From positions 1,589,766-1,653,765 of the forward strand of contig NZ_LHCI01000106.1 in assembly GCF_001280255.1 (NCBI RefSeq): a stretch of DNA of 64,000 nt, in the 5' to 3' direction. The DNA is from Thermus aquaticus. GTDB lineage: Bacteria; Deinococcota; Deinococci; Deinococcales; Thermaceae. Shown here in pieces: positions 1-64,000 of the stretch. Under the pieces are notes generated by a model, which was given only the letters and a program-made list of their open reading frames with translations, was not told the DNA's origin and did not search any database. Numbering within the stretch: the first letter of the stretch is position 1; every line of letters starts with the position of its first letter. A program made the position numbers and the translations under genes.

Positions 1-863
1 GGCCCGCTCTTCTTGGTCAGGCAGGACCTCGTAGTCAGTAGTCCCCACGCACGTGGGGATGGCCCGTAACCAAGGGCGTGGTCCAGGCTATGGCCGGGGT
101 AGTCCCCACGCACGTGGGGATGGCCCGGGCTACCGGGAGGAGCTAGAAAAACTCCTGAACGTAGTCCCCACGCACGTGGGGATGGCCCGAACCCGAACTC
201 ACTGAGGAGGTGCTAGATGGGTAGTCCCCACGCACGTGGGGATGGCCCGGAGACATATATACACACTCGAGCGGCCATATAGTAGTCCCCACGCACGTGG
301 GGATGGCCCGGCCGACTCCAGGATGCAGGCGGCGGCGTTGGCGTAGTCCCCACGCACGTGGGGATGGCCCGGATTACGCCGCCCTGCTCACCTCGCCGAA
401 CCTGGTAGTCCCCACGCACGTGGGGATGGCCCGGCAACCCGACAACGCCTGTCGGGAACCCGGGCGTAGTCCCCACGCACGTGGGGATGGCCCGAATAGG
501 GGCCTCCTCCTCAAGGAGGGCCTTGACGTAGTCCCCACGCACGTGGGGATGGCCCGGACGAGTGGGGGCTCCTGGAGTGATGCCTACGGGTAGTCCCCAC
601 GCACGTGGGGATGGCCCGATCGGCTTCTGGGCCCGCCAGACGGGCAAATCCGTAGTCCCCACGCACGTGGGGATGGCCCGAGGTAGGCCGTTATGTCTCC
701 AAAACGTCCTCCGTAGTCCCCACGCACGTGGGGATGGCCCGGCCACATATGGACGGGTGGGCACCAGGGCCGCGTAGTCCCCACGCACGTGGGGATGGAC
801 CGTTTCGCGGGGTTTTTAGCGGGGTGCGCAGGGGGTAGTCCCCACGCACGTGGGGATGGACCG
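1..863 (+). CRISPR. Type I-E CRISPR array, leader-distal end
   Basis: Fourteen complete 29-nt repeats start at 38, 99, 161, 221, 282, 343, 405, 466, 528, 590, 652, 713, 774 and 835. The last 6 nt of another repeat lie at 1-6, so the array continues left of the window. Repeats begin GTAGTCCCCACGC and end GTGGGGATGGCCCG; the core is a CCCCACG..CGTGGGG palindrome. Spacers are 31-33 nt and all differ. The last two repeats (774, 835) end GGACCG instead of GGCCCG, as the Thermus type I-E repeat usually does, so this is the old, leader-distal end and the leader lies to the left. The repeat shape matches Cas6e-processed subtype I-E. No cas gene is in the window. Confidence 0.97.
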
Positions 864-874
864 GAGGGCCAGGG

Positions 875-964
875 GTGCCCGAGGGGCGAGACCACCCGGC
901 CGTGGTAGCCCTCGCCCTGACCGCCTGGGCTAGGTGGGAGCTGTGGCGGGCCTACCAAGCTTGA
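875..964 (+). pseudogene. Short C-terminal gene remnant abutting the CRISPR array
   Basis: Just after the last repeat, one frame reads through from a GTG (875) to TGA (962-964). It encodes 29 residues rich in Ala/Trp/Arg (DHPAVVALALTAWARWELW). Composition and pattern (acidic/His residues, then an Ala-Leu-rich amphipathic stretch ending at a stop) resemble the C-terminus of a phage terminase-like protein, but this is only a resemblance. It may equally be a chance ORF in the array trailer. It sits directly upstream of the toxin-antitoxin pair. Confidence 0.25.
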
Positions 965-981
965 GGTAAGATGAGGGCACG

Positions 982-1170
982 ATGGCTAAGGGCCTGGTCT
1001 TCAAGTCCAAGAAGGCGGCGGAAGTCTTCAGGATCGTCCAGTCTATGCCTCCCCTTACGGATGAGGATGCCAGGAAGATGGTGGAGGCCATAGAGCGAGT
1101 AACCGGACGCCGCCACCCTTTGCGCAAGGTTAGGCGCAAGAATGAGGCCGCCGAAGCGCCTTCTTCTTGA
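982..1170 (+). CDS. Putative antitoxin of a PIN-domain toxin-antitoxin pair
   Basis: This 62-residue basic/acidic protein (MAKGLVFKSKKAAEVFRIVQ...) has no DNA-binding motif I can name. It is called an antitoxin because it lies immediately before, and overlaps by 29 nt, a PIN-domain toxin gene, the normal antitoxin-first order of vapBC-type modules. A GAGG element 4 nt before the ATG could serve as ribosome binding site; a TAAGAT hexamer lies 9 nt upstream. The C-terminal half (KKAAEVF, DEDARKMVEAIERV) is predicted helical, as expected for a segment that wraps the toxin. The family is not recognised, so the function is inferred from context. Confidence 0.6.
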   Translation: MAKGLVFKSKKAAEVFRIVQSMPPLTDEDARKMVEAIERVTGRRHPLRKVRRKNEAAEAPSS

Positions 1171-1564
1171 CACCAACTTCTTCATTGCCCTCCGGCGCGG
1201 CGAGCCGGAGGCTTATCGTTTTCTTGCTAGGCTAAGCGAGGAGCAACTGGTAACTTCGGCCATCGTTCAGGTTGAGTACGCCACCGGAGAGTTTGTTGTT
1301 GACCCAAGGCGGGAAAGAAGTGTGGAGGCCATGTTCGCGCGGTTTGCCGTCTTGCCCTTTGAGGGCAAGGTGGCTAGGAAGGCCATGCGGGAAGCGGCGA
1401 AGCTGAACCTGCCGAAGCTTCCCAACCCCCACAAGAAGCTGTTTGACCTAATGATTGCGACGACCGCTTGGGCGCACAACCGCACGTTGCTTACCGAAAA
1501 CATCGGCGACTTCGCCGCCTTCGCCTGGGTAAAGGTAGCAAACTGGCGGGACTATGGGCGGTAG
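1142..1564 (+). CDS. PIN-domain ribonuclease toxin (VapC-like)
   Basis: The 140-residue protein has PIN-domain acidic landmarks: LLLDTNFFI near residue 10, an internal acidic segment (VEYATGE), FDLMIATTAWAHNRTLLTEN and the final IGDFA. PIN toxins coordinate Mg2+ with these Asp/Glu residues and cleave RNA, often tRNA or rRNA. The ATG lies inside the preceding ORF (29-nt overlap), implying translational coupling with its antitoxin. Length is typical for VapC. Position beside a CRISPR array and a recombinase fits a mobile or defence island. The RNA target cannot be read from sequence. Confidence 0.85.
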   Translation: MRPPKRLLLDTNFFIALRRGEPEAYRFLARLSEEQLVTSAIVQVEYATGEFVVDPRRERSVEAMFARFAVLPFEGKVARKAMREAAKLNLPKLPNPHKKLFDLMIATTAWAHNRTLLTENIGDFAAFAWVKVANWRDYGR

Positions 1565-1568
1565 ATAG

Positions 1569-1642
1569 GCCCGCCGGCTCCTCATCGTGGGCAAGTCGGG
1601 GTCGGGGAAGGGCGCCATGGCCTGGGAGGTCATCTGGCGTGG
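1569..1642 (+). pseudogene. Fragment of a P-loop ATPase
   Basis: After an in-frame stop at 1566, one frame encodes RRLLIVGKSGSGKGAMAWEV. It has a clean Walker A motif (GKSGSGKG) after a hydrophobic strand, as in the opening of a P-loop ATPase domain. There is no start codon before it and no Walker B after it; the frame runs into a CRISPR-like palindrome and then the recombinase. It is best read as a leftover of a lost ATPase gene from a mobile element. Confidence 0.45.
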
Positions 1643-1643
1643 G

Positions 1644-1659
1644 CCCCACGCGCGTGGGG
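1644..1659. repeat. CRISPR-repeat-like 16-bp palindrome
   Basis: CCCCACGCGCGTGGGG is a perfect 16-bp palindrome. It differs at one or two central bases from the core of the CRISPR repeats at 38-863 (CCCCACGCACGTGGGG). The flanking repeat ends (GTAGT, ATGG) are absent, so it is not a full repeat. It could be a degenerate solo repeat or a chance inverted repeat in GC-rich DNA. Confidence 0.4.
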
Positions 1660-1699
1660 TGAGCGCTGGAAGTTTTGAGGGGCGCAAGTCCTCCATCTT

Positions 1700-1729
1700 C
1701 GCGAAAGGTACATTTCGCGCATGTATAAT
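1700..1729 (+). promoter_or_regulatory. Recombinase promoter with dyad and perfect TATAAT
   Basis: A perfect inverted repeat, CGCGAAA (1700-1706) and TTTCGCG (1713-1719) with a 6-bp centre, is followed by a consensus TATAAT at 1724-1729. The dyad covers the -35 region. Transcription starting about 7 nt after the box would begin at ATG 1736, giving a leaderless mRNA. The dyad may be an operator or a recombinase core site (two arms, 6-bp spacer). Confidence 0.65.
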
Positions 1730-1735
1730 GCCCCC

Positions 1736-2662
1736 ATGGCTGGGCCGACCACCCAGGGTGTTATCTGGAAAACCATCGGCGTTAAAAAGCCCGAGAAGGC
1801 CCTTCTGCCCCTGGCCCCTTATGCCGAATACCTTCTTTTGGAGCGGGGCTACTCGCCCCGGGGGGTGCGCCGCTACCTCCAGGACCTGGTCCTCTGGTTC
1901 CGCTTCCTCGAGGCCCGCGCCCTCCCGCCAGGCCCCGAGGCGGTGCGGGCCATCCTCCTGGAGGAGCGCTGGGCCCCCAGGCGGGTCCAGGGCTTCCTGG
2001 CGGCCCTGAGGAGCTACTACCGCTACCTGGCCCAGGTGCGGGGCGAGGCCGTGGCGGACCCTACCGAGGGCATTGGGCGGCCCAAGGCCGGAAGGCGGCT
2101 TCCCCTGCACCCGGCCCCCGAGGAGCTCTTGCGCTTCCTCGAGGCCCTGGCCCAGGAAAAGGAGGCCCGGCTCCTCACCGCCCTTGCCCGCTTCCTCTAC
2201 GGCACGGGCCTCCGCATCTCCGAGGCCCTTTCCCTGAAGGGCAAGAACATCGTCCAGGAAGGCGGGCGCCCCGTGGCCGTGCGGGTGGTGGGTAAGGGCA
2301 ACAAGGAACGGCTGGTACCCCTTTCCCGGACCGCTCAGAGCGCGCTCTTGGAGCTGGGCCCACCCCAGGGAAATGTGAATGTATTCACTTTTGCCCAGGG
2401 GCGGTGCCGGGGCCGGGTGCCCTCGGCCCGGTACGTGGAGGCCAAGTTCCGTGAAGCCGCCCTTAGGGCGGGCCTAGACCCCAGGCGCTTCACCCCCCAC
2501 AAGCTCCGCCACGCCTACGCCACGCTCCTGGTGGAAAGGGGCGTCCAGCTGGACGCCGTCAAGGACCTCCTGGGCCACGAGTCTATCGCCACCACCCAGA
2601 TCTACCTCCACGCCTCCCGGGAAAGGCTTAAGGAGGCGGCCTCCCGGCTCCCCGACCTTTAG
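1736..2662 (+). CDS. Tyrosine recombinase / integrase (XerC/D-like)
   Basis: Phage-integrase family site-specific recombinase of 308 residues. An N-terminal SAM-like core-binding domain (LLLERGYSPRGVRRYLQDL) precedes the catalytic domain. Catalytic landmarks are the first Arg in YGTGLRISEALSL, the HxxR-type segment TPHKLRHAYATLL, the LLGHESIATTQIYLH segment and its nucleophilic Tyr. Such enzymes cut and rejoin DNA via a 3'-phosphotyrosine. The start at ATG 1736 is preferred over ATG 1721 because TATAAT (1724-1729) overlaps the upstream codons and points to a leaderless start at 1736. It could be a chromosomal Xer protein or the integrase of the neighbouring island; the arms just upstream favour the latter. 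Confidence 0.9.
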   Translation: MAGPTTQGVIWKTIGVKKPEKALLPLAPYAEYLLLERGYSPRGVRRYLQDLVLWFRFLEARALPPGPEAVRAILLEERWAPRRVQGFLAALRSYYRYLAQVRGEAVADPTEGIGRPKAGRRLPLHPAPEELLRFLEALAQEKEARLLTALARFLYGTGLRISEALSLKGKNIVQEGGRPVAVRVVGKGNKERLVPLSRTAQSALLELGPPQGNVNVFTFAQGRCRGRVPSARYVEAKFREAALRAGLDPRRFTPHKLRHAYATLLVERGVQLDAVKDLLGHESIATTQIYLHASRERLKEAASRLPDL

Positions 2663-2665
2663 TGC

Positions 2666-2671
2666 TACCAT
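2666..2671 (+). promoter_or_regulatory. Leaderless -10 box of the HxlR gene
   Basis: TACCAT (TANNNT) ends 6 nt before ATG 2678 and overlaps the spacer after the recombinase stop. This is the leaderless promoter arrangement common in Thermus/Deinococcus. I see no good -35. Confidence 0.5.
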
Positions 2672-2677
2672 AGGGCT

Positions 2678-3016
2678 ATGGCCGATGCCCCGGCGCGGGA
2701 AGAAGGCGCCTTCTGCCCCGTCTACGCCGCCCTCAACCTCCTGCAGGAGAAGTGGACCCTGCACATCATCCGGGCCCTTCTCGAGGGCCCCAAGGGGTTC
2801 AACGAGCTCTCCCGAGCCATCGGCGGGGTGAACCCGGCCACGCTCTCCCAGCGCCTGGACCACCTGGTGCGGCTGGGGCTCGTGGAGAAGACCGTGGAGT
2901 CCTACATGCCCCCCCGCACCCGCTACCGCCTCACCCCCTCGGGCGAGGAGCTGGAGGCGGTCATCCAGGCCGTGGACCGCTGGGCCCGCAAGCACCTGAA
3001 GGCCCCGGTGTCCTGA
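2678..3016 (+). CDS. HxlR-family winged-helix transcriptional regulator
   Basis: A 112-residue MarR-like regulator of the HxlR family. Diagnostic features are CPVYAALNLLQEKWTLHII near the N-terminus, GPKGFNELSRAIGGVNPATLSQRLDHL (the helix-turn-helix) and the wing RTRYRLTPSGEEL. HxlR proteins act as dimers on nearby promoters and often sense redox or aldehyde stress; Cys18 in the CPV motif is the usual sensory position. It faces the bacterioferritin gene tail to tail, so the target is not obvious from position. Confidence 0.92.
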   Translation: MADAPAREEGAFCPVYAALNLLQEKWTLHIIRALLEGPKGFNELSRAIGGVNPATLSQRLDHLVRLGLVEKTVESYMPPRTRYRLTPSGEELEAVIQAVDRWARKHLKAPVS

Positions 3017-3030
3017 GGAGTTGCAAACGT

Positions 3031-3507
3031 TCAGTCCAGGCCCCCGGCCAGGTACTGCAAGTAGTTGCTGAGGCCCATCTGGTCCAGAAGCTCCCGCTGG
3101 GTCTCCAGCCAGTCCACGTGGGCCTCCTCGTCCTCGAGGATGGCCGCCACCATATCCCGGGTGCCGTTGTCCCCCAGGCTCTGGGCCAGGTTCATGGTCT
3201 CGTTGTAGCCCTTCACCGCCTGCAGTTCCCCCTCGTAGTCCTTGAAGAGGATCTCCTGCACGTTCTTCCCGATCTTGATCTCCCCGATGCGGCTCACCTC
3301 GGGAAAGCCCTCCAGGAAGAGGATCCTTTCAATGTGCTTCTCGGCGTGGCGCATCTCGGTGATGGCGTGGGCCTTCAGGTGCTTGGCCAGGGCCTTGAAG
3401 CCCCAGTTCTCCGCCATCTCGGCGTGGACCATGTACTGCAAAATGGCGGCCAGCTCCTCGGAAAGCCGCTCCTGCAAGCTCTGGATCACCTCGGGGTGCC
3501 CTTTCAT
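3031..3507 (-). CDS. bfr: Bacterioferritin
   Basis: A 158-residue four-helix iron-storage protein that oxidises Fe2+ and stores it as a ferric mineral in a 24-mer cage. Ferroxidase ligands fall at the E. coli Bfr positions: Glu18, Glu51, His54, Glu94, Glu127 and His130. The inter-subunit haem ligand Met52 is present (EMRHAEKHIERILFLEG). Length matches the family. A GGAGGAGGT ribosome binding site precedes the ATG, and a TAGGAT -10-like box lies further upstream in the 27-nt gap to the SDR gene, so it may be transcribed alone as well as by read-through. Confidence 0.97.
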   Translation of the reverse strand: MKGHPEVIQSLQERLSEELAAILQYMVHAEMAENWGFKALAKHLKAHAITEMRHAEKHIERILFLEGFPEVSRIGEIKIGKNVQEILFKDYEGELQAVKGYNETMNLAQSLGDNGTRDMVAAILEDEEAHVDWLETQRELLDQMGLSNYLQYLAGGLD

Positions 3508-3534
3508 GGTGGACCTCCTCCCCCATCCTACCCC

Positions 3535-4275
3535 TTAGGCCGGGGCCGCGCCGATGGTCCGCCCCCCGTCCACGAAGAGGACCTGGCCGGTGATGAAGCT
3601 GGACTCGTCGGAAACCAGAAAGAGCGCGGCGTAGGCCACCTCCAGAGGCTTCCCGGTCCGGCCCAGGGGCGTGGCGGCGATGGCCTTTTCCCGCACCTTC
3701 TCCGGCACCTTCTCCGTCATCCGGGTCTCAATGAAGCCGGGGGCCAGGGCGTTCACCCGGATGCCGTAGCGCCCCAGTTCCAGGGCCAGCGTGCGGGTGA
3801 GCCCCACGACCCCCGCCTTGGAGGCGCTGTAGTTGGCCTGCCCCAGGTTGCCCAGGTAGACCCGGCTCGCGGTGAGGACGATGCTCCCCGGGTTCCTCTC
3901 CCGCATGGCCTCGCTGGCGGCCTTGGCCACCAGGAAGCTTCCGGTGAGGTTCACCTTGAGCACCAGCTCCCAGTCCTCCAGGGGCATCTTCCAGTGGAAG
4001 TTGTCCCGGGTGATGCCGGCGTAGTGGACCACGCCGTCCAGGCGGCCTAAAGCCTTCAGGGCCTCGGCGAAGCCCCGCTCTACGGAGGCGGGGTCCGCCA
4101 CGTCCATGGCCACGGGGATGGCCCCGGTGGCCTGGGAGGCGGCCTCGAGGCCCTCCCGGTCCAGGTCGCAGGCCACAAGCCTCGCCCCCTCCCGGGCGAA
4201 GAGCTCCAGGGTGGCCCGGCCGATGCCGTGGGCCGCCCCGGTGATGAGAACGTTCTTCCCCTCCAGCCTGCCCAT
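3535..4275 (-). CDS. Short-chain dehydrogenase/reductase (FabG-like), fatty-acid operon
   Basis: A 246-residue classical SDR. The Rossmann motif is TGAAHGIG near residues 12-19, the catalytic Tyr/Lys are in YSASK, and the C-terminus has GQVLFVDGG. The usual NNAG strand motif is HYAG here. It most likely oxidises or reduces a 3-hydroxyacyl-CoA with NAD(P). Its ATG shares one base with the stop of the upstream MaoC gene (TGATG), so the two are translationally coupled. With the acyl-CoA dehydrogenase and hydratase it completes a beta-oxidation-like trio. Confidence 0.9.
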   Translation of the reverse strand: MGRLEGKNVLITGAAHGIGRATLELFAREGARLVACDLDREGLEAASQATGAIPVAMDVADPASVERGFAEALKALGRLDGVVHYAGITRDNFHWKMPLEDWELVLKVNLTGSFLVAKAASEAMRERNPGSIVLTASRVYLGNLGQANYSASKAGVVGLTRTLALELGRYGIRVNALAPGFIETRMTEKVPEKVREKAIAATPLGRTGKPLEVAYAALFLVSDESSFITGQVLFVDGGRTIGAAPA

Positions 4276-4727
4276 CAGGCGCCTCCTTCCCTTCTTTTCA
4301 CCATGGTGACGAACTCCCCCTCCTGCACCACTTCGCCCTTCTGGTTCAGGACCCGCACCTTCTGCACCAGGATGCCCCGGTCGGGCCTCGAGGTCTCCCG
4401 CTTCTCCAGAATCTCCGTCTCCCCGTGGACCGTGTCGCCGATGAAGACGGGCTTCAGGAAGCGGTAGTTCCTGATCTCCAGCCAGGCGATGAGGGTCCCC
4501 TCAAAATGGCCCGAGCGCTGCCTGAGGCCCGTCAGCATGGAGAGGACCAGGAGGCCGTGGGCGATGCGGGCCCCGAAGGGGGTGGAGCGGGCGAACTCGG
4601 CGTCGGTGTGGATGGGGTTAAAGTCCCCGGAGACCCCGGCGAAGTGGACGATGTCGGCCTCGGTGACGGTGCGGGCGGGGGTGGTGAAGCGCTGGCCTAC
4701 CTGAAAGTCCTCAAAGTATAAGGGCAT
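4275..4727 (-). CDS. MaoC-like (R)-enoyl-CoA hydratase
   Basis: A single hot-dog-fold MaoC domain of 150 residues. The hydratase motif is DFNPIHTDAEFA followed by ARIAHGLLV, holding the Asp/His pair that adds water to trans-2-enoyl-CoA. The start at 4727 (MPLYFEDF) is chosen over an upstream ATG because an AGGAGGT element ends 5 nt before it. It lies between the acyl-CoA dehydrogenase and SDR genes, so the substrate is probably the enoyl-CoA made by the dehydrogenase. Confidence 0.92.
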   Translation of the reverse strand: MPLYFEDFQVGQRFTTPARTVTEADIVHFAGVSGDFNPIHTDAEFARSTPFGARIAHGLLVLSMLTGLRQRSGHFEGTLIAWLEIRNYRFLKPVFIGDTVHGETEILEKRETSRPDRGILVQKVRVLNQKGEVVQEGEFVTMVKRREGGA

Positions 4728-4738
4728 GGCGCACCTCC

Positions 4739-5875
4739 TCAAGCAAAGGCCCTGATCCCCGTCAGGTGGGCCCCGATGACCAGCTTCTGGATCTCGCTCG
4801 TCCCCTCGTAGAGGGTGAGGATGCGGGCATCCCGATAAAGCCTCGCCACCTCGTACTCCTCAAAGAAGCCGTACCCGCCGTGGACCTGGATGGCCCGGTA
4901 GGCCACCCGGTTGGCGGCCTCGGAAGCGAAGAGCTTGGCCATGCTGGCCTCGAGGGTGTACCGTTCCCCGGAGAGCTTCTTGGCCACCGCCTGGTAGGTG
5001 AGGAGGCGGCTGGCCTCCAGGTCCAGCTTCATCTCCGCCAGCTTCTCCTGGATGAGCTGGAAGCTGGCGATGGGCCTGCCAAACTGCCGCCTCTCCTTGG
5101 CGTAGGCCAAGGAGAGGTCCAGGGCCCTCTGCATGAGGCCCACGGCTCCGGCCGCCAGGGAGATGCGGCCCGTGTCTAGCGTGGACAGGGCGATCTTAAA
5201 CCCCTCCCCTTCCTGGCCCAGGAGCCGGTCCCTGGGAATCCGCACCCCATCCAGGAAGACCATCCCGGTGTCCGCAGCCCTCAGGCCCAGCTTCCCCTTG
5301 AGGGGGGTGGTCCTCACCCCATCCTGGCGCTCCACGAGAAAGGCGCTGATGCCCTTGCTGCCTTGGTCAGGGTCCGTCTTGGCGAAGACGATGAAGACCT
5401 CGGCCACGTTGGCGTGGGAGATGAAGGTCTTCTGGCCCTCGAGGACGTAAAAATCCCCGTCGCGGTAGGCCCTGGTCTTTAGGCTCCCGGCGTCCGAGCC
5501 GGCTTCCGGCTCGGTGAGGGCGTAAGCCCCCAGGACCTCGCCCCGGGCCAGCCTGGGCACATAGCGCTCTTTCTGCGCCTCGGTGCCATAGGCCAGGAGA
5601 GGGGTGAGAACCAGGCTCTGCTGCACGGAGAGGACAGAGCGCAAGGAGGCGTACCCCCCCATCTCCTCCAGGAGGGCGATGTAGGCCCAGAAGTCCAGCC
5701 CCGCCCCACCCAACTCCTCGGGGACGAAGACCCCAAGGAAGCCGAGCCTCGCCATCCCCTCCACAAGGGGCCAGGGAAAGGCCTCCTCCTCTTCGTAGGC
5801 CCTAAGCGCCCCGCCCTGCTCGGAAAGAAACCTCCGGGCAAGCTCCCGGATCTCCTTGTGCTCAGGCACCTTCAC
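4739..5875 (-). CDS. Acyl-CoA dehydrogenase
   Basis: A 378-residue FAD flavoenzyme, full family length. Recognisable segments are YALTEPEAGSDAGSLKT (FAD/substrate loop), RQFGRPIASFQLIQEKLAEM, IQVHGGYGFFEEYEVARLYRDARI and the C-terminal YEGTSEIQKLVIG, whose Glu is the catalytic base. It introduces the alpha-beta double bond into acyl-CoA and passes electrons to ETF. The start overlaps the 3' end of the TetR gene by 14 nt. It is the first enzyme of a tetR-acd-maoC-sdr operon, so it is probably induced when TetR binds an acyl-CoA. Confidence 0.95.
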   Translation of the reverse strand: MKVPEHKEIRELARRFLSEQGGALRAYEEEEAFPWPLVEGMARLGFLGVFVPEELGGAGLDFWAYIALLEEMGGYASLRSVLSVQQSLVLTPLLAYGTEAQKERYVPRLARGEVLGAYALTEPEAGSDAGSLKTRAYRDGDFYVLEGQKTFISHANVAEVFIVFAKTDPDQGSKGISAFLVERQDGVRTTPLKGKLGLRAADTGMVFLDGVRIPRDRLLGQEGEGFKIALSTLDTGRISLAAGAVGLMQRALDLSLAYAKERRQFGRPIASFQLIQEKLAEMKLDLEASRLLTYQAVAKKLSGERYTLEASMAKLFASEAANRVAYRAIQVHGGYGFFEEYEVARLYRDARILTLYEGTSEIQKLVIGAHLTGIRAFA

Positions 5876-6437
5876 GCTCCAACCCCCTTAGGATCAGGTC
5901 GTAGTAGCCCCGGGCCACCTCCTCGGCCCGCATGGGGCCGCCAGGCCGGAACCAGCGGATCATCCAGTTAAGCATGGAGAGGACTGCCCGCCCCGCCAGG
6001 GCCACGTCCACCGGGCGAAAGACCCCCGCCTCTATCCCCCGCCTCAGGATGGTACGGAGGTTGGCCTCGTGCCGGTCGCGCAGGACCACGGTCTTCTCCC
6101 GTTTCTCGGGGGAAAGGCTTTTGATGCCCTGGAGCATGGTGACGAAAAAGGCGTGGTTTTCCTCAAAAAAGCGGGCGTGCCCCTCCATGAAGTGCAGGAG
6201 GGCCAGGGAGGGATGGGGCTCGCTCAGGGCCTTCTCCCCTTCCCGGATGAGGCCCTCGAGGGCCAGGAGGCTGATCTCGTAGAGCACCTCCTCCTTGCTG
6301 CGGAAGTGGTGGTAGAGGGCCGCTTTGGAGAGCCCGGTGGCCTGGGCGATGTCCTGAACGCTGGTGGTCTCGTAGCCCTTCTCGGTGAAGAGTTTGGCGG
6401 CTTCCTCCAGGATGCGGGTGCGGGTGGTGGCGATCAT
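5862..6437 (-). CDS. TetR-family regulator of the acyl-CoA operon
   Basis: A 191-residue TetR repressor. The N-terminal helix-turn-helix reads TSVQDIAQATGLSKAALYHHFRSKEEVL (residues ~25-52, in order), followed by an all-helical ligand domain. It leads an operon with an acyl-CoA dehydrogenase, MaoC hydratase and SDR, the context of acyl-CoA-sensing TetR proteins (FadR/PaaR types) in Thermus. A near-perfect palindrome 4 bp upstream is its likely own operator. Which of the known Thermus TetR proteins it corresponds to cannot be decided here. Confidence 0.92.
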   Translation of the reverse strand: MIATTRTRILEEAAKLFTEKGYETTSVQDIAQATGLSKAALYHHFRSKEEVLYEISLLALEGLIREGEKALSEPHPSLALLHFMEGHARFFEENHAFFVTMLQGIKSLSPEKREKTVVLRDRHEANLRTILRRGIEAGVFRPVDVALAGRAVLSMLNWMIRWFRPGGPMRAEEVARGYYDLILRGLEREGA

Positions 6438-6441
6438 AGTC

Positions 6442-6457
6442 TACCGACCGGTTGGTA
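6442..6457. promoter_or_regulatory. TetR operator palindrome
   Basis: TACCGACCGGTTGGTA is a 16-bp inverted repeat matching its own reverse complement at 14 of 16 positions. It lies 5-20 nt before the TetR start codon (minus strand) and downstream of a TAGAGT box, where a bound repressor would block transcription. The ACCGACCGGT core is typical of TetR operators in front of acyl-CoA genes. Confidence 0.7.
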
Positions 6458-6510
6458 AAGGTACTCTACCCTGGCTGGGGGAGGTTGTCAAGCCTCAGGG
6501 TGATCTATTT

Positions 6511-6541
6511 GTGTTAAGTATCACGATTTTATCGGCTTGTG
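6511..6541. repeat. 31-nt intergenic element, copy A
   Basis: The sequence GTGTTAAGTATCACGAT...GCTTGTG aligns without gaps to 34493-34523, with about 22 of 31 positions identical. It begins with an imperfect dyad (GTGnTA..ATCAC) like a CRP/FNR-family site. It lies between the ppx stop and the TetR promoter in an AT-rich stretch unlike the surroundings. Confidence 0.45.
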
Positions 6542-6561
6542 ACACCATTCCCCCCTTCAAC

Positions 6562-8085
6562 CTACCACGCCACCTCTAACCCAAGACCAAAGGCCTCCCG
6601 GAAAAGCCCCTCCTGCTTGCTGGCCTCCACAACCTCCACCCAGGGCTCCTCCGAGGCCTCCAGAAGAAGCCGGACCTGCTCACCCAAAGCCACCCGCACC
6701 CCTCGGACCCGCCCCGAGCGCGTCCTTTCCAGCATCTCCGCCAGGCGCAAGAGGGCGGAGAGCCGAAGAAGGAGCCTGGCGTCTCCCCTATTCAGGAGGC
6801 TCCTGAAGGCCCCGGGCTCCGGCTTTCCCCGCCGGTGGTAGCGCACCAGAAGGGCCAGCAGGGCCTGCTCCCGGTGGCTCATGGTGAAAAGCGGCGTGGA
6901 GAGCACCAGATAGGCCCCGTGCTTGTGGTGCTCGTGGTAGCCGATGTGCATGCCGATGTCGTGCAGGTGGGCGGCCTCCAGAAGAAGCCGCTTCTCCCCT
7001 TCCCCGTAGCCGTGGAGGGGGGCGAGGCCCTGGAATAGCTCCAGGGCCAACGCCTTCACCCGCTCCCGGTGGGCCTCGTTGAAGGGGTAGTGCCGGAACA
7101 GGTTCTCCACGGCGAAGGCCCGGGGGTCGGGCAGGAGGTGGGGCTCGGGGAGGAGGCGGGTGAAGAGGGCCCCTTCGCGGATCCCCACCCCGCTCACATA
7201 GACCCCTGGGGCGCCCGCCTCCTTGAGGAGGAGGCGCAGGAAGAGGAGGCTCGCCGGCAGGGTCCTGGCCCGGTCGGCCTGGACCCCGGGAAGCGAGGCC
7301 CGGGCCTTGAGGGAAAGGGAAAGGAGGTCCTCGGCCAGGTCCTCCAGATCGCCCCTGGGCAGGTAGTAGCCGTGGAGGAGGTCCAGGGGGTAGCCCTTCC
7401 GCTTCTGGTGGAGCCTGGCGATGGCCCGCAGGTTCCCCCCAAGGGCCACCAGGGGAAGCCCCCTGGGGAGGGGAAGGCCCTGGAGGTGCCGGGCCACCTC
7501 CTTTTCCAGGGCCTTGACCTCGGCCTTCTTGGGGGGGTCCGAGCGGAGGTAGGCCTCCGTGAGGCGGAGGGCCCCCAGGGGCAGGGCCCTACCGAAGGCG
7601 AAGCGGCGCCCCTCCATCAGGGAGACCTGGGCGCTCCCACCCCCCTGGTCCACCACCAAGGCCGCCTGGAAGGGGAGGGCGTTGGCCACCGCCAGCACCC
7701 CGAGCCTGGCCTCCTCCTCGCCGGGGAGGAGCTTGGCCTGGAGGCCCAGGCGCCTGGCCTCCTCGAGGACCACCCCCCCGTTGGCGGCGTCCCGCACGGC
7801 GCTGGTGGCCAGGGTCAGGACCTCGTCGGGCTTCAGGGCCTCGAGGAAGCTGGCGAAGGCCTTAAGGGCCTTCCTCCCCCGCTCCAGGGCCTCGGGGGCG
7901 AGGCTCCCCCGGCTCAGGCCCTCCCCCAGGGCCACGGGCTCCCTGAGCTCGTCCAGAAGCTGGAAGTACCGACCGGGCTCGTAGGCGTAGAGGACCAGGC
8001 GGAAGGTGCCCGAGCCCAGGTCCAGGACCGCTAGGCTTCTCCTTTTGACCGCTATCTGACCTTGCTCTGGCGTAATCTGTAGCAC
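6562..8085 (-). CDS. ppx: Ppx/GppA exopolyphosphatase with HD domain
   Basis: About 507 residues. The N-terminal ASKHA-type Ppx/GppA domain opens with LAVLDLGSGTFRLV; further phosphate-loop motifs are TSAVRDAANG, VDQGGGSAQVSLM and LPLGALRLTE. A C-terminal HD region has AAHLHDIGMHIGYHEHHKHG. The family hydrolyses polyphosphate and/or (p)ppGpp. The start is uncertain: GTG 8085 has a GGAGGAGG element 5 nt upstream and adds about 14 residues before the conserved core, but no ATG/GTG/TTG lies nearer the core. It is divergent from ppk1, its biosynthetic counterpart. Confidence 0.9.
   Translation of the reverse strand: MLQITPEQGQIAVKRRSLAVLDLGSGTFRLVLYAYEPGRYFQLLDELREPVALGEGLSRGSLAPEALERGRKALKAFASFLEALKPDEVLTLATSAVRDAANGGVVLEEARRLGLQAKLLPGEEEARLGVLAVANALPFQAALVVDQGGGSAQVSLMEGRRFAFGRALPLGALRLTEAYLRSDPPKKAEVKALEKEVARHLQGLPLPRGLPLVALGGNLRAIARLHQKRKGYPLDLLHGYYLPRGDLEDLAEDLLSLSLKARASLPGVQADRARTLPASLLFLRLLLKEAGAPGVYVSGVGIREGALFTRLLPEPHLLPDPRAFAVENLFRHYPFNEAHRERVKALALELFQGLAPLHGYGEGEKRLLLEAAHLHDIGMHIGYHEHHKHGAYLVLSTPLFTMSHREQALLALLVRYHRRGKPEPGAFRSLLNRGDARLLLRLSALLRLAEMLERTRSGRVRGVRVALGEQVRLLLEASEEPWVEVVEASKQEGLFREAFGLGLEVAW
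8045..8078 (+). promoter_or_regulatory. PHO-box-like repeats and -10 of ppk1
   Basis: TTGACCG (8045-8051) and CTGACCT (8056-8062) are heptamers at an exact 11-bp period. A weaker third copy, CTGGCGT, starts at 8067. Ten nt after the second heptamer comes TAATCT (8073-8078), then 7 nt and ATG 8086. This is the canonical PhoB layout (two 7-bp repeats, 4-bp linker, 10 bp to the -10) combined with a leaderless start. Confidence 0.65.
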
Positions 8086-9915
8086 ATGCGCCTCCTCCCC
8101 GAAGAGAGCTGGCTTCAGTTTAACCGCCGGGTCCTCCGCCAAAGCGAGAGGCCCGACTTCCCCCTCCTGGAGAGGATGCGCTTTTTGGCCATCTGGAACC
8201 GGAACCTGGACGAGTTCTTCGCCGCCCGCATCGCCAAGCCCTTCCTGAAGCATAGGGGAAGCGAGGCCCACCTAAGGCTCCTGAAGGAGGCCGAGGACCA
8301 GGCCCGTTTGGCCGAAGGGCGCTACCGGGCCCTCTTAGCCGAGGCCGCCCCCCACTTAAAGATCCTGGAGCCCGAGGAGCTGGACGACCTGGACTGGCTT
8401 TACTTCCGGGTCTTTTTGGCGGAGGTGGTGGTCCCCAAGACCGACCTCATCGCCTGGGAGGCGGCCAAGGAAGCCAGCCACGGGGCCCTTTACTTCGCCT
8501 CCGAGGACCACCTGGTCCGCCTCCCCCAGGACCTGCCCCGGCTTCTCAAGGTACCGGGCCGGGAGGGGACCTACGTGCGCCTGGGGGCCCTCATGCGGGC
8601 CAGGAGCGACCTCTTTTTGCCCCGGGAAAGCCCCCTTTACGAGTTTCGCGTCCTCAGGCTTCTGGAAAGCGAGCGGGCCCGGGCCGACTGGGACGAGCTG
8701 GCCCAGGCCCTCGAGGGCCGCCAGGAGGGGCTTTCCACCCTTCTGGTGGCGGAAAGGGGATTCCCAAAGGGCTGGCTTGAGGGCCTCCAGGAGGCTTTGG
8801 GCCTCCTGCCCGAGGAGGTGATCCTCCTCTCGCCCCCTTTGAACCTGACCTTGGTGGAGACCCTGGTGGCCGAAGGCCCCTCTAGGTGGCGCTTTCCCCC
8901 CTTGGAGCCCAAGCGGCCCCGGGCCTTCATGAAAAACCCCCTGAAGCGGCTTCAGGAAAAAGACCTGGTCCTCTACCACCCCTTTGAGGACTACGCCGCC
9001 CTTGAGCGCTTCGCCGAGGCCGCTTTAAGCGAGGAGGTGGAGGAGGTCTACGCCACCCTCTACCGCATCGGCGAGGCCAACCCCCTGGCCGAGGCCCTGA
9101 TCCAGGCCGCCAGGGCGGGCAAGCGGGTCCACGTCCTCCTGGAGCCCCGGGCCCGCTTTGACGAGCTATTGAACCTCTCCTGGTACCTGCGCTTCCTCCG
9201 GGCCGGGGTGGCGGTCCTCCCCCTTTCGGAGAGGAAGGTCCACGCCAAGGCCCTCCTCCTCCTCACCCAAAAGGGGGGCTACGCCCACCTGGGCACCGGC
9301 AACTACAACCCGCAAAACGGCCGCCAGTACACGGACTTCTCCCTCTTCACCGCCAGGAAGGAGGTGGTCATGGAGGTGGCCGAGTTCTTCCGGGCCCTCC
9401 AGGAGGGGCGGACCCCTAGGCTTAACCTCCTCAAGACGGGCGAGGCCATCCAGGAGCTTCTTCTGGAGCACATCCGGGCCGAAAGCCACCCCAAGGGCCG
9501 GATCCTCCTCAAGTGCAACCACCTCACCGACCCGGCCCTCCTCGAGGCCCTGGCCCGGGCCGCCGACAAGGGGGCCCGGGTGGACCTCATCGTGCGGAGC
9601 ACCCTCACCCTCCTCCACCCCCGCTTCCGGGCCCGGAGCCTGGTGGGGCGCTTTCTGGAGCACGCCCGGGTGGCCGCCTTCTACCAGGGGGGCCGCTGGG
9701 CCCTCTACCTGACCAGCGCCGACCTCATGCCCAGGAACTTCCAGAACCGGTTTGAGCTCCTCTTCCCCGTCCTAGACAAGGAGGGAAAGGCTAAGGTCCT
9801 CGAGGTCCTCAAGCGCCAGCTCAAGGACGACCGCAACGCCTTCCTCCTAAGCCCCAAAGGGGAGACCCCCCTTTGGGGCGGCCGACACGACGCTCAGCGG
9901 ATCCTGGCCTGGTAG
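8086..9915 (+). CDS. ppk1: Polyphosphate kinase 1
   Basis: PPK1 polymerises the gamma-phosphate of ATP into polyphosphate. The 609-residue protein is about 80 residues shorter than E. coli PPK. N-terminal domain: LQFNRRVLRQSERPDFPLLE and LAIWNRNLDEFFAAR. Middle: NPLKRLQEKDLVLYHPFEDY. The autophosphorylated His lies in SERKVHAKALL, preceded by ATLYRIGEANPLAEALI, and a second catalytic region has GTGNYNPQNGRQYTD. The C-terminal phospholipase-D-like half has TSADLMPRNFQNRFE. The gene has its own leaderless PHO-box promoter, so phosphate-starvation control is likely. Its 3' end overlaps the convergent surface-protein gene by 22 nt. Confidence 0.97.
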   Translation: MRLLPEESWLQFNRRVLRQSERPDFPLLERMRFLAIWNRNLDEFFAARIAKPFLKHRGSEAHLRLLKEAEDQARLAEGRYRALLAEAAPHLKILEPEELDDLDWLYFRVFLAEVVVPKTDLIAWEAAKEASHGALYFASEDHLVRLPQDLPRLLKVPGREGTYVRLGALMRARSDLFLPRESPLYEFRVLRLLESERARADWDELAQALEGRQEGLSTLLVAERGFPKGWLEGLQEALGLLPEEVILLSPPLNLTLVETLVAEGPSRWRFPPLEPKRPRAFMKNPLKRLQEKDLVLYHPFEDYAALERFAEAALSEEVEEVYATLYRIGEANPLAEALIQAARAGKRVHVLLEPRARFDELLNLSWYLRFLRAGVAVLPLSERKVHAKALLLLTQKGGYAHLGTGNYNPQNGRQYTDFSLFTARKEVVMEVAEFFRALQEGRTPRLNLLKTGEAIQELLLEHIRAESHPKGRILLKCNHLTDPALLEALARAADKGARVDLIVRSTLTLLHPRFRARSLVGRFLEHARVAAFYQGGRWALYLTSADLMPRNFQNRFELLFPVLDKEGKAKVLEVLKRQLKDDRNAFLLSPKGETPLWGGRHDAQRILAW

Positions 9916-12900
9916 CATACCTCCCCATAGGCCCCAGGCCCTAGCGTCCCCAAGGCCACCCGCACCACGCCCCCCACCACCTCGCCCTGGTCGCTGTCCT
10001 GTGCCGCCGTCAGGTAGGTGGTGGTGCCAAAGGTCAGCTTGATGTCCTGCGAGGAGCCGTAAGACAACAGGTCCGTGAAGAAGGGTATGGGGTCCGTCAG
10101 CACAAAGCCCGTCACCGCCGCCGTCCCCAGGTTCCGGAAGGCGATGCAGTACTCCAGCACCTCCCCAGGCTTGCCCGAAGCCGAGGCGCCAAAGGCCGTC
10201 CCCTGGGTCACGTTCCGCACCCGCTTCTCCAGCCGCACCTGCCCCGTGGACACTGTGGTGGTGTCCGTCAGGCCACGGGCCTCCACCACCCCAGGGTTGT
10301 TGGCGTAGCTGAGGGCCCCACTCAAGAGGGCGATGTCCAGGCTCCCGTCGGGCTCCCCGGCGGGCACCAGGACCCGAACCTCCAGGCCGCAGGCCTTCAG
10401 GCTCCCGTCCGCCTCCCGGGGCCAGGTGGCGTCCACGGTGAAGGTGAGGGGAAGCCCCTGGAAGCCCTCCCCAGGGTCGTCAAAGTCCCCGTCGCAGTTC
10501 ACGTCCCGGCGCACCTGGTAGGCGAACCGGGGGGCGTTGGCCAGGCTCAGGGTGTAGCTCCCCAGGGTCCCGGGCTTGATGAAGTGGGCGTAGGTTATGG
10601 CCCCGGGAGAGCCCGTCTGCCCGGAGGCGTCCGGGTAAAGCCGGCTCTCCCGCACCACGCCAAAGTTCCGCACCACCACGCCAGAAAGCGCCGAGGGGTC
10701 CAAGTTCACCGTGGCCCCGCTGGAGTTTGGCGCAGTGGCCTCCGCCCAGGAGGCTACCTGGTAAGCTGTGGTCCCGTCGTTCCAGCCCGTGGCCGGGCGG
10801 GCCGGATGGGAGAGGGTCACGCTCCCGAAGCTATAGGGGATGTAAAGCCGGTAGAAGCCCAGGCCGTCCGTGGTGGCCGTCCGGCTGTTGGTGCCGTCCG
10901 TGGCCGTCACCACCACCCCGGGCACCCCCCGCTCCCCGCCGTCCTGCCAGGCGTTGTTGGCGTCGCCGCCCCCCTCCCCGTCGTCCAGGAAGACCCGCCC
11001 CTCCAGGCGGAAGCCCCGGAAGAGGCCGAAGTCCTGCCCGGTCACATCGGCGCTGGTGACGGTCACACCCCGGCTGCCCCCAGCGGGGTTGATGAAGAGC
11101 CAGCCCGAGGGCGGCGTGGGGGTGGTGTCGGCGGGGTCGTTGTTATCGTCCAGGACCAGGGTGTAGCTGCCGGGGGCGACCCCGGTGAAGGTGTAGGTCC
11201 CGCTCCCAGGGTTTACCGTCTCTACCGCCACCACCGTGCTGCCCTGCACCAGCTTCACGTAGACAGGCACCCCGTCCGACCAGTCCTCCCCGTTCCTCAT
11301 GCCGTTGGGCTCCCGGTCGTGGTAGACCTGGCCGGAAAGGGTGTAGCCGAAGACCACCTGGAAGTTGGCGCTGAACTCCGAGGTGTTGCCGCCCGTATCA
11401 ATGGCGATGGCGCTCACGTAATCGCCCGGGCTCAGGCCCGAAAGGGGCACGGTGAAGCTGAAGGCCCCGCTAGAGCTGGCGGTGCCAGACCCCAGGTAAA
11501 GGACCCCCTCCCCGTAGCCGAGGCCTCCCAAAAAGTCCCCACTCCCCGCCACCGCCTTGTACACCTCCACGGTCACGTTGGGACAGGCCGTGCCCTCAAC
11601 GAGGAGGCTACTGCCCACCGCCTGGGCCCGGGTGATCACGGGGAAGTCCAGGCCCACGTTGGGCTCGGAGGTGTTGTTGCAGTTCCCATCGTTGGGGGTA
11701 ACCCCGTTCCCCACCGTCCCGGCACCGCTGTCCAGGTCTATGGCCAGGCCCCGGTTGTTGCCGAAGTGGTTCTGGGTGATGCGGTTCCGGAGGGGCGTGC
11801 CCCCGGTGTTGGAGAGGTGCACCCCCGCCCCGCCCTGGCCGGCGTAGCCCAGGGTGTCCTGGATGATGTTCTTCCGCAGGGTGTTGCCCTGGGCCCCGCC
11901 GTGGATCCCCACCCCCGCCGTCCTGGCCCGCAGGATGGTGTTGTTCTCTATGAGGACGTTCCTGGTGCCCGAGTACCAGAGTTCAAGCCCCTTCCCCCGG
12001 TCGGTGGCTGCCGCAAGCCCACTTACCTCCCGCACGTCCCGCACCAGGTTCCCCCGGAAGACGGTCGGGGTGGTCCAGGCGGTCCCGCTGTTCCAGAAGG
12101 CCACGGTGTCCCCGTCCGCCGCTCCTTCCGTGGAGGTGGAGTTAGGGCCGTTGTAGGCGAACTCGTTCCCCTCAATCTGGCTCCCCTGGGCCGAGGGGCC
12201 GTTGAGCAGGATGGCGTAGCCGTTGTAGGCGAAGAAGCTCCCCCGGACGGTGGCCCGCCCCTCGAGGCGCACCCCGTAGCGGCGGTTTTGCTGGGCCCCC
12301 ACGCTGGTCGGGTCGCTTCCATCGGGAACTGCCCCCACCACCAGCTCCTCCAGGGTGGCCTGGCCCGCGCTGGTGACGAAGATGGCCGCCTGTCCCCCCG
12401 TGCTAAAGCCCCGCTGGCCGTAGAGGCTCAGACGCCGGATGGTGGTGTTCTGGGCCTCCACCCGGATGCCCGCCGTGCCGCTGGCGTTGGTCTGGGCGCT
12501 AAAGTCCAGGGCCAGCTCGGGCCTGGGGGTCTGGGGCAGGGGAAGGCCGTCCACCCCCACCGTGCCCCCGGTGCCCAAAACGCCCGGGTTGGTGTCCCGC
12601 AGGGAAAGGGGGTTCTGGGCATCGTAGGCGGTGCCGTCCAGGGTGGTGTACTGGTCCAGGACGAAGGGCAGGGGGTTGCTGACGCTTAAGGTCCACCAGC
12701 TCCCACCTGAGCCTGAGGTATTGGGAGCGTAGGGGCTTGCGGGCACGAAGCGCATGGCGTTGGGGCCTGCAATGGCGTTGGCGTTCTGCAGGAACTGGCG
12801 AAGCGAGCCCTGGACGGTGCGGTTGGCGCTGGCGTCGTCGTCGGCGGTGTCCCCGCCCCGCAGGTTGGTCACCACGTTGAAGCTGAAGGCGAAGTCCACG

Positions 12901-14885
12901 CCGCTCACGTCGCTACCCGAAACCTGGACCCGGGCCAGGTGCTTGGCTCCGGTGTTGGCGGAAGGAGCGGTGTCGGAGGGGTTGAAGCCGTCCGAGGCCC
13001 CGGGGTTCGCCCCGCCGTAGCGGGGGCCCAGGTCCAAGGCGGGGGTGGTGGGGTCGTCTCCGTAGGTCTCTTCCGCCCAGACATCCCCCTGGCCGTAGCC
13101 GGTGTTGAAGCCAGCGCTGGGGCTCACGGAACGGGAATCCACGGCCACCAGGTAGTAACCGTTCAACACGCTAAAGGTGTAGCTCCCGTCCGAGGCGGTG
13201 GTGGTTTCGGCCACGAAGGTGTCGGAGGCGTCTATCTGGCCGTTATTGTTGAGGTCCTGGTAGAGGCGGACCCTAACCCCGGGCCGGGGCACGAAGCCCG
13301 AAGGCTGGGCGTTGCCGATGGGGTCCTCGTAGACCTTGCCGCTGATCCTCTGGTAGACCGGGATTTGGACGCTGGCCGAAGCGGTTTTGCTGTAGCCCGT
13401 CCCCAGGGTCTGGCTGTTGTAGCTCACATGGGCAGTGTTGGTGATGGTCTGGCCCGCGGCGGAGGGCAGCACCTGTACCCGAAAGCGCACACTAGCCCCC
13501 TGAGTGGGCAGAATCAACCCACCGCTGGTGGCGTTGGCCCCGGTACCCAGCCGGAAGCGCACGCAGGGGGCGCCCGAGAACTCGGGGCAGGAGGCGGCGT
13601 ACTCGGCGATGTCGTCCCCAGCGGCATCGGTAAAGGTGCCGGTGGGGGCTCCGGTGGCGTTGGTGAGTACCCGCAGACTGCCGGGCACGTACTGGGTGTG
13701 GGCAGGAATGGGATCGCGCACCACCACGTTGGTTGCGCCGTCTAGGCCGGTGTTGGTGAAGCTAATGGTGTACTCCAGCACGTCCCCCGGCAGGACATCG
13801 CCCCCGTTTAGGTCCTGGACGGTCTTGGTGAAGGTGGTGACGAGGTCGGGAAGGTAGAGGTTGACCGCAAAAGTGAGCACCTGGGGGAAATAGACATCCT
13901 GAGAAGAAGTGAACCGAAGGTCTACCGAGGTGGTACCGTTAGGTAGGCCATTGTACTGCACCAGGTCGGCATCAAGGGCAAACTGGTTGACGTAGTCTGG
14001 GAGTTTGGCGGAGAAGCGGGAACCCAAGCGACTGATGCTGGAGTTGAAAAAGTTATTAGACGGGTTCTGACTGTCGCTCAAACTCTGCCAGGTAGCGCTC
14101 CCAGTTGGGCGAATCTGGAATTGGTCTCCTGTAATTCCTGCATCTCCTTCCCAAGCCACGGCTCCTATCCGGGCCTCCACTGGTCCCACCAAAGGCGTCA
14201 AAAGTCCCGAAATAGTCTGAGTTACATTATTCCCATTGCTCACAACGGCCAATCCGTGGGCCACCGATAGGCGGCGCAGGGGTTCGGAAGGGTGCTGGTA
14301 AACGACCACCAGACTCCAGCCCGCATAAAAACCAAGTCCGTCGTTACCAGTTGCCGCGGTGATCCCGGCTACCCAGTAGTCTCCACTGCCAGCAGACCGG
14401 ACAATCGCTGTTACATCGGCAAAGGCGGCGTAGGGGCGGGTGGTGCTCGTACCCTGGGTGGTGATGGTCTCGAGCCAGGTAGCGGTTATGGTTTGATAGG
14501 CCCCTGCCCCGGGAGGCCGAAGCCTGATTTGGTTCCGGGCGGTGCTGGTGGGATTAGCCCGGGCTCCCCAGTAAAGGCCTGCAAAAACCACGTTGGCCCC
14601 GGAAGGTAGGTTTAAGGTGGCCCGCGAAGAGTTGGGGGTGCTGGGGTCACCGTCAAAATCCACAAAAACCATCTGCCGGTCGTTGTTTAGGCTGGTGTCG
14701 TTGGTGTTGCAGTTGGGAGGGTTGGAGGGGGTAACGGTGCTGGTTCCGCAGGTCATGAGGGTATTGCCAATGATCACAATGTCGCCGTGGATGTCTTGGT
14801 TATACGCAAACTGGAAAGGGCGCACCACTTGGGCTTCAGCCAGTCCCGGCAAAAGCAACAAAAGCGGAATCAGAACTCGCTTCAT
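9894..14885 (-). CDS. Giant secreted protein: DUF11, SdrD-B and beta-helix domains
   Basis: 1663 residues with a cleavable signal peptide (MKRVLIPLLLLLPGLAEA|Q). Domain order: an N-terminal adhesin-like beta domain (residues ~20-340, with FAGLYWGA, FADVTAIVRSAG, YAGWSLVVVYQHP); DUF11 (~345-505); SdrD B-like domain (~510-595, VRVRLYQDLNNNGQIDASDTF); a right-handed beta-helix (~700-1120, repeated N-x-I turns such as IENNTILRART); two more SdrD B-like repeats (~1185-1400); a C-terminal DUF11. No LPXTG or S-layer homology domain is visible. The start overlaps the stop of the barrel-protein gene (ATGA). The 5' kilobase is markedly richer in A/T third positions than the rest. Probable envelope or extracellular structural protein; function unknown. 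Confidence 0.85.
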   Translation of the reverse strand: MKRVLIPLLLLLPGLAEAQVVRPFQFAYNQDIHGDIVIIGNTLMTCGTSTVTPSNPPNCNTNDTSLNNDRQMVFVDFDGDPSTPNSSRATLNLPSGANVVFAGLYWGARANPTSTARNQIRLRPPGAGAYQTITATWLETITTQGTSTTRPYAAFADVTAIVRSAGSGDYWVAGITAATGNDGLGFYAGWSLVVVYQHPSEPLRRLSVAHGLAVVSNGNNVTQTISGLLTPLVGPVEARIGAVAWEGDAGITGDQFQIRPTGSATWQSLSDSQNPSNNFFNSSISRLGSRFSAKLPDYVNQFALDADLVQYNGLPNGTTSVDLRFTSSQDVYFPQVLTFAVNLYLPDLVTTFTKTVQDLNGGDVLPGDVLEYTISFTNTGLDGATNVVVRDPIPAHTQYVPGSLRVLTNATGAPTGTFTDAAGDDIAEYAASCPEFSGAPCVRFRLGTGANATSGGLILPTQGASVRFRVQVLPSAAGQTITNTAHVSYNSQTLGTGYSKTASASVQIPVYQRISGKVYEDPIGNAQPSGFVPRPGVRVRLYQDLNNNGQIDASDTFVAETTTASDGSYTFSVLNGYYLVAVDSRSVSPSAGFNTGYGQGDVWAEETYGDDPTTPALDLGPRYGGANPGASDGFNPSDTAPSANTGAKHLARVQVSGSDVSGVDFAFSFNVVTNLRGGDTADDDASANRTVQGSLRQFLQNANAIAGPNAMRFVPASPYAPNTSGSGGSWWTLSVSNPLPFVLDQYTTLDGTAYDAQNPLSLRDTNPGVLGTGGTVGVDGLPLPQTPRPELALDFSAQTNASGTAGIRVEAQNTTIRRLSLYGQRGFSTGGQAAIFVTSAGQATLEELVVGAVPDGSDPTSVGAQQNRRYGVRLEGRATVRGSFFAYNGYAILLNGPSAQGSQIEGNEFAYNGPNSTSTEGAADGDTVAFWNSGTAWTTPTVFRGNLVRDVREVSGLAAATDRGKGLELWYSGTRNVLIENNTILRARTAGVGIHGGAQGNTLRKNIIQDTLGYAGQGGAGVHLSNTGGTPLRNRITQNHFGNNRGLAIDLDSGAGTVGNGVTPNDGNCNNTSEPNVGLDFPVITRAQAVGSSLLVEGTACPNVTVEVYKAVAGSGDFLGGLGYGEGVLYLGSGTASSSGAFSFTVPLSGLSPGDYVSAIAIDTGGNTSEFSANFQVVFGYTLSGQVYHDREPNGMRNGEDWSDGVPVYVKLVQGSTVVAVETVNPGSGTYTFTGVAPGSYTLVLDDNNDPADTTPTPPSGWLFINPAGGSRGVTVTSADVTGQDFGLFRGFRLEGRVFLDDGEGGGDANNAWQDGGERGVPGVVVTATDGTNSRTATTDGLGFYRLYIPYSFGSVTLSHPARPATGWNDGTTAYQVASWAEATAPNSSGATVNLDPSALSGVVVRNFGVVRESRLYPDASGQTGSPGAITYAHFIKPGTLGSYTLSLANAPRFAYQVRRDVNCDGDFDDPGEGFQGLPLTFTVDATWPREADGSLKACGLEVRVLVPAGEPDGSLDIALLSGALSYANNPGVVEARGLTDTTTVSTGQVRLEKRVRNVTQGTAFGASASGKPGEVLEYCIAFRNLGTAAVTGFVLTDPIPFFTDLLSYGSSQDIKLTFGTTTYLTAAQDSDQGEVVGGVVRVALGTLGPGAYGEVCYQARIR

Positions 14886-17800
14886 CGGCTACCTCCGAAG
14901 ATGTCCAGGCGCAGGTAGAGGCCCCCTCTGGCCTCCGGGGTGAGGAAGAGGGGGGCGCCGGTGAAGGTGTAGCCCAGGGCCAGGCTGGCGTAGTCCCGGA
15001 GGCGGTAGGCCCCCTCCACGCTGAAGGCGAGGGCGCTGTAGCCGGTGCCGGGCTGGGCGGCGTAGTGGACCCCGCCCCCCAGGCCGAAGCCCGTGTCTCC
15101 CAGGTAGCCCAAAGCCGCCAGGGAGAGCTGGTAGGTGAAGGCCAAGGGGTCCTCCAGGAGGTGGCGGTAGGCCAGGGCCGCCCGCACCTGCAGGCCCGGG
15201 GTGAGGAGGTAGGCGGCCTGGACCTCGCCCTTGAGCTCCCCCTCGGGGTAGACCAGGCGGTGGTAGGTGAGGAGGGCGAGCCGGCTTCCCCGGAGGGCGT
15301 AGGCCACGCTGAAGCGGCCTTTGAGCTCGGGGAGGAGCTGGAAGGTGGCGTCCAGGCCCAGGGTGCTCTCCCGGTCCAACGCGCCCGTGGCCCCGGCCCG
15401 GAGGACGAGCTTCCCCTCGGCGTAGTCCAGGGCCAGGAGGGCGGAGAGGGCCTCCTCCCGGTAGCGGAGGGCGGCGGAGAGGCCAAAGCCCCCGGGGAGG
15501 CTCAGCTGGCCGGAGAGGTTCAGGGAAAGCTTGTCGGTGATGGGGAGGGGCACCTCGGCCCCGAAGCGGGCCCGGCCCGCCTCCCCGGCCTCGTTCGGGA
15601 GCTCGTAGGAGACGGCCAGGTTGCCGTCCCCTAGCCTCTGCTTAAGGCCGAAGCGGCCCTTCACCCTCTCCCAGTCGGTGGAGAGGAAGGCCTCGGCGGT
15701 GAGGGTGTCGGAGAGGGCCTGGCGGGCCTCGAGGGCGGCCCCTTGGTTGGTGAGGGTGGCCAGGACCTCCGTACCCCCTTCCCGATACCCGCCCCGGAGG
15801 AGGGCCAGGAAGAGGGCCTGGTCCCAGGCGTAGCCCAGGCCCGCCCCCACCACCAGGGGCTTAAGGTCTATCTCGTAGAGGAGGGCCGTTTGGAAGTCCC
15901 TCTGCTCCAAGGAGACCCGGCCGGGGCCCAAGGGGTAGGAGGCCTTGGCCTGGCCGCTCAGGGCCCTGTCCTCCAGGGTGTAGGTGAGGTTGGCCTCCAG
16001 GCGGAGGGCCGTGGGGTTCCCCAGGGCGGCCTCGAGGGCGAAGCGGGTCTTGCTCCCCCTCTGCACCGCCAGGCGGGCCCGGTCCGAGCCCTCCTGGTAG
16101 CGGGCCTCGGCCCCCCACTCCTCCCCGGAGGGGAGGCGCTGGTAGGCGGCCCCCACGCTGAAGGCCCCCATGCGGTACTCGGCCCCGAAGCCGTAGGCCA
16201 GGAAGTCCCGGCCCGCCTCCATGGGCGTGTAGCGCACCTTGAGGCGGACGGAGAGGCCGGACTCGCTCACTGGGTAGAGGGGCCTGGCCAGGGCGATGAG
16301 GCCCGTGGGGTAGTCCAGGGTGTAGTCCTTGAGGGGGACCAGCACCCTTTCGGAAGCCCCCTCCACCAGGGTGAGCTTCTCGCTCCCCGGCTTCACCGCC
16401 TCGCCCAGGAAGTAGAGGCGGGTGCCGTCGGGGGTGATCTCCACCTCCTTCTCCCCGGAGGCCACGAGGGCGGCGTAGGCCTTGAGGCCGACCTCGCCCC
16501 GGGTCTCCAGGTAGGCCCCGGTGGCCCTGGGGGCGGAAACCCCCGGCAGGGAGAGGTTCATCTCCCCGTAGCCCAGGGTGAGGAGGTGGTCGTCGTAGCG
16601 GAAGGCCACGGGGTCCTGGGAGGGGAGGATCCTCTGGGCCTCTCCCGCCGAACCCGTGACCGGGAAGCGGTCCGGGGCCTGGGAAGCGGGAAGCCCGGCC
16701 GGGTAGCCGATGGCGGCCTGGAGCCGGCCCCGGAGGAAGGGAAGCTCGGCGTAGGCGGCGAGGGTGCCAAAGAACTCGCCCTCCGCCACCCGCCACACCA
16801 GCCCGCCCTGGAGGAGCCAGAGGGGCTTGTCCAGACCCCCGGCGAAGAAGCGCTTTTCGGCCTCCAGGGGGGCGAAGCGGGCCCGCACCACCACCTCCCG
16901 GGGCACGGGCGTGGGCCTGAGGAGGAGGCGGGCCTCGCCGTCCTTGAGGAGGAGCTGGTAGCCGGGCTCCAGGGGGAAGGCATCGGGGAGGAGGGGCTCG
17001 GGGCTGGCCTCGAGGGTGAGGGCCCCGAAGCCCGTGGGCAGGCCGTTTTCGTCCATCACCCGCACCAGGAACTCCAAAGGCGTGCTCCCGTCGGCCTGGA
17101 GGCTCAAAGGAAGGACCTCAATGGCCTTGGGCCTGCCCGGGACGAAGACCTCCACCTCGTCGTAGAGGGGCGGGGCCTGAAGCTTCAGGAGGTTCTTGCC
17201 GGGCTTCAGCTTCAGGCCGTAGTACTCCACCCGGGTCACGCCCCTCTCCCGGTCCTCGGCCACCAGGCCCACGTTGGCGAAGGGCACCTCTTCCCCGTTC
17301 ACCAGGAGGCGGGGGGTGAGCCCGGCGGGCACCTCCACCACCGCCCGGGTGACCCCTTCGGGCACCAGGGCGCCGGGGAGCGGGTAGAGGATGGGGGCCT
17401 TTCTGGACTCGGGCTCAGGAGAGGCCTTGCGGTAGTCGGCCAGGCTCAGCGTGCCCCGGAAGGCCACCTCCCGGCCGCCGTAGACCAGGGTGAGCTCGGG
17501 CTCAGCCAGGGGCGGAAGGGCCTGGGCGTGGCGCACCCGGAAGCTCACCAGGCCCTGGGTCTCCGGCGCCAGGAAGAGGACCTTGTTCTTAAGGAGCCTG
17601 GCCTTGATGGGGTTCCCGTTCAGCCGGGCGCTGCCGGGCTCGTACTCCGCCCCTTCGGGGAGGGCGAAGCCCAGGAGCACCTGGCCGGCCTGGGCGTTCA
17701 CGCCGTAGGGGATTTCAATGGTGGAAAGGCGCTCCGCCTGCAGGAGGGGCAGGACCTGGACCCTGGCCTCGGCGGGGAAGGCGGCCGGGGGGCCCTGGAA

Positions 17801-20236
17801 GAACAGGGAGGCCTGGTTCCGGTACTGGCCCGGGGCCTTGGGGGTGGCCTTGAACTCCATCACCTTCTCCTCATTGGCAGAGAGGAGAAGGGGCACCTCC
17901 TGGGCCTCCATCCCCAAGCCGGGGTCAGGGGACTCCCGCAGGGTAAGGGCCAGGGGACGGGGAAGGGGGTTTTTGACCCGCAGGCGGAAGCGCACCTCGC
18001 CGCCCGCAAGAACCCTACTCGCCGAAGCCTCCTTCACCAAAGAAGGCAAGACCCGCTTAAGCCTCGCCTCCTTCACCTGGGTTTCGCCCCCGTAGGTAAG
18101 GGTGGCCCGGAAGCGCCCCTCCCCTTCAGGCCCAAACCGCACCCGGGCCCCGTAGCAGTGGGCCTGGGCATCCCCGGGCCTGAGCTCCCCTTGGAACTGG
18201 GTGCGGGAAAGCGCCTCCACCACCTCGGGGGGCTCGTCCCGAAGCGTGTAGGACAGGGGAACCTCAGAGGTGTTCCTCACCCGCAGGCAGACCAAGACCT
18301 CCTGCCCGGGCACGTAAGCGCCCAGGTCCGCCTCCCGCTCCAGCTGGGCCCCGGGGGCGAGGCCCACCACCTCGGCCTGGGCCCGGGCGACTTCTTTATC
18401 CCCCTGGAGGAGCCGGGCGGTGTTGATGGTGGGCCCGGGGCGGTTCACATGGCCCTTAAGCCTGATCTCCCTGACCTCACCAGAACCCAAGGAGAGCGCC
18501 TCCCGATAGGCGAGGTTCAGCTCCGGGGCCACGTCCTCCAGAACCACCTGGCCAGGATCATCCCCCAGGTTCTTCACCAGAAGGAGGAAGTCCACCTTCT
18601 CCCCCACCGGAACCCGGGGGCTCAGGGCCCGCTTCTCCAGGGCGAAGGTGGCGGGGCGCCTGACCAAAACCCGCCCTTCCCGCTTGAGGCCGTAGGGAAG
18701 AAGGGTCCCCGTTACCCCGTAGGTGCCCCGCTCCTTGGCCAGGAAGGGCACCTCCAGCCGGGCCTCGCCCTTGAGGGGGAGGGTGGCCCGGGTGGGGGCG
18801 AGGGCCTCGAGGCCCTCGGGAAGCTCCAGGCTGAGCTCGGCGGGCAGGAGGTCGGGGAAGGGCGTGGTGGCCTTGAGGACCAGGACCCCCCTCTCCCCTT
18901 CCCTCAGGGAGGTCTCTATGGGGGAAAGCTCCAGGTTCACCTCTGGGTAGACCCTAAAGACCAGGGTCTTGGACCCGCCGGGCTCCAGGGCCACCTGGGT
19001 GGGCCCCTCCACCTGGGCCCCGGGAACCTGGGGAAGCGCCCAGGAGTAGGCCCCGGGGGAAAGCTCCAGGGTGGCCGGGGTGCGGACCTCCCGGTCCGCC
19101 ACCCTCAAGGGGAGGGCGTAAGGCCGCTCGCTCCCCGGCAGGACCAGGAGGGCCTCGAGGCGGAGCGTGGCCTTCTTCTCCTCGAGCTTGGGCGCGGGCT
19201 TCTCCAGCACGTAAACCGCCCGCCCGCCCATGAGGCCAAAGCGCACCCGGTTCCCCTCAAGAAGCTCGCCCCCCTCCACCTGCACCCGCAAAAGCCGGTA
19301 GCCCTGGGGCAGGAGGGGCTCCACCACCCTATAGCCCCGCTCCTCCACCAGGCGGCGCTCCATGGGCACGGGGTTCCCCTGGGTGTCCACCGCCCGCACC
19401 TCTACGGGCAGGGGGCTGAACTCCTCCATGACCCCGTCCTCCCTCAGGCGCATCCAGGTGGGGAAACCCAAGGCCACGGTGTTGGAGTACTGCTTGGCCG
19501 TGGGGGGCACCCGGAAGGAGAGGGTGTAAGCCCCAGGGGAAAGCTCGTAGAAGACCCACTCCCTATCCCCGCTCACGGGCATCCTGGCCCGCCCCTTGGG
19601 GCCGTCCAGGTAGGCCTCCAGCTCCTCGGGCCCGTCCCCGTCGTAAAGGCCCAGGCGGAAGCCCGGGGTCTTCACCAAAAGGCGGTAAAGGGGGTAGGGC
19701 TCCTTGGCCCGGTAGGCGGTCTGGGGAGAGCGCACCGAAAAGACCGAGAGGCCAGGCGGGGCGTAGGCCTCCACCCCCTTGGGCAGGAAGAGGGCAAAGG
19801 CGTTCTTGGCCAGGCCCTCGAGGCGGGCCTCGAGGCGGTACTCCCCGTTCAGGGGCCCCCGGTAGAGGAGGTCGTAGCGGTGGGGCTCGAGGCCGTAGAC
19901 CTTCTCCGCCAGGACCCGCCCGTCGGCATCCAACAGGCGGAAGGTGGTCTTGACCGGGTTCTTGTCGTAGCGCTCGTCCCCGAGCTCCGGCTTCCCCTTC
20001 AGGGCCGAGCGGTAGTCCTCGGGGTCCAGGCCCGGGGAGTAGAGAAAGAGGCGGACCTCCCCCTTGGCCCTCAAGTGGAGGACCACGGTGTCGCTGGCCC
20101 AGCCAAGGCCGCTACCCGGGATCACGCCCATAACCCCCCAGTCGGTCCCCGCCGGGGGTGCCCCCAAATCGGGGGGCAGGGCGGGCTGGGCCTGCGCCAA
20201 GGCAAGGAGCAGGGTGAGGGCGATGAGCCTCCTCAC
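14882..20236 (-). CDS. Giant envelope protein with predicted C-terminal outer-membrane barrel
   Basis: 1784 residues with a signal peptide (MRRLIALTLLLALAQAQ). Residues ~100-500 are beta-sandwich repeats; ~530-850 are DUF11/CARDB-like domains (VPVGEKVDFLLLVKNLGDDPG; VLAGGEVRFRLRVKNPLPRP). Around 960-1060 lies a domain with VPAGLTPRLLVNGEEVPF and LKLKPGKNLLKLQAPP, of a type also seen in large cyanobacterial DUF11 proteins. Residues ~1140-1784 are alternating amphipathic strands with Tyr/Phe/Leu girdles ending LALGYTF...GGLYLRLDIFGG, consistent with an outer-membrane beta-barrel. It is coupled by ATGA overlaps to both neighbours. It may anchor or export the partner DUF11 proteins; that role is inferred only. 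Confidence 0.8.
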   Translation of the reverse strand: MRRLIALTLLLALAQAQPALPPDLGAPPAGTDWGVMGVIPGSGLGWASDTVVLHLRAKGEVRLFLYSPGLDPEDYRSALKGKPELGDERYDKNPVKTTFRLLDADGRVLAEKVYGLEPHRYDLLYRGPLNGEYRLEARLEGLAKNAFALFLPKGVEAYAPPGLSVFSVRSPQTAYRAKEPYPLYRLLVKTPGFRLGLYDGDGPEELEAYLDGPKGRARMPVSGDREWVFYELSPGAYTLSFRVPPTAKQYSNTVALGFPTWMRLREDGVMEEFSPLPVEVRAVDTQGNPVPMERRLVEERGYRVVEPLLPQGYRLLRVQVEGGELLEGNRVRFGLMGGRAVYVLEKPAPKLEEKKATLRLEALLVLPGSERPYALPLRVADREVRTPATLELSPGAYSWALPQVPGAQVEGPTQVALEPGGSKTLVFRVYPEVNLELSPIETSLREGERGVLVLKATTPFPDLLPAELSLELPEGLEALAPTRATLPLKGEARLEVPFLAKERGTYGVTGTLLPYGLKREGRVLVRRPATFALEKRALSPRVPVGEKVDFLLLVKNLGDDPGQVVLEDVAPELNLAYREALSLGSGEVREIRLKGHVNRPGPTINTARLLQGDKEVARAQAEVVGLAPGAQLEREADLGAYVPGQEVLVCLRVRNTSEVPLSYTLRDEPPEVVEALSRTQFQGELRPGDAQAHCYGARVRFGPEGEGRFRATLTYGGETQVKEARLKRVLPSLVKEASASRVLAGGEVRFRLRVKNPLPRPLALTLRESPDPGLGMEAQEVPLLLSANEEKVMEFKATPKAPGQYRNQASLFFQGPPAAFPAEARVQVLPLLQAERLSTIEIPYGVNAQAGQVLLGFALPEGAEYEPGSARLNGNPIKARLLKNKVLFLAPETQGLVSFRVRHAQALPPLAEPELTLVYGGREVAFRGTLSLADYRKASPEPESRKAPILYPLPGALVPEGVTRAVVEVPAGLTPRLLVNGEEVPFANVGLVAEDRERGVTRVEYYGLKLKPGKNLLKLQAPPLYDEVEVFVPGRPKAIEVLPLSLQADGSTPLEFLVRVMDENGLPTGFGALTLEASPEPLLPDAFPLEPGYQLLLKDGEARLLLRPTPVPREVVVRARFAPLEAEKRFFAGGLDKPLWLLQGGLVWRVAEGEFFGTLAAYAELPFLRGRLQAAIGYPAGLPASQAPDRFPVTGSAGEAQRILPSQDPVAFRYDDHLLTLGYGEMNLSLPGVSAPRATGAYLETRGEVGLKAYAALVASGEKEVEITPDGTRLYFLGEAVKPGSEKLTLVEGASERVLVPLKDYTLDYPTGLIALARPLYPVSESGLSVRLKVRYTPMEAGRDFLAYGFGAEYRMGAFSVGAAYQRLPSGEEWGAEARYQEGSDRARLAVQRGSKTRFALEAALGNPTALRLEANLTYTLEDRALSGQAKASYPLGPGRVSLEQRDFQTALLYEIDLKPLVVGAGLGYAWDQALFLALLRGGYREGGTEVLATLTNQGAALEARQALSDTLTAEAFLSTDWERVKGRFGLKQRLGDGNLAVSYELPNEAGEAGRARFGAEVPLPITDKLSLNLSGQLSLPGGFGLSAALRYREEALSALLALDYAEGKLVLRAGATGALDRESTLGLDATFQLLPELKGRFSVAYALRGSRLALLTYHRLVYPEGELKGEVQAAYLLTPGLQVRAALAYRHLLEDPLAFTYQLSLAALGYLGDTGFGLGGGVHYAAQPGTGYSALAFSVEGAYRLRDYASLALGYTFTGAPLFLTPEARGGLYLRLDIFGGSR

Positions 20237-22881
20237 GGATACCTCCAGCGCACCTCGGGATCGGTGAAGGGCGCCTCAGGGGGGAGCCTGTAGCTCAGGG
20301 TCTTCTCCCCTTCCAGCACCTCGGCCTCAAAGACGAAGTCCTCGCCCCCAGGCACGGGGTCGGTCAGGCGGAACTCGGGCAGGGGCTCCGCCGCCTTGAG
20401 GGTGAGGACCACCAGCCTGGCCCCTTCCGCCTCCAGCACCCGCTTCTCCACGGTGAGGGGCCCCATGCGCAAGGTGGTGCTTCGGCGCACCTTCACGCTG
20501 AGGTCCAGGGCGAGGGGGAAGTCGCTGACCGCCAGGCCGTACACGGGCACCCGGTGGCGGTACCCCTCGCCCAGGGCCTCGGGGTGGGGCCGGGGCGGGA
20601 AGGGAGCGGTGGCGGGGTCCAGCATGACCTCGTAGACCCCATAGGGGAGGTCCCGGAAGGCGTAGCGCCCTTCGGCATCGGTGAGCACCTGTAGGCCACC
20701 GGGGAGGAGGAGCCTGGCCCTAGGAAGCGGGATGTCCCCGGGGGAGAAGAGGCCGTCCTTGTCCAGGTCCAGGAAGACCCGGCCCAGGAGGAGGCCCTTC
20801 TCCTCAAAAACCCCGGGGCGCAGGCGAGCCACCGCCTGAGCCTGGGCCGAGGCGGTGGCAGCCCCGTTAGCCGAGAGGCCAAGGGCCTGGGCCACGTTGC
20901 CGATCTGTCCGGCGGGGCCAGGGCGGAGGCGCATCCGATAGCTCAGGCACTCCGTGCCCTGGGCGGGCAGGGTGAAGGGGGCGAAGAGGAGCTTGCCATC
21001 CCGCACCTCCACGGGCCAGGGAACGGGGCTCTGGCACCCTTTGGTGGCGCTTCCCTCCACGTAGGCCAGGCGGGGGTCAGGGGTGTCCTCCACCCGGACC
21101 TCGAGGGCCGCCCCCGCCGGGTTCGCCACCCGCAGGGTGTAGGTGAGGAGGTCGCCCGGCTGGGCCTCCTTGGGCGTCACCTCCTTTTGGAGGAGGAGCC
21201 CAGCGCTCCAGACGGGGTTCTCCACGGGGTTGGAGGGGATGGGGTCCGGAGAGAGGGGCGCGTGGAGCCTAGCCCCGTTGCGAATGCGGGTATCGTCCGG
21301 CGTGGAGGGCTTCACCCGCGCCGTCAGGGTGAGGGTCGTGGTTCCCGGGGGAAGGGTGAGGCGCCAGACCACCTTCCCCCCCTCCAGGCGCCCTCCGTGG
21401 GAGGCCGACACGAACTCCAGGTGGGGGTCCAGGGGGTCCCGGACCTCCACCTCCATGGGGCCGATGGCGTTCTCCAGGGTGAGGGTGTAGGTGAGGGTGT
21501 CCCCGGGCCTCACCGTGCCCGCCGGGTTCACCGCCTTGCGCAGGGTGAGGCTCCCCTGGGGATGGACCCGGGTGATCTCGTCCCAGGTGGCGTTGTCGCC
21601 CGCTCCGCCCCGGGCCACCACCCTGGCGGCGAAGGGGGCGGTGAAGCCCCCGTAGCAGACCAGGAAGTCCGCCCTCTCCCCCGGGTTCAGGGGCAGGGGG
21701 TTGGCGAGAGGGGTCCCGGAGAGGGTGAGGAAGGCGGCCGTCGCCCCACCGGGAAGCCCCTCCACCCGGAGGGCGTAGGCCTCGGCCACGGACCCGGCGC
21801 TCTCCAGGGTGTGGGCGAAGCAGACCCGGGTGCCCTCGAGGGCCTCCTTGGCCTGGCGGTCGTCGGCGCTCCCCTCGCCCCCGGGCAGGGCCCTGGGGTT
21901 CCCCTGGGGGCCCAGGTGGTGCTGGTAGAGGGGCAGGACGGTGACCTCCGCCGCCCCTTCCGCCGGGCCCCCCGGCCCCTCCGCCCGGGCCAGGTTGCGC
22001 AGGGTCTGGGGAGGCGTTCCCTCGAGGACCCGGGCCTGGAAGGAGAGCTCGGCCATGCCGCCCCGGGCTAGGCCGGAAAGGACCAGGCGGATGGCCCTGG
22101 GGCTTGCGGGCTCCAGAGGGGTCCAGGCGCTTCCGTCATAGAACTCCACCCGGCCCACAGGGGCCCTGGCCGAGCCACCCACGTAGACCAGGGGCAGGCC
22201 CGAGAGGTCGTCCGTCAGGTAGATGGGGCCCAAAGCCTCCCCGCCCAGGTTGTGGAGGGTGAGGCGGAAGGTGACCGCTTCCCCGGGCCTGGCGGCGGTG
22301 GGGGTGGCCTCCTTGAAGACCTGGAGGACGGGCCCCTCCCCCACCCGCACCCGGGCCCAGTTGTCCTCGTCCCGCTTCACCCCCTGGTTGTCGGCGCAGG
22401 TGGCCCTGAGGGTGAAGAAGTAGGAGCCGGAGGCGGGGCTAGGAAGCCGGACCTCAACCCCCACCCGCTTCGCCTCCCCGGGAGCCAGGTCCAGGGAGGC
22501 CACCGTGGGCTCCCCGGGGTCCGGCTGGCCGTTCTCGTTCACGTCCAAAAAGAGGCGGAGCGCCTCGGGGCGGAAGCCCGCATCTTGGTCCAGATAGTCC
22601 AGACCCAGGGTAAAGAGGGCGTTCCCCAGGTTGGCCACCCGGTAGACCAGGTAGGCGAAGCCCCCCGCCGGGGCCTGGGCCTCCTGGCCCGGGCTCGGGA
22701 TGGTGCCGTCAGGGGTCACGCTGGGCACGCAGAGGGCCTGGACCCGGGTTTCCACCACGTTGCTCAAATACCGCTCCCCTCCCACCCGGGCCTCGGCCTG
22801 GTTGCGGATCACGGTGCCCGCCGGGGTCAGGGCCCAGGCGAGGCTGAAGAGGCTCAGGAGGAGGGCGAGGGCGAGTCTCAT
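20233..22881 (-). CDS. Secreted DUF11-repeat protein with C-terminal SdrD-B domain
   Basis: 882 residues, signal peptide MRLALALLLSLFSLAWA. The mature N-terminus starts LTPAGTVIRNQAEARVGG...SNVVET, a motif shared with the 933-residue protein upstream. Several DUF11 domains follow (LQVFKEATPTAARPGEAVTF; LTLRKAVNPAGTVRPGDTLTY; LLLQKEVTPKEAQPGDLLTY), then a Cna/SdrD B-like domain (~690-760, GRVFLDLDKDGLFSPGD with the putative Ca-binding D-x-D-x-D). It begins a new transcription unit after a terminator; a TAGGGT box lies 8 nt before the ATG. It is coupled to the barrel gene by ATGA. Likely a surface structural partner. Confidence 0.85.
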   Translation of the reverse strand: MRLALALLLSLFSLAWALTPAGTVIRNQAEARVGGERYLSNVVETRVQALCVPSVTPDGTIPSPGQEAQAPAGGFAYLVYRVANLGNALFTLGLDYLDQDAGFRPEALRLFLDVNENGQPDPGEPTVASLDLAPGEAKRVGVEVRLPSPASGSYFFTLRATCADNQGVKRDEDNWARVRVGEGPVLQVFKEATPTAARPGEAVTFRLTLHNLGGEALGPIYLTDDLSGLPLVYVGGSARAPVGRVEFYDGSAWTPLEPASPRAIRLVLSGLARGGMAELSFQARVLEGTPPQTLRNLARAEGPGGPAEGAAEVTVLPLYQHHLGPQGNPRALPGGEGSADDRQAKEALEGTRVCFAHTLESAGSVAEAYALRVEGLPGGATAAFLTLSGTPLANPLPLNPGERADFLVCYGGFTAPFAARVVARGGAGDNATWDEITRVHPQGSLTLRKAVNPAGTVRPGDTLTYTLTLENAIGPMEVEVRDPLDPHLEFVSASHGGRLEGGKVVWRLTLPPGTTTLTLTARVKPSTPDDTRIRNGARLHAPLSPDPIPSNPVENPVWSAGLLLQKEVTPKEAQPGDLLTYTLRVANPAGAALEVRVEDTPDPRLAYVEGSATKGCQSPVPWPVEVRDGKLLFAPFTLPAQGTECLSYRMRLRPGPAGQIGNVAQALGLSANGAATASAQAQAVARLRPGVFEEKGLLLGRVFLDLDKDGLFSPGDIPLPRARLLLPGGLQVLTDAEGRYAFRDLPYGVYEVMLDPATAPFPPRPHPEALGEGYRHRVPVYGLAVSDFPLALDLSVKVRRSTTLRMGPLTVEKRVLEAEGARLVVLTLKAAEPLPEFRLTDPVPGGEDFVFEAEVLEGEKTLSYRLPPEAPFTDPEVRWRYP

Positions 22882-22936
22882 CGTTTTCTACCCTAAAAAG
22901 CGCTTGTGAAAAACCTTTGAAGCCCCCTTTGTGGGG

Positions 22937-22964
22937 CCCGCCCCGGGGGCTTCCCCGGGGCGGG
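22937..22964 (-). terminator. Strong hairpin after the 933-residue surface protein gene
   Basis: A perfect 12-bp GC stem (CCCGCCCCGGGG at 22937-22948, loop GCTT, complement at 22953-22964) lies 10 nt beyond the stop codon. There is no clear T-tract. It separates the upstream two genes of the cluster from the downstream three. Confidence 0.75.
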
Positions 22965-22973
22965 AACTAGGGC

Positions 22974-25775
22974 CTACTGCACCTGGACCCTCAGGGTGAT
23001 GGTGATCTTGGCGCCGGGCGGCATGGTGTCGGCGTTCGTGATGTTGCCGTCTCCGTTCGTGTCCACGCCCACGTAGACCGTACCACCCGTGGGCACGCTG
23101 GCAGGCGGCGTGGCGCTCCAGGTGGTGCCGTCGGTGGAGTAGAGGACGGTGTAGCTACCGCTGAAGCCCGTGGCCGTGGCGGAGACGCTCACGAAGGTGG
23201 TGTAGGCGGGGATGGGGGCGGAGATCTTGACGTTGGTGAGGTCGCCGGTGCCGATGTTCTCGGCCTCGATGGTGTACTCAATCACGTCGCCGGGGAAGGC
23301 GGTGGCGCCGGTGGCATCGCGCACGGCCGGGCCAGTGCCCACGTAGGTCTTGGCGCGCTTGGTCACGCGCAGCTCACCGCCCACGATGGTGGTGGTTTCG
23401 GTGGCGGTGTCCTGCGCATCGGGGGTAGTGGCCAGGGGATCGGACGGGTAGGTGACGAAGCAGCGGGCCTGGACGGTGTTCACGTCAGTCCGACCGATGG
23501 GCTCGCCAGCGGGTACCAGCACCCGGACGTAGATGGTCTGGGTACCCCCGTTCGCGCCCACAGACACGTTCCCCAAAGCGCTGTACCAGTTGCTCCCGTC
23601 CGTAGAGTACTGGTAGGTCCAGCCGTAGCTACCGCCGTTGCCACCCACGTAGCAGTAGAGCGGCGTATTGGAGTTGTTGGTCAGGGTGTGGGTGTACTGG
23701 ATGGTGCCCGGGCTGGTCACGGTGCCGGAGCGGTCGGGGTCCAGGGTGACCTGGGCCACCAGGTTCACGTCAATCTGGGCATAGACCCAGTCCAGTCCTT
23801 CCGAGGTGGACGCCGTGCTCTGAGCGGCGAAGTTGAAGCCTACGGAAACGGGGGCAGCGTTGGCCTTCAGCGTGACCACGGCCAAGTACTTGAAGGTGTC
23901 TCCGAAGTTGACCAGACCCGTGTTGGAGATGGGCGCACCATCGGGGATACCGTCGTCGTTGGCGTCCGCATAGAAGAGGACGCTATCCACCTGCCCGAAG
24001 TTCAGAACTGGCTGCACCAGAAGCAGGTAGTTGTCCGCCTGGTTGTTGGGGTTGCGGTTTTCTACACGCAGGCGGTAGGTCACCGAAGTCCCTGGGTTGG
24101 CGGTGGTAGTGGGGATTGAGGGGCGGGTCGTGCTGGTGTCATCAGAGGTGTGCTGCAGACCATCCGGAGTCTTGCCCACTTGGTAGGGAGCCGTCAGACC
24201 ACCGTAGAGGTCAAAGCGGAACCCATCGGCCACGGCGCTTACCACATCCGTGGTGGTGTCGCTCTTGGAGGGGTCACCCACGCTGGTGGCCGTAATGGTG
24301 ATGGTAGTGGCAGTGCTAGAGGTGTAGGTGGCGGGAACCTGGCACTTGAGGGCGAAGTTGAAGTCGCTATTCGCGGCCACGGGGCCCACGGGGCCGCTGA
24401 TGGGCGTGGTGAGGTCATCGGCTACCAGGCTGCAGGCCCAGCCAGCGGGTGCGCCGCTAAAGCTCAGGGTGAAGCTATCGGCAGTGTTGCCGGTGTTCTT
24501 AAGGGTGTGGCGGAAGATGACGGTGGTGCCGCTGTTGACGGAGGCGATGGTCTGCTGGTCACCGGAGCGGTTCACCGTGTAGCCACCCACGGTGTAGGTA
24601 CCGGTAGCGCTCCCCTGAGGGAAGCCAAACGGCCCCACGGCCACGTTGTAGGCGGCCGCCACGGTGTTGGTGGTGGTGTTGGTGGTAACGGTCTCGCCGG
24701 GGTCGTTGGCATTCCCGTTGCCGTTGGCGTCAAAGGTCACGGTGGCGGTGTTGGCATAGCCCGTTCCGGCGGGCGCAGAAGAGGGCACCGTGGCCTGGAA
24801 GGAGAAGGTGTACCCGGCGCCCACGGGGAAGAAGGCCCCCGTGCCCTCAATGAGCATGCCCACCTTCTTGTTGCCACCGCCCACGATGCTCAGACCGGTG
24901 GTGGAAGTCAACGTGGTCCAGGCCGTGCCATCGTAGTAGATGAAGCGAACGGTACCAGCGCCGGCGGAGCCGGAAACCTGGGTAACGGTGAGCCCAGTAG
25001 GAATGATGTCCTCAATCAGGATGCCGTTCCTGGGCGTGCCGTCCACGGTGACGGGGTAGCCGTAAGCGGGGCTACCACCGACGTTAGCACCGGAGATGGT
25101 GTAGGTGATGGTGCCGCCAGGGGCCACGGGGCCAGTGGGCGAAGCGCTCTTGAAGGCCGTGAGGGCGGCCTGGGCGGTGGCCAGGGCCCGGGCCCAGTTG
25201 TTGTTGTCGGTGACGCTGGGGCTGCCCGCTGAGGTGCCTACCAGGTTCAGGTTCCCGTAATGGCCGCTGGTGGCGCCTGCGGGAATGGTGGCCCTCACGA
25301 TGACGCAGGCCTGCTGGCCCATGCCCAGGGTCACGCTGGTGATGGGCGTGGTCTCCCCGGGGTCCAGGTTGCCGTTGCAGTTGGCATCCAGGTAGATGGT
25401 GGGGCTCAGGAGGTCAAAGTTGTCAGAGGTGCCCTGGACCGTGTTCAGGTTGATAGTGTCGGTGCCGTTACCGGTGTTGGTGACCAAGTAGTTAAAGATC
25501 ACCTGGCCACCGGGAAGGGCAGTCCTGATCTGTCCGGGAGCGCTTTCGGTGCCGTTTGGGGTTATGGTGAAGTCGTAGACCTGCTGCACCACCGTAACCA
25601 CCAGGTTGGACGTGGTGGTGCGGGGCTGGCCTGCCGAGTCAATGTAGCTGGCGGAAGCCTGGTTCTGGATCTGCGTCCCCGCTGGGGTCATGGCCAAAGC
25701 CGTGCCCAGGACCAAAAGGGCTAGGCCGAACCCCAGGAGGACTGCCTTCAAGAAGCTCTTAGCGTTTCCTTGCAT
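22974..25775 (-). CDS. Secreted DUF11-repeat surface protein
   Basis: 933 residues with an N-terminal hydrophobic export signal (SFLKAVLLGFGLALLVLGTA). The mature start reads MTPAGTQIQNQASASYIDSA...SNLVVTVV, paralogous to the start of the 882-residue protein. The remainder is Thr/Ser/Gly/Asn-rich beta-sandwich repeats of DUF11 type (LTAFKSASPTGPVAPGGTIT; LRVTKRAKTYVGTGPAVRD) with Asp-rich Ca-binding-like loops (YLDANCNGNLDPGETTP; TFDANGNGNANDPGETV). Codon use is less GC-biased than in metabolic neighbours. An AAGGAGGT site precedes the ATG, but an IS element sits only 19 bp upstream, cutting the gene off from its former operon partner. Likely an abundant envelope or fibre subunit. Confidence 0.85.
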   Translation of the reverse strand: MQGNAKSFLKAVLLGFGLALLVLGTALAMTPAGTQIQNQASASYIDSAGQPRTTTSNLVVTVVQQVYDFTITPNGTESAPGQIRTALPGGQVIFNYLVTNTGNGTDTINLNTVQGTSDNFDLLSPTIYLDANCNGNLDPGETTPITSVTLGMGQQACVIVRATIPAGATSGHYGNLNLVGTSAGSPSVTDNNNWARALATAQAALTAFKSASPTGPVAPGGTITYTISGANVGGSPAYGYPVTVDGTPRNGILIEDIIPTGLTVTQVSGSAGAGTVRFIYYDGTAWTTLTSTTGLSIVGGGNKKVGMLIEGTGAFFPVGAGYTFSFQATVPSSAPAGTGYANTATVTFDANGNGNANDPGETVTTNTTTNTVAAAYNVAVGPFGFPQGSATGTYTVGGYTVNRSGDQQTIASVNSGTTVIFRHTLKNTGNTADSFTLSFSGAPAGWACSLVADDLTTPISGPVGPVAANSDFNFALKCQVPATYTSSTATTITITATSVGDPSKSDTTTDVVSAVADGFRFDLYGGLTAPYQVGKTPDGLQHTSDDTSTTRPSIPTTTANPGTSVTYRLRVENRNPNNQADNYLLLVQPVLNFGQVDSVLFYADANDDGIPDGAPISNTGLVNFGDTFKYLAVVTLKANAAPVSVGFNFAAQSTASTSEGLDWVYAQIDVNLVAQVTLDPDRSGTVTSPGTIQYTHTLTNNSNTPLYCYVGGNGGSYGWTYQYSTDGSNWYSALGNVSVGANGGTQTIYVRVLVPAGEPIGRTDVNTVQARCFVTYPSDPLATTPDAQDTATETTTIVGGELRVTKRAKTYVGTGPAVRDATGATAFPGDVIEYTIEAENIGTGDLTNVKISAPIPAYTTFVSVSATATGFSGSYTVLYSTDGTTWSATPPASVPTGGTVYVGVDTNGDGNITNADTMPPGAKITITLRVQVQ

Positions 25776-25794
25776 CTGCTACCTCCTTTCCTAA

Positions 25795-26699
25795 GAGGCT
25801 GTCGTAAAAGTCCTCCAGGGGCAGTTACGCGGCCCTGGCTAGCCGCTTCACCAACAATCGTAGCATGCCCAGATAGACCCAGGCCTCGCTTACCCGAGGG
25901 TTCTCCTCATAGTCCTTGGCAAGACGCCGGTTCCGCCCCAGCCAGGCAAAGGTCCTCTCCACCACCCACCTCTTAGGTAAAGGCTTGAACCCACGCTCCC
26001 GCGGAATCTCCGGCACCTCCGCCCCCTCCCGCACCCAGACCCCCCGTACCCCCGCGTAGGGACGGGCCACCACCTCCAGCTCCAAACCCAGGGAAGAAGC
26101 CGTCTCCTTGAGGCCCCGGTACCCCCAGTCCACGAAAAGCTTCCGCACCCGTGGCCACAAGGAGAGGCCCATCCCCGCCAGCAAGGCCCGCCCACCCCAC
26201 TTGTCATGCTCATTGGCCGGGTGGACAAAGACCTTCAGGAGGCGGCCCCCCGTGTCCGTTAGGATCTGGCGCTTTCTCCCTTTGACCTTTTTCGCCCCAT
26301 CGTTTCCCCGGGGCCCCCTTTTTCCGTCGTTTTCACCGACTGACTGTCCATGACCAGGGCGCTGGGGGAAGCGGGTCTCCCTTCTCGCTCCCGGTCCCGG
26401 CGGACCAGGGCTTGCACCGCTTTCTCCCACACCCCCTCCTTCTGCCACCGGCGAAAGTAGTGGTAGACGGTGGACCAGTGGGGCAGGTCATGGGGCATGG
26501 CTCGCCAGGGGATGCCGTTCTTCAGGACGTAAAGGATGGCGTTCATGATCTCTCTTCTGGACACCTTGGCGGGCCGGCCGCCGGGCTTGGGGGCGGGGAT
26601 GAGGGGCTCCAGGAGGGCCCACTCCTCGTCGGTTAGGTCGCTGGGGTAACATCGTCTAAGAGGCACCCTTCAAGGATACCACCCTTTTACGACAGCCTC
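25795..26699 (-). mobile_element. IS5-family insertion sequence, 905 bp
   Basis: Perfect 16-bp terminal inverted repeats (GAGGCTGTCGTAAAAG at 25795-25810; complement at 26684-26699) bound two overlapping transposase frames. A TAA duplication flanks the element (25792-25794 and 26700-26702), the TNA target duplication seen in part of the IS5 family. Ends, duplication and reading frames are all intact, indicating a recent insertion. It lies between two genes of the surface-protein cluster. Confidence 0.93.
25825..26666 (-). CDS. IS5-family (IS427-like) transposase in two frames
   Basis: ORF A (26666 to 26259) and ORF B (ending 25825) together make a complete DDE transposase. ORF A holds the N-terminal DUF4096-like domain (CYPSDLTDEEWALLEPLIP) and the first Asp (VMDSQSVKTTEKG). 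ORF B has the second Asp (FVDWGYRG) and the Glu (KRWVVERTFAWLGRNRRL). The frames join by a -1 shift at an A5G5 run near 26320-26330: KTTEKG in A continues as GPRGNDGAKKVKGRKR in B. This is the programmed frameshift usual in the IS427 group. Confidence 0.92.
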
Positions 26700-26709
26700 T
26701 AACATCCAC

Positions 26710-27207
26710 CTATTTGACCATGGTCCGCAGGCGGACCTCCACCTTTTGGCCGGGTCTCAGCTCCGGCAGTACCCAACGGGCGTGCGTGTACTCCTTGGGG
26801 TCCACTTCCACCTCCTTTTCCACCTCCTTTCCGTTTTCCACCACCCGGACCCGCTTCTTCAGGGGTGGCAGACCGAAGGTCTTGCTCCCGTCAAAGCTGA
26901 ACTCCGGGCGGATGGTGGCGTTACCTAGCCGCAAGGGGGCCGCCGTCCCATCCAGGTAGAAGGTCTCCTTGGGGATGGGGATAACCAGGGCCACCTGGCG
27001 CAAGGTCTCCTTACCCCGGTTCTCCGCCACCAGGCGCCACTCCAGGGTGTCTCCAGGGGCTACCGCCAGGGCCTCCTCCAAGACTTCCTTGCCCTCCTTG
27101 ACCACCACCTTCTGGGCCTTTAGGTCCAGGAGGAGGGTTTGGGCCAGAGCCAAACCCAGGGCCAGGAGGAAGGCCAGAAAGACGGTCAGCGGTTTGCGGT
27201 TTCTCAA
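26710..27207 (-). CDS. Small secreted DUF11-like protein heading the surface cluster
   Basis: 165 residues from TTG 27207, chosen because GGGAGGT lies 7 nt upstream and a TACGAT -10-like box further up; an upstream ORF extension would place rare sequence before the signal peptide. N-terminus NRKPLTVFLAFLLALGLALA|Q is a signal peptide. One beta-sandwich domain follows (VAPGDTLEWRLVAENRGKETLRQVALVIPIPKETFYLDG), the DUF11 pattern of a GxxxxY/W..N.G......V.P core. The gene was directly adjacent (27 nt) to the 933-residue gene before the IS landed between them, so they were probably cotranscribed. Confidence 0.8.
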   Translation of the reverse strand: MRNRKPLTVFLAFLLALGLALAQTLLLDLKAQKVVVKEGKEVLEEALAVAPGDTLEWRLVAENRGKETLRQVALVIPIPKETFYLDGTAAPLRLGNATIRPEFSFDGSKTFGLPPLKKRVRVVENGKEVEKEVEVDPKEYTHARWVLPELRPGQKVEVRLRTMVK

Positions 27208-27298
27208 GGTTCCCACCTCCCGCACACATCGTAGGGGTAGGGCTGTGAAAACCGCGTGAAAGCGCTTTTGACCAGGCCCTCCTCCCCCAGTCACGCGA

Positions 27299-27326
27299 AG
27301 AAGGGGAACCGGCTGGTTCCCCTTCT
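27299..27326 (-). terminator. Terminator hairpin of the first liv operon
   Basis: A perfect 12-bp stem, AGAAGGGGAACC / GGTTCCCCTTCT, with loop GGCT lies 13 nt after the livM stop. No long T-run follows. It also lies just upstream of the small DUF11 gene promoter. Confidence 0.75.
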
Positions 27327-27339
27327 GCAACAGAAAGGC

Positions 27340-28407
27340 TCAGTAGGGCAAGGGCCAGGTGCGGAAGTAGTTGCGCACCCGTCCCCAAAGCCCCACCAAA
27401 CCCAGGGGCTCGAGGATCAAGAAGGCCAGGATCAGGAGACCAAAGAGCACGTTGCGCCAGGCCGCCAGGGCGGCGGCGTACTGGGGCCCTAGGGCGCCCA
27501 CGTAGCTATTGAGGACCTCGGGAATGAGGAGCACAAAAAAGGCCCCCAAGATGGCCCCCAGAACCGTGCCCGCCCCGCCCACGATGACCATGGCTAGGTA
27601 CTGGATGCTCACGGAAAGGGGGAAGTACTCCGGGGTCACCGCCTTGTAGAGCTGGGCCAGAAGCCCCCCGGCCACCCCGGCGTAGAAGGCGGAGAGGGCG
27701 AAGGCGAAGAGCTTCACCCGCGTCAGGTTCACCCCAGCCACCCGGGCGGAGAGGTCGTTGTCCCGCACCGCCATGAAGGCCCGCCCGGTTCGGGTCATGA
27801 GTAGGCGCTTGCCGTAAAAGAAAAGGGGTAGAAGGAAGAGGAGGACCAGGTACCAGAGCCTTTCCGGGGAGTCCAAGGGGATGCCGAAGAGTTCCGCCGG
27901 GGGCAGGGTACGACCCCGAATCCCCCCGGTGACCGCTTCCCAGTTCTTGAACACATAGTCCGCCAAGAACTGGAAGGCCAAGGTGGCGATGGCCAGGTAC
28001 ACCCCCTTGATGCGGAGCGCCGGAAGGCCGAGGAGGAGGCCCAGGAGGGCGGCTATCCCCCCGCCGAGGAGGATGCCCAGGGGGGCCAGGGGCCCCGCCA
28101 GGTGGCTGGCGGCGTAGGCCCCCACCCCCATGAAGGCGGCGTGCCCCAAGGAGATCTGGCCCGCCCCGCCCACCAGAAGGTGAAGCCCCAGGGCGGAAAG
28201 GGCCCCGATGGCCACCAGGGTGGCCACGTACATGGGGTAGGGGCCCAGGAGAAAGGGCAGGAAGAGGAGGAGAAGGAGGAGGGCAAAGAGGCCAAGCCGC
28301 CCCAGGGGAGTGCTGGCGTAGGCCTCGTCCTCCCGGTAGGTCTCCCGGACCGTCCGGGCGTAGCGGCGGCTGAAGGCGTCGGTGAGGCGCTTGGAGAGGG
28401 CGTACAC
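27340..28407 (-). CDS. livM: Branched-chain amino-acid-type ABC permease LivM
   Basis: 355 residues, about ten membrane segments (LGLFALLLLLLFLPFLLG, VATLVAIGALSALGLHLLVG). It carries the family motif GQISLGHAAFMGVGAYA and the EAA-like segment RAFMAVRDNDLSARVAGVNLTRVKLFAFALSAFYAGVAG. It forms the transmembrane channel with LivH. Start is GTG 28407 with AGGAGGT 5 nt upstream, one nt after the acyl-CoA synthetase stop. Last gene of its operon. Confidence 0.93.
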   Translation of the reverse strand: MYALSKRLTDAFSRRYARTVRETYREDEAYASTPLGRLGLFALLLLLLFLPFLLGPYPMYVATLVAIGALSALGLHLLVGGAGQISLGHAAFMGVGAYAASHLAGPLAPLGILLGGGIAALLGLLLGLPALRIKGVYLAIATLAFQFLADYVFKNWEAVTGGIRGRTLPPAELFGIPLDSPERLWYLVLLFLLPLFFYGKRLLMTRTGRAFMAVRDNDLSARVAGVNLTRVKLFAFALSAFYAGVAGGLLAQLYKAVTPEYFPLSVSIQYLAMVIVGGAGTVLGAILGAFFVLLIPEVLNSYVGALGPQYAAALAAWRNVLFGLLILAFLILEPLGLVGLWGRVRNYFRTWPLPY

Positions 28408-28408
28408 C

Positions 28409-30262
28409 TTAGACCTCCTGGACCTCGAGGACCGCCTCCAGCCTTCCCTCCCCCTCCAGGTAGCGTATGGGAAGGGTAACCTCCACCCGCCCCCCTTCGC
28501 CGTAGAGGGCCTGGATGGCGGCGGCGTAGCGGGCCTCCACCACCTGGCGGCGGACCTTGCGGGTGCGGGTAACCTCCTCGTCGTCGGGGTGGAGTTCCTT
28601 GGGCAGGATGGCGAAGCGGCGGATCCTGAGCTTTTCGGGCAGGGTCTGGTTCACCATGCGAATCTCCTCGGCGATGAGGGCCCGGACCTCGGGGCGCTCC
28701 GTGAGGGAGAGGTAGGTGGTGAAGGGGATGCCCCGCTTGCGGGCCCAGTTCTGCACGTTCTCTGGGTCCAGCTCCACGAGGGCGGTGACGAAGGGCCTGC
28801 CGTGGCCCAGAACCACGGCCTCGCGGATGTAGGGGGAGTACTTGAGCCGGTTTTCCAGGAACTGCGGGGCGAAGCGGGTGCCGTCCAAAAGGGCCCCTAC
28901 CTCCTTCACCCGGCCCAGGATGACCAGGTGCCCCCGTTCGTCAAAGAAGCCCGCGTCCCCGGTGCGGAAGAAGCCGTCCTGGGTGAAGCTCTCCCGGGTG
29001 GCCGCCTCCTGCCGGAAGTAGCCCTGGAAGACCTGGGGGCCCCGGACCTGGATCTCCCCCTCCTCGCTGAGGCGCACCTCGGTGCCGGGGAGGGGCGGGC
29101 CCACGGTCTCGGGAGGGGCGTCCCCGGTGGTGTGGGCGGTGGTGGCGGCGGCGGTCTCCGACTGGCCGTAGACCTGGCGGATGTCCAGCCCCAGGGCGCG
29201 GAAGAAGGTGAAGACCTCGGGGCCTAAAGGGGCCCCCCCGGTCACGGCGATGCGGCAAGCGGCGAGGCCCAGCCTCGCCCTGAGGGGCCTGGCGATCAGG
29301 GGGTAGAAGAGGGCCCGCTTGAGGTCCAGCCAAAGGCCCACCTTCTCGCCGCGGAACTCCCGGTTAGCCCCTTCCAGGAGGGCCCCCATGCCCACCCGGT
29401 AGAAGAAGGCCTTGAGGAAGTCCGCATCGGCCATCCGGCTTTGGATGAGGCTCGCCATGTCCTCCCAGAGCCTGGGCGGGGCCAGGAAGAAGTCGGGTTG
29501 CACCTCCTTGAGGTCCTCCCTCAGGGTGGTGGGGTCCTCGGGGAAGTGGACGGTGGAGCCCTCCACCAGGCTCTGGACCACGGTGAGCATCTGCTCCCCG
29601 ATCCAGGGGAGGGGCAGGTAGCTGAATACCCAGGCCCCCTTCTGGAACCCCAGGGCCTGGGCTAAAGCCCTGTGCCCGGCCAGGAGGTTGGCGTGGGAGA
29701 GCATGGCCAGCTTGCTCCGCCCCGTAGTCCCCGAGGTGGGGGCGAGGAGGGCGGTCTCCTCGGGGCGCCGCTTTCCCATGGCCTCCTCCCCTACCCGCCT
29801 ATCCCCCAGAGCCTCGCTGAAGCGGCGGACCTTCCCCCCGAAGTGGCGGCTCATCCCCGCCTCCTCCCACACCAGGACGAAGTCCACCAGGTGCAGGTGG
29901 GGGTAGACCTTGTCCAGCTGCTCCTCGTCCGAGACCACGATGCCCCTGGCCCCGGTGAACTCCAGGAAGTAGCCCACCTCCTCGGGCATGGCATCGGCGT
30001 AGATGCCCATGGGCAGGGCCCCCAGGGCCTGGGCGGCGAGCTCGGCCTCCACCCACTCCGGAGCGTTGTGGCCCAGGATGGCCAGGACCTCCCCTTCCTT
30101 TAGGCCCATGGCGGCCAAGCCCCCCGCCAGGCTCAGGACCCGGTCCAGGAGGTCTTCCCAGGAGGTCTTTTGCCAGATGCCAAGCCTCTTTACCCGCAAG
30201 GCGGCGGCTTTGGGCCGCTCTTTGGCGTGGTTCACCAGGTGCTCTAAAAGCGTTCCCCGCAT
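28409..30262 (-). CDS. AMP-forming long-chain acyl-CoA synthetase
   Basis: 617 residues of the ANL superfamily. It adenylates a carboxylic acid and transfers it to CoA. Motifs: P-loop TSGTTGRSKLAMLSH, A5 YGQSETAAATT, A7/A8 FFRTGDAGFFDERGHLVILGRVKE. The usual catalytic Lys region near the C-terminus reads TRTRKVRRQVV. The Met at 30262 (MRGTLLEHL) follows the livG stop by 2 nt (TGAGTATG); longer upstream readings overlap livG out of frame. Lying between livG and livM of a Liv-type operon, it suggests that the transporter imports an organic acid that is immediately thioesterified. Confidence 0.92.
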   Translation of the reverse strand: MRGTLLEHLVNHAKERPKAAALRVKRLGIWQKTSWEDLLDRVLSLAGGLAAMGLKEGEVLAILGHNAPEWVEAELAAQALGALPMGIYADAMPEEVGYFLEFTGARGIVVSDEEQLDKVYPHLHLVDFVLVWEEAGMSRHFGGKVRRFSEALGDRRVGEEAMGKRRPEETALLAPTSGTTGRSKLAMLSHANLLAGHRALAQALGFQKGAWVFSYLPLPWIGEQMLTVVQSLVEGSTVHFPEDPTTLREDLKEVQPDFFLAPPRLWEDMASLIQSRMADADFLKAFFYRVGMGALLEGANREFRGEKVGLWLDLKRALFYPLIARPLRARLGLAACRIAVTGGAPLGPEVFTFFRALGLDIRQVYGQSETAAATTAHTTGDAPPETVGPPLPGTEVRLSEEGEIQVRGPQVFQGYFRQEAATRESFTQDGFFRTGDAGFFDERGHLVILGRVKEVGALLDGTRFAPQFLENRLKYSPYIREAVVLGHGRPFVTALVELDPENVQNWARKRGIPFTTYLSLTERPEVRALIAEEIRMVNQTLPEKLRIRRFAILPKELHPDDEEVTRTRKVRRQVVEARYAAAIQALYGEGGRVEVTLPIRYLEGEGRLEAVLEVQEV

Positions 30263-30264
30263 AC

Positions 30265-31014
30265 TCACCCCTGGCCCAGGTAGGCCTCCACCACCCGGGG
30301 GTCCTGGCGCACCCCGGAAGGGGGCCCGTAGTAGAGGACCTCGCCGTAGGAGAGGACCAGAACCCGGTCGGAAAGCTCCAGGACCGCCCTCAGGTCGTGC
30401 TCCACCCAGAGGAGGGTCACCCCCCACTCCTCCCGGGCGTCCAGGAGGAAGCGGGCCAGGTCCTGCTTCTCCTCCAGGGAAAGCCCCGCCATGGGCTCGT
30501 CCAGGAGGAGGAGTTTTGGCTTTCCCGCCAGGGCCCGGGCCACCTCCACCCGCTTCTGCAGGCCGTAGGGGAGGAGGCCGGCGGGGGCGTGGCGGTAGGG
30601 GGAGAGGTGGAGGTAGTCCAGGACCTCCTCGGCCCAGGCGCGAAGGCGCCACTCCCTTTCCGCCTTTGGGAGGGCCATAGGGTAGGTTTCCAGGGCCAGC
30701 TCCGCCCCCAGCTTCACGTTGTCCAAGACGCTCATGCCACGGAAGATCTCCAGCCCCTGGAAGGTGCGCCCAAGCCCCATCCGGGCGCGCTCCTGGGGGG
30801 ACTTCCCCCTTAGGCTTTGGCCTAGGAAGACGACCTCGCCCCGCTCGGGCTCGTAGACCCCGGAGAGGACGTTTAAAAGCGTGGTCTTCCCCGCCCCGTT
30901 GGGGCCGATGACGGCGAAGAACTCCCCTGGGCTCACGGAAAACTCCACTCCGGCCAGGGCCTTGACGCCCTTGAAGGCGAGGTGGAGGTTCTTGACTTCC
31001 AGAATCATCTTCAT
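30265..31014 (-). CDS. livG: Liv-type ABC transporter ATPase LivG
   Basis: 249 residues. Walker A GPNGAGKTTLL, LivG-specific GRTFQGLEIF, a signature region around YGLQKRVEVARALAGKPKLL (variant of LSGGQ), Walker B LLLLDEPMAGL and His-switch LWVEHD. The degenerate signature (PYGLQKR) is common in LivG subunits. It energises import with LivF. The start may be two codons later (ATG 31008). No good ribosome binding site is visible. Confidence 0.93.
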   Translation of the reverse strand: MKMILEVKNLHLAFKGVKALAGVEFSVSPGEFFAVIGPNGAGKTTLLNVLSGVYEPERGEVVFLGQSLRGKSPQERARMGLGRTFQGLEIFRGMSVLDNVKLGAELALETYPMALPKAEREWRLRAWAEEVLDYLHLSPYRHAPAGLLPYGLQKRVEVARALAGKPKLLLLDEPMAGLSLEEKQDLARFLLDAREEWGVTLLWVEHDLRAVLELSDRVLVLSYGEVLYYGPPSGVRQDPRVVEAYLGQG

Positions 31015-31047
31015 ACCCTTGTTTCCTGTTTCCTTCGCCCCAACGTG

Positions 31048-31099
31048 CCTGGTAACTTCCCCAGGAACCTTTTGCTAGGGCCCCCAGCGTGGGGTGGCA
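31048..31099 (-). repeat. Intergenic hairpin repeat, copy 1 (truncated stem)
   Basis: GCCTGGTAACTTCCCCAGG followed by AACCTTTTGC is identical over 29 nt to 45150-45178. The hairpin part reads CCCCCAGCGTGGGG, as if about 15 nt of the stem-loop seen at 34764-34791 had been deleted. It sits directly after the livF stop, between livF and livG. Confidence 0.7.
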
Positions 31100-31876
31100 T
31101 CACACCCACCGCTTCCTTCGCCGGTAGCGCCGGGCCTGGCGGAAGCCCACCTCCTCCTTACCCAGGTAGAACTCCATCACGTCCTGGTCCTCCGCCGCCG
31201 CCTTGGCCTCCCCCTCAAAGACCACCCGCCCCCGCTCCAGCACATAGACCCGGTCCACGATGGAGAGAGCGGCCCGGGCGTTCTGCTCCACCAAGAGGAG
31301 GCTTAGGCCCTTCTCCCGCCTCAGGGCGTCCAGCGTGGCCATGACCTCCGCCACCAGCCTGGGGGCCAGGCCCAAGGAGGGCTCGTCCACCACCAGGAGC
31401 TTGGGCCGGGTGAGGAGGGCCATGCCCAGAAGGAGCATCTGCTGCTCCCCCCCAGAGAGGTAGCCCGCCTGCTCGTGGCGGCGCTCGTAGAGGCGGGGAA
31501 AGCGGGCGAAGACCTCCTCCATGCCCTCCTTGAGCTCCCTCGGGGAGAGGCGGTGCCCCGCCGCCACCAGGTTCTCCACCGGGGTCAGGTAGCGGAAAAG
31601 GGGGCGGCCCTCGAGGACGGCGGTCAGGCCCAGGGCCGAGATCCGCACCGGGTCCAGGTGGGTGGCCTCCCGGCCCATGAGGCGGACGTGCCCGTCCAGG
31701 ACCCGCCCCTCAAACTTGGGCAGGAGGCCGGCAATGGCCCGCACCAAGGAACTCTTCCCCGCCCCGTTGGGGCCTAAAAGGGCCACGGCCTCCCCTTCCC
31801 GCACCTCCAGGGAAACCCCGTCCAGGGCCAGGATCACGCCCCGATACACCACCTTGAGGTTCTCCACGGAAAGCAT
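31100..31876 (-). CDS. livF: Liv-type ABC transporter ATPase LivF
   Basis: 258 residues. Walker A GPNGAGKSSLV, signature YLSGGEQQMLLLGMALL, Walker B LLVVDEPSLGLAP, His-switch VEQN as typical for LivF. ATG 31876 overlaps the livH stop (TGATG), with GAGAGG upstream; a GTG one codon earlier is possible. The gene is separated from livG by hairpin repeat copy 1. Confidence 0.93.
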   Translation of the reverse strand: MLSVENLKVVYRGVILALDGVSLEVREGEAVALLGPNGAGKSSLVRAIAGLLPKFEGRVLDGHVRLMGREATHLDPVRISALGLTAVLEGRPLFRYLTPVENLVAAGHRLSPRELKEGMEEVFARFPRLYERRHEQAGYLSGGEQQMLLLGMALLTRPKLLVVDEPSLGLAPRLVAEVMATLDALRREKGLSLLLVEQNARAALSIVDRVYVLERGRVVFEGEAKAAAEDQDVMEFYLGKEEVGFRQARRYRRRKRWV

Positions 31877-32750
31877 CACACCCTCTCAATCTGCCGCTCG
31901 CCGAAAAGGCCATAAGGACGCGCCAGGAGCACAAGGAGCACCACCACGAAGGGCAGGGCCTCGGTGAAGCCGGGCAGGATGGGCTCCAGGTAGCGCTGGG
32001 AGAGGGCCTCGAGGGCCCCCAGCAAAAACCCCGCCACCAGGGCCCCCCCACGGAGTCCAGACCCCCCAGGATGGCCACCGGGAAGACCTTGAGGCCCAGG
32101 AAGACCAGGTTGTGCCCCACCCCGCTGGCCACGGCCAACAGGGCCCCCGCCAGGGTGGCGAGGAGGGCGGAAACCCCCCAGACCCCGGCCAGGATGCGGG
32201 CCGTGGGGATGCCTAGGGCCAACGCCGCCACCTCCCGCTCGGAGATGGCCCGCACCAGGACGCCGTACCGGCTACGCCGGAGGAGGAAAAGAAGGAGAAG
32301 CCCAAGGGGCACGGCCAGGAGCAGGTTCCACACCGCCCGGGAGGGCACGAAGACCTCCCCCATGGCGAAGCCCAGGTCGGGAAGGCTCCCGGGCAGGTAC
32401 TTGAGGTCGGGGCCCCAGAGGAGCTGTACCCCGCCGTCCAGGGCCGCCGCCAGGCCGATGGTGGCCATGATGACCGCCACCACGTTCCTGCCCAGGAGGG
32501 GACGGACAAACCCCCGCTCCACCAGAAGGCCGAAGAGGAAGGCCAGGGGAAGGGCGGCCAGAATGGCCAGGGGAAGGGGCAGGAAGAGGGCGAAGGTGTA
32601 GGTGAGGTAGGCCCCCACCAGGAGAAACTCCCCGATGGCGAAGTTGACCACGCTGGTGGCCCGGTAAACCAGGACGAAGCCCAAGGCCAGGAGGCCGTAA
32701 AGAGCCCCGTTGGCCAGGCCGCCGATGAGATAGGGCAAGAGGTCGGACAC
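31876..32750 (-). CDS. livH: Liv-type ABC permease LivH, frameshifted
   Basis: Membrane permease with MSDLLPYLIGGLANGALYGL, VVNFAIGEFLLVGAYL and LAGVWGVSALLATLAG, typical of LivH. The frame breaks at a run of seven G (C7 at 32043-32049): after GLDSVGG the correct sequence continues in another frame as ALVAGFLLGALEAL and ends at the TGA overlapping livF. One extra G would restore a normal protein of about 291 residues. Downstream sequence shows no other damage. This is either a fresh mutation, a phase-variable homopolymer or a base-calling error. If real, the permease lacks its last membrane segments. Confidence 0.85.
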
Positions 32751-32805
32751 AGGAGCCTCCTAAAGGCCCCGGGCCAGCCCGCGCCAGCCCGGGGCCCAAG
32801 CGGGC

Positions 32806-33990
32806 CTAGGCCAGCTTGATCCAGTCGGTGATGGCGTTGAAGCGCCCGTCCTTGACGCTGGCCCGGTAGAGCTTGGTGTAGGGGATGCGGTGGTCCACGA
32901 ACTGGAAGCCCCGGGTGAGGCCCAGGGCGTTGTAGTCCCCTATCTTCTCCAGGTACTCCACCAGCCCGGCCCGGGAGAGCTTCCCCGCCTGGGCCGCCCG
33001 GCGCATGGCCTCGGCGACGGCCAGGACCACGGCCAGGCTCCCCATGTAGTAGGTGGGCCGGTAGGAGGTGTCCCGGCCCTTCCGCTGCCGGAACTTGCGC
33101 ATCTCGTCCACGGCGGGGACCAGGGCCTCGTACCAGTAGGGGTTGTGGTAGGTGACGGTGAAGCCATCGGCGGCGGGCCCCGCCCGCTGGATGAGGACCA
33201 GCTCGGCGGAGTAGTAGGTGCCCATGAACTGGGCCTTGAGGCCCTGCTCGCGGGCGGCGCGCAGGATCAAGGGCTCCACGGAAAGGGCGTAACCCTGGAG
33301 GATGACGAAGTCGGGGTTGGCCCGGCGCAGGTTCAGGACCACGGGGGTGGCGTCGGTGAAGGCCGGGGGCGTGACCTCCTCGTGAACCACCTCCATGCCC
33401 AGGGCCTTGGCCCGCTCCTTGGCGTAGGGGATGGGGTCGCGGCCGAACTCGGTGTTGGAGTAGACCAGGGCGATCCTGGCCTTGCCCTTCTGCAGGCGCA
33501 CTTGACGCAGAAGGGCCTCCATCATGTCGTTGTAGGTGGGGCCAAAGACGAAGATGGTGGGGTAGGTCTTGGGGTCGGCCAGCTCGCTGGCGAAGCTGGT
33601 GGCCGAGTAGGGCAGGCCCAGGCGGGCGATCTCCGGGGCCAGGGCCTTGGAGAGGCCGGTGGAGTCCCCGTAGACGAAGAGGAGCTCGTCCGGCCGCTCC
33701 CGGGCGAGGACGCGGTTAAAGGCCGCCGTGCCCCTGGCTACGTCGTAGCCCGTGTCCTCCACGATGAGCTCCAGCTTCCGCCCGGCGATCCCCCCCAGCA
33801 CCTCGTTCACGTAGTCCGCGCCGTCCACAAACCCTTCCCGCCCGGCGTTGCCGGCGAAGGCGAAGGGACCGGTGAGGGGCAGAAGCAGCGCCATCTTCAC
33901 CGGCCTGGCCTGAGCCCTGGCCAGGTAGGGCATGCCCAAAGCCGCCAAGGAACCCACACCCACCTTCTTTAGAAACTCTCTGCGCTTCAT
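32806..33990 (-). CDS. Liv-type substrate-binding protein, Tat-like signal
   Basis: About 394 residues of the periplasmic-binding family 6 (LivJ/AmiC-like): KMALLLPLTGPFAFAGNAGR, then LELIVEDTGYDVARGTAAFNRVL and the inter-domain segment ARIALVYSNTEFGRDPIPYA. The N-terminus MKRREFLKKVGVGSLAALG has a twin-Arg export pattern. The second ATG (33990) is preferred because AAGGAGGT lies 9 nt upstream; ATG 33996 is only 3 nt from it. First gene of the operon binding protein-livH-livF-livG-acyl-CoA synthetase-livM. The ligand is unknown, but the embedded ligase suggests an aliphatic or aromatic acid. Confidence 0.92.
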   Translation of the reverse strand: MKRREFLKKVGVGSLAALGMPYLARAQARPVKMALLLPLTGPFAFAGNAGREGFVDGADYVNEVLGGIAGRKLELIVEDTGYDVARGTAAFNRVLARERPDELLFVYGDSTGLSKALAPEIARLGLPYSATSFASELADPKTYPTIFVFGPTYNDMMEALLRQVRLQKGKARIALVYSNTEFGRDPIPYAKERAKALGMEVVHEEVTPPAFTDATPVVLNLRRANPDFVILQGYALSVEPLILRAAREQGLKAQFMGTYYSAELVLIQRAGPAADGFTVTYHNPYWYEALVPAVDEMRKFRQRKGRDTSYRPTYYMGSLAVVLAVAEAMRRAAQAGKLSRAGLVEYLEKIGDYNALGLTRGFQFVDHRIPYTKLYRASVKDGRFNAITDWIKLA

Positions 33991-34054
33991 GCTCATTCAC
34001 CTCCTTAGGTTTGCAGGCAAGATACCACGCCCGCTTCCGGGGCGCAAGGGGGCG

Positions 34055-34060
34055 TATCAT
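34055..34060 (+). promoter_or_regulatory. Leaderless -10 box
   Basis: TATCAT ends 6 nt before ATG 34067. On the other strand a TATCTT (34019-34024) serves the divergent binding-protein gene, so both -10 boxes lie within about 40 bp, bordering an imperfect dyad (GATACCACGCCC...GGGCGTATC). Confidence 0.55.
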
Positions 34061-34066
34061 GGGGGC

Positions 34067-34495
34067 ATGGCCCAGTGGAAGGTGGTGATGCTCTTCCTGG
34101 CCCTTTGGGGAGGGGGTCTAGCCCAGACCCTGGTAGAGGTGACGGCGGTGGCGGCGGTGGCCTCGAGCCTGGACCCCGCCATCCGCCTGCCCCAGGGGAG
34201 CTACAAGGCGAGAAGCCCGGAGCCCATCCTGGCCCGCTTTCCCGAGGCCAGGGGCTACGCCCTGGAGGTCTATGCCGCCAAAGGCCTGGCAAGCCGCCTC
34301 CACGCCGCCTTCGTCCAGCAGATCCTCACGGCCTTCGCCGCCGCGGGCTACTTCGTGGAGGCGCAGGAGGAGAAGGTGGTGGACGGGGAGGTCCGGACCA
34401 AGTACCTGCTCAAGGACGGCCTGGGCCGGCCCGCCCTGCTCCTCGTGGTGCGGAAGGGGGAGGAGTTGGTGTACGCCTTTGGCAAGCGTAAGTGA
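34067..34495 (+). CDS. Small secreted protein of unknown function
   Basis: 142 residues with a signal peptide (MAQWKVVMLFLALWGGGLA|Q). The mature part is a mixed alpha/beta protein with YALEVYAAKGLASRLHAAFVQQILTAF, a long amphipathic helix, followed by strands (TKYLLKDGLGRPALLLVVRK). I do not recognise the family. The leaderless start at 34067 is set by TATCAT 6 nt upstream. It is divergent from the liv binding-protein gene. Confidence 0.75.
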   Translation: MAQWKVVMLFLALWGGGLAQTLVEVTAVAAVASSLDPAIRLPQGSYKARSPEPILARFPEARGYALEVYAAKGLASRLHAAFVQQILTAFAAAGYFVEAQEEKVVDGEVRTKYLLKDGLGRPALLLVVRKGEELVYAFGKRK

Positions 34496-34523
34496 TACAA
34501 ATCACGATGTTTCTCGCTTGTGC
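34493..34523. repeat. 31-nt intergenic element, copy B
   Basis: GTGATACAAATCACGAT...GCTTGTG aligns ungapped with 6511-6541. It contains a perfect GTGAT-ACAA-ATCAC dyad, the shape of a CRP/FNR-family site. It overlaps the stop of the small secreted protein gene and the end of the GbsR-like remnant. Confidence 0.45.
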
Positions 34524-34690
34524 AAGAAGTCTCCGCTAACCGAAAGCCCTCAGGACAGCCCTTCCCCTATCTCCCGAGGCGTCTCTTCGGGGGAGGTCGG
34601 CGGCAAGGAGCCAGGCCAGCACCCGGCCCGCCATCCTGGGAAGGCCCGCTCCCTCAAGAAGGAGGGCCATCTCCTCCAATCGGTGAGATT
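34505..34690 (-). pseudogene. Remnant of a GbsR/MarR-type regulator
   Basis: On the minus strand, HRLEEMALLLEGAGLPRMAGRVLAWLLAAD matches the GbsR-family signature (E.G...E..GLPR.AGRI..WLL..D). After a 1-nt shift the next residues read TSPEETPREIGEGLS and then hit a stop. The helix-turn-helix and the rest of the protein are missing. This is a decayed, truncated copy. It occupies most of the 300-nt gap between the small secreted protein and serA. Confidence 0.6.
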
Positions 34691-34750
34691 GCGGTCTACA
34701 AAAAAGGGTGGAGTCCCGAGGCCAACTTGCTAAGTAGCTACCTTCGGTAC

Positions 34751-34796
34751 GCCCTTTTGGGGCCCCCACGCTGGCTTGCGCCAGCGTGGGGTGGTA
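34751..34796 (-). repeat. Intergenic hairpin repeat, copy 2
   Basis: GCCCTTTTGGGGCCCCC leads into a perfect 12-bp stem (CCCCACGCTGGC 34764-34775, loop TTGC, complement 34780-34791), then TGGTAT. In the serA sense direction the loop is GCAA. It abuts the serA stop codon. There is no T-tract, so it is not a standard terminator. Confidence 0.75.
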
Positions 34797-36362
34797 TTAG
34801 AGCTCCGCCAGGTCCACCCGTTCCAGCACGGGCAACGCCCTCAGGGCCTCGAGGACCTCCGGGGCGGGCTTCTGGTCCACGGTGAGGACGAACAGGGCCC
34901 GCCCCCCGGGCACGTCCCGGCCCAACTGCATCCCGGCGATGTTGACCCCGGCCTCGCCCAGGAGGGTTCCCACTTGGCCCACCACCCCCGGGCGGTCGTA
35001 GTTGACGCAGACCAGCATGTACCCCTCGGGCACCACCTCCAGGGAGTAGTCGTCAATGCCCACCAAGCGGGGCTTGCCTCCGATGACCACCCCCCGGGCC
35101 CGGCGGGTCTCCTGGTCGGTGGTGAGGCGCACCTCCAGGAGCCTGGTGTACTCTCCCGCCTCCTCCTGCCTCTGGGTGACGAGGCGGATGCCCCGCTCCT
35201 TCAGGAGGGGCCTGGCGGAGACCAGGTTCACGGCCTCGGGCCCCAGGACCCGGGAGAGGAGGCCCTTGGCCACGGCGCTGGCCACGGGCTCGGGGTCCTT
35301 CTCGTACTGGCCCAGAAAGGCCACCTCCAAAACCTGGGGCCGCCCCCGGGTGATCTGGGCCAGGAGCCTGCCCAGGGCCTCGCCCAGGGGGAGGAAGCCC
35401 CGTAGGGCCTGAAGGGCCTCGGGGTCAAAGCCGGTGTTCAGGGCGTAGGAGAGGTCCCCCTCCAGGGTGCGCACCACCCTCTCCAGGATGGCCTCCCCCA
35501 CCCGCTCCTGGGCCTCGAGGGTGTTGGCCCCCAGGTGGGCGGTGAGGACCACCCGGGGGTGCTTCAGGAGGGGATGGTCCTTGGGCGGGGGCTCCTCGGA
35601 GAAGACGTCCAGGCCGGCGGCGAAGAGGTGCCCCTCCTCCAACACCTCCAGAAGGGCCTTCTCGTCCACGATGCCGCCCCGGGCGGCGTTCACCACCACC
35701 GCCCCACGGGGAAGGAGGTAGAGCTCCCGGCGGCCGATCATCCCCCGGGTCTCCTCGGTCAGGGGGGTGTGCACGGTGAGGAAGTGGCTCTGGCGGAGGA
35801 GGTCCTCCAGGTGCTCCAGAAGCTCCACCCCCAGGCTCTCGGCCCGGGTCCTGGGGATGTAAGGATCGTAGGCCAGGACCCGCATCTCAAAGCCCTTGGC
35901 GAAGCGGGCCACCTGGCCGCCGATGCGGCCCAAGCCCACGATGCCCAGGGTCTTGCCCTTAAGCTCCAGGCCCAGGAACTTGCGGTCCCACTCCCCGGCG
36001 CGGATCTTGCGGTCGGAGAGGGCGATGCCCCGGGCGGCCGAGAGGAGGAGGCCGAAGGCCAGCTCGGCGGCCGAGCGGGTGTTGGCCTCGGGGACGTTGA
36101 CCACCAGGATGCCCAGGCGGCTCGCCGCCTCCAGGTCCACGTTGTCCACCCCCACCCCGCCCCGGCCCACCACCTTGAGGCGCTTGCCCCGCTTTAAGAG
36201 CTCGGCGTCCACCTGGGTGCGGCTTCGGGTAATGAGGGCATCGTAGGCGGGGATGATCTCCAGAAGCTCCTCGCGGCCGATGCCTGGGCGGTAGTCCAGG
36301 AGGACCCCGGGGTACTTGACCTCTCCCAGGCGCATCTCGTCGGAAACCAGAACCCGCCACAT
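34797..36362 (-). CDS. serA: D-3-phosphoglycerate dehydrogenase
   Basis: 521 residues, the long SerA type. It oxidises 3-phosphoglycerate to 3-phosphohydroxypyruvate, the first step of serine synthesis. The NAD motif is GIVGLGRIGGQVA. Catalytic Arg is in NAARGGIVDE, Glu in DVFSEEPP and His in LTAHLGANT. An allosteric-substrate-binding domain (~310-440) and a C-terminal ACT domain (~450-521, VCVNYDRPGVVGQVGTLLGE) follow, suggesting serine feedback. A TAGGGT box lies 9 nt before ATG, giving a near-leaderless transcript. Confidence 0.97.
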   Translation of the reverse strand: MWRVLVSDEMRLGEVKYPGVLLDYRPGIGREELLEIIPAYDALITRSRTQVDAELLKRGKRLKVVGRGGVGVDNVDLEAASRLGILVVNVPEANTRSAAELAFGLLLSAARGIALSDRKIRAGEWDRKFLGLELKGKTLGIVGLGRIGGQVARFAKGFEMRVLAYDPYIPRTRAESLGVELLEHLEDLLRQSHFLTVHTPLTEETRGMIGRRELYLLPRGAVVVNAARGGIVDEKALLEVLEEGHLFAAGLDVFSEEPPPKDHPLLKHPRVVLTAHLGANTLEAQERVGEAILERVVRTLEGDLSYALNTGFDPEALQALRGFLPLGEALGRLLAQITRGRPQVLEVAFLGQYEKDPEPVASAVAKGLLSRVLGPEAVNLVSARPLLKERGIRLVTQRQEEAGEYTRLLEVRLTTDQETRRARGVVIGGKPRLVGIDDYSLEVVPEGYMLVCVNYDRPGVVGQVGTLLGEAGVNIAGMQLGRDVPGGRALFVLTVDQKPAPEVLEALRALPVLERVDLAEL

Positions 36363-36441
36363 ATGCCCCTGACCCTAGCACGAAAAAGCCCTCCTGGGCA
36401 AGGCCCTTGGCTTCCGTCCAAAGCCGGGTAGACCGGCAGAC

Positions 36442-36666
36442 ATGGGGCGCTGGTTCCTTTAGCCGGGGCTCTTCCTCCTGGCCCTTTGGGCCATCGCCCA
36501 TCTCTACCCCCTTCTCTACGTCTTTCTGGCCTTCACCCTGGCGGCGGCCCTGGACCCGGCGGTCCGCTTCCTAAACCGCCTCCTCCCCTACCCCAGCGCC
36601 GTCATCGCCGCCTATCTGGCCGTCTTCGGCCTCCTCTTCCAAAGGCCCTCCAAGGCCTCCAGGTAG
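36442..36666 (+). pseudogene. N-terminal remnant of an AI-2E/PerM-family permease
   Basis: The frame reads MGRWFL, a TAG stop, then LFLLALWAIAHLYPLLYVFL and AFTLAAALDPAVRFLNRLL...YPSAVIAAYLAVFGLLF. This is the first two or three membrane helices of an AI-2E transporter-family protein, with the typical D/P-x-V-x-x-L-x-R-x-L after helix 2. Coding ends at about 36640, where it runs into the 3' end of the MutS-like remnant on the opposite strand. About 80 percent of the gene is missing. Confidence 0.6.
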
Positions 36667-37018
36667 GCCTCCGCCGCCAGGAGGAAGTAGAGGCGCTTCT
36701 GCCAGGGGTGGCGGGCCCCCTCCGCCAGCTCCAGACCCTTGCGCATGTTCTCCATGCCCCGGAAAAAGGTCCGGAAGGCCTGGGCCAGCGGCTCGGCCTC
36801 CAGGTCCTGGGCCACCCTCTGGCGGTGGACCACGGCCTTTTCGTCCTGAAGGGGCCTGCGGAAGATGGCCTCCAGGCCCATCCCCCCGTGAGGGGCGAAG
36901 AGGGCGGCTTCCAGCTCGTCCAGGTGGAGGTCCTGGAAGTGGGCGGGGACGCCCCTTTCCCTTCCTCCACGGGCCCCTCCGGGCCGAGGAGGCTTGGCCT
37001 TTCTGCCGTTCTCTCCAC
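36640..37018 (-). pseudogene. Truncated, frameshifted MutS-like gene under a fluoride riboswitch
   Basis: From GTG 37018 one frame reads VERTAERPSLLGPEGPVEEG; after a frameshift near 36950 the main frame continues HFQDLHLDELEAALF, then GLEAIFRRPLQDEKAVVHRQ and RVAQDLEAEPLAQAFRTFF, with FLLAAEAYLEALEGL. This matches the N-terminal core of MutS-related ATPases (F.DL.LD, PL.D...V.RQ.V..DL, fL.aa..Y..al). The clamp and ATPase domains are missing and the frame ends where the AI-2E remnant begins. It is the first coding sequence after the fluoride riboswitch. Confidence 0.65.
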
Positions 37019-37033
37019 GGGTCCCTCCCAAGC

Positions 37034-37060
37034 AAAAACCCCTACCGGAAACCCGGTAGG
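37034..37060 (-). terminator. Expression-platform terminator of the fluoride riboswitch
   Basis: An 8-bp stem (CCTACCGG / CCGGTAGG, loop of 4) at 37041-37060 is followed on the minus strand by GG and five T (37038-37034). Its 5' arm shares the CCTACC residues with the aptamer 3' end, the mutually exclusive pairing expected of a fluoride ON switch. Confidence 0.88.
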
Positions 37061-37117
37061 AGTCATCAGCCCGAAGCGGGCGGTTAGGGCGGACTCCATC
37101 GCCCTAAGGGCATTCTA
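37034..37117 (-). promoter_or_regulatory. Fluoride (crcB) riboswitch with its promoter and terminator
   Basis: On the minus strand a TAGAAT -10 box (37117-37112) is followed 6 nt later by the aptamer: AGGGCGATGGAGTCCGCCCT (37105-37086), AACCGCCCGCTTCGGGC, then TGATGACTCCTAC (37068-37056). This fits the conserved crcB-motif core (GGCGATGG..TCCGCC, AACCGCC, GGGCTGATGACTCCTAC). The final CTCCTACC also forms the left arm of a terminator, so fluoride binding would allow read-through. Such riboswitches normally control CrcB/Fluc or CLC-F fluoride exporters; here the next gene is a MutS-like remnant. Confidence 0.9.
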
Positions 37118-37155
37118 GCCCACCGAGATGAGAAAAGGGGTGGGCCCGCTACCCG

Positions 37156-37791
37156 CTACCCGGCCTCTCCCCGGGCCAGGGCCCGCGAGACGGCCAGGGC
37201 CAGAAGCCCCCCCAGGAAAGGGCCGGGGAGGTAAACCAAGGCCCCGCCCAGGTCCCCGAGGAGGAGGGCCGGGCCCGCCCAGCGGGCGGGGTTGAAGGCG
37301 CCCCCAGAAAGGGAGGCCAGGGCGAGGACGAGGAGGGTCACCGTGAGGCCGATGGCCACCCCCGCCAGAGGGTGCCTGGTCCGCACCACCATGAGGATGA
37401 CGAGGACCAGGAAGAAGGCCCCCAGGACCTCGGCGGCCAGTCCCCTGCCCCAGTCGGAGGAGGTGGGAAGCCCCTTGGCCAGGACCCCCGGGTAGAGAAA
37501 GGCGGCCATCCCCGAGGCGCTGAGGCTCCCCAAAAGCTGGGCCAGCCAGTAGGCGAGAAGCTCCCTGGCCTTCAGGGCCCCCTCTAGGAAGAAGACCAGG
37601 CTCACCGCCGGGTTGAAGTGGGCCCCGGAAACACCCCCCAGGGCCACCACCATGACCAGGATGGCCAGGCCGCTGGCCAGCGCCGGGACCAGAGGCCCCT
37701 CCCCCCAGGCTAGGCTCCCCAGGCTGGCCTGGAGGAGAGCGAAGGTGCCCAGAAACTCGGCCAAGGCGCGGGACCAGAGGGAAGGAGCCAT
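37156..37791 (-). CDS. MIP-family aquaporin / glycerol facilitator
   Basis: 211 residues, six membrane helices. Both half-helix motifs are present: GAHFNPAVSLVFF and GGAFNPARWAGPAL. An N-terminal AEFLGTF motif is typical of the family. It forms a passive pore for water or small solutes. The second NPA carries NPAR as usual. The residues around it do not clearly settle water versus glycerol. A PHO-box-like repeat upstream and the nearby ugp genes would fit glycerol release from phosphodiesters; that is inference. GGGGGTGA precedes the ATG. Confidence 0.92.
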   Translation of the reverse strand: MAPSLWSRALAEFLGTFALLQASLGSLAWGEGPLVPALASGLAILVMVVALGGVSGAHFNPAVSLVFFLEGALKARELLAYWLAQLLGSLSASGMAAFLYPGVLAKGLPTSSDWGRGLAAEVLGAFFLVLVILMVVRTRHPLAGVAIGLTVTLLVLALASLSGGAFNPARWAGPALLLGDLGGALVYLPGPFLGGLLALAVSRALARGEAG

Positions 37792-37804
37792 CTTCGTTCA
37801 CCCC

Positions 37805-37863
37805 CTTCAATGTAAAGCCCTTGCCCTCTTCAATGTAAAGTCCTTCGGTCAGAGGGCGGTCAG
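37805..37863 (-). promoter_or_regulatory. Aquaporin promoter: PHO-box repeat and 23-bp tandem repeats
   Basis: Minus strand: CTGACCG-CCCT-CTGACCG (37863-37846) is a perfect 7-4-7 direct repeat at 11-bp period. Downstream lie two copies of CTTTACATTGAAG (37840-37828 and 37817-37805), exactly 23 bp apart; each contains a TACATT -10-like hexamer, the first 8 nt after the PHO box. The tandem copies could be two start sites or an operator. Confidence 0.6.
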
Positions 37864-37872
37864 GGCCAGGCG

Positions 37873-37896
37873 AAAACCCCCGGGGCTCCCCGGGGG
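37873..37896 (-). terminator. Terminator of the alkaline phosphatase gene
   Basis: An 8-bp stem CCCCCGGG / CCCGGGGG with a 4-nt loop (37877-37896) is followed on the minus strand by TTTT (37876-37873). It lies 20 nt after the phosphatase stop, so the aquaporin has its own promoter. Confidence 0.8.
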
Positions 37897-37916
37897 AAAG
37901 GAAGGAGGAGGGCTGG

Positions 37917-39422
37917 CTAGGCCCAGGCGTCCGCGGGGTGGCGCATCCCCACGGGCCTAGTCTTGAGAATCTCCAAGGCCTCCTCTTCGGACATAACCGG
38001 GTTCTGGTAGCGGATGCCCAGGGCCTCGCCCATGAGGCGGAAGATGTGGGTGTTGTCCATGAGGCCGAGCTGGAGGAAGCGGAGCCCCTGCCCGTAGAGG
38101 AGGGCGATCACCGGGCTTGCCGTGTGCTGGCCCGAGCTCCAGCCGATGTTGGGCCGGTCGGGCTTGCTGGCGTTCCGCTGGACCATGGCCCAGGACATGG
38201 TGTTGGCGGGCTGGATGCCGTAGCGGACGCCGTCGGGGCGGTAGACCTTCTTGGTGAGGGCCTCCACCACCATCTGGGCTTCCTCGTCGGTGAGGCTGAC
38301 CCCCTTCATGGCCCGGTAGGCCTCCTTGACCTGGGCGGCGTCGGGGTTACTCCCCAGGACCCTCTGCATGTGCTCAAAGCTGGCCTTCTGGCCCTCGAGG
38401 AGGTCTATCCCCGCCGAGCCCTCTAGGTAGCTCCGCCCCGCCCCGTAGAGGGCTCCCACCCCGGTGGCGTGGTCGGAGACCAGGATGAGGAGGGTGTCCG
38501 GGTGCTGGTCTACGAAAGCGGTGAGGAGCTCCAGGGCCTCGTCCGCGGCCAGGACGTCCCAAAGGGTGGCGGCGGGGTCGTTGAGGTGGTTGGAGTGGTC
38601 AATCCGGCCCGCCTCCACCTGCAGGACGAAGCCGTTGCGGTAGGAGGCCAGCCGGGGCAGGGCGGCTTGGACCATCTCCTTGAGGCTCGGGACCTTCACC
38701 CCCTGGAAGCGCCGGTCCACCTCGTAGGGCACGTGGCTGTCCGAGAAAACCCCCAGGAGCCTGGAGGCGTTGCTGGCCCTAAGCTCCTCCGGGGTGCGCG
38801 CCACGCCGTACCCCGCCTTCTGGAACGCCCCGTAGAGGTCCTTCTTGTCGGGGCGCCTCTCGGGGTTGAAGAAGCGGTCCCCGCCTCCCAGGTAGACCTC
38901 GGCCCCGAAGGCCAGGTACTGCTCGGCGATCTCGTTCTCCGCGTTGCGGTCCTTGTTGGAGATGACGAAGCTGGCCGGGGTGGCGTGGGTGACCGTGGTG
39001 GTGGTCACCAGGCCCACCGCCTTCCCCGCCTCCTTGGCGGCGGCGAAGAAGGGCTTCAAGGGAGTGCCGTCCGCGTGGACCGCCAGCCCCCCGTTCACCG
39101 TCTTCACCCCGCAGGAGAAGGCGTTGCCCGCGGCGCTGGACTCGGTGACGTAGCTGGTGAGGCTATAGGTGTTGATGAGGCCACTCGGGTAGCGGGTGAG
39201 AAGGCGCTCCAGGTGCAGGGTGCGGCCCAGGCGCCTCCTGGCGTAGGCCTGGGCGATGGCGTAGTCCTCCCAGGAGAAGCCATCGTAGACGAAGACGATC
39301 AGGTTCCGGTACCTGCGGCCTAGGGCGGGCGCGTTCTGGGGGGCGCCTTGGGCCAGGCCCTTGGGGGCGAGGCTGAGGCTTCCCAGAAGCGCCGCCGTCT
39401 TGAGGAGGTCCCTCCTTTTCAT
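37917..39422 (-). CDS. phoA: Secreted alkaline phosphatase (Tat-type signal)
   Basis: 501 residues of the PhoA superfamily. The N-terminus MKRRDLLKTAALLGSLSLAP is a twin-Arg-type signal. Metal and catalytic residues: Asp47 (FVYDGFS), nucleophile Ser95 in YVTESSAAGNAFSCGVKT, and C-terminal LILVSDHATGVGAL plus SGQHTASPV His ligands. The Asp preceding the nucleophile in E. coli PhoA is Glu94 here. Start 39422 is chosen because GGAGGTG lies 6 nt upstream; earlier in-frame starts overlap that site. It releases phosphate from organic esters outside the cytoplasmic membrane. A PHO-box-like repeat lies just upstream. Confidence 0.93.
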   Translation of the reverse strand: MKRRDLLKTAALLGSLSLAPKGLAQGAPQNAPALGRRYRNLIVFVYDGFSWEDYAIAQAYARRRLGRTLHLERLLTRYPSGLINTYSLTSYVTESSAAGNAFSCGVKTVNGGLAVHADGTPLKPFFAAAKEAGKAVGLVTTTTVTHATPASFVISNKDRNAENEIAEQYLAFGAEVYLGGGDRFFNPERRPDKKDLYGAFQKAGYGVARTPEELRASNASRLLGVFSDSHVPYEVDRRFQGVKVPSLKEMVQAALPRLASYRNGFVLQVEAGRIDHSNHLNDPAATLWDVLAADEALELLTAFVDQHPDTLLILVSDHATGVGALYGAGRSYLEGSAGIDLLEGQKASFEHMQRVLGSNPDAAQVKEAYRAMKGVSLTDEEAQMVVEALTKKVYRPDGVRYGIQPANTMSWAMVQRNASKPDRPNIGWSSGQHTASPVIALLYGQGLRFLQLGLMDNTHIFRLMGEALGIRYQNPVMSEEEALEILKTRPVGMRHPADAWA

Positions 39423-39456
39423 CCCCATCACCTCCACGGGTCATTGGAGCACACCT

Positions 39457-39474
39457 CTGTCAGAGGCCGGTCAG
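39457..39474 (-). promoter_or_regulatory. PHO-box-like repeat upstream of phoA
   Basis: Minus strand CTGACCG-GCCT-CTGACAG: two 7-bp repeats with a 4-bp linker, TGAC at exactly 11-bp spacing. It overlaps the last codons of the glycosyltransferase gene, 35 bp before the phoA start. A TCCAAT hexamer 8 nt downstream may be the -10. Confidence 0.6.
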
Positions 39475-40176
39475 GGCCAGCTGGAGGTGGTCCTTTAGGG
39501 CGATGCCCGCGAGGCCGTGCTTGGCCATGAGGGCCTCGAGGTCCCGCCTGCGCTCCTCCAGGTTGGCCCCGTAACTCTGGTTCTCCCCGTGGACCCGCAC
39601 CCCCACGTTGGGCCCCGGCAGGTAGCGGAAGGGAAGCCCGGCCCGGTAGGCCCTAAGCCAGAGGTCCCAGTCCCAGTAGTGGCCCATCTGGGGGTCCAGC
39701 CCCCCGAGGTCATGGAGGGCCTTGCGGGAAAGGGCGGTCCCCGAGGCCAGGATGCGGTTGTCCTTTAGGAGCCAGGGGCCCAGGGGGCCGGGCTCGTAGG
39801 GGATGTCCCGGCTGGGGGTCAGGAAGAGGCCCCCGGAGTAGGCCACCCCCGCGCCCCCCTTGAGGGCCCGGGCCACCCGGTAGAGGTAGGCGGGATCCAG
39901 GAGAAGGTCGTCGTCGTCCAGGAAGAGGACCAGATCCCCCTGGGCCACCTCCAGAGCCCGTAGCCTGGCCGCCACCTGCCCCCTTCCCCCGGACCAGACC
40001 CCCTTGAGGCGGGGATCTCCCAGGGCTTCCACCACCCCAAGGCCCTCCCCGTCCCCGTCCTCGGCCACCACGGCCTCAAAGGCGGGGTAGGTCTGGCGGA
40101 GGAGGCTCAGGAGGGCCCCGCGGAGGAGGTGGGGCCGGTTCCTGGTGGGGATGACCACGCTAAGGGTGGGCCCCAT
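39460..40176 (-). CDS. Family 2 glycosyltransferase
   Basis: 238 residues, GT-A fold. [21 protein letters not shown] at the N-terminus, the nucleotide-sugar/metal motif [16 protein letters not shown], and [19 protein letters not shown] with the ED/WDWD-type catalytic region. It transfers a sugar from an NDP-donor to an unknown acceptor. It starts inside the end of surE (17-nt overlap), so the two are cotranscribed. Confidence 0.9.
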
Positions 40177-40891
40177 GCCGGTAGCTGGGGGAAAGCCTGG
40201 CCTCGTCCGTGAGGTCCAGGCGAAGAGGGGTGAGGCTCACGAAGCCCTGCTCCACCGCCCAGCGGTCCGTGCCCTCCTCGGCCTCCCTGAGGGGCCTCGC
40301 CGCGAACCAGTAGACCTTCCGGCCCATGGGGTCGGTCTCGGGGACCACCAGGCCCTCGTAGTGGCGCACGGACTGCCGGGTCCAGAGCATGCCCTTGGGG
40401 GTGAGGGGGAGGTTTACGTTGACCAAAAAGGGCGCCTCGAGACTGAGGAGGACCTCCAGGACGTCCTCTATCCAGGGCTTTAGGGCGGCGAAGTCGGGCT
40501 CCTCCCCGTTCATGGGCACGCTGAAGGCGGCCGCCGAGGCCCCCAGGAGGAAGCCCTGCTTGGCGGCGGCCACGGTGCCGGAGTGCCAGATCTCGTTCCC
40601 CAGGTTGCTCCCCAGGTTGACCCCGGAGAGGACCAGGTCCACGGGGCCCAGGAGGTGCATTCCCAAGGCCACGCAGTCCGCCGGGGTCCCCCGCACCCGG
40701 TAGGCGGGGAAGGGGGCGGGATGGGGGTAGGCCCTGAGGGGGTGGGCGATGGAGATGGCGTGCCCGGCCCCGCTCTGCTCCGCGTCGGGAGCGCTCACCA
40801 CCACCTCCCCGAAGCGGCTCGCCGCCTCCGCCAGGGCCCAGAGGCCGGGGCTGTAGATGCCGTCGTCGTTGCTGACCAGGATTTTCCGCAT
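40160..40891 (-). CDS. surE: 5'/3'-nucleotidase SurE
   Basis: 243 residues. Metal-site motif [14 protein letters not shown] (Asp9, Asp10), then [15 protein letters not shown] and [25 protein letters not shown], all diagnostic of SurE. It dephosphorylates nucleoside monophosphates and can trim short polyphosphate. It lies 9 nt after a TIM-barrel gene and overlaps a glycosyltransferase gene. The phosphate-release theme fits the adjacent phoA and ugp genes. Confidence 0.96.
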
Positions 40892-40900
40892 GGCCCGAGG

Positions 40901-41638
40901 CTACAGGGCCTCCGTCAGGGTTTGGTCAAGAAACCCCTCCAGCCAGCGCAGGGAAGGGGTGGGGTCCCCCCGGACCTCTAGGACCAGGGTGGCCTCTAGG
41001 AAGTGCCCCAGCCAGTCCTCGTGGTGGGCGAGGCCCCGCCCCAGGTTCCAGTGCCGGTCGTAGGCCCCGTCGTGGTCGTTCAGGTGCAGGTGGTCCGGGG
41101 CCAGGGCCAGCCAGGGCCCGGGAAGGGGGGTGCGGCTGAAGACCTGGGCGTGGCTGGCGTCAAAGCAGAAGCCCAGCTCGGGGAGGGCCTCGAGGACCAC
41201 CTTGAGGGAAGCGGGGTCAGGCTCGTGGGTGTTCTCCAGGAAGAGGGCCATCCCCAGGGCCCGGGCCCGGCGCACCACGGGCCTCAGGGCCTCGGCGAAA
41301 AGGGGGGCCCGCTCCAGGGCCTCCTCCGGGGTGCGGCCCGTGGGGATGCCGGAGTGCAGCACCGCCCGGTCGGCCCCCAGCTCCACCGCCCGCTCCAGGC
41401 CGAAGAGGAGGCGCCTTAAGGTGAGGCCCGCCACCTCGGGGTCTGGAGAAAGGAGGTCCAGGTTCCAGAAGGGCAGGTGGACGGAGAGGGGGAGGCGGAG
41501 GCGGGGCGCATTCCAAAAGAGCTCGTCGTCCTCCAGCACCTCCGGGTCCAGGTAGGCCTCGGCCCCAAGGCCCAGGGCCTCCAACCGGGGGGCCATGGCC
41601 TTGAGGTCCTGCACGTTGAGGCTCAGGCGAAGGTCCAT
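40901..41638 (-). CDS. Sugar-phosphate isomerase/endonuclease-like TIM-barrel protein
   Basis: 245 residues of the xylose-isomerase-like/AP-endonuclease-2 TIM-barrel superfamily. Putative metal ligands: Glu in FLENTHEPDP, Asp/His in FCFDASHAQVF, and HLNDHDGAYDRHWNLGRG, with Glu in LVLEVRGD. The reaction is not known. Start 41638 is supported by TACCAT 6 nt upstream (leaderless); longer in-frame extensions run into the divergent permease gene. It heads an operon with surE and shares its promoter region with ugpA. Confidence 0.8.
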   Translation of the reverse strand: MDLRLSLNVQDLKAMAPRLEALGLGAEAYLDPEVLEDDELFWNAPRLRLPLSVHLPFWNLDLLSPDPEVAGLTLRRLLFGLERAVELGADRAVLHSGIPTGRTPEEALERAPLFAEALRPVVRRARALGMALFLENTHEPDPASLKVVLEALPELGFCFDASHAQVFSRTPLPGPWLALAPDHLHLNDHDGAYDRHWNLGRGLAHHEDWLGHFLEATLVLEVRGDPTPSLRWLEGFLDQTLTEAL

Positions 41639-41644
41639 GGGCGG

Positions 41645-41737
41645 ATGGTAGCCCCCCGCCGTCAGGGGAAGGTCAAGGGTGGGATGACGCTTTTCTGACA
41701 AAGGCGTGGAAGGATGCCCTTGATGGTTAGGGCATCC
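41645..41737 (+). promoter_or_regulatory. Divergent control region of ugp and the TIM-barrel operon
   Basis: Plus strand: ATGACGC-TTTT-CTGACAA (41684-41701) is a 7-4-7 PHO-box-like repeat with TGAC at 11-bp spacing; AAGGAT (41710-41715) 8 nt later is a possible -10 for a leaderless ATG at 41723. Minus strand: TACCAT (41650-41645) serves the TIM-barrel gene. A perfect 8-bp inverted repeat (GGATGCCC 41712-41719, GGGCATCC 41730-41737) spans the ugpA start. Confidence 0.55.
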
Positions 41738-42634
41738 CCCTCTAGCGCGCGGGCCCGGGCGCACAGGCGCAAGGAAGAGGCCTGGGCCCTGGGCCTCGTC
41801 CTCCCCGCCATCGGGCTCTTCTTCCTCTTCTACGTGGTGCCCTTGGGCCAGGCGGTGTGGCTTTCCCTTCACCAGGAGGACCTCTTCGGCCGGGACCTCC
41901 GCTATAGCGGGCTGGAAAACTACCGCCAGGTGCTGGCCGACCCCGCCTTTTGGAAAAGCGTGAGGACCACGCTCCTCTTCGCCCTCATGGTGGTGCCCCT
42001 GGAGCTCCTCCTGGGCCTTCTGGCGGCCCTTCTGGTCTGGCGCCCTTACCCTGGGGTGGCCTTCTTCCGCACCCTCTTTTTCCTCACCACCGCCGTGCCC
42101 ACCGCCGTGGCCGCCGTGGCCTGGGGCTGGTTCCTCCACCCCGTGGGCGGCTACCTCAACCACGCCCTTAAGGCCCTCGGCCTCTCCCCCCAGCCCTGGC
42201 TGACCAGCCCCGAGCTGGCCCTCCCCACCCTGGCCGTGGTCACCGCCTGGGCCGGGGTGGGCTTCACCGCCATCCTCCTCACGGCGGGGCTCCAGAACAT
42301 CCCCGAGGAGGTCCTGGAGGCCGCCAGCGTGGACGGGGCCGGGCCCTGGACCCGGTTCTGGCGGGTGGTCCTCCCCCTCCTCTCCCCTACCCTCTTCCTG
42401 GTGGGCCTCCTGGTCCTCCTGAAAAGCCTCACCGCCTTCGGCCAGATCCACCTCCTCACCAGAGGCGGACCCATGGAGAGCACCACGGTCTGGATCTACC
42501 GGGTCTACCAGGACGCCTTCTTCAACTTCCGCTTCGCCTACGCCGCCTCCGAGGGGCTTCTCCTCTTCCTCTTCCTGGTGGTCCTGGCCGCCTTGCAGTT
42601 CCGGCTACTGGGAAGGAGGGTGCACTATGCGTAA
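41723..42634 (+). CDS. ugpA: Glycerol-3-phosphate-type ABC permease UgpA
   Basis: About 303 residues, six membrane helices (LGLVLPAIGLFFLFYVVPLG first). The cytoplasmic EAA loop reads EEVLEAASVDGAGPWTRFWRVVLPLLSP, as in MalF/UgpA proteins. Start 41723 is preferred over ATG 41714 since the latter lies within the putative -10. It overlaps ugpE by 8 nt. The specific call to G3P rests on the binding protein downstream. Confidence 0.85.
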   Translation: MVRASPSSARARAHRRKEEAWALGLVLPAIGLFFLFYVVPLGQAVWLSLHQEDLFGRDLRYSGLENYRQVLADPAFWKSVRTTLLFALMVVPLELLLGLLAALLVWRPYPGVAFFRTLFFLTTAVPTAVAAVAWGWFLHPVGGYLNHALKALGLSPQPWLTSPELALPTLAVVTAWAGVGFTAILLTAGLQNIPEEVLEAASVDGAGPWTRFWRVVLPLLSPTLFLVGLLVLLKSLTAFGQIHLLTRGGPMESTTVWIYRVYQDAFFNFRFAYAASEGLLLFLFLVVLAALQFRLLGRRVHYA

Positions 42635-43439
42635 GCGCTGGCCCACCTACCTCCTGGCCTCCCTTTACGCCTTCCTCCTCACCCTTCCCCTTCTCGTCCT
42701 CCTCTCGGCCAGCCTCCGGGCCCCGGAGGACCTCTTCACCCCCGGCCTCCTGCCCCCCAGGGTGAGCCTCGAGGGCTACCGGGCCGCCCTCACCGACTAC
42801 CCCCTGTGGCGCTACCTGGGCAACAGCCTCCTGGTGGCCACGCTAACCACCCTTGGGGTCCTCTTCACCAGCCTCCTCGCAGGCTACGCCCTGGCTCGCA
42901 TCCCCTTCCGGGGCCAGAGGGCCCTCTTCGGCCTGGCGGTGGCCCTCCTCCTGGTCCCCGGCGAGGTCACCTTCCTCCCCCTTTACCTCCTCGTGAACCG
43001 GCTGGACTGGTTGGACACCTACCAGGCCCTAATCCTCCCCTTCGCCGCAAGCCCCCTGGGGGTCTTCCTCCTCCGCCAGTACATCAAGACCATCCCCGAG
43101 GACTACTTTGACGCCGCCCGGATAGACGGGGCAGGCCACCTGGGCCTCATCCGCCACGTGGCCCTGCCCCTCGCCGCCCCCGCCTTAGGGGCCTTGGCCG
43201 CCCTCACCTTCATCGGCACCTGGAACATGTACCTCTGGCCCCTGGTGGTGACCCAGTCCAAGGAGATGCAGACCGCCCAGATCGCCATCAACTTCATCCT
43301 GAACGAGGCGGACGCCGTGGCCCGGTGGAACGTGGTGGCCGCGGCCAGCTTCCTGGTGCTCCTGCCCACCCTTTTGGCCTTCCTGCTCGCCCAAAGGGCC
43401 TTCGTCAAGGGGATCGCCCTGGGCGGGCTGAAGGGATAG
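42627..43439 (+). CDS. ugpE: Glycerol-3-phosphate-type ABC permease UgpE
   Basis: 270 residues, MalG/UgpE type. EAA loop reads EDYFDAARIDGAGHLGLIRHVALPLAAP; helices include LLASLYAFLLTLPLLVLLSA near the N-terminus and a C-terminal FVKGIALGGLKG typical of the family. It pairs with UgpA to form the channel. It is followed 9 nt later by the binding-protein gene. Confidence 0.88.
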   Translation: MRKRWPTYLLASLYAFLLTLPLLVLLSASLRAPEDLFTPGLLPPRVSLEGYRAALTDYPLWRYLGNSLLVATLTTLGVLFTSLLAGYALARIPFRGQRALFGLAVALLLVPGEVTFLPLYLLVNRLDWLDTYQALILPFAASPLGVFLLRQYIKTIPEDYFDAARIDGAGHLGLIRHVALPLAAPALGALAALTFIGTWNMYLWPLVVTQSKEMQTAQIAINFILNEADAVARWNVVAAASFLVLLPTLLAFLLAQRAFVKGIALGGLKG

Positions 43440-43448
43440 GAGGTCGGT

Positions 43449-44750
43449 ATGCGGAAGCCTTTAACGGTAGGTCTAGCGGCGCTGGTCCTTGGCACGGCCC
43501 TGGGCCAGAAGGTGCAGATCACCTTCTGGCACTCCATGGGCGGGGTCCTGGGGGAGGCCACGGAGGCCCTGGTCAAGGAGTTCAACGCCAGCCAGAGCAG
43601 GTACGAGGTCAAAAGCCAGTACGTGGGAAGCTACGACGACGGCATCAACAAGCTCCTGGCGGCCCTGAGGGCGGGCCGGGGCTACCCCCACGTGATCCAG
43701 GTCTACGACATCGGGGCCCGGATCATGGCGGACTCGGGCGCCGTGGTGCCCCTCGAGGACCTAGCCCGGCAGAAAGGCTTCAACCTGGACAGCTTCGTCC
43801 CCCAGACCCGGAGCTACTACACCGTGGAGGGCAAGCTCTACGGCCTCGCCTTCAACTCCTCCAACCCCCTCCTCTACTTCAACATGGCCGCCTTCCAGGA
43901 GGCGGGCCTGGCCTTCAAGCCCACCTGGAGCCTGAAGGACCTGGAGGAAGCGGCCAGGAAGCTCACCAAGAAGGACGCCTCCGGCAAGACGGTGCGCTAC
44001 GGTCTCTCCATCCCCATTGACTCCTGGTTCGTGGAGCAGTTCTCCTACAACTCCGGCCAGTACTTCTGCAACAACGAGAACGGGCGCAAGGCCCGGGCCA
44101 CGGCAGTGACCTTTGACAACGAGGCCGCGGCGGCCTTCCTGGACACCTACGCCCGGCTGGTGCGGGAAGGGGTGGCCGCCAACACGGGCAGGAACTGGAG
44201 CGACTCCCAAAGCCTCTTCTCCCAGGGCCAGGCGGCCATCGCCAGCTACTCCACCGCCAGCCTCACCGGGGTCCTGCGCCAGGTGGGGGGCCGCTTCCCC
44301 TTGCGCACCGCCTTCTTCCCCTACCTCAAGGAGCGGAACGGGGTGGCCATCGGCGGCGCCGCCCTCTACGTGCTGAAGGGCTTCCCGGCGGAGGAGACCG
44401 AGGCGGCCTGGGCCTTCGTGCGCTTCCTCTTGGAGCCCAAGACCCAGGCCAAGTGGCACATCGCCACGGGCTACTTCCCCGTGGTCAAGGGGGTGGACGG
44501 GATCCCCGAGGTGCGCCAGGCCCACGTGAAGAACCCCAACCTCACCACCGCCATCCAGCAGCTTTCCACCTCCAAGGTGAACAACATCTCCGCCGGGTGC
44601 CTCATGGGGAGTTTCCCCGAGATCCGCCAGTACGTGGCCGCGGCCTGGGAGGAGGTCCTGCGGGGCAGGCCCGCCAGGGAAGCCCTGGCCGAGGCCAAGG
44701 CCAAGGCCGACCAGGCCCTGGCCAGGTACAACGCCAGCGTAGGGCGCTAG
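43449..44750 (+). CDS. ugpB: Periplasmic glycerol-3-phosphate-binding protein UgpB
   Basis: 433 residues with a signal peptide (LTVGLAALVLGTALG|Q). Family-1 extracellular solute-binding protein closest in pattern to UgpB: ITFWHSMGGVLGEATEALVK, HVIQVYDIGARIMADSGAVV, AFNSSNPLLYFNMAAF, ATGYFPVVKGVDGIPEV and MGSFPEIRQYVAAAWEEV all align with E. coli UgpB. UgpB binds G3P and glycerophosphodiesters. GGAGGT lies 4 nt before ATG. No ATPase gene follows, so a shared MsmK/UgpC-like ATPase encoded elsewhere must power the system. Confidence 0.88.
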   Translation: MRKPLTVGLAALVLGTALGQKVQITFWHSMGGVLGEATEALVKEFNASQSRYEVKSQYVGSYDDGINKLLAALRAGRGYPHVIQVYDIGARIMADSGAVVPLEDLARQKGFNLDSFVPQTRSYYTVEGKLYGLAFNSSNPLLYFNMAAFQEAGLAFKPTWSLKDLEEAARKLTKKDASGKTVRYGLSIPIDSWFVEQFSYNSGQYFCNNENGRKARATAVTFDNEAAAAFLDTYARLVREGVAANTGRNWSDSQSLFSQGQAAIASYSTASLTGVLRQVGGRFPLRTAFFPYLKERNGVAIGGAALYVLKGFPAEETEAAWAFVRFLLEPKTQAKWHIATGYFPVVKGVDGIPEVRQAHVKNPNLTTAIQQLSTSKVNNISAGCLMGSFPEIRQYVAAAWEEVLRGRPAREALAEAKAKADQALARYNASVGR

Positions 44751-44795
44751 GCCCTTTTGGGGCCCCCGCCGTGGCAAGAGCCACGGCGGGGTACT
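44751..44795 (+). repeat. Intergenic hairpin repeat, copy 3
   Basis: Begins GCCCTTTTGGGGCCCCC, identical over 17 nt to copy 2. The 12-bp stem (CCCCGCCGTGGC 44764-44775, loop AAGA, complement 44780-44791) has different bases but the same length and pairing. It abuts the ugpB stop and is in the opposite orientation, relative to the adjacent gene, to copies 1, 2 and 4. Confidence 0.75.
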
Positions 44796-44888
44796 TAGCG
44801 TTTGACCGCCCCATGACACGCCTCACCTATGTTGGCTCCGGAGGCCTCAAGGGCCTTCGCACGGAGGTGAATACCTTCGTGTGCCACC

Positions 44889-45146
44889 TCATAGCTCCAC
44901 CCCGGCCATCCTGAGCAAGACCCGACTCCGAACGGGGTTGTGGACCAAAAGGATCAGGTTGACCCGGGCCGCCAGGCCCCAAAAGGACCGAGCTTCTATA
45001 CGGTGAAGGCCCAAAGACCGCACCATCACAGTTAGCTTATGGCTCCCACACCCTAGCCTAGGCCTGGCGGAGAAGGCCAAAGAGGGACCAGGGCGCCATT
45101 GGACCCCCAGGTAGAGGGGATGCCCCTCGAGGACCACCGCCCCCAC
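44889..45146 (-). pseudogene. Unidentified decayed reading frame
   Basis: The 355-nt stretch 44796-45150 has no clear gene. The only coding-like signal is a minus-strand frame of about 85 codons with GAVVLEGHPLYLGVQW and ARSFWGLAARVNLILLVHNP, ending LLRMAGVEL*. The end resembles the C-terminus of some IS4-like transposases, but I cannot confirm it. No start, ribosome binding site or complete domain is visible. It lies between hairpin repeats 3 and 4. Confidence 0.25.
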
Positions 45147-45149
45147 CAG

Positions 45150-45219
45150 GCCTGGTAACTTCCCCAGGAACCTTTTGCCGGAGCCCCCATGCTGGCTTGG
45201 GCCAGCATGGGGTGGTATG
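45150..45219 (-). repeat. Intergenic hairpin repeat, copy 4 (long form)
   Basis: GCCTGGTAACTTCCCCAGG plus AACCTTTTGC is identical to copy 1. A 12-bp stem follows (CCCCATGCTGGC 45185-45196, loop TTGG, complement 45201-45212), then TGGTAT. The stem differs from copy 2 by a compensated pair change (ACGC/GCGT to ATGC/GCAT). It lies 10 nt beyond the stop of the TPR protein gene. Confidence 0.75.
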
Positions 45220-45228
45220 AAGCGGCCC

Positions 45229-47043
45229 TCAGAGCAACCGGGAGAGCGTTGCCCTCAGGTCCTGGGGCACGCCCACTTCTCCCGCCCCAGCGAAGGCCAG
45301 GAAGCGGCGCTCCAGTTCCCCTAGGACTTTCTCCTCCACCTGGGAAAGGGGGAGCCGTTCCTCGCGGGCCAGACGGGCCAAGAGGGTGCGGGCCTCGGGT
45401 TCCAGTTCCTCTATGAGGTCCCTCAGGGCCGTAGGGTCCAGGAGGTCCGGTAGCTCCAGGCCCATCTCCACTTCCAGGTCGGCAAGCCATAAGGTCCGGA
45501 CGCTCAAGGGCACGCGCCGGACCCAGTCTTGGAGGCCGCCTCCCCTCGGAAGGGGCTCTTGCCGCCAGGGTTTCTGGACCCCGAGGCGCAGAGGGCGCAA
45601 GGCAAAGACCTTCGTCCAGTCCAGAAGTGCGCCCTTGCCGCCCAGGGGGTAGAGGAACGCCTCCTCCACCTCCTCCAAGGGCGGGACCAGGAGAAGCCAG
45701 GTGTAGAAGAACTCCTCCGGCCAGCGAGCCCCGGGCGGAGGCTCGGGGGCAGGGAGGGGGGCCAGGGGGTCCCGTTTAAGCTCCAGCCGCAGGCGGAGGG
45801 CCTCCCTCACACCCCAGGGGAGGTCCCTCTCCAGGAGGCGGCGAACCCCTCGCTCAGGCCACTCCGGAAGGGGCCGGTGGAGGAGGTCATACAGCTCCAG
45901 AAGGAGACTTTCCGGGAACTCCTTCCGGAAGTGTCGGAGCTCCTCCAACGATAAGGCGGCCATGGCGGCCTCCCGTTCCTCGGGGGAGGCACCGAGGAGC
46001 TCCCCCAGGCTGGCCAGGGGCACAAAGGGAGGTCTTCCCTCCTCCAGGGCCCCTAGGCGCCGGATCGCGTCCCGGGCCTCCGGCTTGAGCCGGGGGTCCT
46101 CCGGGGAGAGGAGGCCTGAGCGCAGGAAGGGCCTCGTCCAAAGGTTAAGGTCGCGGACCTCGAGGCGGGGCAACCAGGGCTGGAGGGCCTCCCAGGCGAA
46201 GGGAGGAAGGGGGATGTCCGCCCGGCCTCGAGGGAGGAAAAGCTCCAGAGGCAACAGGGCTTCACCCCTCTCCGCGGCCGCTAGGGGCGCTTCCAACTGG
46301 GGGAATCGGGCCCGCAACGGCGGGTCAAAGGCGCGGTCCAGCCCCAGGGCCACCCCGCCCTCCCCTACCCCTAGGGCCAGAAGGGCTAGCCCCTCGGCCA
46401 GGTGGGGGTCCCGGGGGGTACGGGCCAGGAGAGGGCGCGCTTCCTCCGCCAGGGCCGGGCCCTCCTGGGGAAAGCGGGCGAGGAGGACCGCCAGGTCTAC
46501 CCGCCAGTCCCCGCCCCACTCCCTGTCCAGCCTCTCGGCCAGGCGCCTGGCCTCGAGGAAAGCCCCGCGGACCAGGTAAAGGCGCACCAACAGGTAGCCC
46601 AGGTAAGGGGTAGGGCGTTTCCGGTAAAAGCCTTCCAGAGAAACCAGGTCCTCTTGGTAGAGGCTCCTCTCAACCTCCCGCGCCAGCTCTAGGGGGAGCT
46701 CCTGCTCCTCCAAGACCGCCTCGGCCCAGGCGGTATCCCCCGGGAGGGGAAGACCCTTTTGCTTCAGGAAGCGGGCCAGGTCCAGGAGGTGGGCGGGAAA
46801 GTCTGTCCCATAGACCTGCCAAAGGTGGGTGCAAGCCTCCATGCCCAGGGCCTTGGCCCCCAGCTCCATGAGCCGGAGCCCCTCGTAGCTCCCCTCCAGG
46901 ACGAAGCGGAGGTGGCCGTAAAGAAAGCGGGCCTCGGGGTCCTTGGGGTGCCTCCGGTAGGCCCGCTCGGCGTGCTCCAAGGCCTCAGGCAGGTCGCCCT
47001 CCTCCAAAAGTTCCCAGGCCCGTTCCAGGTCCAGACGCCCCAT
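45229..47043 (-). CDS. TPR-containing cytoplasmic protein of unknown function
   Basis: 604 residues, no signal peptide or membrane segment. Residues ~5-60 form a TPR (AWELLEEGDLPEALEHAERAYRRHPKDPEARFLYGHL). The remainder is almost entirely Leu/Glu/Arg-rich alpha-helical, with further TPR-like repeats around 150-250 (LRLYLVRGAFLEARRLAERLDREWGG). No catalytic motif is visible. The start is supported by TAAAGT 6 nt upstream of ATG (leaderless). A tight dyad overlaps the promoter. Stop is followed by hairpin repeat 4. Function unknown. Confidence 0.8.
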   Translation of the reverse strand: MGRLDLERAWELLEEGDLPEALEHAERAYRRHPKDPEARFLYGHLRFVLEGSYEGLRLMELGAKALGMEACTHLWQVYGTDFPAHLLDLARFLKQKGLPLPGDTAWAEAVLEEQELPLELAREVERSLYQEDLVSLEGFYRKRPTPYLGYLLVRLYLVRGAFLEARRLAERLDREWGGDWRVDLAVLLARFPQEGPALAEEARPLLARTPRDPHLAEGLALLALGVGEGGVALGLDRAFDPPLRARFPQLEAPLAAAERGEALLPLELFLPRGRADIPLPPFAWEALQPWLPRLEVRDLNLWTRPFLRSGLLSPEDPRLKPEARDAIRRLGALEEGRPPFVPLASLGELLGASPEEREAAMAALSLEELRHFRKEFPESLLLELYDLLHRPLPEWPERGVRRLLERDLPWGVREALRLRLELKRDPLAPLPAPEPPPGARWPEEFFYTWLLLVPPLEEVEEAFLYPLGGKGALLDWTKVFALRPLRLGVQKPWRQEPLPRGGGLQDWVRRVPLSVRTLWLADLEVEMGLELPDLLDPTALRDLIEELEPEARTLLARLAREERLPLSQVEEKVLGELERRFLAFAGAGEVGVPQDLRATLSRLL

Positions 47044-47049
47044 GAAGAG

Positions 47050-47087
47050 ACTTTAACTCAAAACGGCCTTGCCTTGTAAAGGCAAGG
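47050..47087 (-). promoter_or_regulatory. Promoter of the TPR gene with a perfect 9-bp dyad
   Basis: Minus strand: -35-like TTTACA (47080-47075), 19 bp, -10 TAAAGT (47055-47050), 6 nt, ATG. A perfect inverted repeat CCTTGCCTT-GTA-AAGGCAAGG (47067-47087) covers the -35, where a repressor would block RNA polymerase. It could also be a terminator hairpin for the opposite strand. Confidence 0.6.
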
Positions 47088-47091
47088 ATAA

Positions 47092-47274
47092 CAACGGGCG
47101 GAGCTTTCCGACGCCACCTTGGCGGCCCGGGCGGAGTGCGTCATGGTCAACAAGGGACCCCATGTGCTGGAGGCCGTAGCCCTCCTGGATGAGGTCCTGA
47201 CCCGGATGCAGGCCCATCGGCACAAGAAAACCGCCGGGCTCCGGGCCCTCTACTCCTGGAGGCCCAACCCCTAA
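47092..47274 (+). pseudogene. C-terminal remnant of a pyruvate kinase gene
   Basis: After an in-frame stop at 47089, one frame reads QRAELSDATLAARAECVMVN, KGPHVLEAVALLDEVLTRMQ and AHRHKKTAGLRALYSW to a TAA at 47272-47274. This matches the end of the active-site domain of a non-canonical pyruvate kinase class (RAE.TDA...RAECVMLNKGP..EAV..LD.IL.RM..H..KK). The preceding ~400 residues are absent. The stop overlaps the CHAD gene's 3' end by 4 nt. Confidence 0.7.
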
Positions 47275-47972
47275 CCCCGAGGGATGGACCCGAGGCCGAG
47301 GCCCTCCAGGGCCCTCCGGGTAGCGGCCTCCAAGGCGCTTTCCAACCCCTCCAGGTAGCTCCGGGCCTCGGGGTCCTCCCGGCGGTGGAGGTAGGCCAGA
47401 AGGAGGTCCTTGAGCACCCTGAGGTCGTTCACCTCCCCCAAAACCTCCTGCAGGGCCTTCTCCCGCTTGGTAGAAAGGCCCAGGAACTCCTTAGCGTAGC
47501 GCACCCGCCTGAGGGCCCGGCGGAAGGCGTGAAGGCGCTCCAAGCTTGGCTCCGCCCTAAGCTCCAAAAAGCGGGCCTCCAGGCGCTCCTGCGGGCGCCT
47601 AAGCCGCTTCCTGGCCTGCCCTTTGTCCAGGGGCGGCAGGTGCCTGAGGGCCCTGAGAAGGGCCCCCATCCAGGGGGAACGGAGGAGGGCCACCAGGCTC
47701 CGCCTGGCCTCGGAAAGCTCGGCCCTCAGGTGCTCCCGAAACCCCTCGGGAAGGGGCCTGCCTAAGGCCACCTCCAGGTCCCGCACCCGCCCCGCCTGGC
47801 GCACCAGGAAGCGAAGGTCGTCCTTTAAGACCCTGAAGCCCAGAAGGTCCAGGTAGGCCCGAAGCCGCCTGCCCGCCACCCGCACCTGGTGCACCCCTTC
47901 GGGGTCCTCGCCAGAGAGGGCCAGGGGCAGGTAGGCCTCCAGGTGGGCCACCCAGTCCCGGGCGTCTTTCAT
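47271..47972 (-). CDS. CHAD-domain (polyphosphate-binding) protein
   Basis: 233 residues, all helical, very rich in Arg/Lys/His. Conserved CHAD positions: HQVRVAGRRLRAYLDLLG and HAFRRALRRVRYAKEFLG, the two basic helical hairpins that bind polyphosphate. CHAD proteins localise to polyphosphate granules. It starts with an ATGA overlap on sixA, so the two are coexpressed. ppk1 and ppx at 6.5-9.9 kb would supply the ligand. Confidence 0.93.
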   Translation of the reverse strand: MKDARDWVAHLEAYLPLALSGEDPEGVHQVRVAGRRLRAYLDLLGFRVLKDDLRFLVRQAGRVRDLEVALGRPLPEGFREHLRAELSEARRSLVALLRSPWMGALLRALRHLPPLDKGQARKRLRRPQERLEARFLELRAEPSLERLHAFRRALRRVRYAKEFLGLSTKREKALQEVLGEVNDLRVLKDLLLAYLHRREDPEARSYLEGLESALEAATRRALEGLGLGSIPRG

Positions 47973-48469
47973 ATGCGGAAGACTTTCGGGGGAAGGAGGG
48001 CCTTTAGGGCCATGCCCCCGGGGCGCGGCGTCCCCTCCAGCCAGGCCACCCCGCCCTTCTTGAGGACGAAGCGGCCCTCGAGGGCCTCCCGCACCGACCC
48101 CCCCAGAAGGTCCCCGAAGAGGAGCCAGCCCAAAAGCGCCGAAAGGTAGGGCTCGTGCCCCACCAGGGCCACCCGGCCTTCCTGGGGGATCTCCGCCAGA
48201 AGGGCCTCCCCCGGGGGCTCGGCCAGATGGGGCGTGACCCGGGTCTCCCCCGAGAGGAGGTCGGAGAGGAGCTCCGCCGTCTCCAGGGCCCGGCGCTTGG
48301 GGCTTGTCAGGATCAGGTCCAGCTCCACCCCCAAGGCGGAAAGCCCCTTGACCACCTTGCGGAAGCGGCGGACCCCCTTGGGCGTCAGGGCCCGGGCATC
48401 GTCCGCCTCCTCCCCCGCCCCCTCGGGCAGGGGCTCGGCCACGCCGTGGCGCACCAGGAAGAGTTCCAT
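47969..48469 (-). CDS. sixA: SixA-type phosphohistidine phosphatase
   Basis: 166 residues of the histidine phosphatase (RHG) superfamily: MELFLVRHGVAEPLPEG with nucleophile His8, LTPKGVRRFRK, LTSPKRRALETAELL and second His in VALVGHEPYLSALLGWLL. It removes phosphate from phosphohistidine or a small substrate. Start 48469 is set by TAGACT 5 nt upstream (leaderless); the -10 box overlaps the stop codon of the upstream dehydrogenase gene. Operon partner: CHAD protein. Confidence 0.92.
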   Translation of the reverse strand: MELFLVRHGVAEPLPEGAGEEADDARALTPKGVRRFRKVVKGLSALGVELDLILTSPKRRALETAELLSDLLSGETRVTPHLAEPPGEALLAEIPQEGRVALVGHEPYLSALLGWLLFGDLLGGSVREALEGRFVLKKGGVAWLEGTPRPGGMALKALLPPKVFRI

Positions 48470-48477
48470 ACCCCAGT

Positions 48478-49233
48478 CTACCGGGCCGTCCAACCCAGGT
48501 CTATGGGCAAGACCGCCCCGGTGATGGCCGAGGCCTTCTCCGAGGCCAGGAAGAGGGCCAGCTCCGCCACCTCCTCGGGCTCAATGAGGCGCCGGATGGC
48601 CGCCTGGGCCAGGAAGACCTTCTCCGCCACCTCCTCAGGGGAGATCCCCAGGGTGCGGGCCTGGTCCTGGATCTGGCCCTCCACCAGGGGGGTGCGCACG
48701 TAGGCCGGGGCGATGGCGTTCACCGTGACCCCGTAGGGGCCGGCCTCGAGGGCCACGGTCCGGGTGAGGCCCACGAGGCCGTGCTTGGCCGAGATGTAGG
48801 CGCTTTTATAGGGGCTCGCCACCAGGCCGTGGACGCTGGCCACGTTGATGATCCGCCCCCATCCCCTGGCCTTCATGCCGGGGATCAGGGCCTTGATGAG
48901 CTGGAAGGGGGCGGTGAGCATCACCTGGACCATGGCCTGCCAGGTCTCTAGGGGGAAGGCCTCCACCGGGTCTATGTGCTGGAAGCCGGCGTTGTTGACC
49001 AGGATGTCCACCCCCAGCGCCGCCGCCTCCTTCCCCAAAGCCTCCACCGCCTGCGGATCGGCGAGGTCCGCCTGGAGGAAGACCCCGCCCAGCTCCTCGG
49101 CCAGCCAGCGGGCGTCCTTCACGTCGTGGACCAGAACCCTCGCCCCCTCCCGGGCGAAGGCCCGGGCCATGGCCAGGCCGATGCCGCTCCCCGCCCCCGT
49201 GACCAAAACCGCCTTTCCCGAAAGTATTCCCAT
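48478..49233 (-). CDS. bdhA: D-3-hydroxybutyrate dehydrogenase
   Basis: 251-residue SDR. TGAGSGIG cofactor motif, NNAG, and the stretch INVASVHGLVASPYKSAYISAKHGLVGLT, which is diagnostic for 3-hydroxybutyrate dehydrogenases (catalytic Ser/Tyr/Lys inside it). It converts D-3-hydroxybutyrate to acetoacetate with NAD+. Last gene of the large operon; begins 9 nt after livF. Together with the PHB depolymerase gene upstream it indicates growth on 3-hydroxybutyrate units. Confidence 0.93.
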   Translation of the reverse strand: MGILSGKAVLVTGAGSGIGLAMARAFAREGARVLVHDVKDARWLAEELGGVFLQADLADPQAVEALGKEAAALGVDILVNNAGFQHIDPVEAFPLETWQAMVQVMLTAPFQLIKALIPGMKARGWGRIINVASVHGLVASPYKSAYISAKHGLVGLTRTVALEAGPYGVTVNAIAPAYVRTPLVEGQIQDQARTLGISPEEVAEKVFLAQAAIRRLIEPEEVAELALFLASEKASAITGAVLPIDLGWTAR

Positions 49234-49242
49234 GGCCCCAAT

Positions 49243-49947
49243 CTACAGGCTCAGGTACGCCTCCCGCACCCGGGGGTCTTGGGCCAGCGCCGAAGCGGGG
49301 CCTTCCAGCACCACCTTCCCGTGCTCCAGGACGTAGCCCCTCTCGGCCACATCCAGGGTGAGGGCCACGTTCTGCTCCACCAAGAGCACCCCCACGCCTT
49401 CCCCCGCCACGGCCTTGAGGGCCAGAAGGACCTCCTCAGCGAGCCTCGGGGAAAGGCCCAGGGAAGGCTCGTCCACCAGCAGGATCTTGGGAAAGCCCAT
49501 AAGGGCCCGGCCGATGGCCAGCATCTGCTGCTCCCCACCGGAAAGCGTCCCCGCCAGCTGCCGCCGCCTCTCGGCCAGGCGGGGAAAGAGGCCGTAGACC
49601 CGCTCGTAGCCCTCCCGCTCCCGCCCCGGGGCCAGAAAGACCGCCCCCAGCCTCAGGTTCTCCTCCACGGTCATAAGGGGGAAAAGCTGCCGCCCCTCGG
49701 GCACGTGCCCTAGGCCCATCCGGGCCCTTTTGGCGGGGGAAAGCCCTCCGAGGTCCTGCCCCTCCAAGAGGACCCGGCCCGACCAGGGCCTCACCAGACC
49801 CGATATGGCCCGAAGAAGCGTGGTCTTCCCCGCCCCGTTGGCCCCTAGGAGGGCCACAAGCTCGTTCTCCACCACCTCCAGGTCCACGCCGAAGAGGACC
49901 TGGGCCTTGCCGTAGCCCGCCTCGAGGGCCTCCACCCTAAGCCTCAT
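49243..49947 (-). CDS. livF: Liv-type ABC ATPase LivF, hydroxyacid operon
   Basis: 234 residues: Walker A GANGAGKTTLL, signature TLSGGEQQMLAIGRALM, Walker B ILLVDEPSLGLSP, LVEQN switch. Overlaps livG by 4 nt (ATGA). Second copy of this subunit in the window; the protein differs clearly from the one at 31.1 kb. Confidence 0.94.
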   Translation of the reverse strand: MRLRVEALEAGYGKAQVLFGVDLEVVENELVALLGANGAGKTTLLRAISGLVRPWSGRVLLEGQDLGGLSPAKRARMGLGHVPEGRQLFPLMTVEENLRLGAVFLAPGREREGYERVYGLFPRLAERRRQLAGTLSGGEQQMLAIGRALMGFPKILLVDEPSLGLSPRLAEEVLLALKAVAGEGVGVLLVEQNVALTLDVAERGYVLEHGKVVLEGPASALAQDPRVREAYLSL

Positions 49948-50669
49948 GCCCGCCTCCCCAGGTAGGCCTCCCGCACCCTCTCCTCCCGGGCCACCTGCTC
50001 GTAAGGCCCCTCGGCGATGACCTCCCCGTAGTCCAAGACCACCACCCGGTCCGCCAAGGCCCGCACCACCGGCATCAGGTGCTCAATGAAGAGAACGCTG
50101 ACCCCGGCGTCGCGGATCCGCCGCACCAGGTCCACCGCCTCCTGGGCCTCCTTGGGGCGGAGGCCCGCCATGACCTCGTCCAGGAGGAGGACCTTGGGGC
50201 CGGTGGCCAGGGCCCGGGCCAGCTCCAGGCGCTTGTCCTCCAATAGGGTGAGCTCCCCCGCCGGAGCCTCGGCCTTGGCGGCCAGGCCGGTGAGCTCCAA
50301 AACCGCCTCCACCCTGGCCTCCGCCTCCTTCCGGCTTCGACCCGGCCTGCCAAAAAGCGCCCCCACCAGCAGGTTCTCCCGCACGGTGAGCTCGGGCAGG
50401 GGGGTTGGGATCTGGAAGGCCCGGCCCAGGCCCAAATGGGTGCGGGCCTCGGGGGGGAGGGGGGTCACGTCCCGGCCCAGGAAGAGGACCCGCCCCGCAT
50501 CGGGCCGAAGAAGGCCGGAGATCACGTTGAGCAGGGTGCTCTTCCCCGCCCCGTTGGGGCCGATGACCGCCAGGATCTCCCCCTCCTCCAGGTGGAGCGT
50601 GACCCCCTGCAGGGCCTTCAGCCCGAGAAAACGCTTGGACACCCCTTGGACCTCTAAGACCTTAGCCAC
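49944..50669 (-). CDS. livG: Liv-type ABC ATPase LivG, hydroxyacid operon
   Basis: 241 residues. Walker A GPNGAGKSTLL, LivG-type GRAFQIPTPLPELTV, degenerate signature region LTLLEDKRLELARALA, Walker B VLLLDEVMAGL, His-switch FIEHLMPVV. The DEVMAG variant of Walker B is common in LivG. GTG start; 8-nt overlap with livM. Confidence 0.93.
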   Translation of the reverse strand: MAKVLEVQGVSKRFLGLKALQGVTLHLEEGEILAVIGPNGAGKSTLLNVISGLLRPDAGRVLFLGRDVTPLPPEARTHLGLGRAFQIPTPLPELTVRENLLVGALFGRPGRSRKEAEARVEAVLELTGLAAKAEAPAGELTLLEDKRLELARALATGPKVLLLDEVMAGLRPKEAQEAVDLVRRIRDAGVSVLFIEHLMPVVRALADRVVVLDYGEVIAEGPYEQVAREERVREAYLGRRA

Positions 50670-51558
50670 GCCGCCTCCTCCAGAGCCCCAGAAGCCCCCG
50701 GGGCAGAAACAGGATGGCCAGGATGAGGATGGCCCCGTAGACCACCAGGTACCCCTCCTGGATCCAAAGCCTCAAGACCTGCTCCAGCCCCACCAGGACC
50801 ACGCCCCCAAGAAGGGGGCCCAGGGTGGTGTAGAGCCCGCCGAAGATGGGGATGACCAAGGCCTCCACGGCCCGCCCCAGGCTGAAGGCCTCGTAGGGGT
50901 TGATGAAGAGGGCCTTCATGGCGTAGACCCCGCCCGCCAGGCCCGCTACCAGGCTTCCCAGGAGGAGGGAAAGGAGCTTCACCCGCACCACCCGCACCCC
51001 CAAAACCCGGGCCACGGGCTCGGACTGCCGGCAGGCCGCCTGGGCCAGGCGGAAGGGGCTGTGCTCCGCCCAGAGGCTGAGACCTACGGCCACGGCCAGA
51101 ACCGCGAAGGCCAGGTAGTAGGGCGCCAAAGGCGCACCGCCGAAGGCCGGGGGAACGGGAAGGCCGATGGGCCCGCCGGTGAAGGGGAGCTTCAGGGCCA
51201 GGGTCCTCAGCACCTCGCTGAAGGCCAGGCTGGCGATGGCGAAGTAGAGGCCGTGGAGCCTCAAGGTTACCGAACCCAGGAGGAGGGCGAAAAACCCCGC
51301 AAGCAGGCTCCCCAAGGCCAGAGCGGGGAGGGTCCCCACGTGGGGCACGAGGAGCCCCACCCCATAGGCCCCAAGCCCAAAGAAGGCGCCATGGGCCAGG
51401 GAGAGCTGGCCGGTGCGGGCCACCAGGTCCCAGGAGAGGGCCAAAGCGGTGTAAAGGAGCAGGAAGACCCCCGCGTCCAGCAGGTAGGCCCGCCAGACCC
51501 CGAGGGGCAGGAAGGGCAGGAGGACGAAGACCAGGAGGAAGAGGACCACCCCCCTCAT
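50662..51558 (-). CDS. livM: Liv-type ABC permease LivM, hydroxyacid operon
   Basis: 298 residues, about nine membrane helices; TGQLSLAHGAFFGLGAYGVGLL is the LivM motif and VLGVRVVRVKLLSLLLGSLVAGLAGGVYA the coupling segment. ATG 51558 overlaps the livH stop as ATGA with GGAGGT upstream; a GTG two codons earlier is less likely. Confidence 0.93.
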   Translation of the reverse strand: MRGVVLFLLVFVLLPFLPLGVWRAYLLDAGVFLLLYTALALSWDLVARTGQLSLAHGAFFGLGAYGVGLLVPHVGTLPALALGSLLAGFFALLLGSVTLRLHGLYFAIASLAFSEVLRTLALKLPFTGGPIGLPVPPAFGGAPLAPYYLAFAVLAVAVGLSLWAEHSPFRLAQAACRQSEPVARVLGVRVVRVKLLSLLLGSLVAGLAGGVYAMKALFINPYEAFSLGRAVEALVIPIFGGLYTTLGPLLGGVVLVGLEQVLRLWIQEGYLVVYGAILILAILFLPRGLLGLWRRRRG

Positions 51559-52412
51559 CCCCACCTCCAGGCCCGGCCCACCAGGGCCAGGAAGAGGACC
51601 AGGAAAAAGACCGCTTCCACCAGACCCCCACCCCCCGGCACGTAGGTGCTCACCAGGGCCTCGGCCAGGGCCAGGACCAAGGCGGCGGGCATGACCCCCC
51701 TCAGGTTGCCGAGCCCCGCCAGGGCCACGATGGCGAAGGACTTGAGGGTGAAGAGAAAGCCCACGGTAGGGCTGGCGTAGAGCATCACCGAGAGCATCAC
51801 CCCCGCCACCCCGGCCAAGGCCGCCGCCAGGCCAAAGGCCAAAAGATAGACCCTCTCCGCCTCAATGCCCAAAAGCCCGGGGGCCAGGCGGTTCTGGGCC
51901 ACCGCCCGCATGGCCAGGCCCAAGGGGGTCCGGGTGAGGAAGGCCTGGAGTAGAAGGAGCAAGGCCAAAGAGAGAAGGAAGGCCCCCAGGGGCACCGCCC
52001 CCAGGAAGAAAGGCCCCAGGGCCAGGGTCGCCGCCTGGTAGGGCGGGGCCACCACCCGGGTGTCGGCCCCGAAGAGGAGGAGGGCCAGGTTCTGCAGGAG
52101 GATGGAAAGCCCGAAGGTGAGGAGCATCTGGTTGAGCTCCGGGGCCTTGAGGACGGGGCGGATGAGGCCCCAGTAGGTGAGGGCCCCCACCAGGAAGGCG
52201 GCCAGGAAGGCCAGGCCCAGGGCGAGGAGGGGGTCCACGCCCCGGGCGGCGTAGAGCAGGTAGGAGAGGAAGGCCCCCACCATGAGGAACTCTCCGTGGG
52301 CGAAGTTGACGATGCCCACCACCCCCAGGGAGAGGGCAAGCCCGGTGGCCACCAGGGCATAAACCCCAGCTATGAGGAGGCCGTTCAGGAGGGTCTGGAG
52401 AAGGAGCTCCAT
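51555..52412 (-). CDS. livH: Liv-type ABC permease LivH, hydroxyacid operon
   Basis: 285 residues from ATG 52412 (MELLLQTLLNGLLIAGVYAL). LSLGVVGIVNFAHGEFLMVGAFL is the LivH motif; RAVAQNRLAPGLLGIEAERVYLLAFGLAAALAG is the coupling loop. Unlike the livH at 31.9 kb, this frame is intact, including the C-terminal LVFFLVLFLALVGR-type helix. It follows the binding-protein stop by 1 nt (TAGCATG). Confidence 0.94.
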   Translation of the reverse strand: MELLLQTLLNGLLIAGVYALVATGLALSLGVVGIVNFAHGEFLMVGAFLSYLLYAARGVDPLLALGLAFLAAFLVGALTYWGLIRPVLKAPELNQMLLTFGLSILLQNLALLLFGADTRVVAPPYQAATLALGPFFLGAVPLGAFLLSLALLLLLQAFLTRTPLGLAMRAVAQNRLAPGLLGIEAERVYLLAFGLAAALAGVAGVMLSVMLYASPTVGFLFTLKSFAIVALAGLGNLRGVMPAALVLALAEALVSTYVPGGGGLVEAVFFLVLFLALVGRAWRWG

Positions 52413-52413
52413 G

Positions 52414-53610
52414 CTAGCGCAGGTAGTACTCCCCAGGGTAACGGAGGGGCACACTGGCCTTGTCCTTGGGGAAGACCGGACGGCGGGTTCCCTGGATGTA
52501 CTGGAACTGGAACCAGATCTCCGGCCCGAAGCCCTGGTACCGGGTCTTGCCGGTGTCCGAGGGCTTGAAGCTCAGGGGGCCAAAGGGCGTGTTCATCTTG
52601 AGGGCGCTCAAGGCCTCGGCGATCCGGTTCTTGTCGGCGCTCCCCGCCCGCTCGGCGGCCAGGGCCAGGCTCTTCACAATGGTGTAGCCCATGGGGGCCA
52701 TGTACTCCTCCGTCACCTCCCCGTACTTGTTGCGGTAGGCCTGGACGAAGCGGCGGGACTCGGCGTTGGGCACCGTGGGGAGCCAAGCGGTCATCCCCGC
52801 CACGTCCTGGGAGAGGGGGTTTTTCTCAAAGCCGATGGGCCAGGAGGGCGGAGCCCCGTAGATGAGCTTGGGCCTGAGCCCCACCTGCCGGGTCTGGGTG
52901 GCGATGGGCAGGGCGTCTACATCGTATCCAATCCAGTAAAGGATATCGGGGGCGAAGGCCCGGAAGCGGGTGAGGATGGGGGTGAACTGGCCGCTGCCCG
53001 CCTTGTAGGGCTCCGCCTGGACCTGGTAGCCCAGGCGCTCCAGCTGCTGCCTGTAGACCCCGATCCCCGCCGAGCCGAAGGGCCCGTCCTCGTAAAGGAT
53101 GGCCACCTTCTTGGCGCCGTGCGCCTGGTTGAGGTACTGGAAGAACTGGAGGGCGGCGGTCACGTTGTGGTAGTCCCACGGGTGGTAGTGGAAGAAGAGG
53201 GGGTAGCCCTCAAAGGCCTGCTCCACCACGGAGGAGGCGGCCCCGATGCAGAGGAAGAGGGGGCCGTACTGCTTCACCGGGCCCGAGAGGGCGAAAGCCA
53301 CGCTACTGGCCAGCCCCCCGATGACGATGTCCACCCGGTCCACGGTCATGAGCTTGGTGAAGGCGGGCACCGCCTTGGCGGGGTCGGTGCCGTCGTCCAC
53401 CACCACCAGCTCCAGGCGTACCTTGCCGGCGGCGTTCACCTCGTCCGCCGCCAGCTGGATGCCGTTCAGGGCCGCCTTGCCCGAAACGGCGGAGACCCCC
53501 GAGAGGGGCAGGATGACCCCCACCTTGACCTGGGTCTGAGCCCAGGCCATACCCACCAAACCGACCATACCTACAAAACCGACGAGAAGCGCCCACTTGA
53601 TCCCTTTCAT
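52414..53610 (-). CDS. Liv-type substrate-binding protein, hydroxyacid operon
   Basis: 398 residues with a Sec signal peptide (LVGFVGMVGLVGMAWA|Q). Family-6 binding protein: VKVGVILPLSGVSAVSGKAA, VVVDDGTDPAKAVPAF, VAILYEDGPFGSAGIGVYRQ. The specificity is not readable, but it lies in an operon with a PHB depolymerase and 3-hydroxybutyrate dehydrogenase, so the ligand may be 3-hydroxybutyrate or its oligomers rather than an amino acid. AAGGAGGT precedes the ATG; the gap to the depolymerase gene is 12 nt. Confidence 0.92.
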   Translation of the reverse strand: MKGIKWALLVGFVGMVGLVGMAWAQTQVKVGVILPLSGVSAVSGKAALNGIQLAADEVNAAGKVRLELVVVDDGTDPAKAVPAFTKLMTVDRVDIVIGGLASSVAFALSGPVKQYGPLFLCIGAASSVVEQAFEGYPLFFHYHPWDYHNVTAALQFFQYLNQAHGAKKVAILYEDGPFGSAGIGVYRQQLERLGYQVQAEPYKAGSGQFTPILTRFRAFAPDILYWIGYDVDALPIATQTRQVGLRPKLIYGAPPSWPIGFEKNPLSQDVAGMTAWLPTVPNAESRRFVQAYRNKYGEVTEEYMAPMGYTIVKSLALAAERAGSADKNRIAEALSALKMNTPFGPLSFKPSDTGKTRYQGFGPEIWFQFQYIQGTRRPVFPKDKASVPLRYPGEYYLR

Positions 53611-53622
53611 CCCTACACCTCC

Positions 53623-54600
53623 TTATCGGCTCGCAAGCCAGCGGCTTGCGATGATCCCGCTCGCGTCCGGCCCCGAGGGGTCGGTGTAGCTTCCGCTGGG
53701 GTCGCCCCCGGGCCAGCGGTGGTTCATGCCCTGGATCAGGTAGAACTCGGCCAGCGTCCACTGGCCGTCCCGAGCCGTTCTCAGGCTCACGTTGCGCCCG
53801 CCCATGCTGACGGTGCTCCTGCTCTCTGTCCATCCCGAAATGATCCCGCAGTAGCGGTGGGCGTAAAGCCAGTGCAGGTAGACCTGCTGCCCATTCACCG
53901 GGTTCACGGTGGTGTCCGCGTCCCCGTGGAAGACGGCGAGAGGGATGCGGTAGGCCCGCCCCCAGGCCTGGCAGACCTTGGCCCCCTGGGCCTGCGGGTC
54001 CGGCCCCCCCTGTTGCATGGCCAGGAACGCCCCGTAGGGGGTCTCCGCCGCCTTGTATTCCAAGCCCGCCACCACGCCCAAAAAGGCGAAACGCTCGGGA
54101 TAGGCCGCAGCCAGGATCACTGCCATGGCCCCTCCGGCGGAAAGCCCCGCCACCCCTATCCGCGACCCGTCCAAACCGAAGCTCCGGGCCAGATCCCGGG
54201 CCATGTCCGCAAGAAGGGCGGCCTCCCCGCTCCGGCCCTGGTTGAGGGAGTAAAACCAGTTCCAGCACCGGCTGGCGTTGGCCAGGAACGACTGCTCCGG
54301 GTAGAGGACGGCAAAGCCCAGGGCGTCGGCCACTCGGTCCATCCGGGTGCCTAAGGCGAAATCAGCGGCGGTCTGGGTGCACCCGTGGAGCATGACCAGA
54401 AGGGGAAGCTGTCCGGCCGCCGGACGGTAGAGGCGGTAGCCGCGGGTGCCCCAGGGATGGGTGTACGTCCCCACCGTCACCTGGCCCGAGCCCGCAGGCC
54501 TCACCTCGGCCGGGGCAGAAGGAGCGGGGCTCTGCCCGCACCCCGCAAGGACCCCAAGCGCCAAAACCGCTGCCACCCAAGCCCAGCTCATCCTTCCCAT
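53623..54600 (-). CDS. Secreted lipoprotein PHB depolymerase / esterase
   Basis: 325 residues. The N-terminus WAWVAAVLALGVLAGCGQ carries a lipobox (LAGC), so the enzyme is lipid-anchored outside the membrane. The catalytic domain is of the PhaZ/LpqC esterase family: oxyanion loop LPLLVMLHGCTQTAADFA, nucleophile GVAGLSAGGAMA, Asp in VFHGDADTTVNP, His in GMNHRWPGG. This family cleaves extracellular poly(3-hydroxybutyrate) and related esters. The start may be ATG 54591, which overlaps the hydratase stop as ATGA. Next genes are a dedicated importer and 3-hydroxybutyrate dehydrogenase. Confidence 0.88.
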   Translation of the reverse strand: MGRMSWAWVAAVLALGVLAGCGQSPAPSAPAEVRPAGSGQVTVGTYTHPWGTRGYRLYRPAAGQLPLLVMLHGCTQTAADFALGTRMDRVADALGFAVLYPEQSFLANASRCWNWFYSLNQGRSGEAALLADMARDLARSFGLDGSRIGVAGLSAGGAMAVILAAAYPERFAFLGVVAGLEYKAAETPYGAFLAMQQGGPDPQAQGAKVCQAWGRAYRIPLAVFHGDADTTVNPVNGQQVYLHWLYAHRYCGIISGWTESRSTVSMGGRNVSLRTARDGQWTLAEFYLIQGMNHRWPGGDPSGSYTDPSGPDASGIIASRWLASR

Positions 54601-54995
54601 AGGACCTCCGCCTCGCCTTCGATCACCCGCTCCCCCCTCTGGTTCTCACAGAAGGTGTCCAGCGTGAGCACATACCCTCCCTTCTCCCGCTCCCGCACCG
54701 CCTTGAGGACGGCGGTGGCGGTGATGGTGTCCCCGAGGCGAACGGGTTTCAGGAAGCGCAGGGTCTGGCCCAGGTAGATGGCCCCCACCCCGGGGAGCCT
54801 GGTCCCGATGACCGTGGAGATGAGGCCCGCCACCAGAATGCCCTGGGCGATGCGCCCGCCGAAGCGGCTCCTTTTGGCGTAGGCCTCGTCCACGTGGAGG
54901 GGGTTGGTGTCCCCCACCGCCCCCACGAAGAGGGCCACGTGGGCCTCGGAGATGGTCTGGGTGTAGCTGGCCCGGTCCCCTACCCGAAACCTCAT
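54588..54995 (-). CDS. MaoC-like (R)-enoyl-CoA hydratase (PhaJ type)
   Basis: 135 residues, single hot-dog domain with GDTNPLHVDEAYA and FGGRIAQGILVAG; the catalytic His of the usual RIAHG motif is Gln here (RIAQG), while Asp and the first His are kept. Start 54995 has GGAGGT 6 nt upstream and overlaps the hydrolase stop (ATGA). PhaJ-type enzymes interconvert crotonyl-CoA and (R)-3-hydroxybutyryl-CoA, which fits the operon. Confidence 0.9.
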   Translation of the reverse strand: MRFRVGDRASYTQTISEAHVALFVGAVGDTNPLHVDEAYAKRSRFGGRIAQGILVAGLISTVIGTRLPGVGAIYLGQTLRFLKPVRLGDTITATAVLKAVREREKGGYVLTLDTFCENQRGERVIEGEAEVLWEG

Positions 54996-55723
54996 GGGGC
55001 CACCTCCTTCAAAAAGTCCTCCAGGATGGCCTTGAGCCGCGCCGGGTCCTCGAGGTTCAGGGAGTGGCCCACCCCCTCCAGCACCATGAGCCTGCCCTTG
55101 GGGAAGAAGGCCTTTGTCTCCTCGGCCATGGCCCTGGTCACGATGGGGTCCAGGGTTCCGTAGAGGACCAGCACCGGGCCAGGGTAGGCGCGGGAGGCCC
55201 GCCAGGCGGCAAGGGCCCGAGCGTTCCCCTGATAGTGGGCGGGGTGCATCCTCTGGGCGCAGTCCACCAGCTCCGGGAACCATGGGGGGCGGTGGGTGGG
55301 GGCCATGGCCGCAAGGGCCTGGGCCAGGGCCTCGCGGTTATACCGGTAGGACTCCAGGATGGGGTAGTAGGCCTCGGGGGTCTCAAGGCCCGAGGGCGGG
55401 GCGGAGTTTAGGAGGACAAGCCCCCGGGTCTTCTCCGTGGCCGCCTCCATCACCACCGCCCCGCCCAGGGAGTGGCCCACCAGGACCGCCTCCTCCACCC
55501 CCATCTCCCGGAGAAAGCCCCGGAGGGCCTCGGCGTAGGCGGGGATGGAGGGGACGAAGCCCTCGGGGGCCGGGGTCTCCCCGAAGCCGGGGAGGTCAGG
55601 GGCCAGGAGCCGGGCCCCGTCCGGGGGGTCCTGCAAAAGGCCTCGCCACCACGCCTTGCAGGCGAAGTTGCCGTGAACCAGAACCACGGGTGTTCCCTGT
55701 CCAGCCTCCAGATAGCTAAGCAT
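54992..55723 (-). CDS. Alpha/beta hydrolase, hydroxyacid operon (second)
   Basis: 243 residues, intracellular. Oxyanion region VVLVHGNFACKAWW, nucleophile VLVGHSLGGAVV, Asp in LVLYGTLDPIVT, His in GVGHSLNLEDP. Overlaps neighbours by 8 and 4 nt. Could hydrolyse 3-hydroxybutyrate oligomers or a CoA ester; which is not readable. GGAGGAGGT precedes the ATG. Confidence 0.9.
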   Translation of the reverse strand: MLSYLEAGQGTPVVLVHGNFACKAWWRGLLQDPPDGARLLAPDLPGFGETPAPEGFVPSIPAYAEALRGFLREMGVEEAVLVGHSLGGAVVMEAATEKTRGLVLLNSAPPSGLETPEAYYPILESYRYNREALAQALAAMAPTHRPPWFPELVDCAQRMHPAHYQGNARALAAWRASRAYPGPVLVLYGTLDPIVTRAMAEETKAFFPKGRLMVLEGVGHSLNLEDPARLKAILEDFLKEVAP

Positions 55724-56489
55724 ATACCTCCTCCAAGAAAGTCCGGACTTCCCGGGCGAAGGCCTGGGGGTCCTCGAGGGGGGCAGCGTGCCCGGTGGGC
55801 AGGGCGGCAAGCCTGGCCCCAAGGCTCTCCGCCAGGGCCTGGGCGTAGGCCTTGGGGAAGAGGAGGTCCTCCTCCCCGTAGAGGACGAGGGCGGGGAGGG
55901 TGAGGGCCTTCAGATGCGGCCTCAGGTCCTCCAGGGTGAGGAAGCCCTGAAGGAGCCGCTCCTGGGCCGCCTCTCCCGGGGCCTGGGCGGCCAGGGCCTT
56001 AAGGCCCTCCTCCGCGAGGAGCTCGGGGTGGGTATTGAGGAACCGGGCCCCGAAGACCCAGGGCAGGGCCACCCGGAGGCGGAGGGGAGTTCCCCCCGCC
56101 CTGAGGGCATGGAGCCAGCTTTCCACCTTGACCCGGAGGGCCGGGTCCAGGTAGGGGGTGGTGCAGGCGAGGGCCAGGCCCCTGACCCTTTCCGGGGCGA
56201 GAAGGGCCAGGGCCATGGCCACGATACCCCCGTTGGAAAGCCCCACCAGGGCGGCCTCCTCCCACCCCAGGCGGTCCAGGAGGCCGAGGAGGTCCTCGGC
56301 GTGGAGCCTCGGGGTGTAGGGCCCCTCCGGGGCCTCGCTTTCTCCCTGGCCCCGCATATCGTAGCGGAGAAGGGCGAAGCCCTTAAGGTGGGGAAGGACC
56401 GGGTCCCAGCTCTCCAGGCGCTGGAAGATGCCGTTGAGGAGGACCACCTTGGGCCCCTCGCCCACCACCTCGTACCTAAGCCTCACCAT
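55716..56489 (-). CDS. Alpha/beta hydrolase, hydroxyacid operon (first)
   Basis: 257 residues. VVLLNGIFQRLESW, nucleophile ALVGLSNGGIVAMALA, Asp in LVLYGEEDLLFP, His in PTGHAAPLEDP. Pattern resembles carboxylesterases and 3-oxoadipate enol-lactonase-like enzymes. It overlaps the acyl-CoA ligase gene by 14 nt and is distinct in sequence from the second hydrolase. Confidence 0.9.
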   Translation of the reverse strand: MVRLRYEVVGEGPKVVLLNGIFQRLESWDPVLPHLKGFALLRYDMRGQGESEAPEGPYTPRLHAEDLLGLLDRLGWEEAALVGLSNGGIVAMALALLAPERVRGLALACTTPYLDPALRVKVESWLHALRAGGTPLRLRVALPWVFGARFLNTHPELLAEEGLKALAAQAPGEAAQERLLQGFLTLEDLRPHLKALTLPALVLYGEEDLLFPKAYAQALAESLGARLAALPTGHAAPLEDPQAFAREVRTFLEEVYA

Positions 56490-57960
56490 GGGCCTCCTCC
56501 CAAAGCCTCTTCAAGGCCTCCTTGTTGACCTTGCCCGGCCCGGTCTTGGGAAGCTCCTCCAGGAAGACCACGTGCTTGGGCACCTTGTACCCGGCAAGGC
56601 GCTGGCGGAGAAAGGCCCTCAGGGCCTCGGCCTCGAGGGTCTCCCCGGGCTTTAAGGCCACGAAGGCCGCCCCCCCCTCCCCCCATCTGGGGTCGGGGAC
56701 CCCCACCACCGCCGCCTCCTTCACCGCCGGGTGGTCGTAGAGGACCCTTTCCACCTCCACCGGGTAGACGTTCTCCCCGCCGGAGATGAACATCTCCTTC
56801 CTGCGGCCCACGATGTAAAAGCGCCCCCCCTCGTCCCGGTAGGCCAGGTCCCCGGTCTTGAGCCAAAGCCGCTCCCCGTCCCAGGCGAAGACCTTCTCGT
56901 TCTCCTCCGGGCGGCGGAAGTAGCCCTTCATGACCACACCCCCGGAAAGCCAGAGCTCCCCCGCCTCCCCTATCCCCGCCTCCTTCCCGTCCTCCCGCAC
57001 CAGGCGCGCCCTCAGGTGGGGCATGGGGCGGCCCACGCTCTCGGGGTAGGCCTCGGCCTCCGCCAGCTCAAAGGCGAAGCAGTTCACCCCGCACTCCGTG
57101 AGGCCGTAGCCCTGCTTGAAGCGCACCCCCTTCCTGCGGAAGGCCTCCCGCACCGGGGCCGGGCAGGGGGCCCCGCCGGAGATGGCGAAGCGGACGAAGC
57201 CGAGGTCCAACCCCTCCCAGCCCTCGGCCTCCGTGAGCATCTGGAACATGGTGGGCACCAGGAAGAGGATGGTGGGCCGGAAGCAGCGGGTAAGCTCCAG
57301 GTACTCCTCAGCCCGGAAGCGCTCCATGAGCACCACCTGCCCCCCCAGGAAGAGAAGGGGGGTGGCCAGGGCGTTGAGGGCGGCGTGGAACATGGGGGTG
57401 GCCAGGATGTAGCGGTCCTCCCGGGAAAGGCCCCAGGCCGCCGCGGTCTCCAGGGCGTTCAGCAGAAGCTGGCGGTAAGGGATGAGGGCCCCTTTGGGCA
57501 GGCCGGTGGTCCCCCCGGTGAAGAGGAGGAGGGCGGGGTCTTCCAGGCCCACGGAAAGGGCTTCCGGAGCCTCTTCTCCCTCCTCCAGGGCCTCGAGGGG
57601 GAGGGCCTTGGGGTCCAGGGCCAGGGCCACCTCGCCAAACCCCTCTCCGTAGAAGAGGACCCTGGGCTCCGTGTAGGCGTGGAGGGCCTGGAGCTCGGGG
57701 AGGCTTAAGCGGTGGTTGAAGGGGGTGAGGATGTGGCCCAGAAGAGGCCCGGCAAAGAGGAGGTCTAGGTAGGCCAGGTGGTTGTGGGAGAGAAGGCCCA
57801 CCCGGTCCCCCGGGCCCACGCCCAGGGCCCTGAGAGCTCCCGCCGCCCGCCTGGCCCTCTGGTAGAGCTCCCCGTAGGTGTACCAGTGCTCCCGGAAGAA
57901 GAGGGCCCTTCGCTCCGGGTGCTGGGATGCCAGCCAGGCCATGCGGTTGGGCTCAAGCAT
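56476..57960 (-). CDS. AMP-forming acyl-CoA ligase, hydroxyacid operon
   Basis: 494 residues, ANL superfamily: P-loop LLLFTGGTTGLPKGALIPYR, A5 YGLTECGVNCF, A7/A8 KTGDLAYRDEGGRFYIVGRRKEM, catalytic Lys in TGPGKVNKEALKRL. Start 57960 (MLEPNRMAWL) overlaps the KASIII-like gene by 8 nt with GGGAGG upstream. Substrate likely a short or medium hydroxy or keto acid given the operon. Confidence 0.92.
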   Translation of the reverse strand: MLEPNRMAWLASQHPERRALFFREHWYTYGELYQRARRAAGALRALGVGPGDRVGLLSHNHLAYLDLLFAGPLLGHILTPFNHRLSLPELQALHAYTEPRVLFYGEGFGEVALALDPKALPLEALEEGEEAPEALSVGLEDPALLLFTGGTTGLPKGALIPYRQLLLNALETAAAWGLSREDRYILATPMFHAALNALATPLLFLGGQVVLMERFRAEEYLELTRCFRPTILFLVPTMFQMLTEAEGWEGLDLGFVRFAISGGAPCPAPVREAFRRKGVRFKQGYGLTECGVNCFAFELAEAEAYPESVGRPMPHLRARLVREDGKEAGIGEAGELWLSGGVVMKGYFRRPEENEKVFAWDGERLWLKTGDLAYRDEGGRFYIVGRRKEMFISGGENVYPVEVERVLYDHPAVKEAAVVGVPDPRWGEGGAAFVALKPGETLEAEALRAFLRQRLAGYKVPKHVVFLEELPKTGPGKVNKEALKRLWEEAHGEA

Positions 57961-58960
57961 AAAGCCTCCCCTCAAGCTTCAGCACCGCCGCCCCGTAGAA
58001 GTACCCCACCCCCGCCGCCGCCAAGGCCACCAGGCTCCCCTCCTTAAGCCTCCCTTCCCGCCAGGCCAGCTGCAGGGAGAGGATGGGGTCCAGCTGGCCC
58101 AGGTGGCCGTAGTCCTCGAGGTAGATGGACTGCCCCTCGGCGAGGCCCAGGCCCTGGAGCACCTTTTGGTGGGCGGAGCGCTTCATGTGGAGGAGGGCCA
58201 GGTAGTCCAGGTCCGCCTCCCCGTACCCGGCCTCCTCCAAAGCCTCGCGAACCACCTCCAGGAAGGTGGGGATGGAGGTGGCGTCCAGCCTGGCCTTCAT
58301 GGCCTCGGGGTCCTCCACCCTTAGGCAGTACTCCCCCAGGTTCTCCTGGGTGAGGGGGCGCCTGGTTCCCCCCACGGGGACCTTGACGGAGAGGGCCAGC
58401 TCGGGGTCCATGCGGTGGGCCAGGCCCAGGAGCCTGAGCCCGGGCCCCTCCCGGGTGAGGAGGGCGGCGGCCCCGCCCGCCGCCAGGTCGTAGAGAAAGC
58501 GGGTGTGGGGGTCTTGGTAGTCCACCAGGTCCCCGTTCCGGTACCCCCCGGCCACCAGGACCGCCTGGGCCTCCTTCCGGGTGGCGAAGAGGCCCCGGGC
58601 CACCTCCAGGGCCCCCAGGAAGGTGGCGCACTTCTGGTTCAGGTCCAGCCCCCTGGCCCGGTGGGCCCCCACCCGGAGGGCCAGGTAGGGGGCCGTGGCC
58701 CAGACGGGGTAGTCCTTATATTCCTCCACCATGGAAAGCACCCAGTCCACCCCCTCACCGGGGAAGCCCGCCAGCCTCAGGGCCTCCTCGGCGGCCCAGG
58801 CCGCCATCTCCGCCGGGTGGTCCTCGGGACCGGGCACGGGCTTTTCCCGGATGCCGAGCTTCTCCCGCACCACCTCCACGGGCAGACCCGACGAGGCGGC
58901 GATCTCCTCCGCCGTCATGCGGCCTCTCGGCAGGTAAACCCCAAGGCTTCGCACGTACAT
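57953..58960 (-). CDS. KASIII / HMG-CoA-synthase-like thiolase-fold enzyme
   Basis: 335 residues, FabH-like. Nucleophile Cys111 in LDLNQKCATFLGALEVARGL; His259 in LALLHMKRSAHQKVLQGLGL; the third catalytic position, normally Asn in GNTSAAS, is His287 (YGHLGQLDPILSL). This identifies a divergent KASIII subgroup rather than housekeeping FabH. It would condense or cleave an acyl-CoA with an acetyl/acetoacetyl partner; the reaction is unknown. First gene of the 12-gene operon, with TACCCT 8 nt before the ATG. Confidence 0.85.
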   Translation of the reverse strand: MYVRSLGVYLPRGRMTAEEIAASSGLPVEVVREKLGIREKPVPGPEDHPAEMAAWAAEEALRLAGFPGEGVDWVLSMVEEYKDYPVWATAPYLALRVGAHRARGLDLNQKCATFLGALEVARGLFATRKEAQAVLVAGGYRNGDLVDYQDPHTRFLYDLAAGGAAALLTREGPGLRLLGLAHRMDPELALSVKVPVGGTRRPLTQENLGEYCLRVEDPEAMKARLDATSIPTFLEVVREALEEAGYGEADLDYLALLHMKRSAHQKVLQGLGLAEGQSIYLEDYGHLGQLDPILSLQLAWREGRLKEGSLVALAAAGVGYFYGAAVLKLEGRLYA

Positions 58961-58968
58961 CTGCCCTT

Positions 58969-59016
58969 AGGGTAGCGGGGGGGCGTTACACGCCCGTTAC
59001 ACCCCCGTTTCCCCCA
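58969..59016 (-). promoter_or_regulatory. Operon promoter with three 11-bp direct repeats
   Basis: Three copies of CGTTACAC/CGTTACAC/CGTTTCCC begin at 58984, 58995 and 59006, exactly 11 bp apart. The copy nearest the operon lies 9 nt upstream of TACCCT (58974-58969), the -10 for the KASIII-like gene. Direct repeats at 11-bp period about 8 bp upstream of a -10 are the known site layout for SARP activators, and the divergent gene encodes a SARP-type domain. Confidence 0.65.
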
Positions 59017-59037
59017 GGGTTCGGCCAAAATGGAGGT

Positions 59038-61617
59038 GTGCCCTACCCGGTGCCCCCCTCGAGGCTCCGCCCGCCCCGCACCGCCCGGGAGGTGTCCCGC
59101 CTCCGCCCCCTGGGCCTGGTGGAGGCCGCCTTTGGCAAAAGCCCGGGGGTGGTCCTGGCGGCAGGGCCCGGCTACGGCAAGACCAGCCTGGCGGCGGAGA
59201 TGGGCGGGATTTACCTGGCCCTGGCCGAGGAGGCCAAGGACCCGGCGGTCTTCCTCTGGCACCTCCTCTACGCCTACCGGGACCGGGCCGGGCTCTCGGA
59301 GGCCGCCCGCCTGCTGGAAGGGGGAGCCTGGCCCCGGGCCCTCGAGGCCTTCCTGGAGGCCCTGGAACCCCTGGGCCCCCAGCTTCTCGTCCTGGACGAG
59401 GCCCATAGGGCGGAAAGCCCCGGGGTCCTGAAGGCCCTGGAGGGGCTCTGCCGCCTCCCCTCTCTGCGCCTCCTCCTCCTCTCCCGCAAGGCCGCCCCCT
59501 TCGCCTTCCTCACCGTCCTAACCGAGCAGGAGCTGGCCTTTGACCCCGAAGAGGCCTGGGCCCTGGCCAAGGCCCTGGCCCCGGAGCTCCCCGCCTTTGA
59601 GGTGGAGCGGGCCCACTCCCTGGTGCGGGGCTGGCCCCTGGGCCTCCGGGTCGTCCTCTTGGCCATGCGCCGGGGCCTAAGGCCTGAGCTCGCCCTGGAG
59701 AGCGGGGAGGGCCTCCTCACCTATCTGGCCTACGGCCTTCCCCAGGAGCTCCTCCTAAAGGCGGCCCGGCTCGCCCTCCTGGGGGAGGTGCCGGAGGAAG
59801 AGGCCCAGGACCTCCTCCCCTACGCCGAGGACCTCCTCCTGGAGCGCAGGCCGGGCAGGCTGGCCTTCCACCCCCTGGTGCGGAGCGCCCTCAAGGCCCT
59901 TCTGCCCGAGGCCGAGGCCCGGGAGCTTCTGGCCCAGGCCGCCGAGACCGCCCTCCACCAGGGCGAGGGGGTCCGGGCGGCGGAGTTCCTGCTGGAGGCC
60001 GGGCGCTTCGGCCACGCCGCCGACCTCCTCCTCAAGGAAGGGCAGGCCTGGCTTGAGCGGGGCCTCACCTACACGGTCCTCAGGCTCCTCGCCCACCTGC
60101 CCGAGGGGGTGAGGCGGGGGCGGACGGGGCTATTCCTCCTCGAGGCCGAGGCCCTGCGCCAGGCGGGGCGGTACCGGGAGGCGGAGGCCGCCTACCAGCG
60201 GGCCCTGGAGGCGGGGGAGGGCCGGGCCTACCTGGGCCTGGTGCGCCTCTTCCTGGACACGGTGGAGCCCGCCCGGGCCAGGCCCTACCTGGAGGAGGCC
60301 CTGAAGCGCTTCCCCGAGGAGGCGAGCCCCCTCCTGGCGGAAAACCTCCTCAACGAGGGGCGGCCAGAAGAGGCCCTCGCCCTTGGGCTTTCTGGCCCCA
60401 GGGTTCTCCTCAGGCTGGGCCGGCCCGACGAGGCCCTGGCCCTCCTCAAGGAGGCCCAGGACCCGGGCCTCCACCGCCCGCCCCAGAACCACCGGGAAGG
60501 GACCCTACTCCGGGCCCTCCTGGAGTGCGTGGCCGGGGATGCGGAAGAGGGCCTGCGCTTCGCCGAGCGGGGCCGTTTTGAGGCCGAGGTCCTGGGAAGC
60601 CCCTTCGGCGTGAGCCTGGCCGAGGCCAGGAAGGGGCACGCCCTCCTGGCCCTGGGGCGGCCCGCCGAGGCCCGGGGAGCCTACCAGACGGCCCTGGCCC
60701 TGGCCGAGGGCGGACCCGCCCGCCTCCGGGTGGAGGCTCTGGGAGGATTGGCCGCCCTGGGGGACCGGGAGGCCTACGGAGAGATGGTCCGCCTGGCCCG
60801 GGCGGCGGGGGACCTCTGGGTGGAGGGGTTCATGACCCTGGTGGTGGCCCTGGCCTGGCTCCGCCGGGGAGAGGCCTTCCCTCTGCCTCCCCTGGAGCTC
60901 CTGGACCCCTTCCTTAGGGCGGTGGCCCAGGCTTACCCCTTCGCCGACGGTTTTGAAGGGCTCCTTCTCCGCTACCCCTTCCTCGCCGGCCGCACCCTCT
61001 TTACCCCGCCGCTTCCCCGGCTACGCCGGGGCCTCTGGCGCCTGGGACGGCTCCCCGAGGCCTACCACCCCGGGGTGTCGGTGGAGATTCGGACCCTGGG
61101 AAGCTTCCAGGTCCTGGTGGAGGGGAGACCCGTGCGCCTGCGCCGGGAGAAGGCCAGGCTCCTCCTGGCCCTTCTGGCCGCACGGGACTGGCACAAGGAG
61201 GACCTCCTGGAGGCCCTAGAGGCCTCCCCGGGGGAGTTCCGGGTCCTCTGGTGGGAGGTGGTGAACGCCCTGGAGCCCGGCCGCCCCAAAGGGGCACCTC
61301 CCTACTTCCTGCGGGCCCGCCCCTACGGCCTCCGCCTCGAGGTCCCCGAGCTCTACCTGGACCTCCTGGACCCCAAGGCCCCCCTGGACCTCCCCTTCGC
61401 CGACCTGGACCACCCCGCCCTGGAGGAGCGCCGCCTGGCCTACCTGGCGGAGAAAAGGCGCCTCCTGCGGCAGGGCCAGGACCTGAGGGGCTGGCTCGCC
61501 CTCCTCCGGCTGGACCCCCTGAACGAGGAGGCCTTCGCCCGGCTCCAGGGAAGCCCCCTGGCCCAGGAGGCGGAACGGCTCCGGCAGGAGGCCCTGCGGG
61601 AGCTGGGCCTGGGCTAA
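59038..61617 (+). CDS. MalT/SARP-like ATPase-TPR transcriptional regulator
   Basis: 859 residues. N-terminal STAND-type ATPase: Walker A LAAGPGYGKTSLA (~41-52), Walker B LLVLDEAHRAES (~118). Middle (~290-650): TPR-like helical repeats. C-terminal ~679-760: VSVEIRTLGSFQVLVEGRPV, RLRREKARLLLALLAARDWH, a SARP/OmpR-type winged helix, followed by a short BTAD-like helical domain. MalT-type regulators oligomerise on an inducer plus ATP and activate divergent genes. GTG 59038 is only 1 nt after GGAGG; GTG 59050 is an alternative start. Controls, by position, the 12-gene operon. Confidence 0.88.
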   Translation: MPYPVPPSRLRPPRTAREVSRLRPLGLVEAAFGKSPGVVLAAGPGYGKTSLAAEMGGIYLALAEEAKDPAVFLWHLLYAYRDRAGLSEAARLLEGGAWPRALEAFLEALEPLGPQLLVLDEAHRAESPGVLKALEGLCRLPSLRLLLLSRKAAPFAFLTVLTEQELAFDPEEAWALAKALAPELPAFEVERAHSLVRGWPLGLRVVLLAMRRGLRPELALESGEGLLTYLAYGLPQELLLKAARLALLGEVPEEEAQDLLPYAEDLLLERRPGRLAFHPLVRSALKALLPEAEARELLAQAAETALHQGEGVRAAEFLLEAGRFGHAADLLLKEGQAWLERGLTYTVLRLLAHLPEGVRRGRTGLFLLEAEALRQAGRYREAEAAYQRALEAGEGRAYLGLVRLFLDTVEPARARPYLEEALKRFPEEASPLLAENLLNEGRPEEALALGLSGPRVLLRLGRPDEALALLKEAQDPGLHRPPQNHREGTLLRALLECVAGDAEEGLRFAERGRFEAEVLGSPFGVSLAEARKGHALLALGRPAEARGAYQTALALAEGGPARLRVEALGGLAALGDREAYGEMVRLARAAGDLWVEGFMTLVVALAWLRRGEAFPLPPLELLDPFLRAVAQAYPFADGFEGLLLRYPFLAGRTLFTPPLPRLRRGLWRLGRLPEAYHPGVSVEIRTLGSFQVLVEGRPVRLRREKARLLLALLAARDWHKEDLLEALEASPGEFRVLWWEVVNALEPGRPKGAPPYFLRARPYGLRLEVPELYLDLLDPKAPLDLPFADLDHPALEERRLAYLAEKRRLLRQGQDLRGWLALLRLDPLNEEAFARLQGSPLAQEAERLRQEALRELGLG

Positions 61618-61636
61618 ACCGGGTCCTGGCAAGGAT

Positions 61637-62401
61637 CTAGGTGGCCGTGGCCCCCCCGTCCACGGGGAGGACGGCCCCGGTGATGTAGTCCGAGGCGGGG
61701 CTTGCCAGGAAGAGGACCGCTCCGCCCAGCTCCCCCGGTCTTCCCGGCCGGCCCAGGGGCAAGGTGGCCTGGAGCAGGGACTCTATCCGGGGCAGGACCT
61801 TCTCCGTCATGCGGGTGGGGAAGAAACCCGGGGCCAGGGCGTTGACCCGGATGCCCCACCTTCCCCACTTCACCGCCAGGTCCCGGGTGAGGGCGATTAG
61901 CCCCCCTTTGGAGGCGGAGTAGCCCACGGCGTCCAGGACCTCGGGGTACTCCCCCTTGAGGCCGGCCACGGAGGCGATGTGGATGATCTTGCCGTAACCC
62001 CTCTCCTTCATCCGCCTGGCCGCCACGCGGCTGGCCAGGAAGGCGCCCACCAGGTTGACCTCCAACACCTCCCGCACCTTCTCCACCGGCATCTCCAGGC
62101 TGGGGGCGCCCCAGCTGATCCCGGCCGCGTTGACCAGGATGGTCAGGGGCCCCAGGGTCGCCTCCACGGCCACCACCACCTCCTCCAGCCGGGCCTCGTC
62201 CCGCACGTCCCCTTCCAGATAAAGGGCCTCCTCCCCTAAAGCCTTCCTCGCCTCCTCCAGGAAGCTGGCCCGCCGGGCCAGAACGGCCACCCTGGCCCCC
62301 GCTTCCTGGAGGGCCAGGGCGGCCTCGAGGCCCAGCCCCCGGGAGCCCCCGGTCACCAGGGCCGCCTTGCCGTCTAAGCGAAAACGCTCTAGAAACATCA
62401 T
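61637..62401 (-). CDS. Short-chain dehydrogenase/reductase (FabG-like)
   Basis: 254 residues: TGGSRGLG cofactor motif, NAAG, IASVAG with catalytic Ser, YSASK, and C-terminal TGAVLPVDGG. Closest in pattern to 3-ketoacyl reductases and gluconate-5-dehydrogenase-like SDRs. Start overlaps the acyl-CoA synthetase stop (ATGA). Likely handles the acyl chain activated by that enzyme. Convergent with the MalT/SARP-like gene. Confidence 0.9.
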   Translation of the reverse strand: MMFLERFRLDGKAALVTGGSRGLGLEAALALQEAGARVAVLARRASFLEEARKALGEEALYLEGDVRDEARLEEVVVAVEATLGPLTILVNAAGISWGAPSLEMPVEKVREVLEVNLVGAFLASRVAARRMKERGYGKIIHIASVAGLKGEYPEVLDAVGYSASKGGLIALTRDLAVKWGRWGIRVNALAPGFFPTRMTEKVLPRIESLLQATLPLGRPGRPGELGGAVLFLASPASDYITGAVLPVDGGATAT

Positions 62402-63993
62402 GCCCCTCCGCCAAAAAAGTCCCTGTACTTCTCCCTAAGAGCCCGCTTGAGGAACTTGCCGGCGCTGGTCCTGGGGATCTCCTCCACGAAGACGTAGGCG
62501 TCGGGAAGCTGCCACTTGGCGAAGCCCGCCTCGAGGAGGTGCCCGTTCAGCTCCTCGGGGCTGGGGGGCTCGTCCCGGGGCACCACCACGGCCAAGGGCC
62601 TTTCCTGCCACCTAGGGTGGGGAATGGCCACCACCGCCGCCTCCCGCACCTTGGGGTGGCCCATGAGGGCGTTCTCCAGGTCCACGCTGGAGATCCACTC
62701 CCCGCCGGACTTGATGAGGTCCTTGAGGCGGTCCTTGATCTCCAGGTAGCCCTCCTCGTCCCAGACGGCGATGTCCCCGGTGCGGAACCAGCCGTCCGGG
62801 GTCAGGGCGGCCCGGCTGGCCTCCTCGTTCCGGTAATAGCCCTGGGTGATCCAGGGGCCTTTGAGCTGGACCTCCCCCATGGTCTTCCCGTCTTTGGGCA
62901 CGGGCCTTCCCCCCTCGTCCGCCACCCTGAGGCGCACCAGGGGGATGGGGAGGCCGGTTTTGGCCTTGAGGGCGGTCTTCTCCTCAGGAGAGAGGCGGGC
63001 CTCCAGGTGGCTTTTGAGGAAGTTCTGCACCACCACCGGGGAGGTCTCGGTGAGACCGTAGCCCTGGCGCACCTCAATGCCCAGGCGCTCAAAGCGCTCC
63101 ACCAGGCTCCGCGGAGCCGCCGAACCCCCCACCACCAGGCGCCTCAGGGTCTTGAGGCGGTGGCCTGTGCTCTCCAGGTGGTCGGCCAGGGCCAGCCAGA
63201 CCGTGGGCACCCCGGCAGTAAAGGTCACCCCCTCCCCATCAAAGAGCTCCACCAGGGAGGCGGGGTCCAGCCTAGGGCCGGGGAGGACCTGTTTGGCCCC
63301 CACCAAGGTAGCGGCGTAGGGGAGGCACCAGGCGTTGACGTGGAACATGGGGACCACAGGAAGCACGGTGTCCTTCTCGGAAAGGGCAGTGCCGTCCTCC
63401 AGGTTGGCGGCCAGGCTGTGGAGGACCAGGGCCCGGTGGCTGTAGACCACCCCCTTGGGAAGCCCCGTGGTGCCGGTGGTGTAGGCCATGCCGCAGGCGG
63501 CCTCCTCGGGGAGGCGCACCGGCTCAGCCTCCTCCCCCAGGACCGCCTCGTAGGCCAGGTAGCCCTCGGGGGCTTTCTCGTCCATCACCACAAAGTGGGC
63601 CACGGTCTTGAGCTCGGGCCGGAGGGCCTCCACCAGGGGCAGGAGCTGGGGGTCAAAGAGGAGGACCTTGTCCTCGGCGTGGTTGAGGATGTAGGCGATC
63701 TCCTTGGGGGAGAGGCGGGGGTTGGCGGTGTGGAGGACGGCCCCCATCCCGGGCACGGCGAAGTAGGCCTCCAGGTGGCGGAAGTGGTTGAAGCCCAGGG
63801 TGGCCACCCGGTCCCCCACGCCCACCCCGAGGGCCCTCAAGCCTCCCATGAGCCGCTTGGCCCGGCGGTGGACCTCGGCGTAGGTGGTGCGGTGGACCTC
63901 GCCGGTGTGGAGGCGGGAAACCACCTCCTTCTTCCCAAAAAGCTCCGCCGCCCGCTCCAGGAAGTCCCAAAGGTTCAGCTCCTCGTCCATCAT
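62398..63993 (-). CDS. fadD: Long-chain fatty-acid-CoA ligase
   Basis: 531 residues. P-loop YTTGTTGLPKGVVYSHRALV, A5 YGLTETSPVVV, A7/A8 FRTGDIAVWDEEGYLEIKDRLKD, catalytic Lys in TSAGKFLKRALRE. Length and motifs closely match the structurally known Thermus thermophilus long-chain acyl-CoA synthetase type. Activates fatty acids for beta-oxidation or lipid synthesis. The start is within 7 nt of the window edge; ATG 63993 or the next codon. Confidence 0.93.
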   Translation of the reverse strand: MMDEELNLWDFLERAAELFGKKEVVSRLHTGEVHRTTYAEVHRRAKRLMGGLRALGVGVGDRVATLGFNHFRHLEAYFAVPGMGAVLHTANPRLSPKEIAYILNHAEDKVLLFDPQLLPLVEALRPELKTVAHFVVMDEKAPEGYLAYEAVLGEEAEPVRLPEEAACGMAYTTGTTGLPKGVVYSHRALVLHSLAANLEDGTALSEKDTVLPVVPMFHVNAWCLPYAATLVGAKQVLPGPRLDPASLVELFDGEGVTFTAGVPTVWLALADHLESTGHRLKTLRRLVVGGSAAPRSLVERFERLGIEVRQGYGLTETSPVVVQNFLKSHLEARLSPEEKTALKAKTGLPIPLVRLRVADEGGRPVPKDGKTMGEVQLKGPWITQGYYRNEEASRAALTPDGWFRTGDIAVWDEEGYLEIKDRLKDLIKSGGEWISSVDLENALMGHPKVREAAVVAIPHPRWQERPLAVVVPRDEPPSPEELNGHLLEAGFAKWQLPDAYVFVEEIPRTSAGKFLKRALREKYRDFFGGGA

Positions 63994-64000
63994 GGTGCTT

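Follow-up and report, generated by a model that had tools for sequence, protein, structure and literature searches.

To our knowledge, SARPs have been studied almost only in Actinobacteria, and there as N-terminal domains. AfsR of Streptomyces coelicolor acts on afsS at a 22-bp box that is centred at -29.5 and consists of two 11-bp repeats at -40 to -19; two SARP domains sit there side by side, contacting the first 8 bp of each repeat, with the 3' repeat 8 bp from the -10 element (PMC10936776). AfsR thereby replaces the -35 contact of sigma region 4, and its NOD and TPR parts exert an inhibition that ATP relieves (PMC10936776). PimR, a Streptomyces SARP-LAL, combines a SARP domain with a LAL-type ATPase and uses heptameric direct repeats with 4-bp spacers (PMC5930380). 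Within the genus Thermus, the nitrate-respiration regulator DnrS of Thermus thermophilus carries a C-terminal BTAD, and transcription of nar and dnr depends on it genetically (PMC5748679). Its DNA binding has resisted assay, and no site is known for it (PMC7694296). DnrS apart, we found nothing useful in the literature on C-terminal SARP architectures.

In this study, we analysed a 64-kb stretch of the Thermus aquaticus genome (the window), in which a large regulator gene faces a divergent operon across a gap of 77 bp. The regulator comprises the following features:

59038-61617, plus strand: regulator gene P0001, 859 aa, GTG start at 59038 and stop at 61617; STAND/MalT-like ATPase, TPR middle and predicted C-terminal SARP-type domain
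59041-59700, plus strand: P-loop STAND ATPase region, with Walker A GPGYGKTS at residues 43-50 and LLVLDEAHRAE at about residues 116-126
59900-60900, plus strand: TPR region (Pfam TPR_16, TPR_2 and TPR_1 above cut-off)
61069-61614, plus strand: predicted C-terminal SARP-type domain, a winged helix at approx. residues 680-768 followed by a BTAD-like helical tail

The initial annotation had proposed an N-terminal P-loop ATPase, a TPR middle and a C-terminal SARP-type winged helix with a BTAD-like tail, and all three parts are supported. The Walker A motif is visible directly in the sequence and is kept among orthologues as GxGYGKT, the NCBIfam MalT model matches residues 7-212 (E 5.3e-9, 34.7 bits, far under its cut-off of 537), and the TPR matches in Pfam are above cut-off. 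The P-loop ATPase stands where DnrS has its GAF domain, which is absent here. In a fold search with a full-length AF2 model, the best PDB matches were the STAND-TPR protein PH0952 (6mfv, E 1.4e-10) and MalT (8bob_C, E 2.3e-6). Because this full-length model was weak (pLDDT 66), the C-terminal domain (residues ~676-859) was modelled separately, using the last 182 residues and seven orthologues (pLDDT 78.6, pTM 0.70). The six top PDB matches that Foldseek returned for the isolated domain were AfsR (8hvr/8k60) and EmbR (2ff4/2fez), followed by OmpR-type winged helices, the top match having a modest E of 9.8e-3 at prob 0.99. The putative recognition helix of the winged helix, GEFRVLWWEVVNAL, is almost invariant among orthologues.

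Sequence models did not see this domain: neither Pfam nor NCBIfam detected the winged helix in the complete regulator at E<=1, Pfam returned zero matches to BTAD and Trans_reg_C (E<=1 for the full protein, E<=10 for the domain alone), the LuxR-type helix-turn-helix GerE was not found by Pfam, and a PDB sequence search matched the STAND/TPR part but not the C-terminal domain. We therefore dropped a Pfam/NCBIfam assignment of the DNA-binding domain in favour of fold comparison, and the SARP-type label rests on the fold and on paralogues. An HH alignment connected the domain with the same region of paralogues from the same and other genomes at E 1e-8, and three paralogues of the same architecture, all from other genomes, pass the Pfam cut-off for BTAD. 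Taken as a prediction, the fold supports a winged helix of the OmpR type with a BTAD helical domain behind it, as in SARPs. A second protein with the order STAND-TPR-C-terminal SARP, of 884 aa, is encoded in the same genome (G000:C106:1235832-1238483; L172:5333-7984) and is widespread in Thermus. These Thermaceae paralogues share the architecture, several with a C-terminal BTAD above the Pfam cut-off, but differ in their surroundings, as the GTAAC 11-bp repeat described below was not found within 12-13 kb around their genes.

The regulator resembles AfsR in holding a SARP-type winged helix with BTAD, a STAND ATPase and TPRs in one protein (PMC10936776), whereas AfsR has the order SARP-NOD-TPR with its SARP domain N-terminal and the predicted domain of the Thermus protein is C-terminal. 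With PimR it has in common the joining of a SARP DNA-binding domain to a LAL-type ATPase, as well as heptamers spaced by 4 bp (PMC5930380), but in PimR the SARP domain is N-terminal, the heptamer is CGGCAAG and the operator lies clear of the -35 region. The N-terminal STAND ATPase, TPR-like sensor and C-terminal DNA-binding domain are those of MalT and the LAL family, as also seen in MalT being the second PDB fold match, but MalT ends in a LuxR/GerE helix-turn-helix and the Thermus regulator in a predicted SARP-type winged helix plus BTAD. By analogy, then, the protein can be regarded as a large SARP whose SARP-type domain is not N-terminal, or as a MalT/LAL body without the LuxR head. The idea that this domain order is unlike that of classical SARPs holds as far as the fold places the domain at the C-terminus, but there is a precedent for a C-terminal BTAD in the same genus, namely in DnrS (PMC5748679), although DnrS is oxygen-responsive and carries an N-terminal GAF domain instead of the STAND ATPase.

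On the other side of the gap, a minus-strand run of 11-12 tightly packed genes extends from 58960 down to 48478:

57953-58960, minus strand: gene 1, P0002, 3-oxoacyl-ACP synthase III-like (NCBIfam PRK06840, 450 bits, cut-off 315)
56476-57975, minus strand: gene 2, acyl-CoA ligase, AMP-binding (Pfam/NCBIfam)
55716-56489, minus strand: gene 3, alpha/beta hydrolase (Pfam)
54992-55822, minus strand: gene 4, alpha/beta hydrolase (Pfam; real start probably downstream of the listed one)
54588-54995, minus strand: gene 5, MaoC-like hydratase (Pfam; start inferred inside the ORF 54588-55283)
53623-54600, minus strand: gene 6, PHA/PHB-depolymerase-type esterase (NF050058, 260 bits, cut-off 150)
52414-53610, minus strand: gene 7, Leu/Ile/Val-type substrate-binding protein (Pfam)
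51555-52454, minus strand: gene 8, LivH-type permease
50662-51564, minus strand: gene 9, LivM-type permease
49944-50669, minus strand: gene 10, LivG-type ATPase
49243-49947, minus strand: gene 11, LivF-type ATPase
48478-49233, minus strand: probable last gene, SDR-family reductase (same place in several relatives)

Judging by these genes, the operon would take up a carboxylic acid or ester and activate it with CoA. Downstream of the box described below, the synthase, ligase, hydrolase(s), MaoC, binding protein, LivHMGF and SDR genes are kept in six genomes of other genera. The PHA-depolymerase-type gene is outside this conserved core: it is missing from the operon of most relatives examined, with a partial match in T. 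composti.

The gap itself contains three repeats at an exact 11-bp period, which on the plus strand read CGTTAC (58984-58989), CGTTAC (58995-59000) and CGTTTC (59006-59011) and which in the operon-strand reading correspond to TGTAACG:

58984-59000, minus strand: conserved two-copy box, 11-bp direct repeat, operon strand (T)GTAACGGGCGTGTAACG
59006-59011, minus strand: third, degenerate copy GAAACG (CGTTTC on the plus strand), not kept elsewhere
58969-58974, minus strand: -10-like element TACCCT, 9 nt downstream of the box and 8 nt ahead of the ATG

The 9-nt distance proposed between the repeats and the operon -10 element proved exact, counted from the last repeat base (58984) to TACCCT (58974-58969), and the operon ATG follows at 58960-58958, so that with TACCCT 8 nt before the ATG the promoter would be near-leaderless. 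In the window, GTTAC-N6-GTTAC is found a single time, with 0.01 expected from shuffles, and the three-copy pattern likewise a single time, with 0.00 expected. We looked for a consensus -35 element at the operon promoter and found none, as expected of an activator-dependent promoter. If TACCCT occupies -12 to -7, the two heptamers come to lie at -39/-33 and -28/-22, within the bases that AfsR contacts. The SARP site layout suggested by the initial annotation thus agrees with the published geometry, in which AfsR likewise binds two 11-bp direct repeats over a poor -35 element at a near-identical distance from the -10 element (PMC10936776). The repeats themselves differ, being of the CGTTCAT type on the coding strand for AfsR versus TGTAACR in Thermus, as do the targets, a secondary-metabolism gene in the one case and a putative uptake/catabolic operon in the other. 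By comparison with AfsR, the 9-nt spacer, the 11-bp phase and the lack of a -35 element all fit an activator of this type.

We found regulator orthologues in 17 of 27 Thermus genomes, in further genera and in one further family of the order Thermales, and the first operon gene in 16 Thermus genomes, in 20 from other genera within the same family and in 2 from a second family (f4). All 38 of these genomes, which belong to the two families with the regulator, carry GTAAC-N6-GTAAC-N10-TANNNT directly upstream of this gene; being related, they are not independent samples. The 11-bp phasing, set beforehand as the refutation test, is therefore kept throughout, with the heptamer 9 nt from the -10 element in all 38 promoters. 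Alignment of the 37 distinct promoters yielded the consensus TGTAACR-N4-TGTAACR-NCC-N6-TANNCT with flanks at background level; the search pattern itself imposed GTAAC, TA and T, while the T before GTAAC, the purine after it and the CC were unselected. These unselected positions are fixed too, with T before GTAAC in 36/37 and 33/37 promoters and R after it in 37/37. Only two of the three repeats are conserved in orthologous promoters, and we accordingly rejected a three-repeat operator: the exact three-fold period holds in the window, but the third copy (CGTTTC) belongs to this sequence and not to its orthologues. The repeat is short and lies in a GC-rich intergenic region, which might let it pass for chance or a mutational by-product devoid of function, but the 0.01 expected in the window and a spacing fixed over several genera and two families while the flanks are randomised make this reading negligible.

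Across the 27 Thermus genomes, the full pattern occurs at most once each; it is present in 17, in 16 of them at this promoter and in the remaining one (G022) at another promoter class, and a reversed control pattern gave 0 matches. No full-pattern match was found in 10 of the 11 Thermus genomes without the first gene, and each 16-18 kb stretch examined from six genomes of other genera has a single box. One match in the T. aquaticus genome (C106:670007) falls inside a coding sequence that looks M23-peptidase-like by eye, and we discounted it as a chance match. In a third family (f5), which has no full regulator orthologue, the 12 examined homologues of the first gene (~50% identity) have no such repeat upstream; as these homologues seem to sit inside other operons, they form a soft control.

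Co-occurrence points the same way. Every genome of the regulator-bearing families that has the operon's first gene also has the regulator, whole or partial, and within Thermus Fisher's test gives p = 9e-7, a value on which we do not rely, since it ignores relatedness. The two Thermus genomes that break the pairing contain broken genes. In T. scotoductus DSM 8553 (G017; L181:7764-10542), a deletion fuses the operon SDR, at its residue 161, to regulator codon 6; operon, box and the first five regulator codons are gone, the footprint of whole-operon loss, and the regulator gene that remains lacks both start and promoter. In T. parvatiensis (G016; L180:3354-5427), the regulator lacks residues 281-784, the DNA-binding domain included, and the first operon gene and the box remain, this gene being the only one of the operon seen near the regulator.

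GTAAC repeats with other spacings stand at other promoters, some of them in genomes without the regulator, and the motif alone therefore does not name its binding protein. OmpR/PhoB-type response regulators and CarH/LitR-type photoreceptors (CarH having a known site in T. thermophilus) both use 11-bp-phased direct repeats, and the T. aquaticus genome encodes six proteins above the Trans_reg_C cut-off, so that another winged-helix or MerR-type protein might bind the box while the neighbouring regulator acts elsewhere. We regard this as unlikely: there is one such site per genome, and it goes with the presence of the regulator and the operon, as would not be expected of a general factor, and the neighbouring regulator itself has a fitting predicted fold, with its AfsR and EmbR matches. 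In three Thermus genomes (G004, G007 and G014; L182:9472-12489, L183:5868-8810 and L040/L194), an AfsR-like gene of ~1000 aa with an N-terminal SARP domain directly faces the box; in G004 and G007 it separates the box from the C-terminal-SARP regulator, and the contig is broken in G014. Judging from this arrangement, the AfsR-like SARP could use the box, a real ambiguity for those three genomes.

The regulator adjoins the first operon gene in 13 Thermus and 7 other genomes, and in 15 other genomes the two are apart, the box remaining with the operon; no box was found within 150 nt upstream of any unlinked regulator examined. This arrangement supports assigning the box to the promoter of the divergent operon and not to that of the regulator. 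The link between regulator and repeats drawn in the initial annotation thus gains from conservation and co-occurrence, but with the box placed at the target promoter and not at the regulator's own. That the box overlaps the RNA polymerase site and in many genomes lies between two divergent promoters would also suit a repressor, or a regulator that controls its own gene. Both SARPs and MalT act as activators, though, the operon promoter has no -35 consensus, and the box is missing upstream of the regulator wherever the genes are apart; we rejected autoregulation as the main role on this last ground and hold repression or autoregulation to be quite improbable.

Taken together, we consider it very likely that the 859-aa protein is a dedicated STAND-type activator of the divergent acyl/ester-uptake operon, acting in the SARP mode on the conserved box. 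Since the geometry is the same as that of AfsR on afsS, direct activation by the SARP mechanism offers the best explanation, from which we infer binding, activation and an inducer as follows. The inducer, for which a carboxylate or acyl-CoA derived from the operon substrate is the likeliest candidate, would together with ATP relieve autoinhibition by the ATPase and TPR parts. Two C-terminal SARP-type winged helices would then dock next to each other on the two TGTAACR copies, around -39/-33 and -28/-22. There they would cover the place of the absent -35 element and keep sigma region 4 and RNA polymerase at the -10 element TANNCT. This would be the "sigma adaptation" of AfsR, delivered from a domain at the opposite end of the chain.

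GTAACG repeats at 11 bp also occur elsewhere, with 51 forward or reverse matches of a CG-anchored pattern in the 27 Thermus genomes against 2 for the control. The sites fall into further promoter classes:

Class B (L090:2318-4916, L075, L081, L084, L087, L094, L096, L102, L105, L073): GTAACG direct repeat at 11 bp, spacer of about 10 nt to TANNNT, conserved leader GAGGGCGTCCTGAGAGGCCACCACCTC
Class C (L091:3994-4074, L074, L077, L082, L085, L086, L093, L095, L101, L103, L104): three copies of GTAACG at spacings of 8 and 11, a -10-like TANNCT about 12 nt further downstream, conserved leader CCTGGTCTCATTAGACCGGATT
Class D (L076, L088, L092, L097, L098, L099): GTTAC repeats in opposite orientation to a downstream GCTACCCT

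Class B promoters precede the gene of a 277-aa secreted protein (secreted-protein operon) at 10/10 sites and face a divergent gene for a ~540-aa protein whose N-terminus is a SARP-like winged helix and whose remainder is ATPase-like, and class C promoters are flanked by the genes of a 629-aa TPR protein and of a ~419-aa secreted protein. Class D sites are found at radical-SAM/SPASM peptide-maturation loci with ABC transporter genes, several of them close to the gene of a ~490-aa TPR protein that ends in a SARP-like domain; by gene content, these loci look like a regulated RiPP cluster. The class D site of T. aquaticus itself (L079:2232-3964; G000:C106:~772600-774400) is near MFS transporter genes and small ORFs, which share VKEM..EVxVGGRxRRV leaders and are candidate peptide precursors. 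In HH comparisons, the C-terminal domain of the regulator gave weak E values of 0.016-0.04 against the candidate regulators of the N-terminal type, and the STAND-TPR-SARP paralogues matched the TPR-SARP type at a fair E of 2e-5. We tentatively put forward, as a possibility more doubtful than probable, a lineage-wide SARP code of the Thermaceae in which differently built SARP-type regulators—with the domain C-terminal on a STAND/TPR chassis, C-terminal on TPR alone or N-terminal on an AAA chassis—act at 11-bp-phased GTAAC repeats before divergent operons. If true, SARP sigma adaptation would be an ordinary promoter mode far outside Actinobacteria, whatever the position of the domain in the chain.

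In this group of thermophiles, genome comparison links a single SARP-type regulator to a single target promoter in each genome, at a box whose geometry matches the structure of AfsR with RNA polymerase. This opens the question, with heat-stable proteins, of whether SARP sigma adaptation works from the opposite end of the chain, and likewise that of which DNA site is used by DnrS and other Thermus regulators with a C-terminal BTAD. For the organism itself, it provides the probable control switch of an unstudied acyl/ester-uptake operon.
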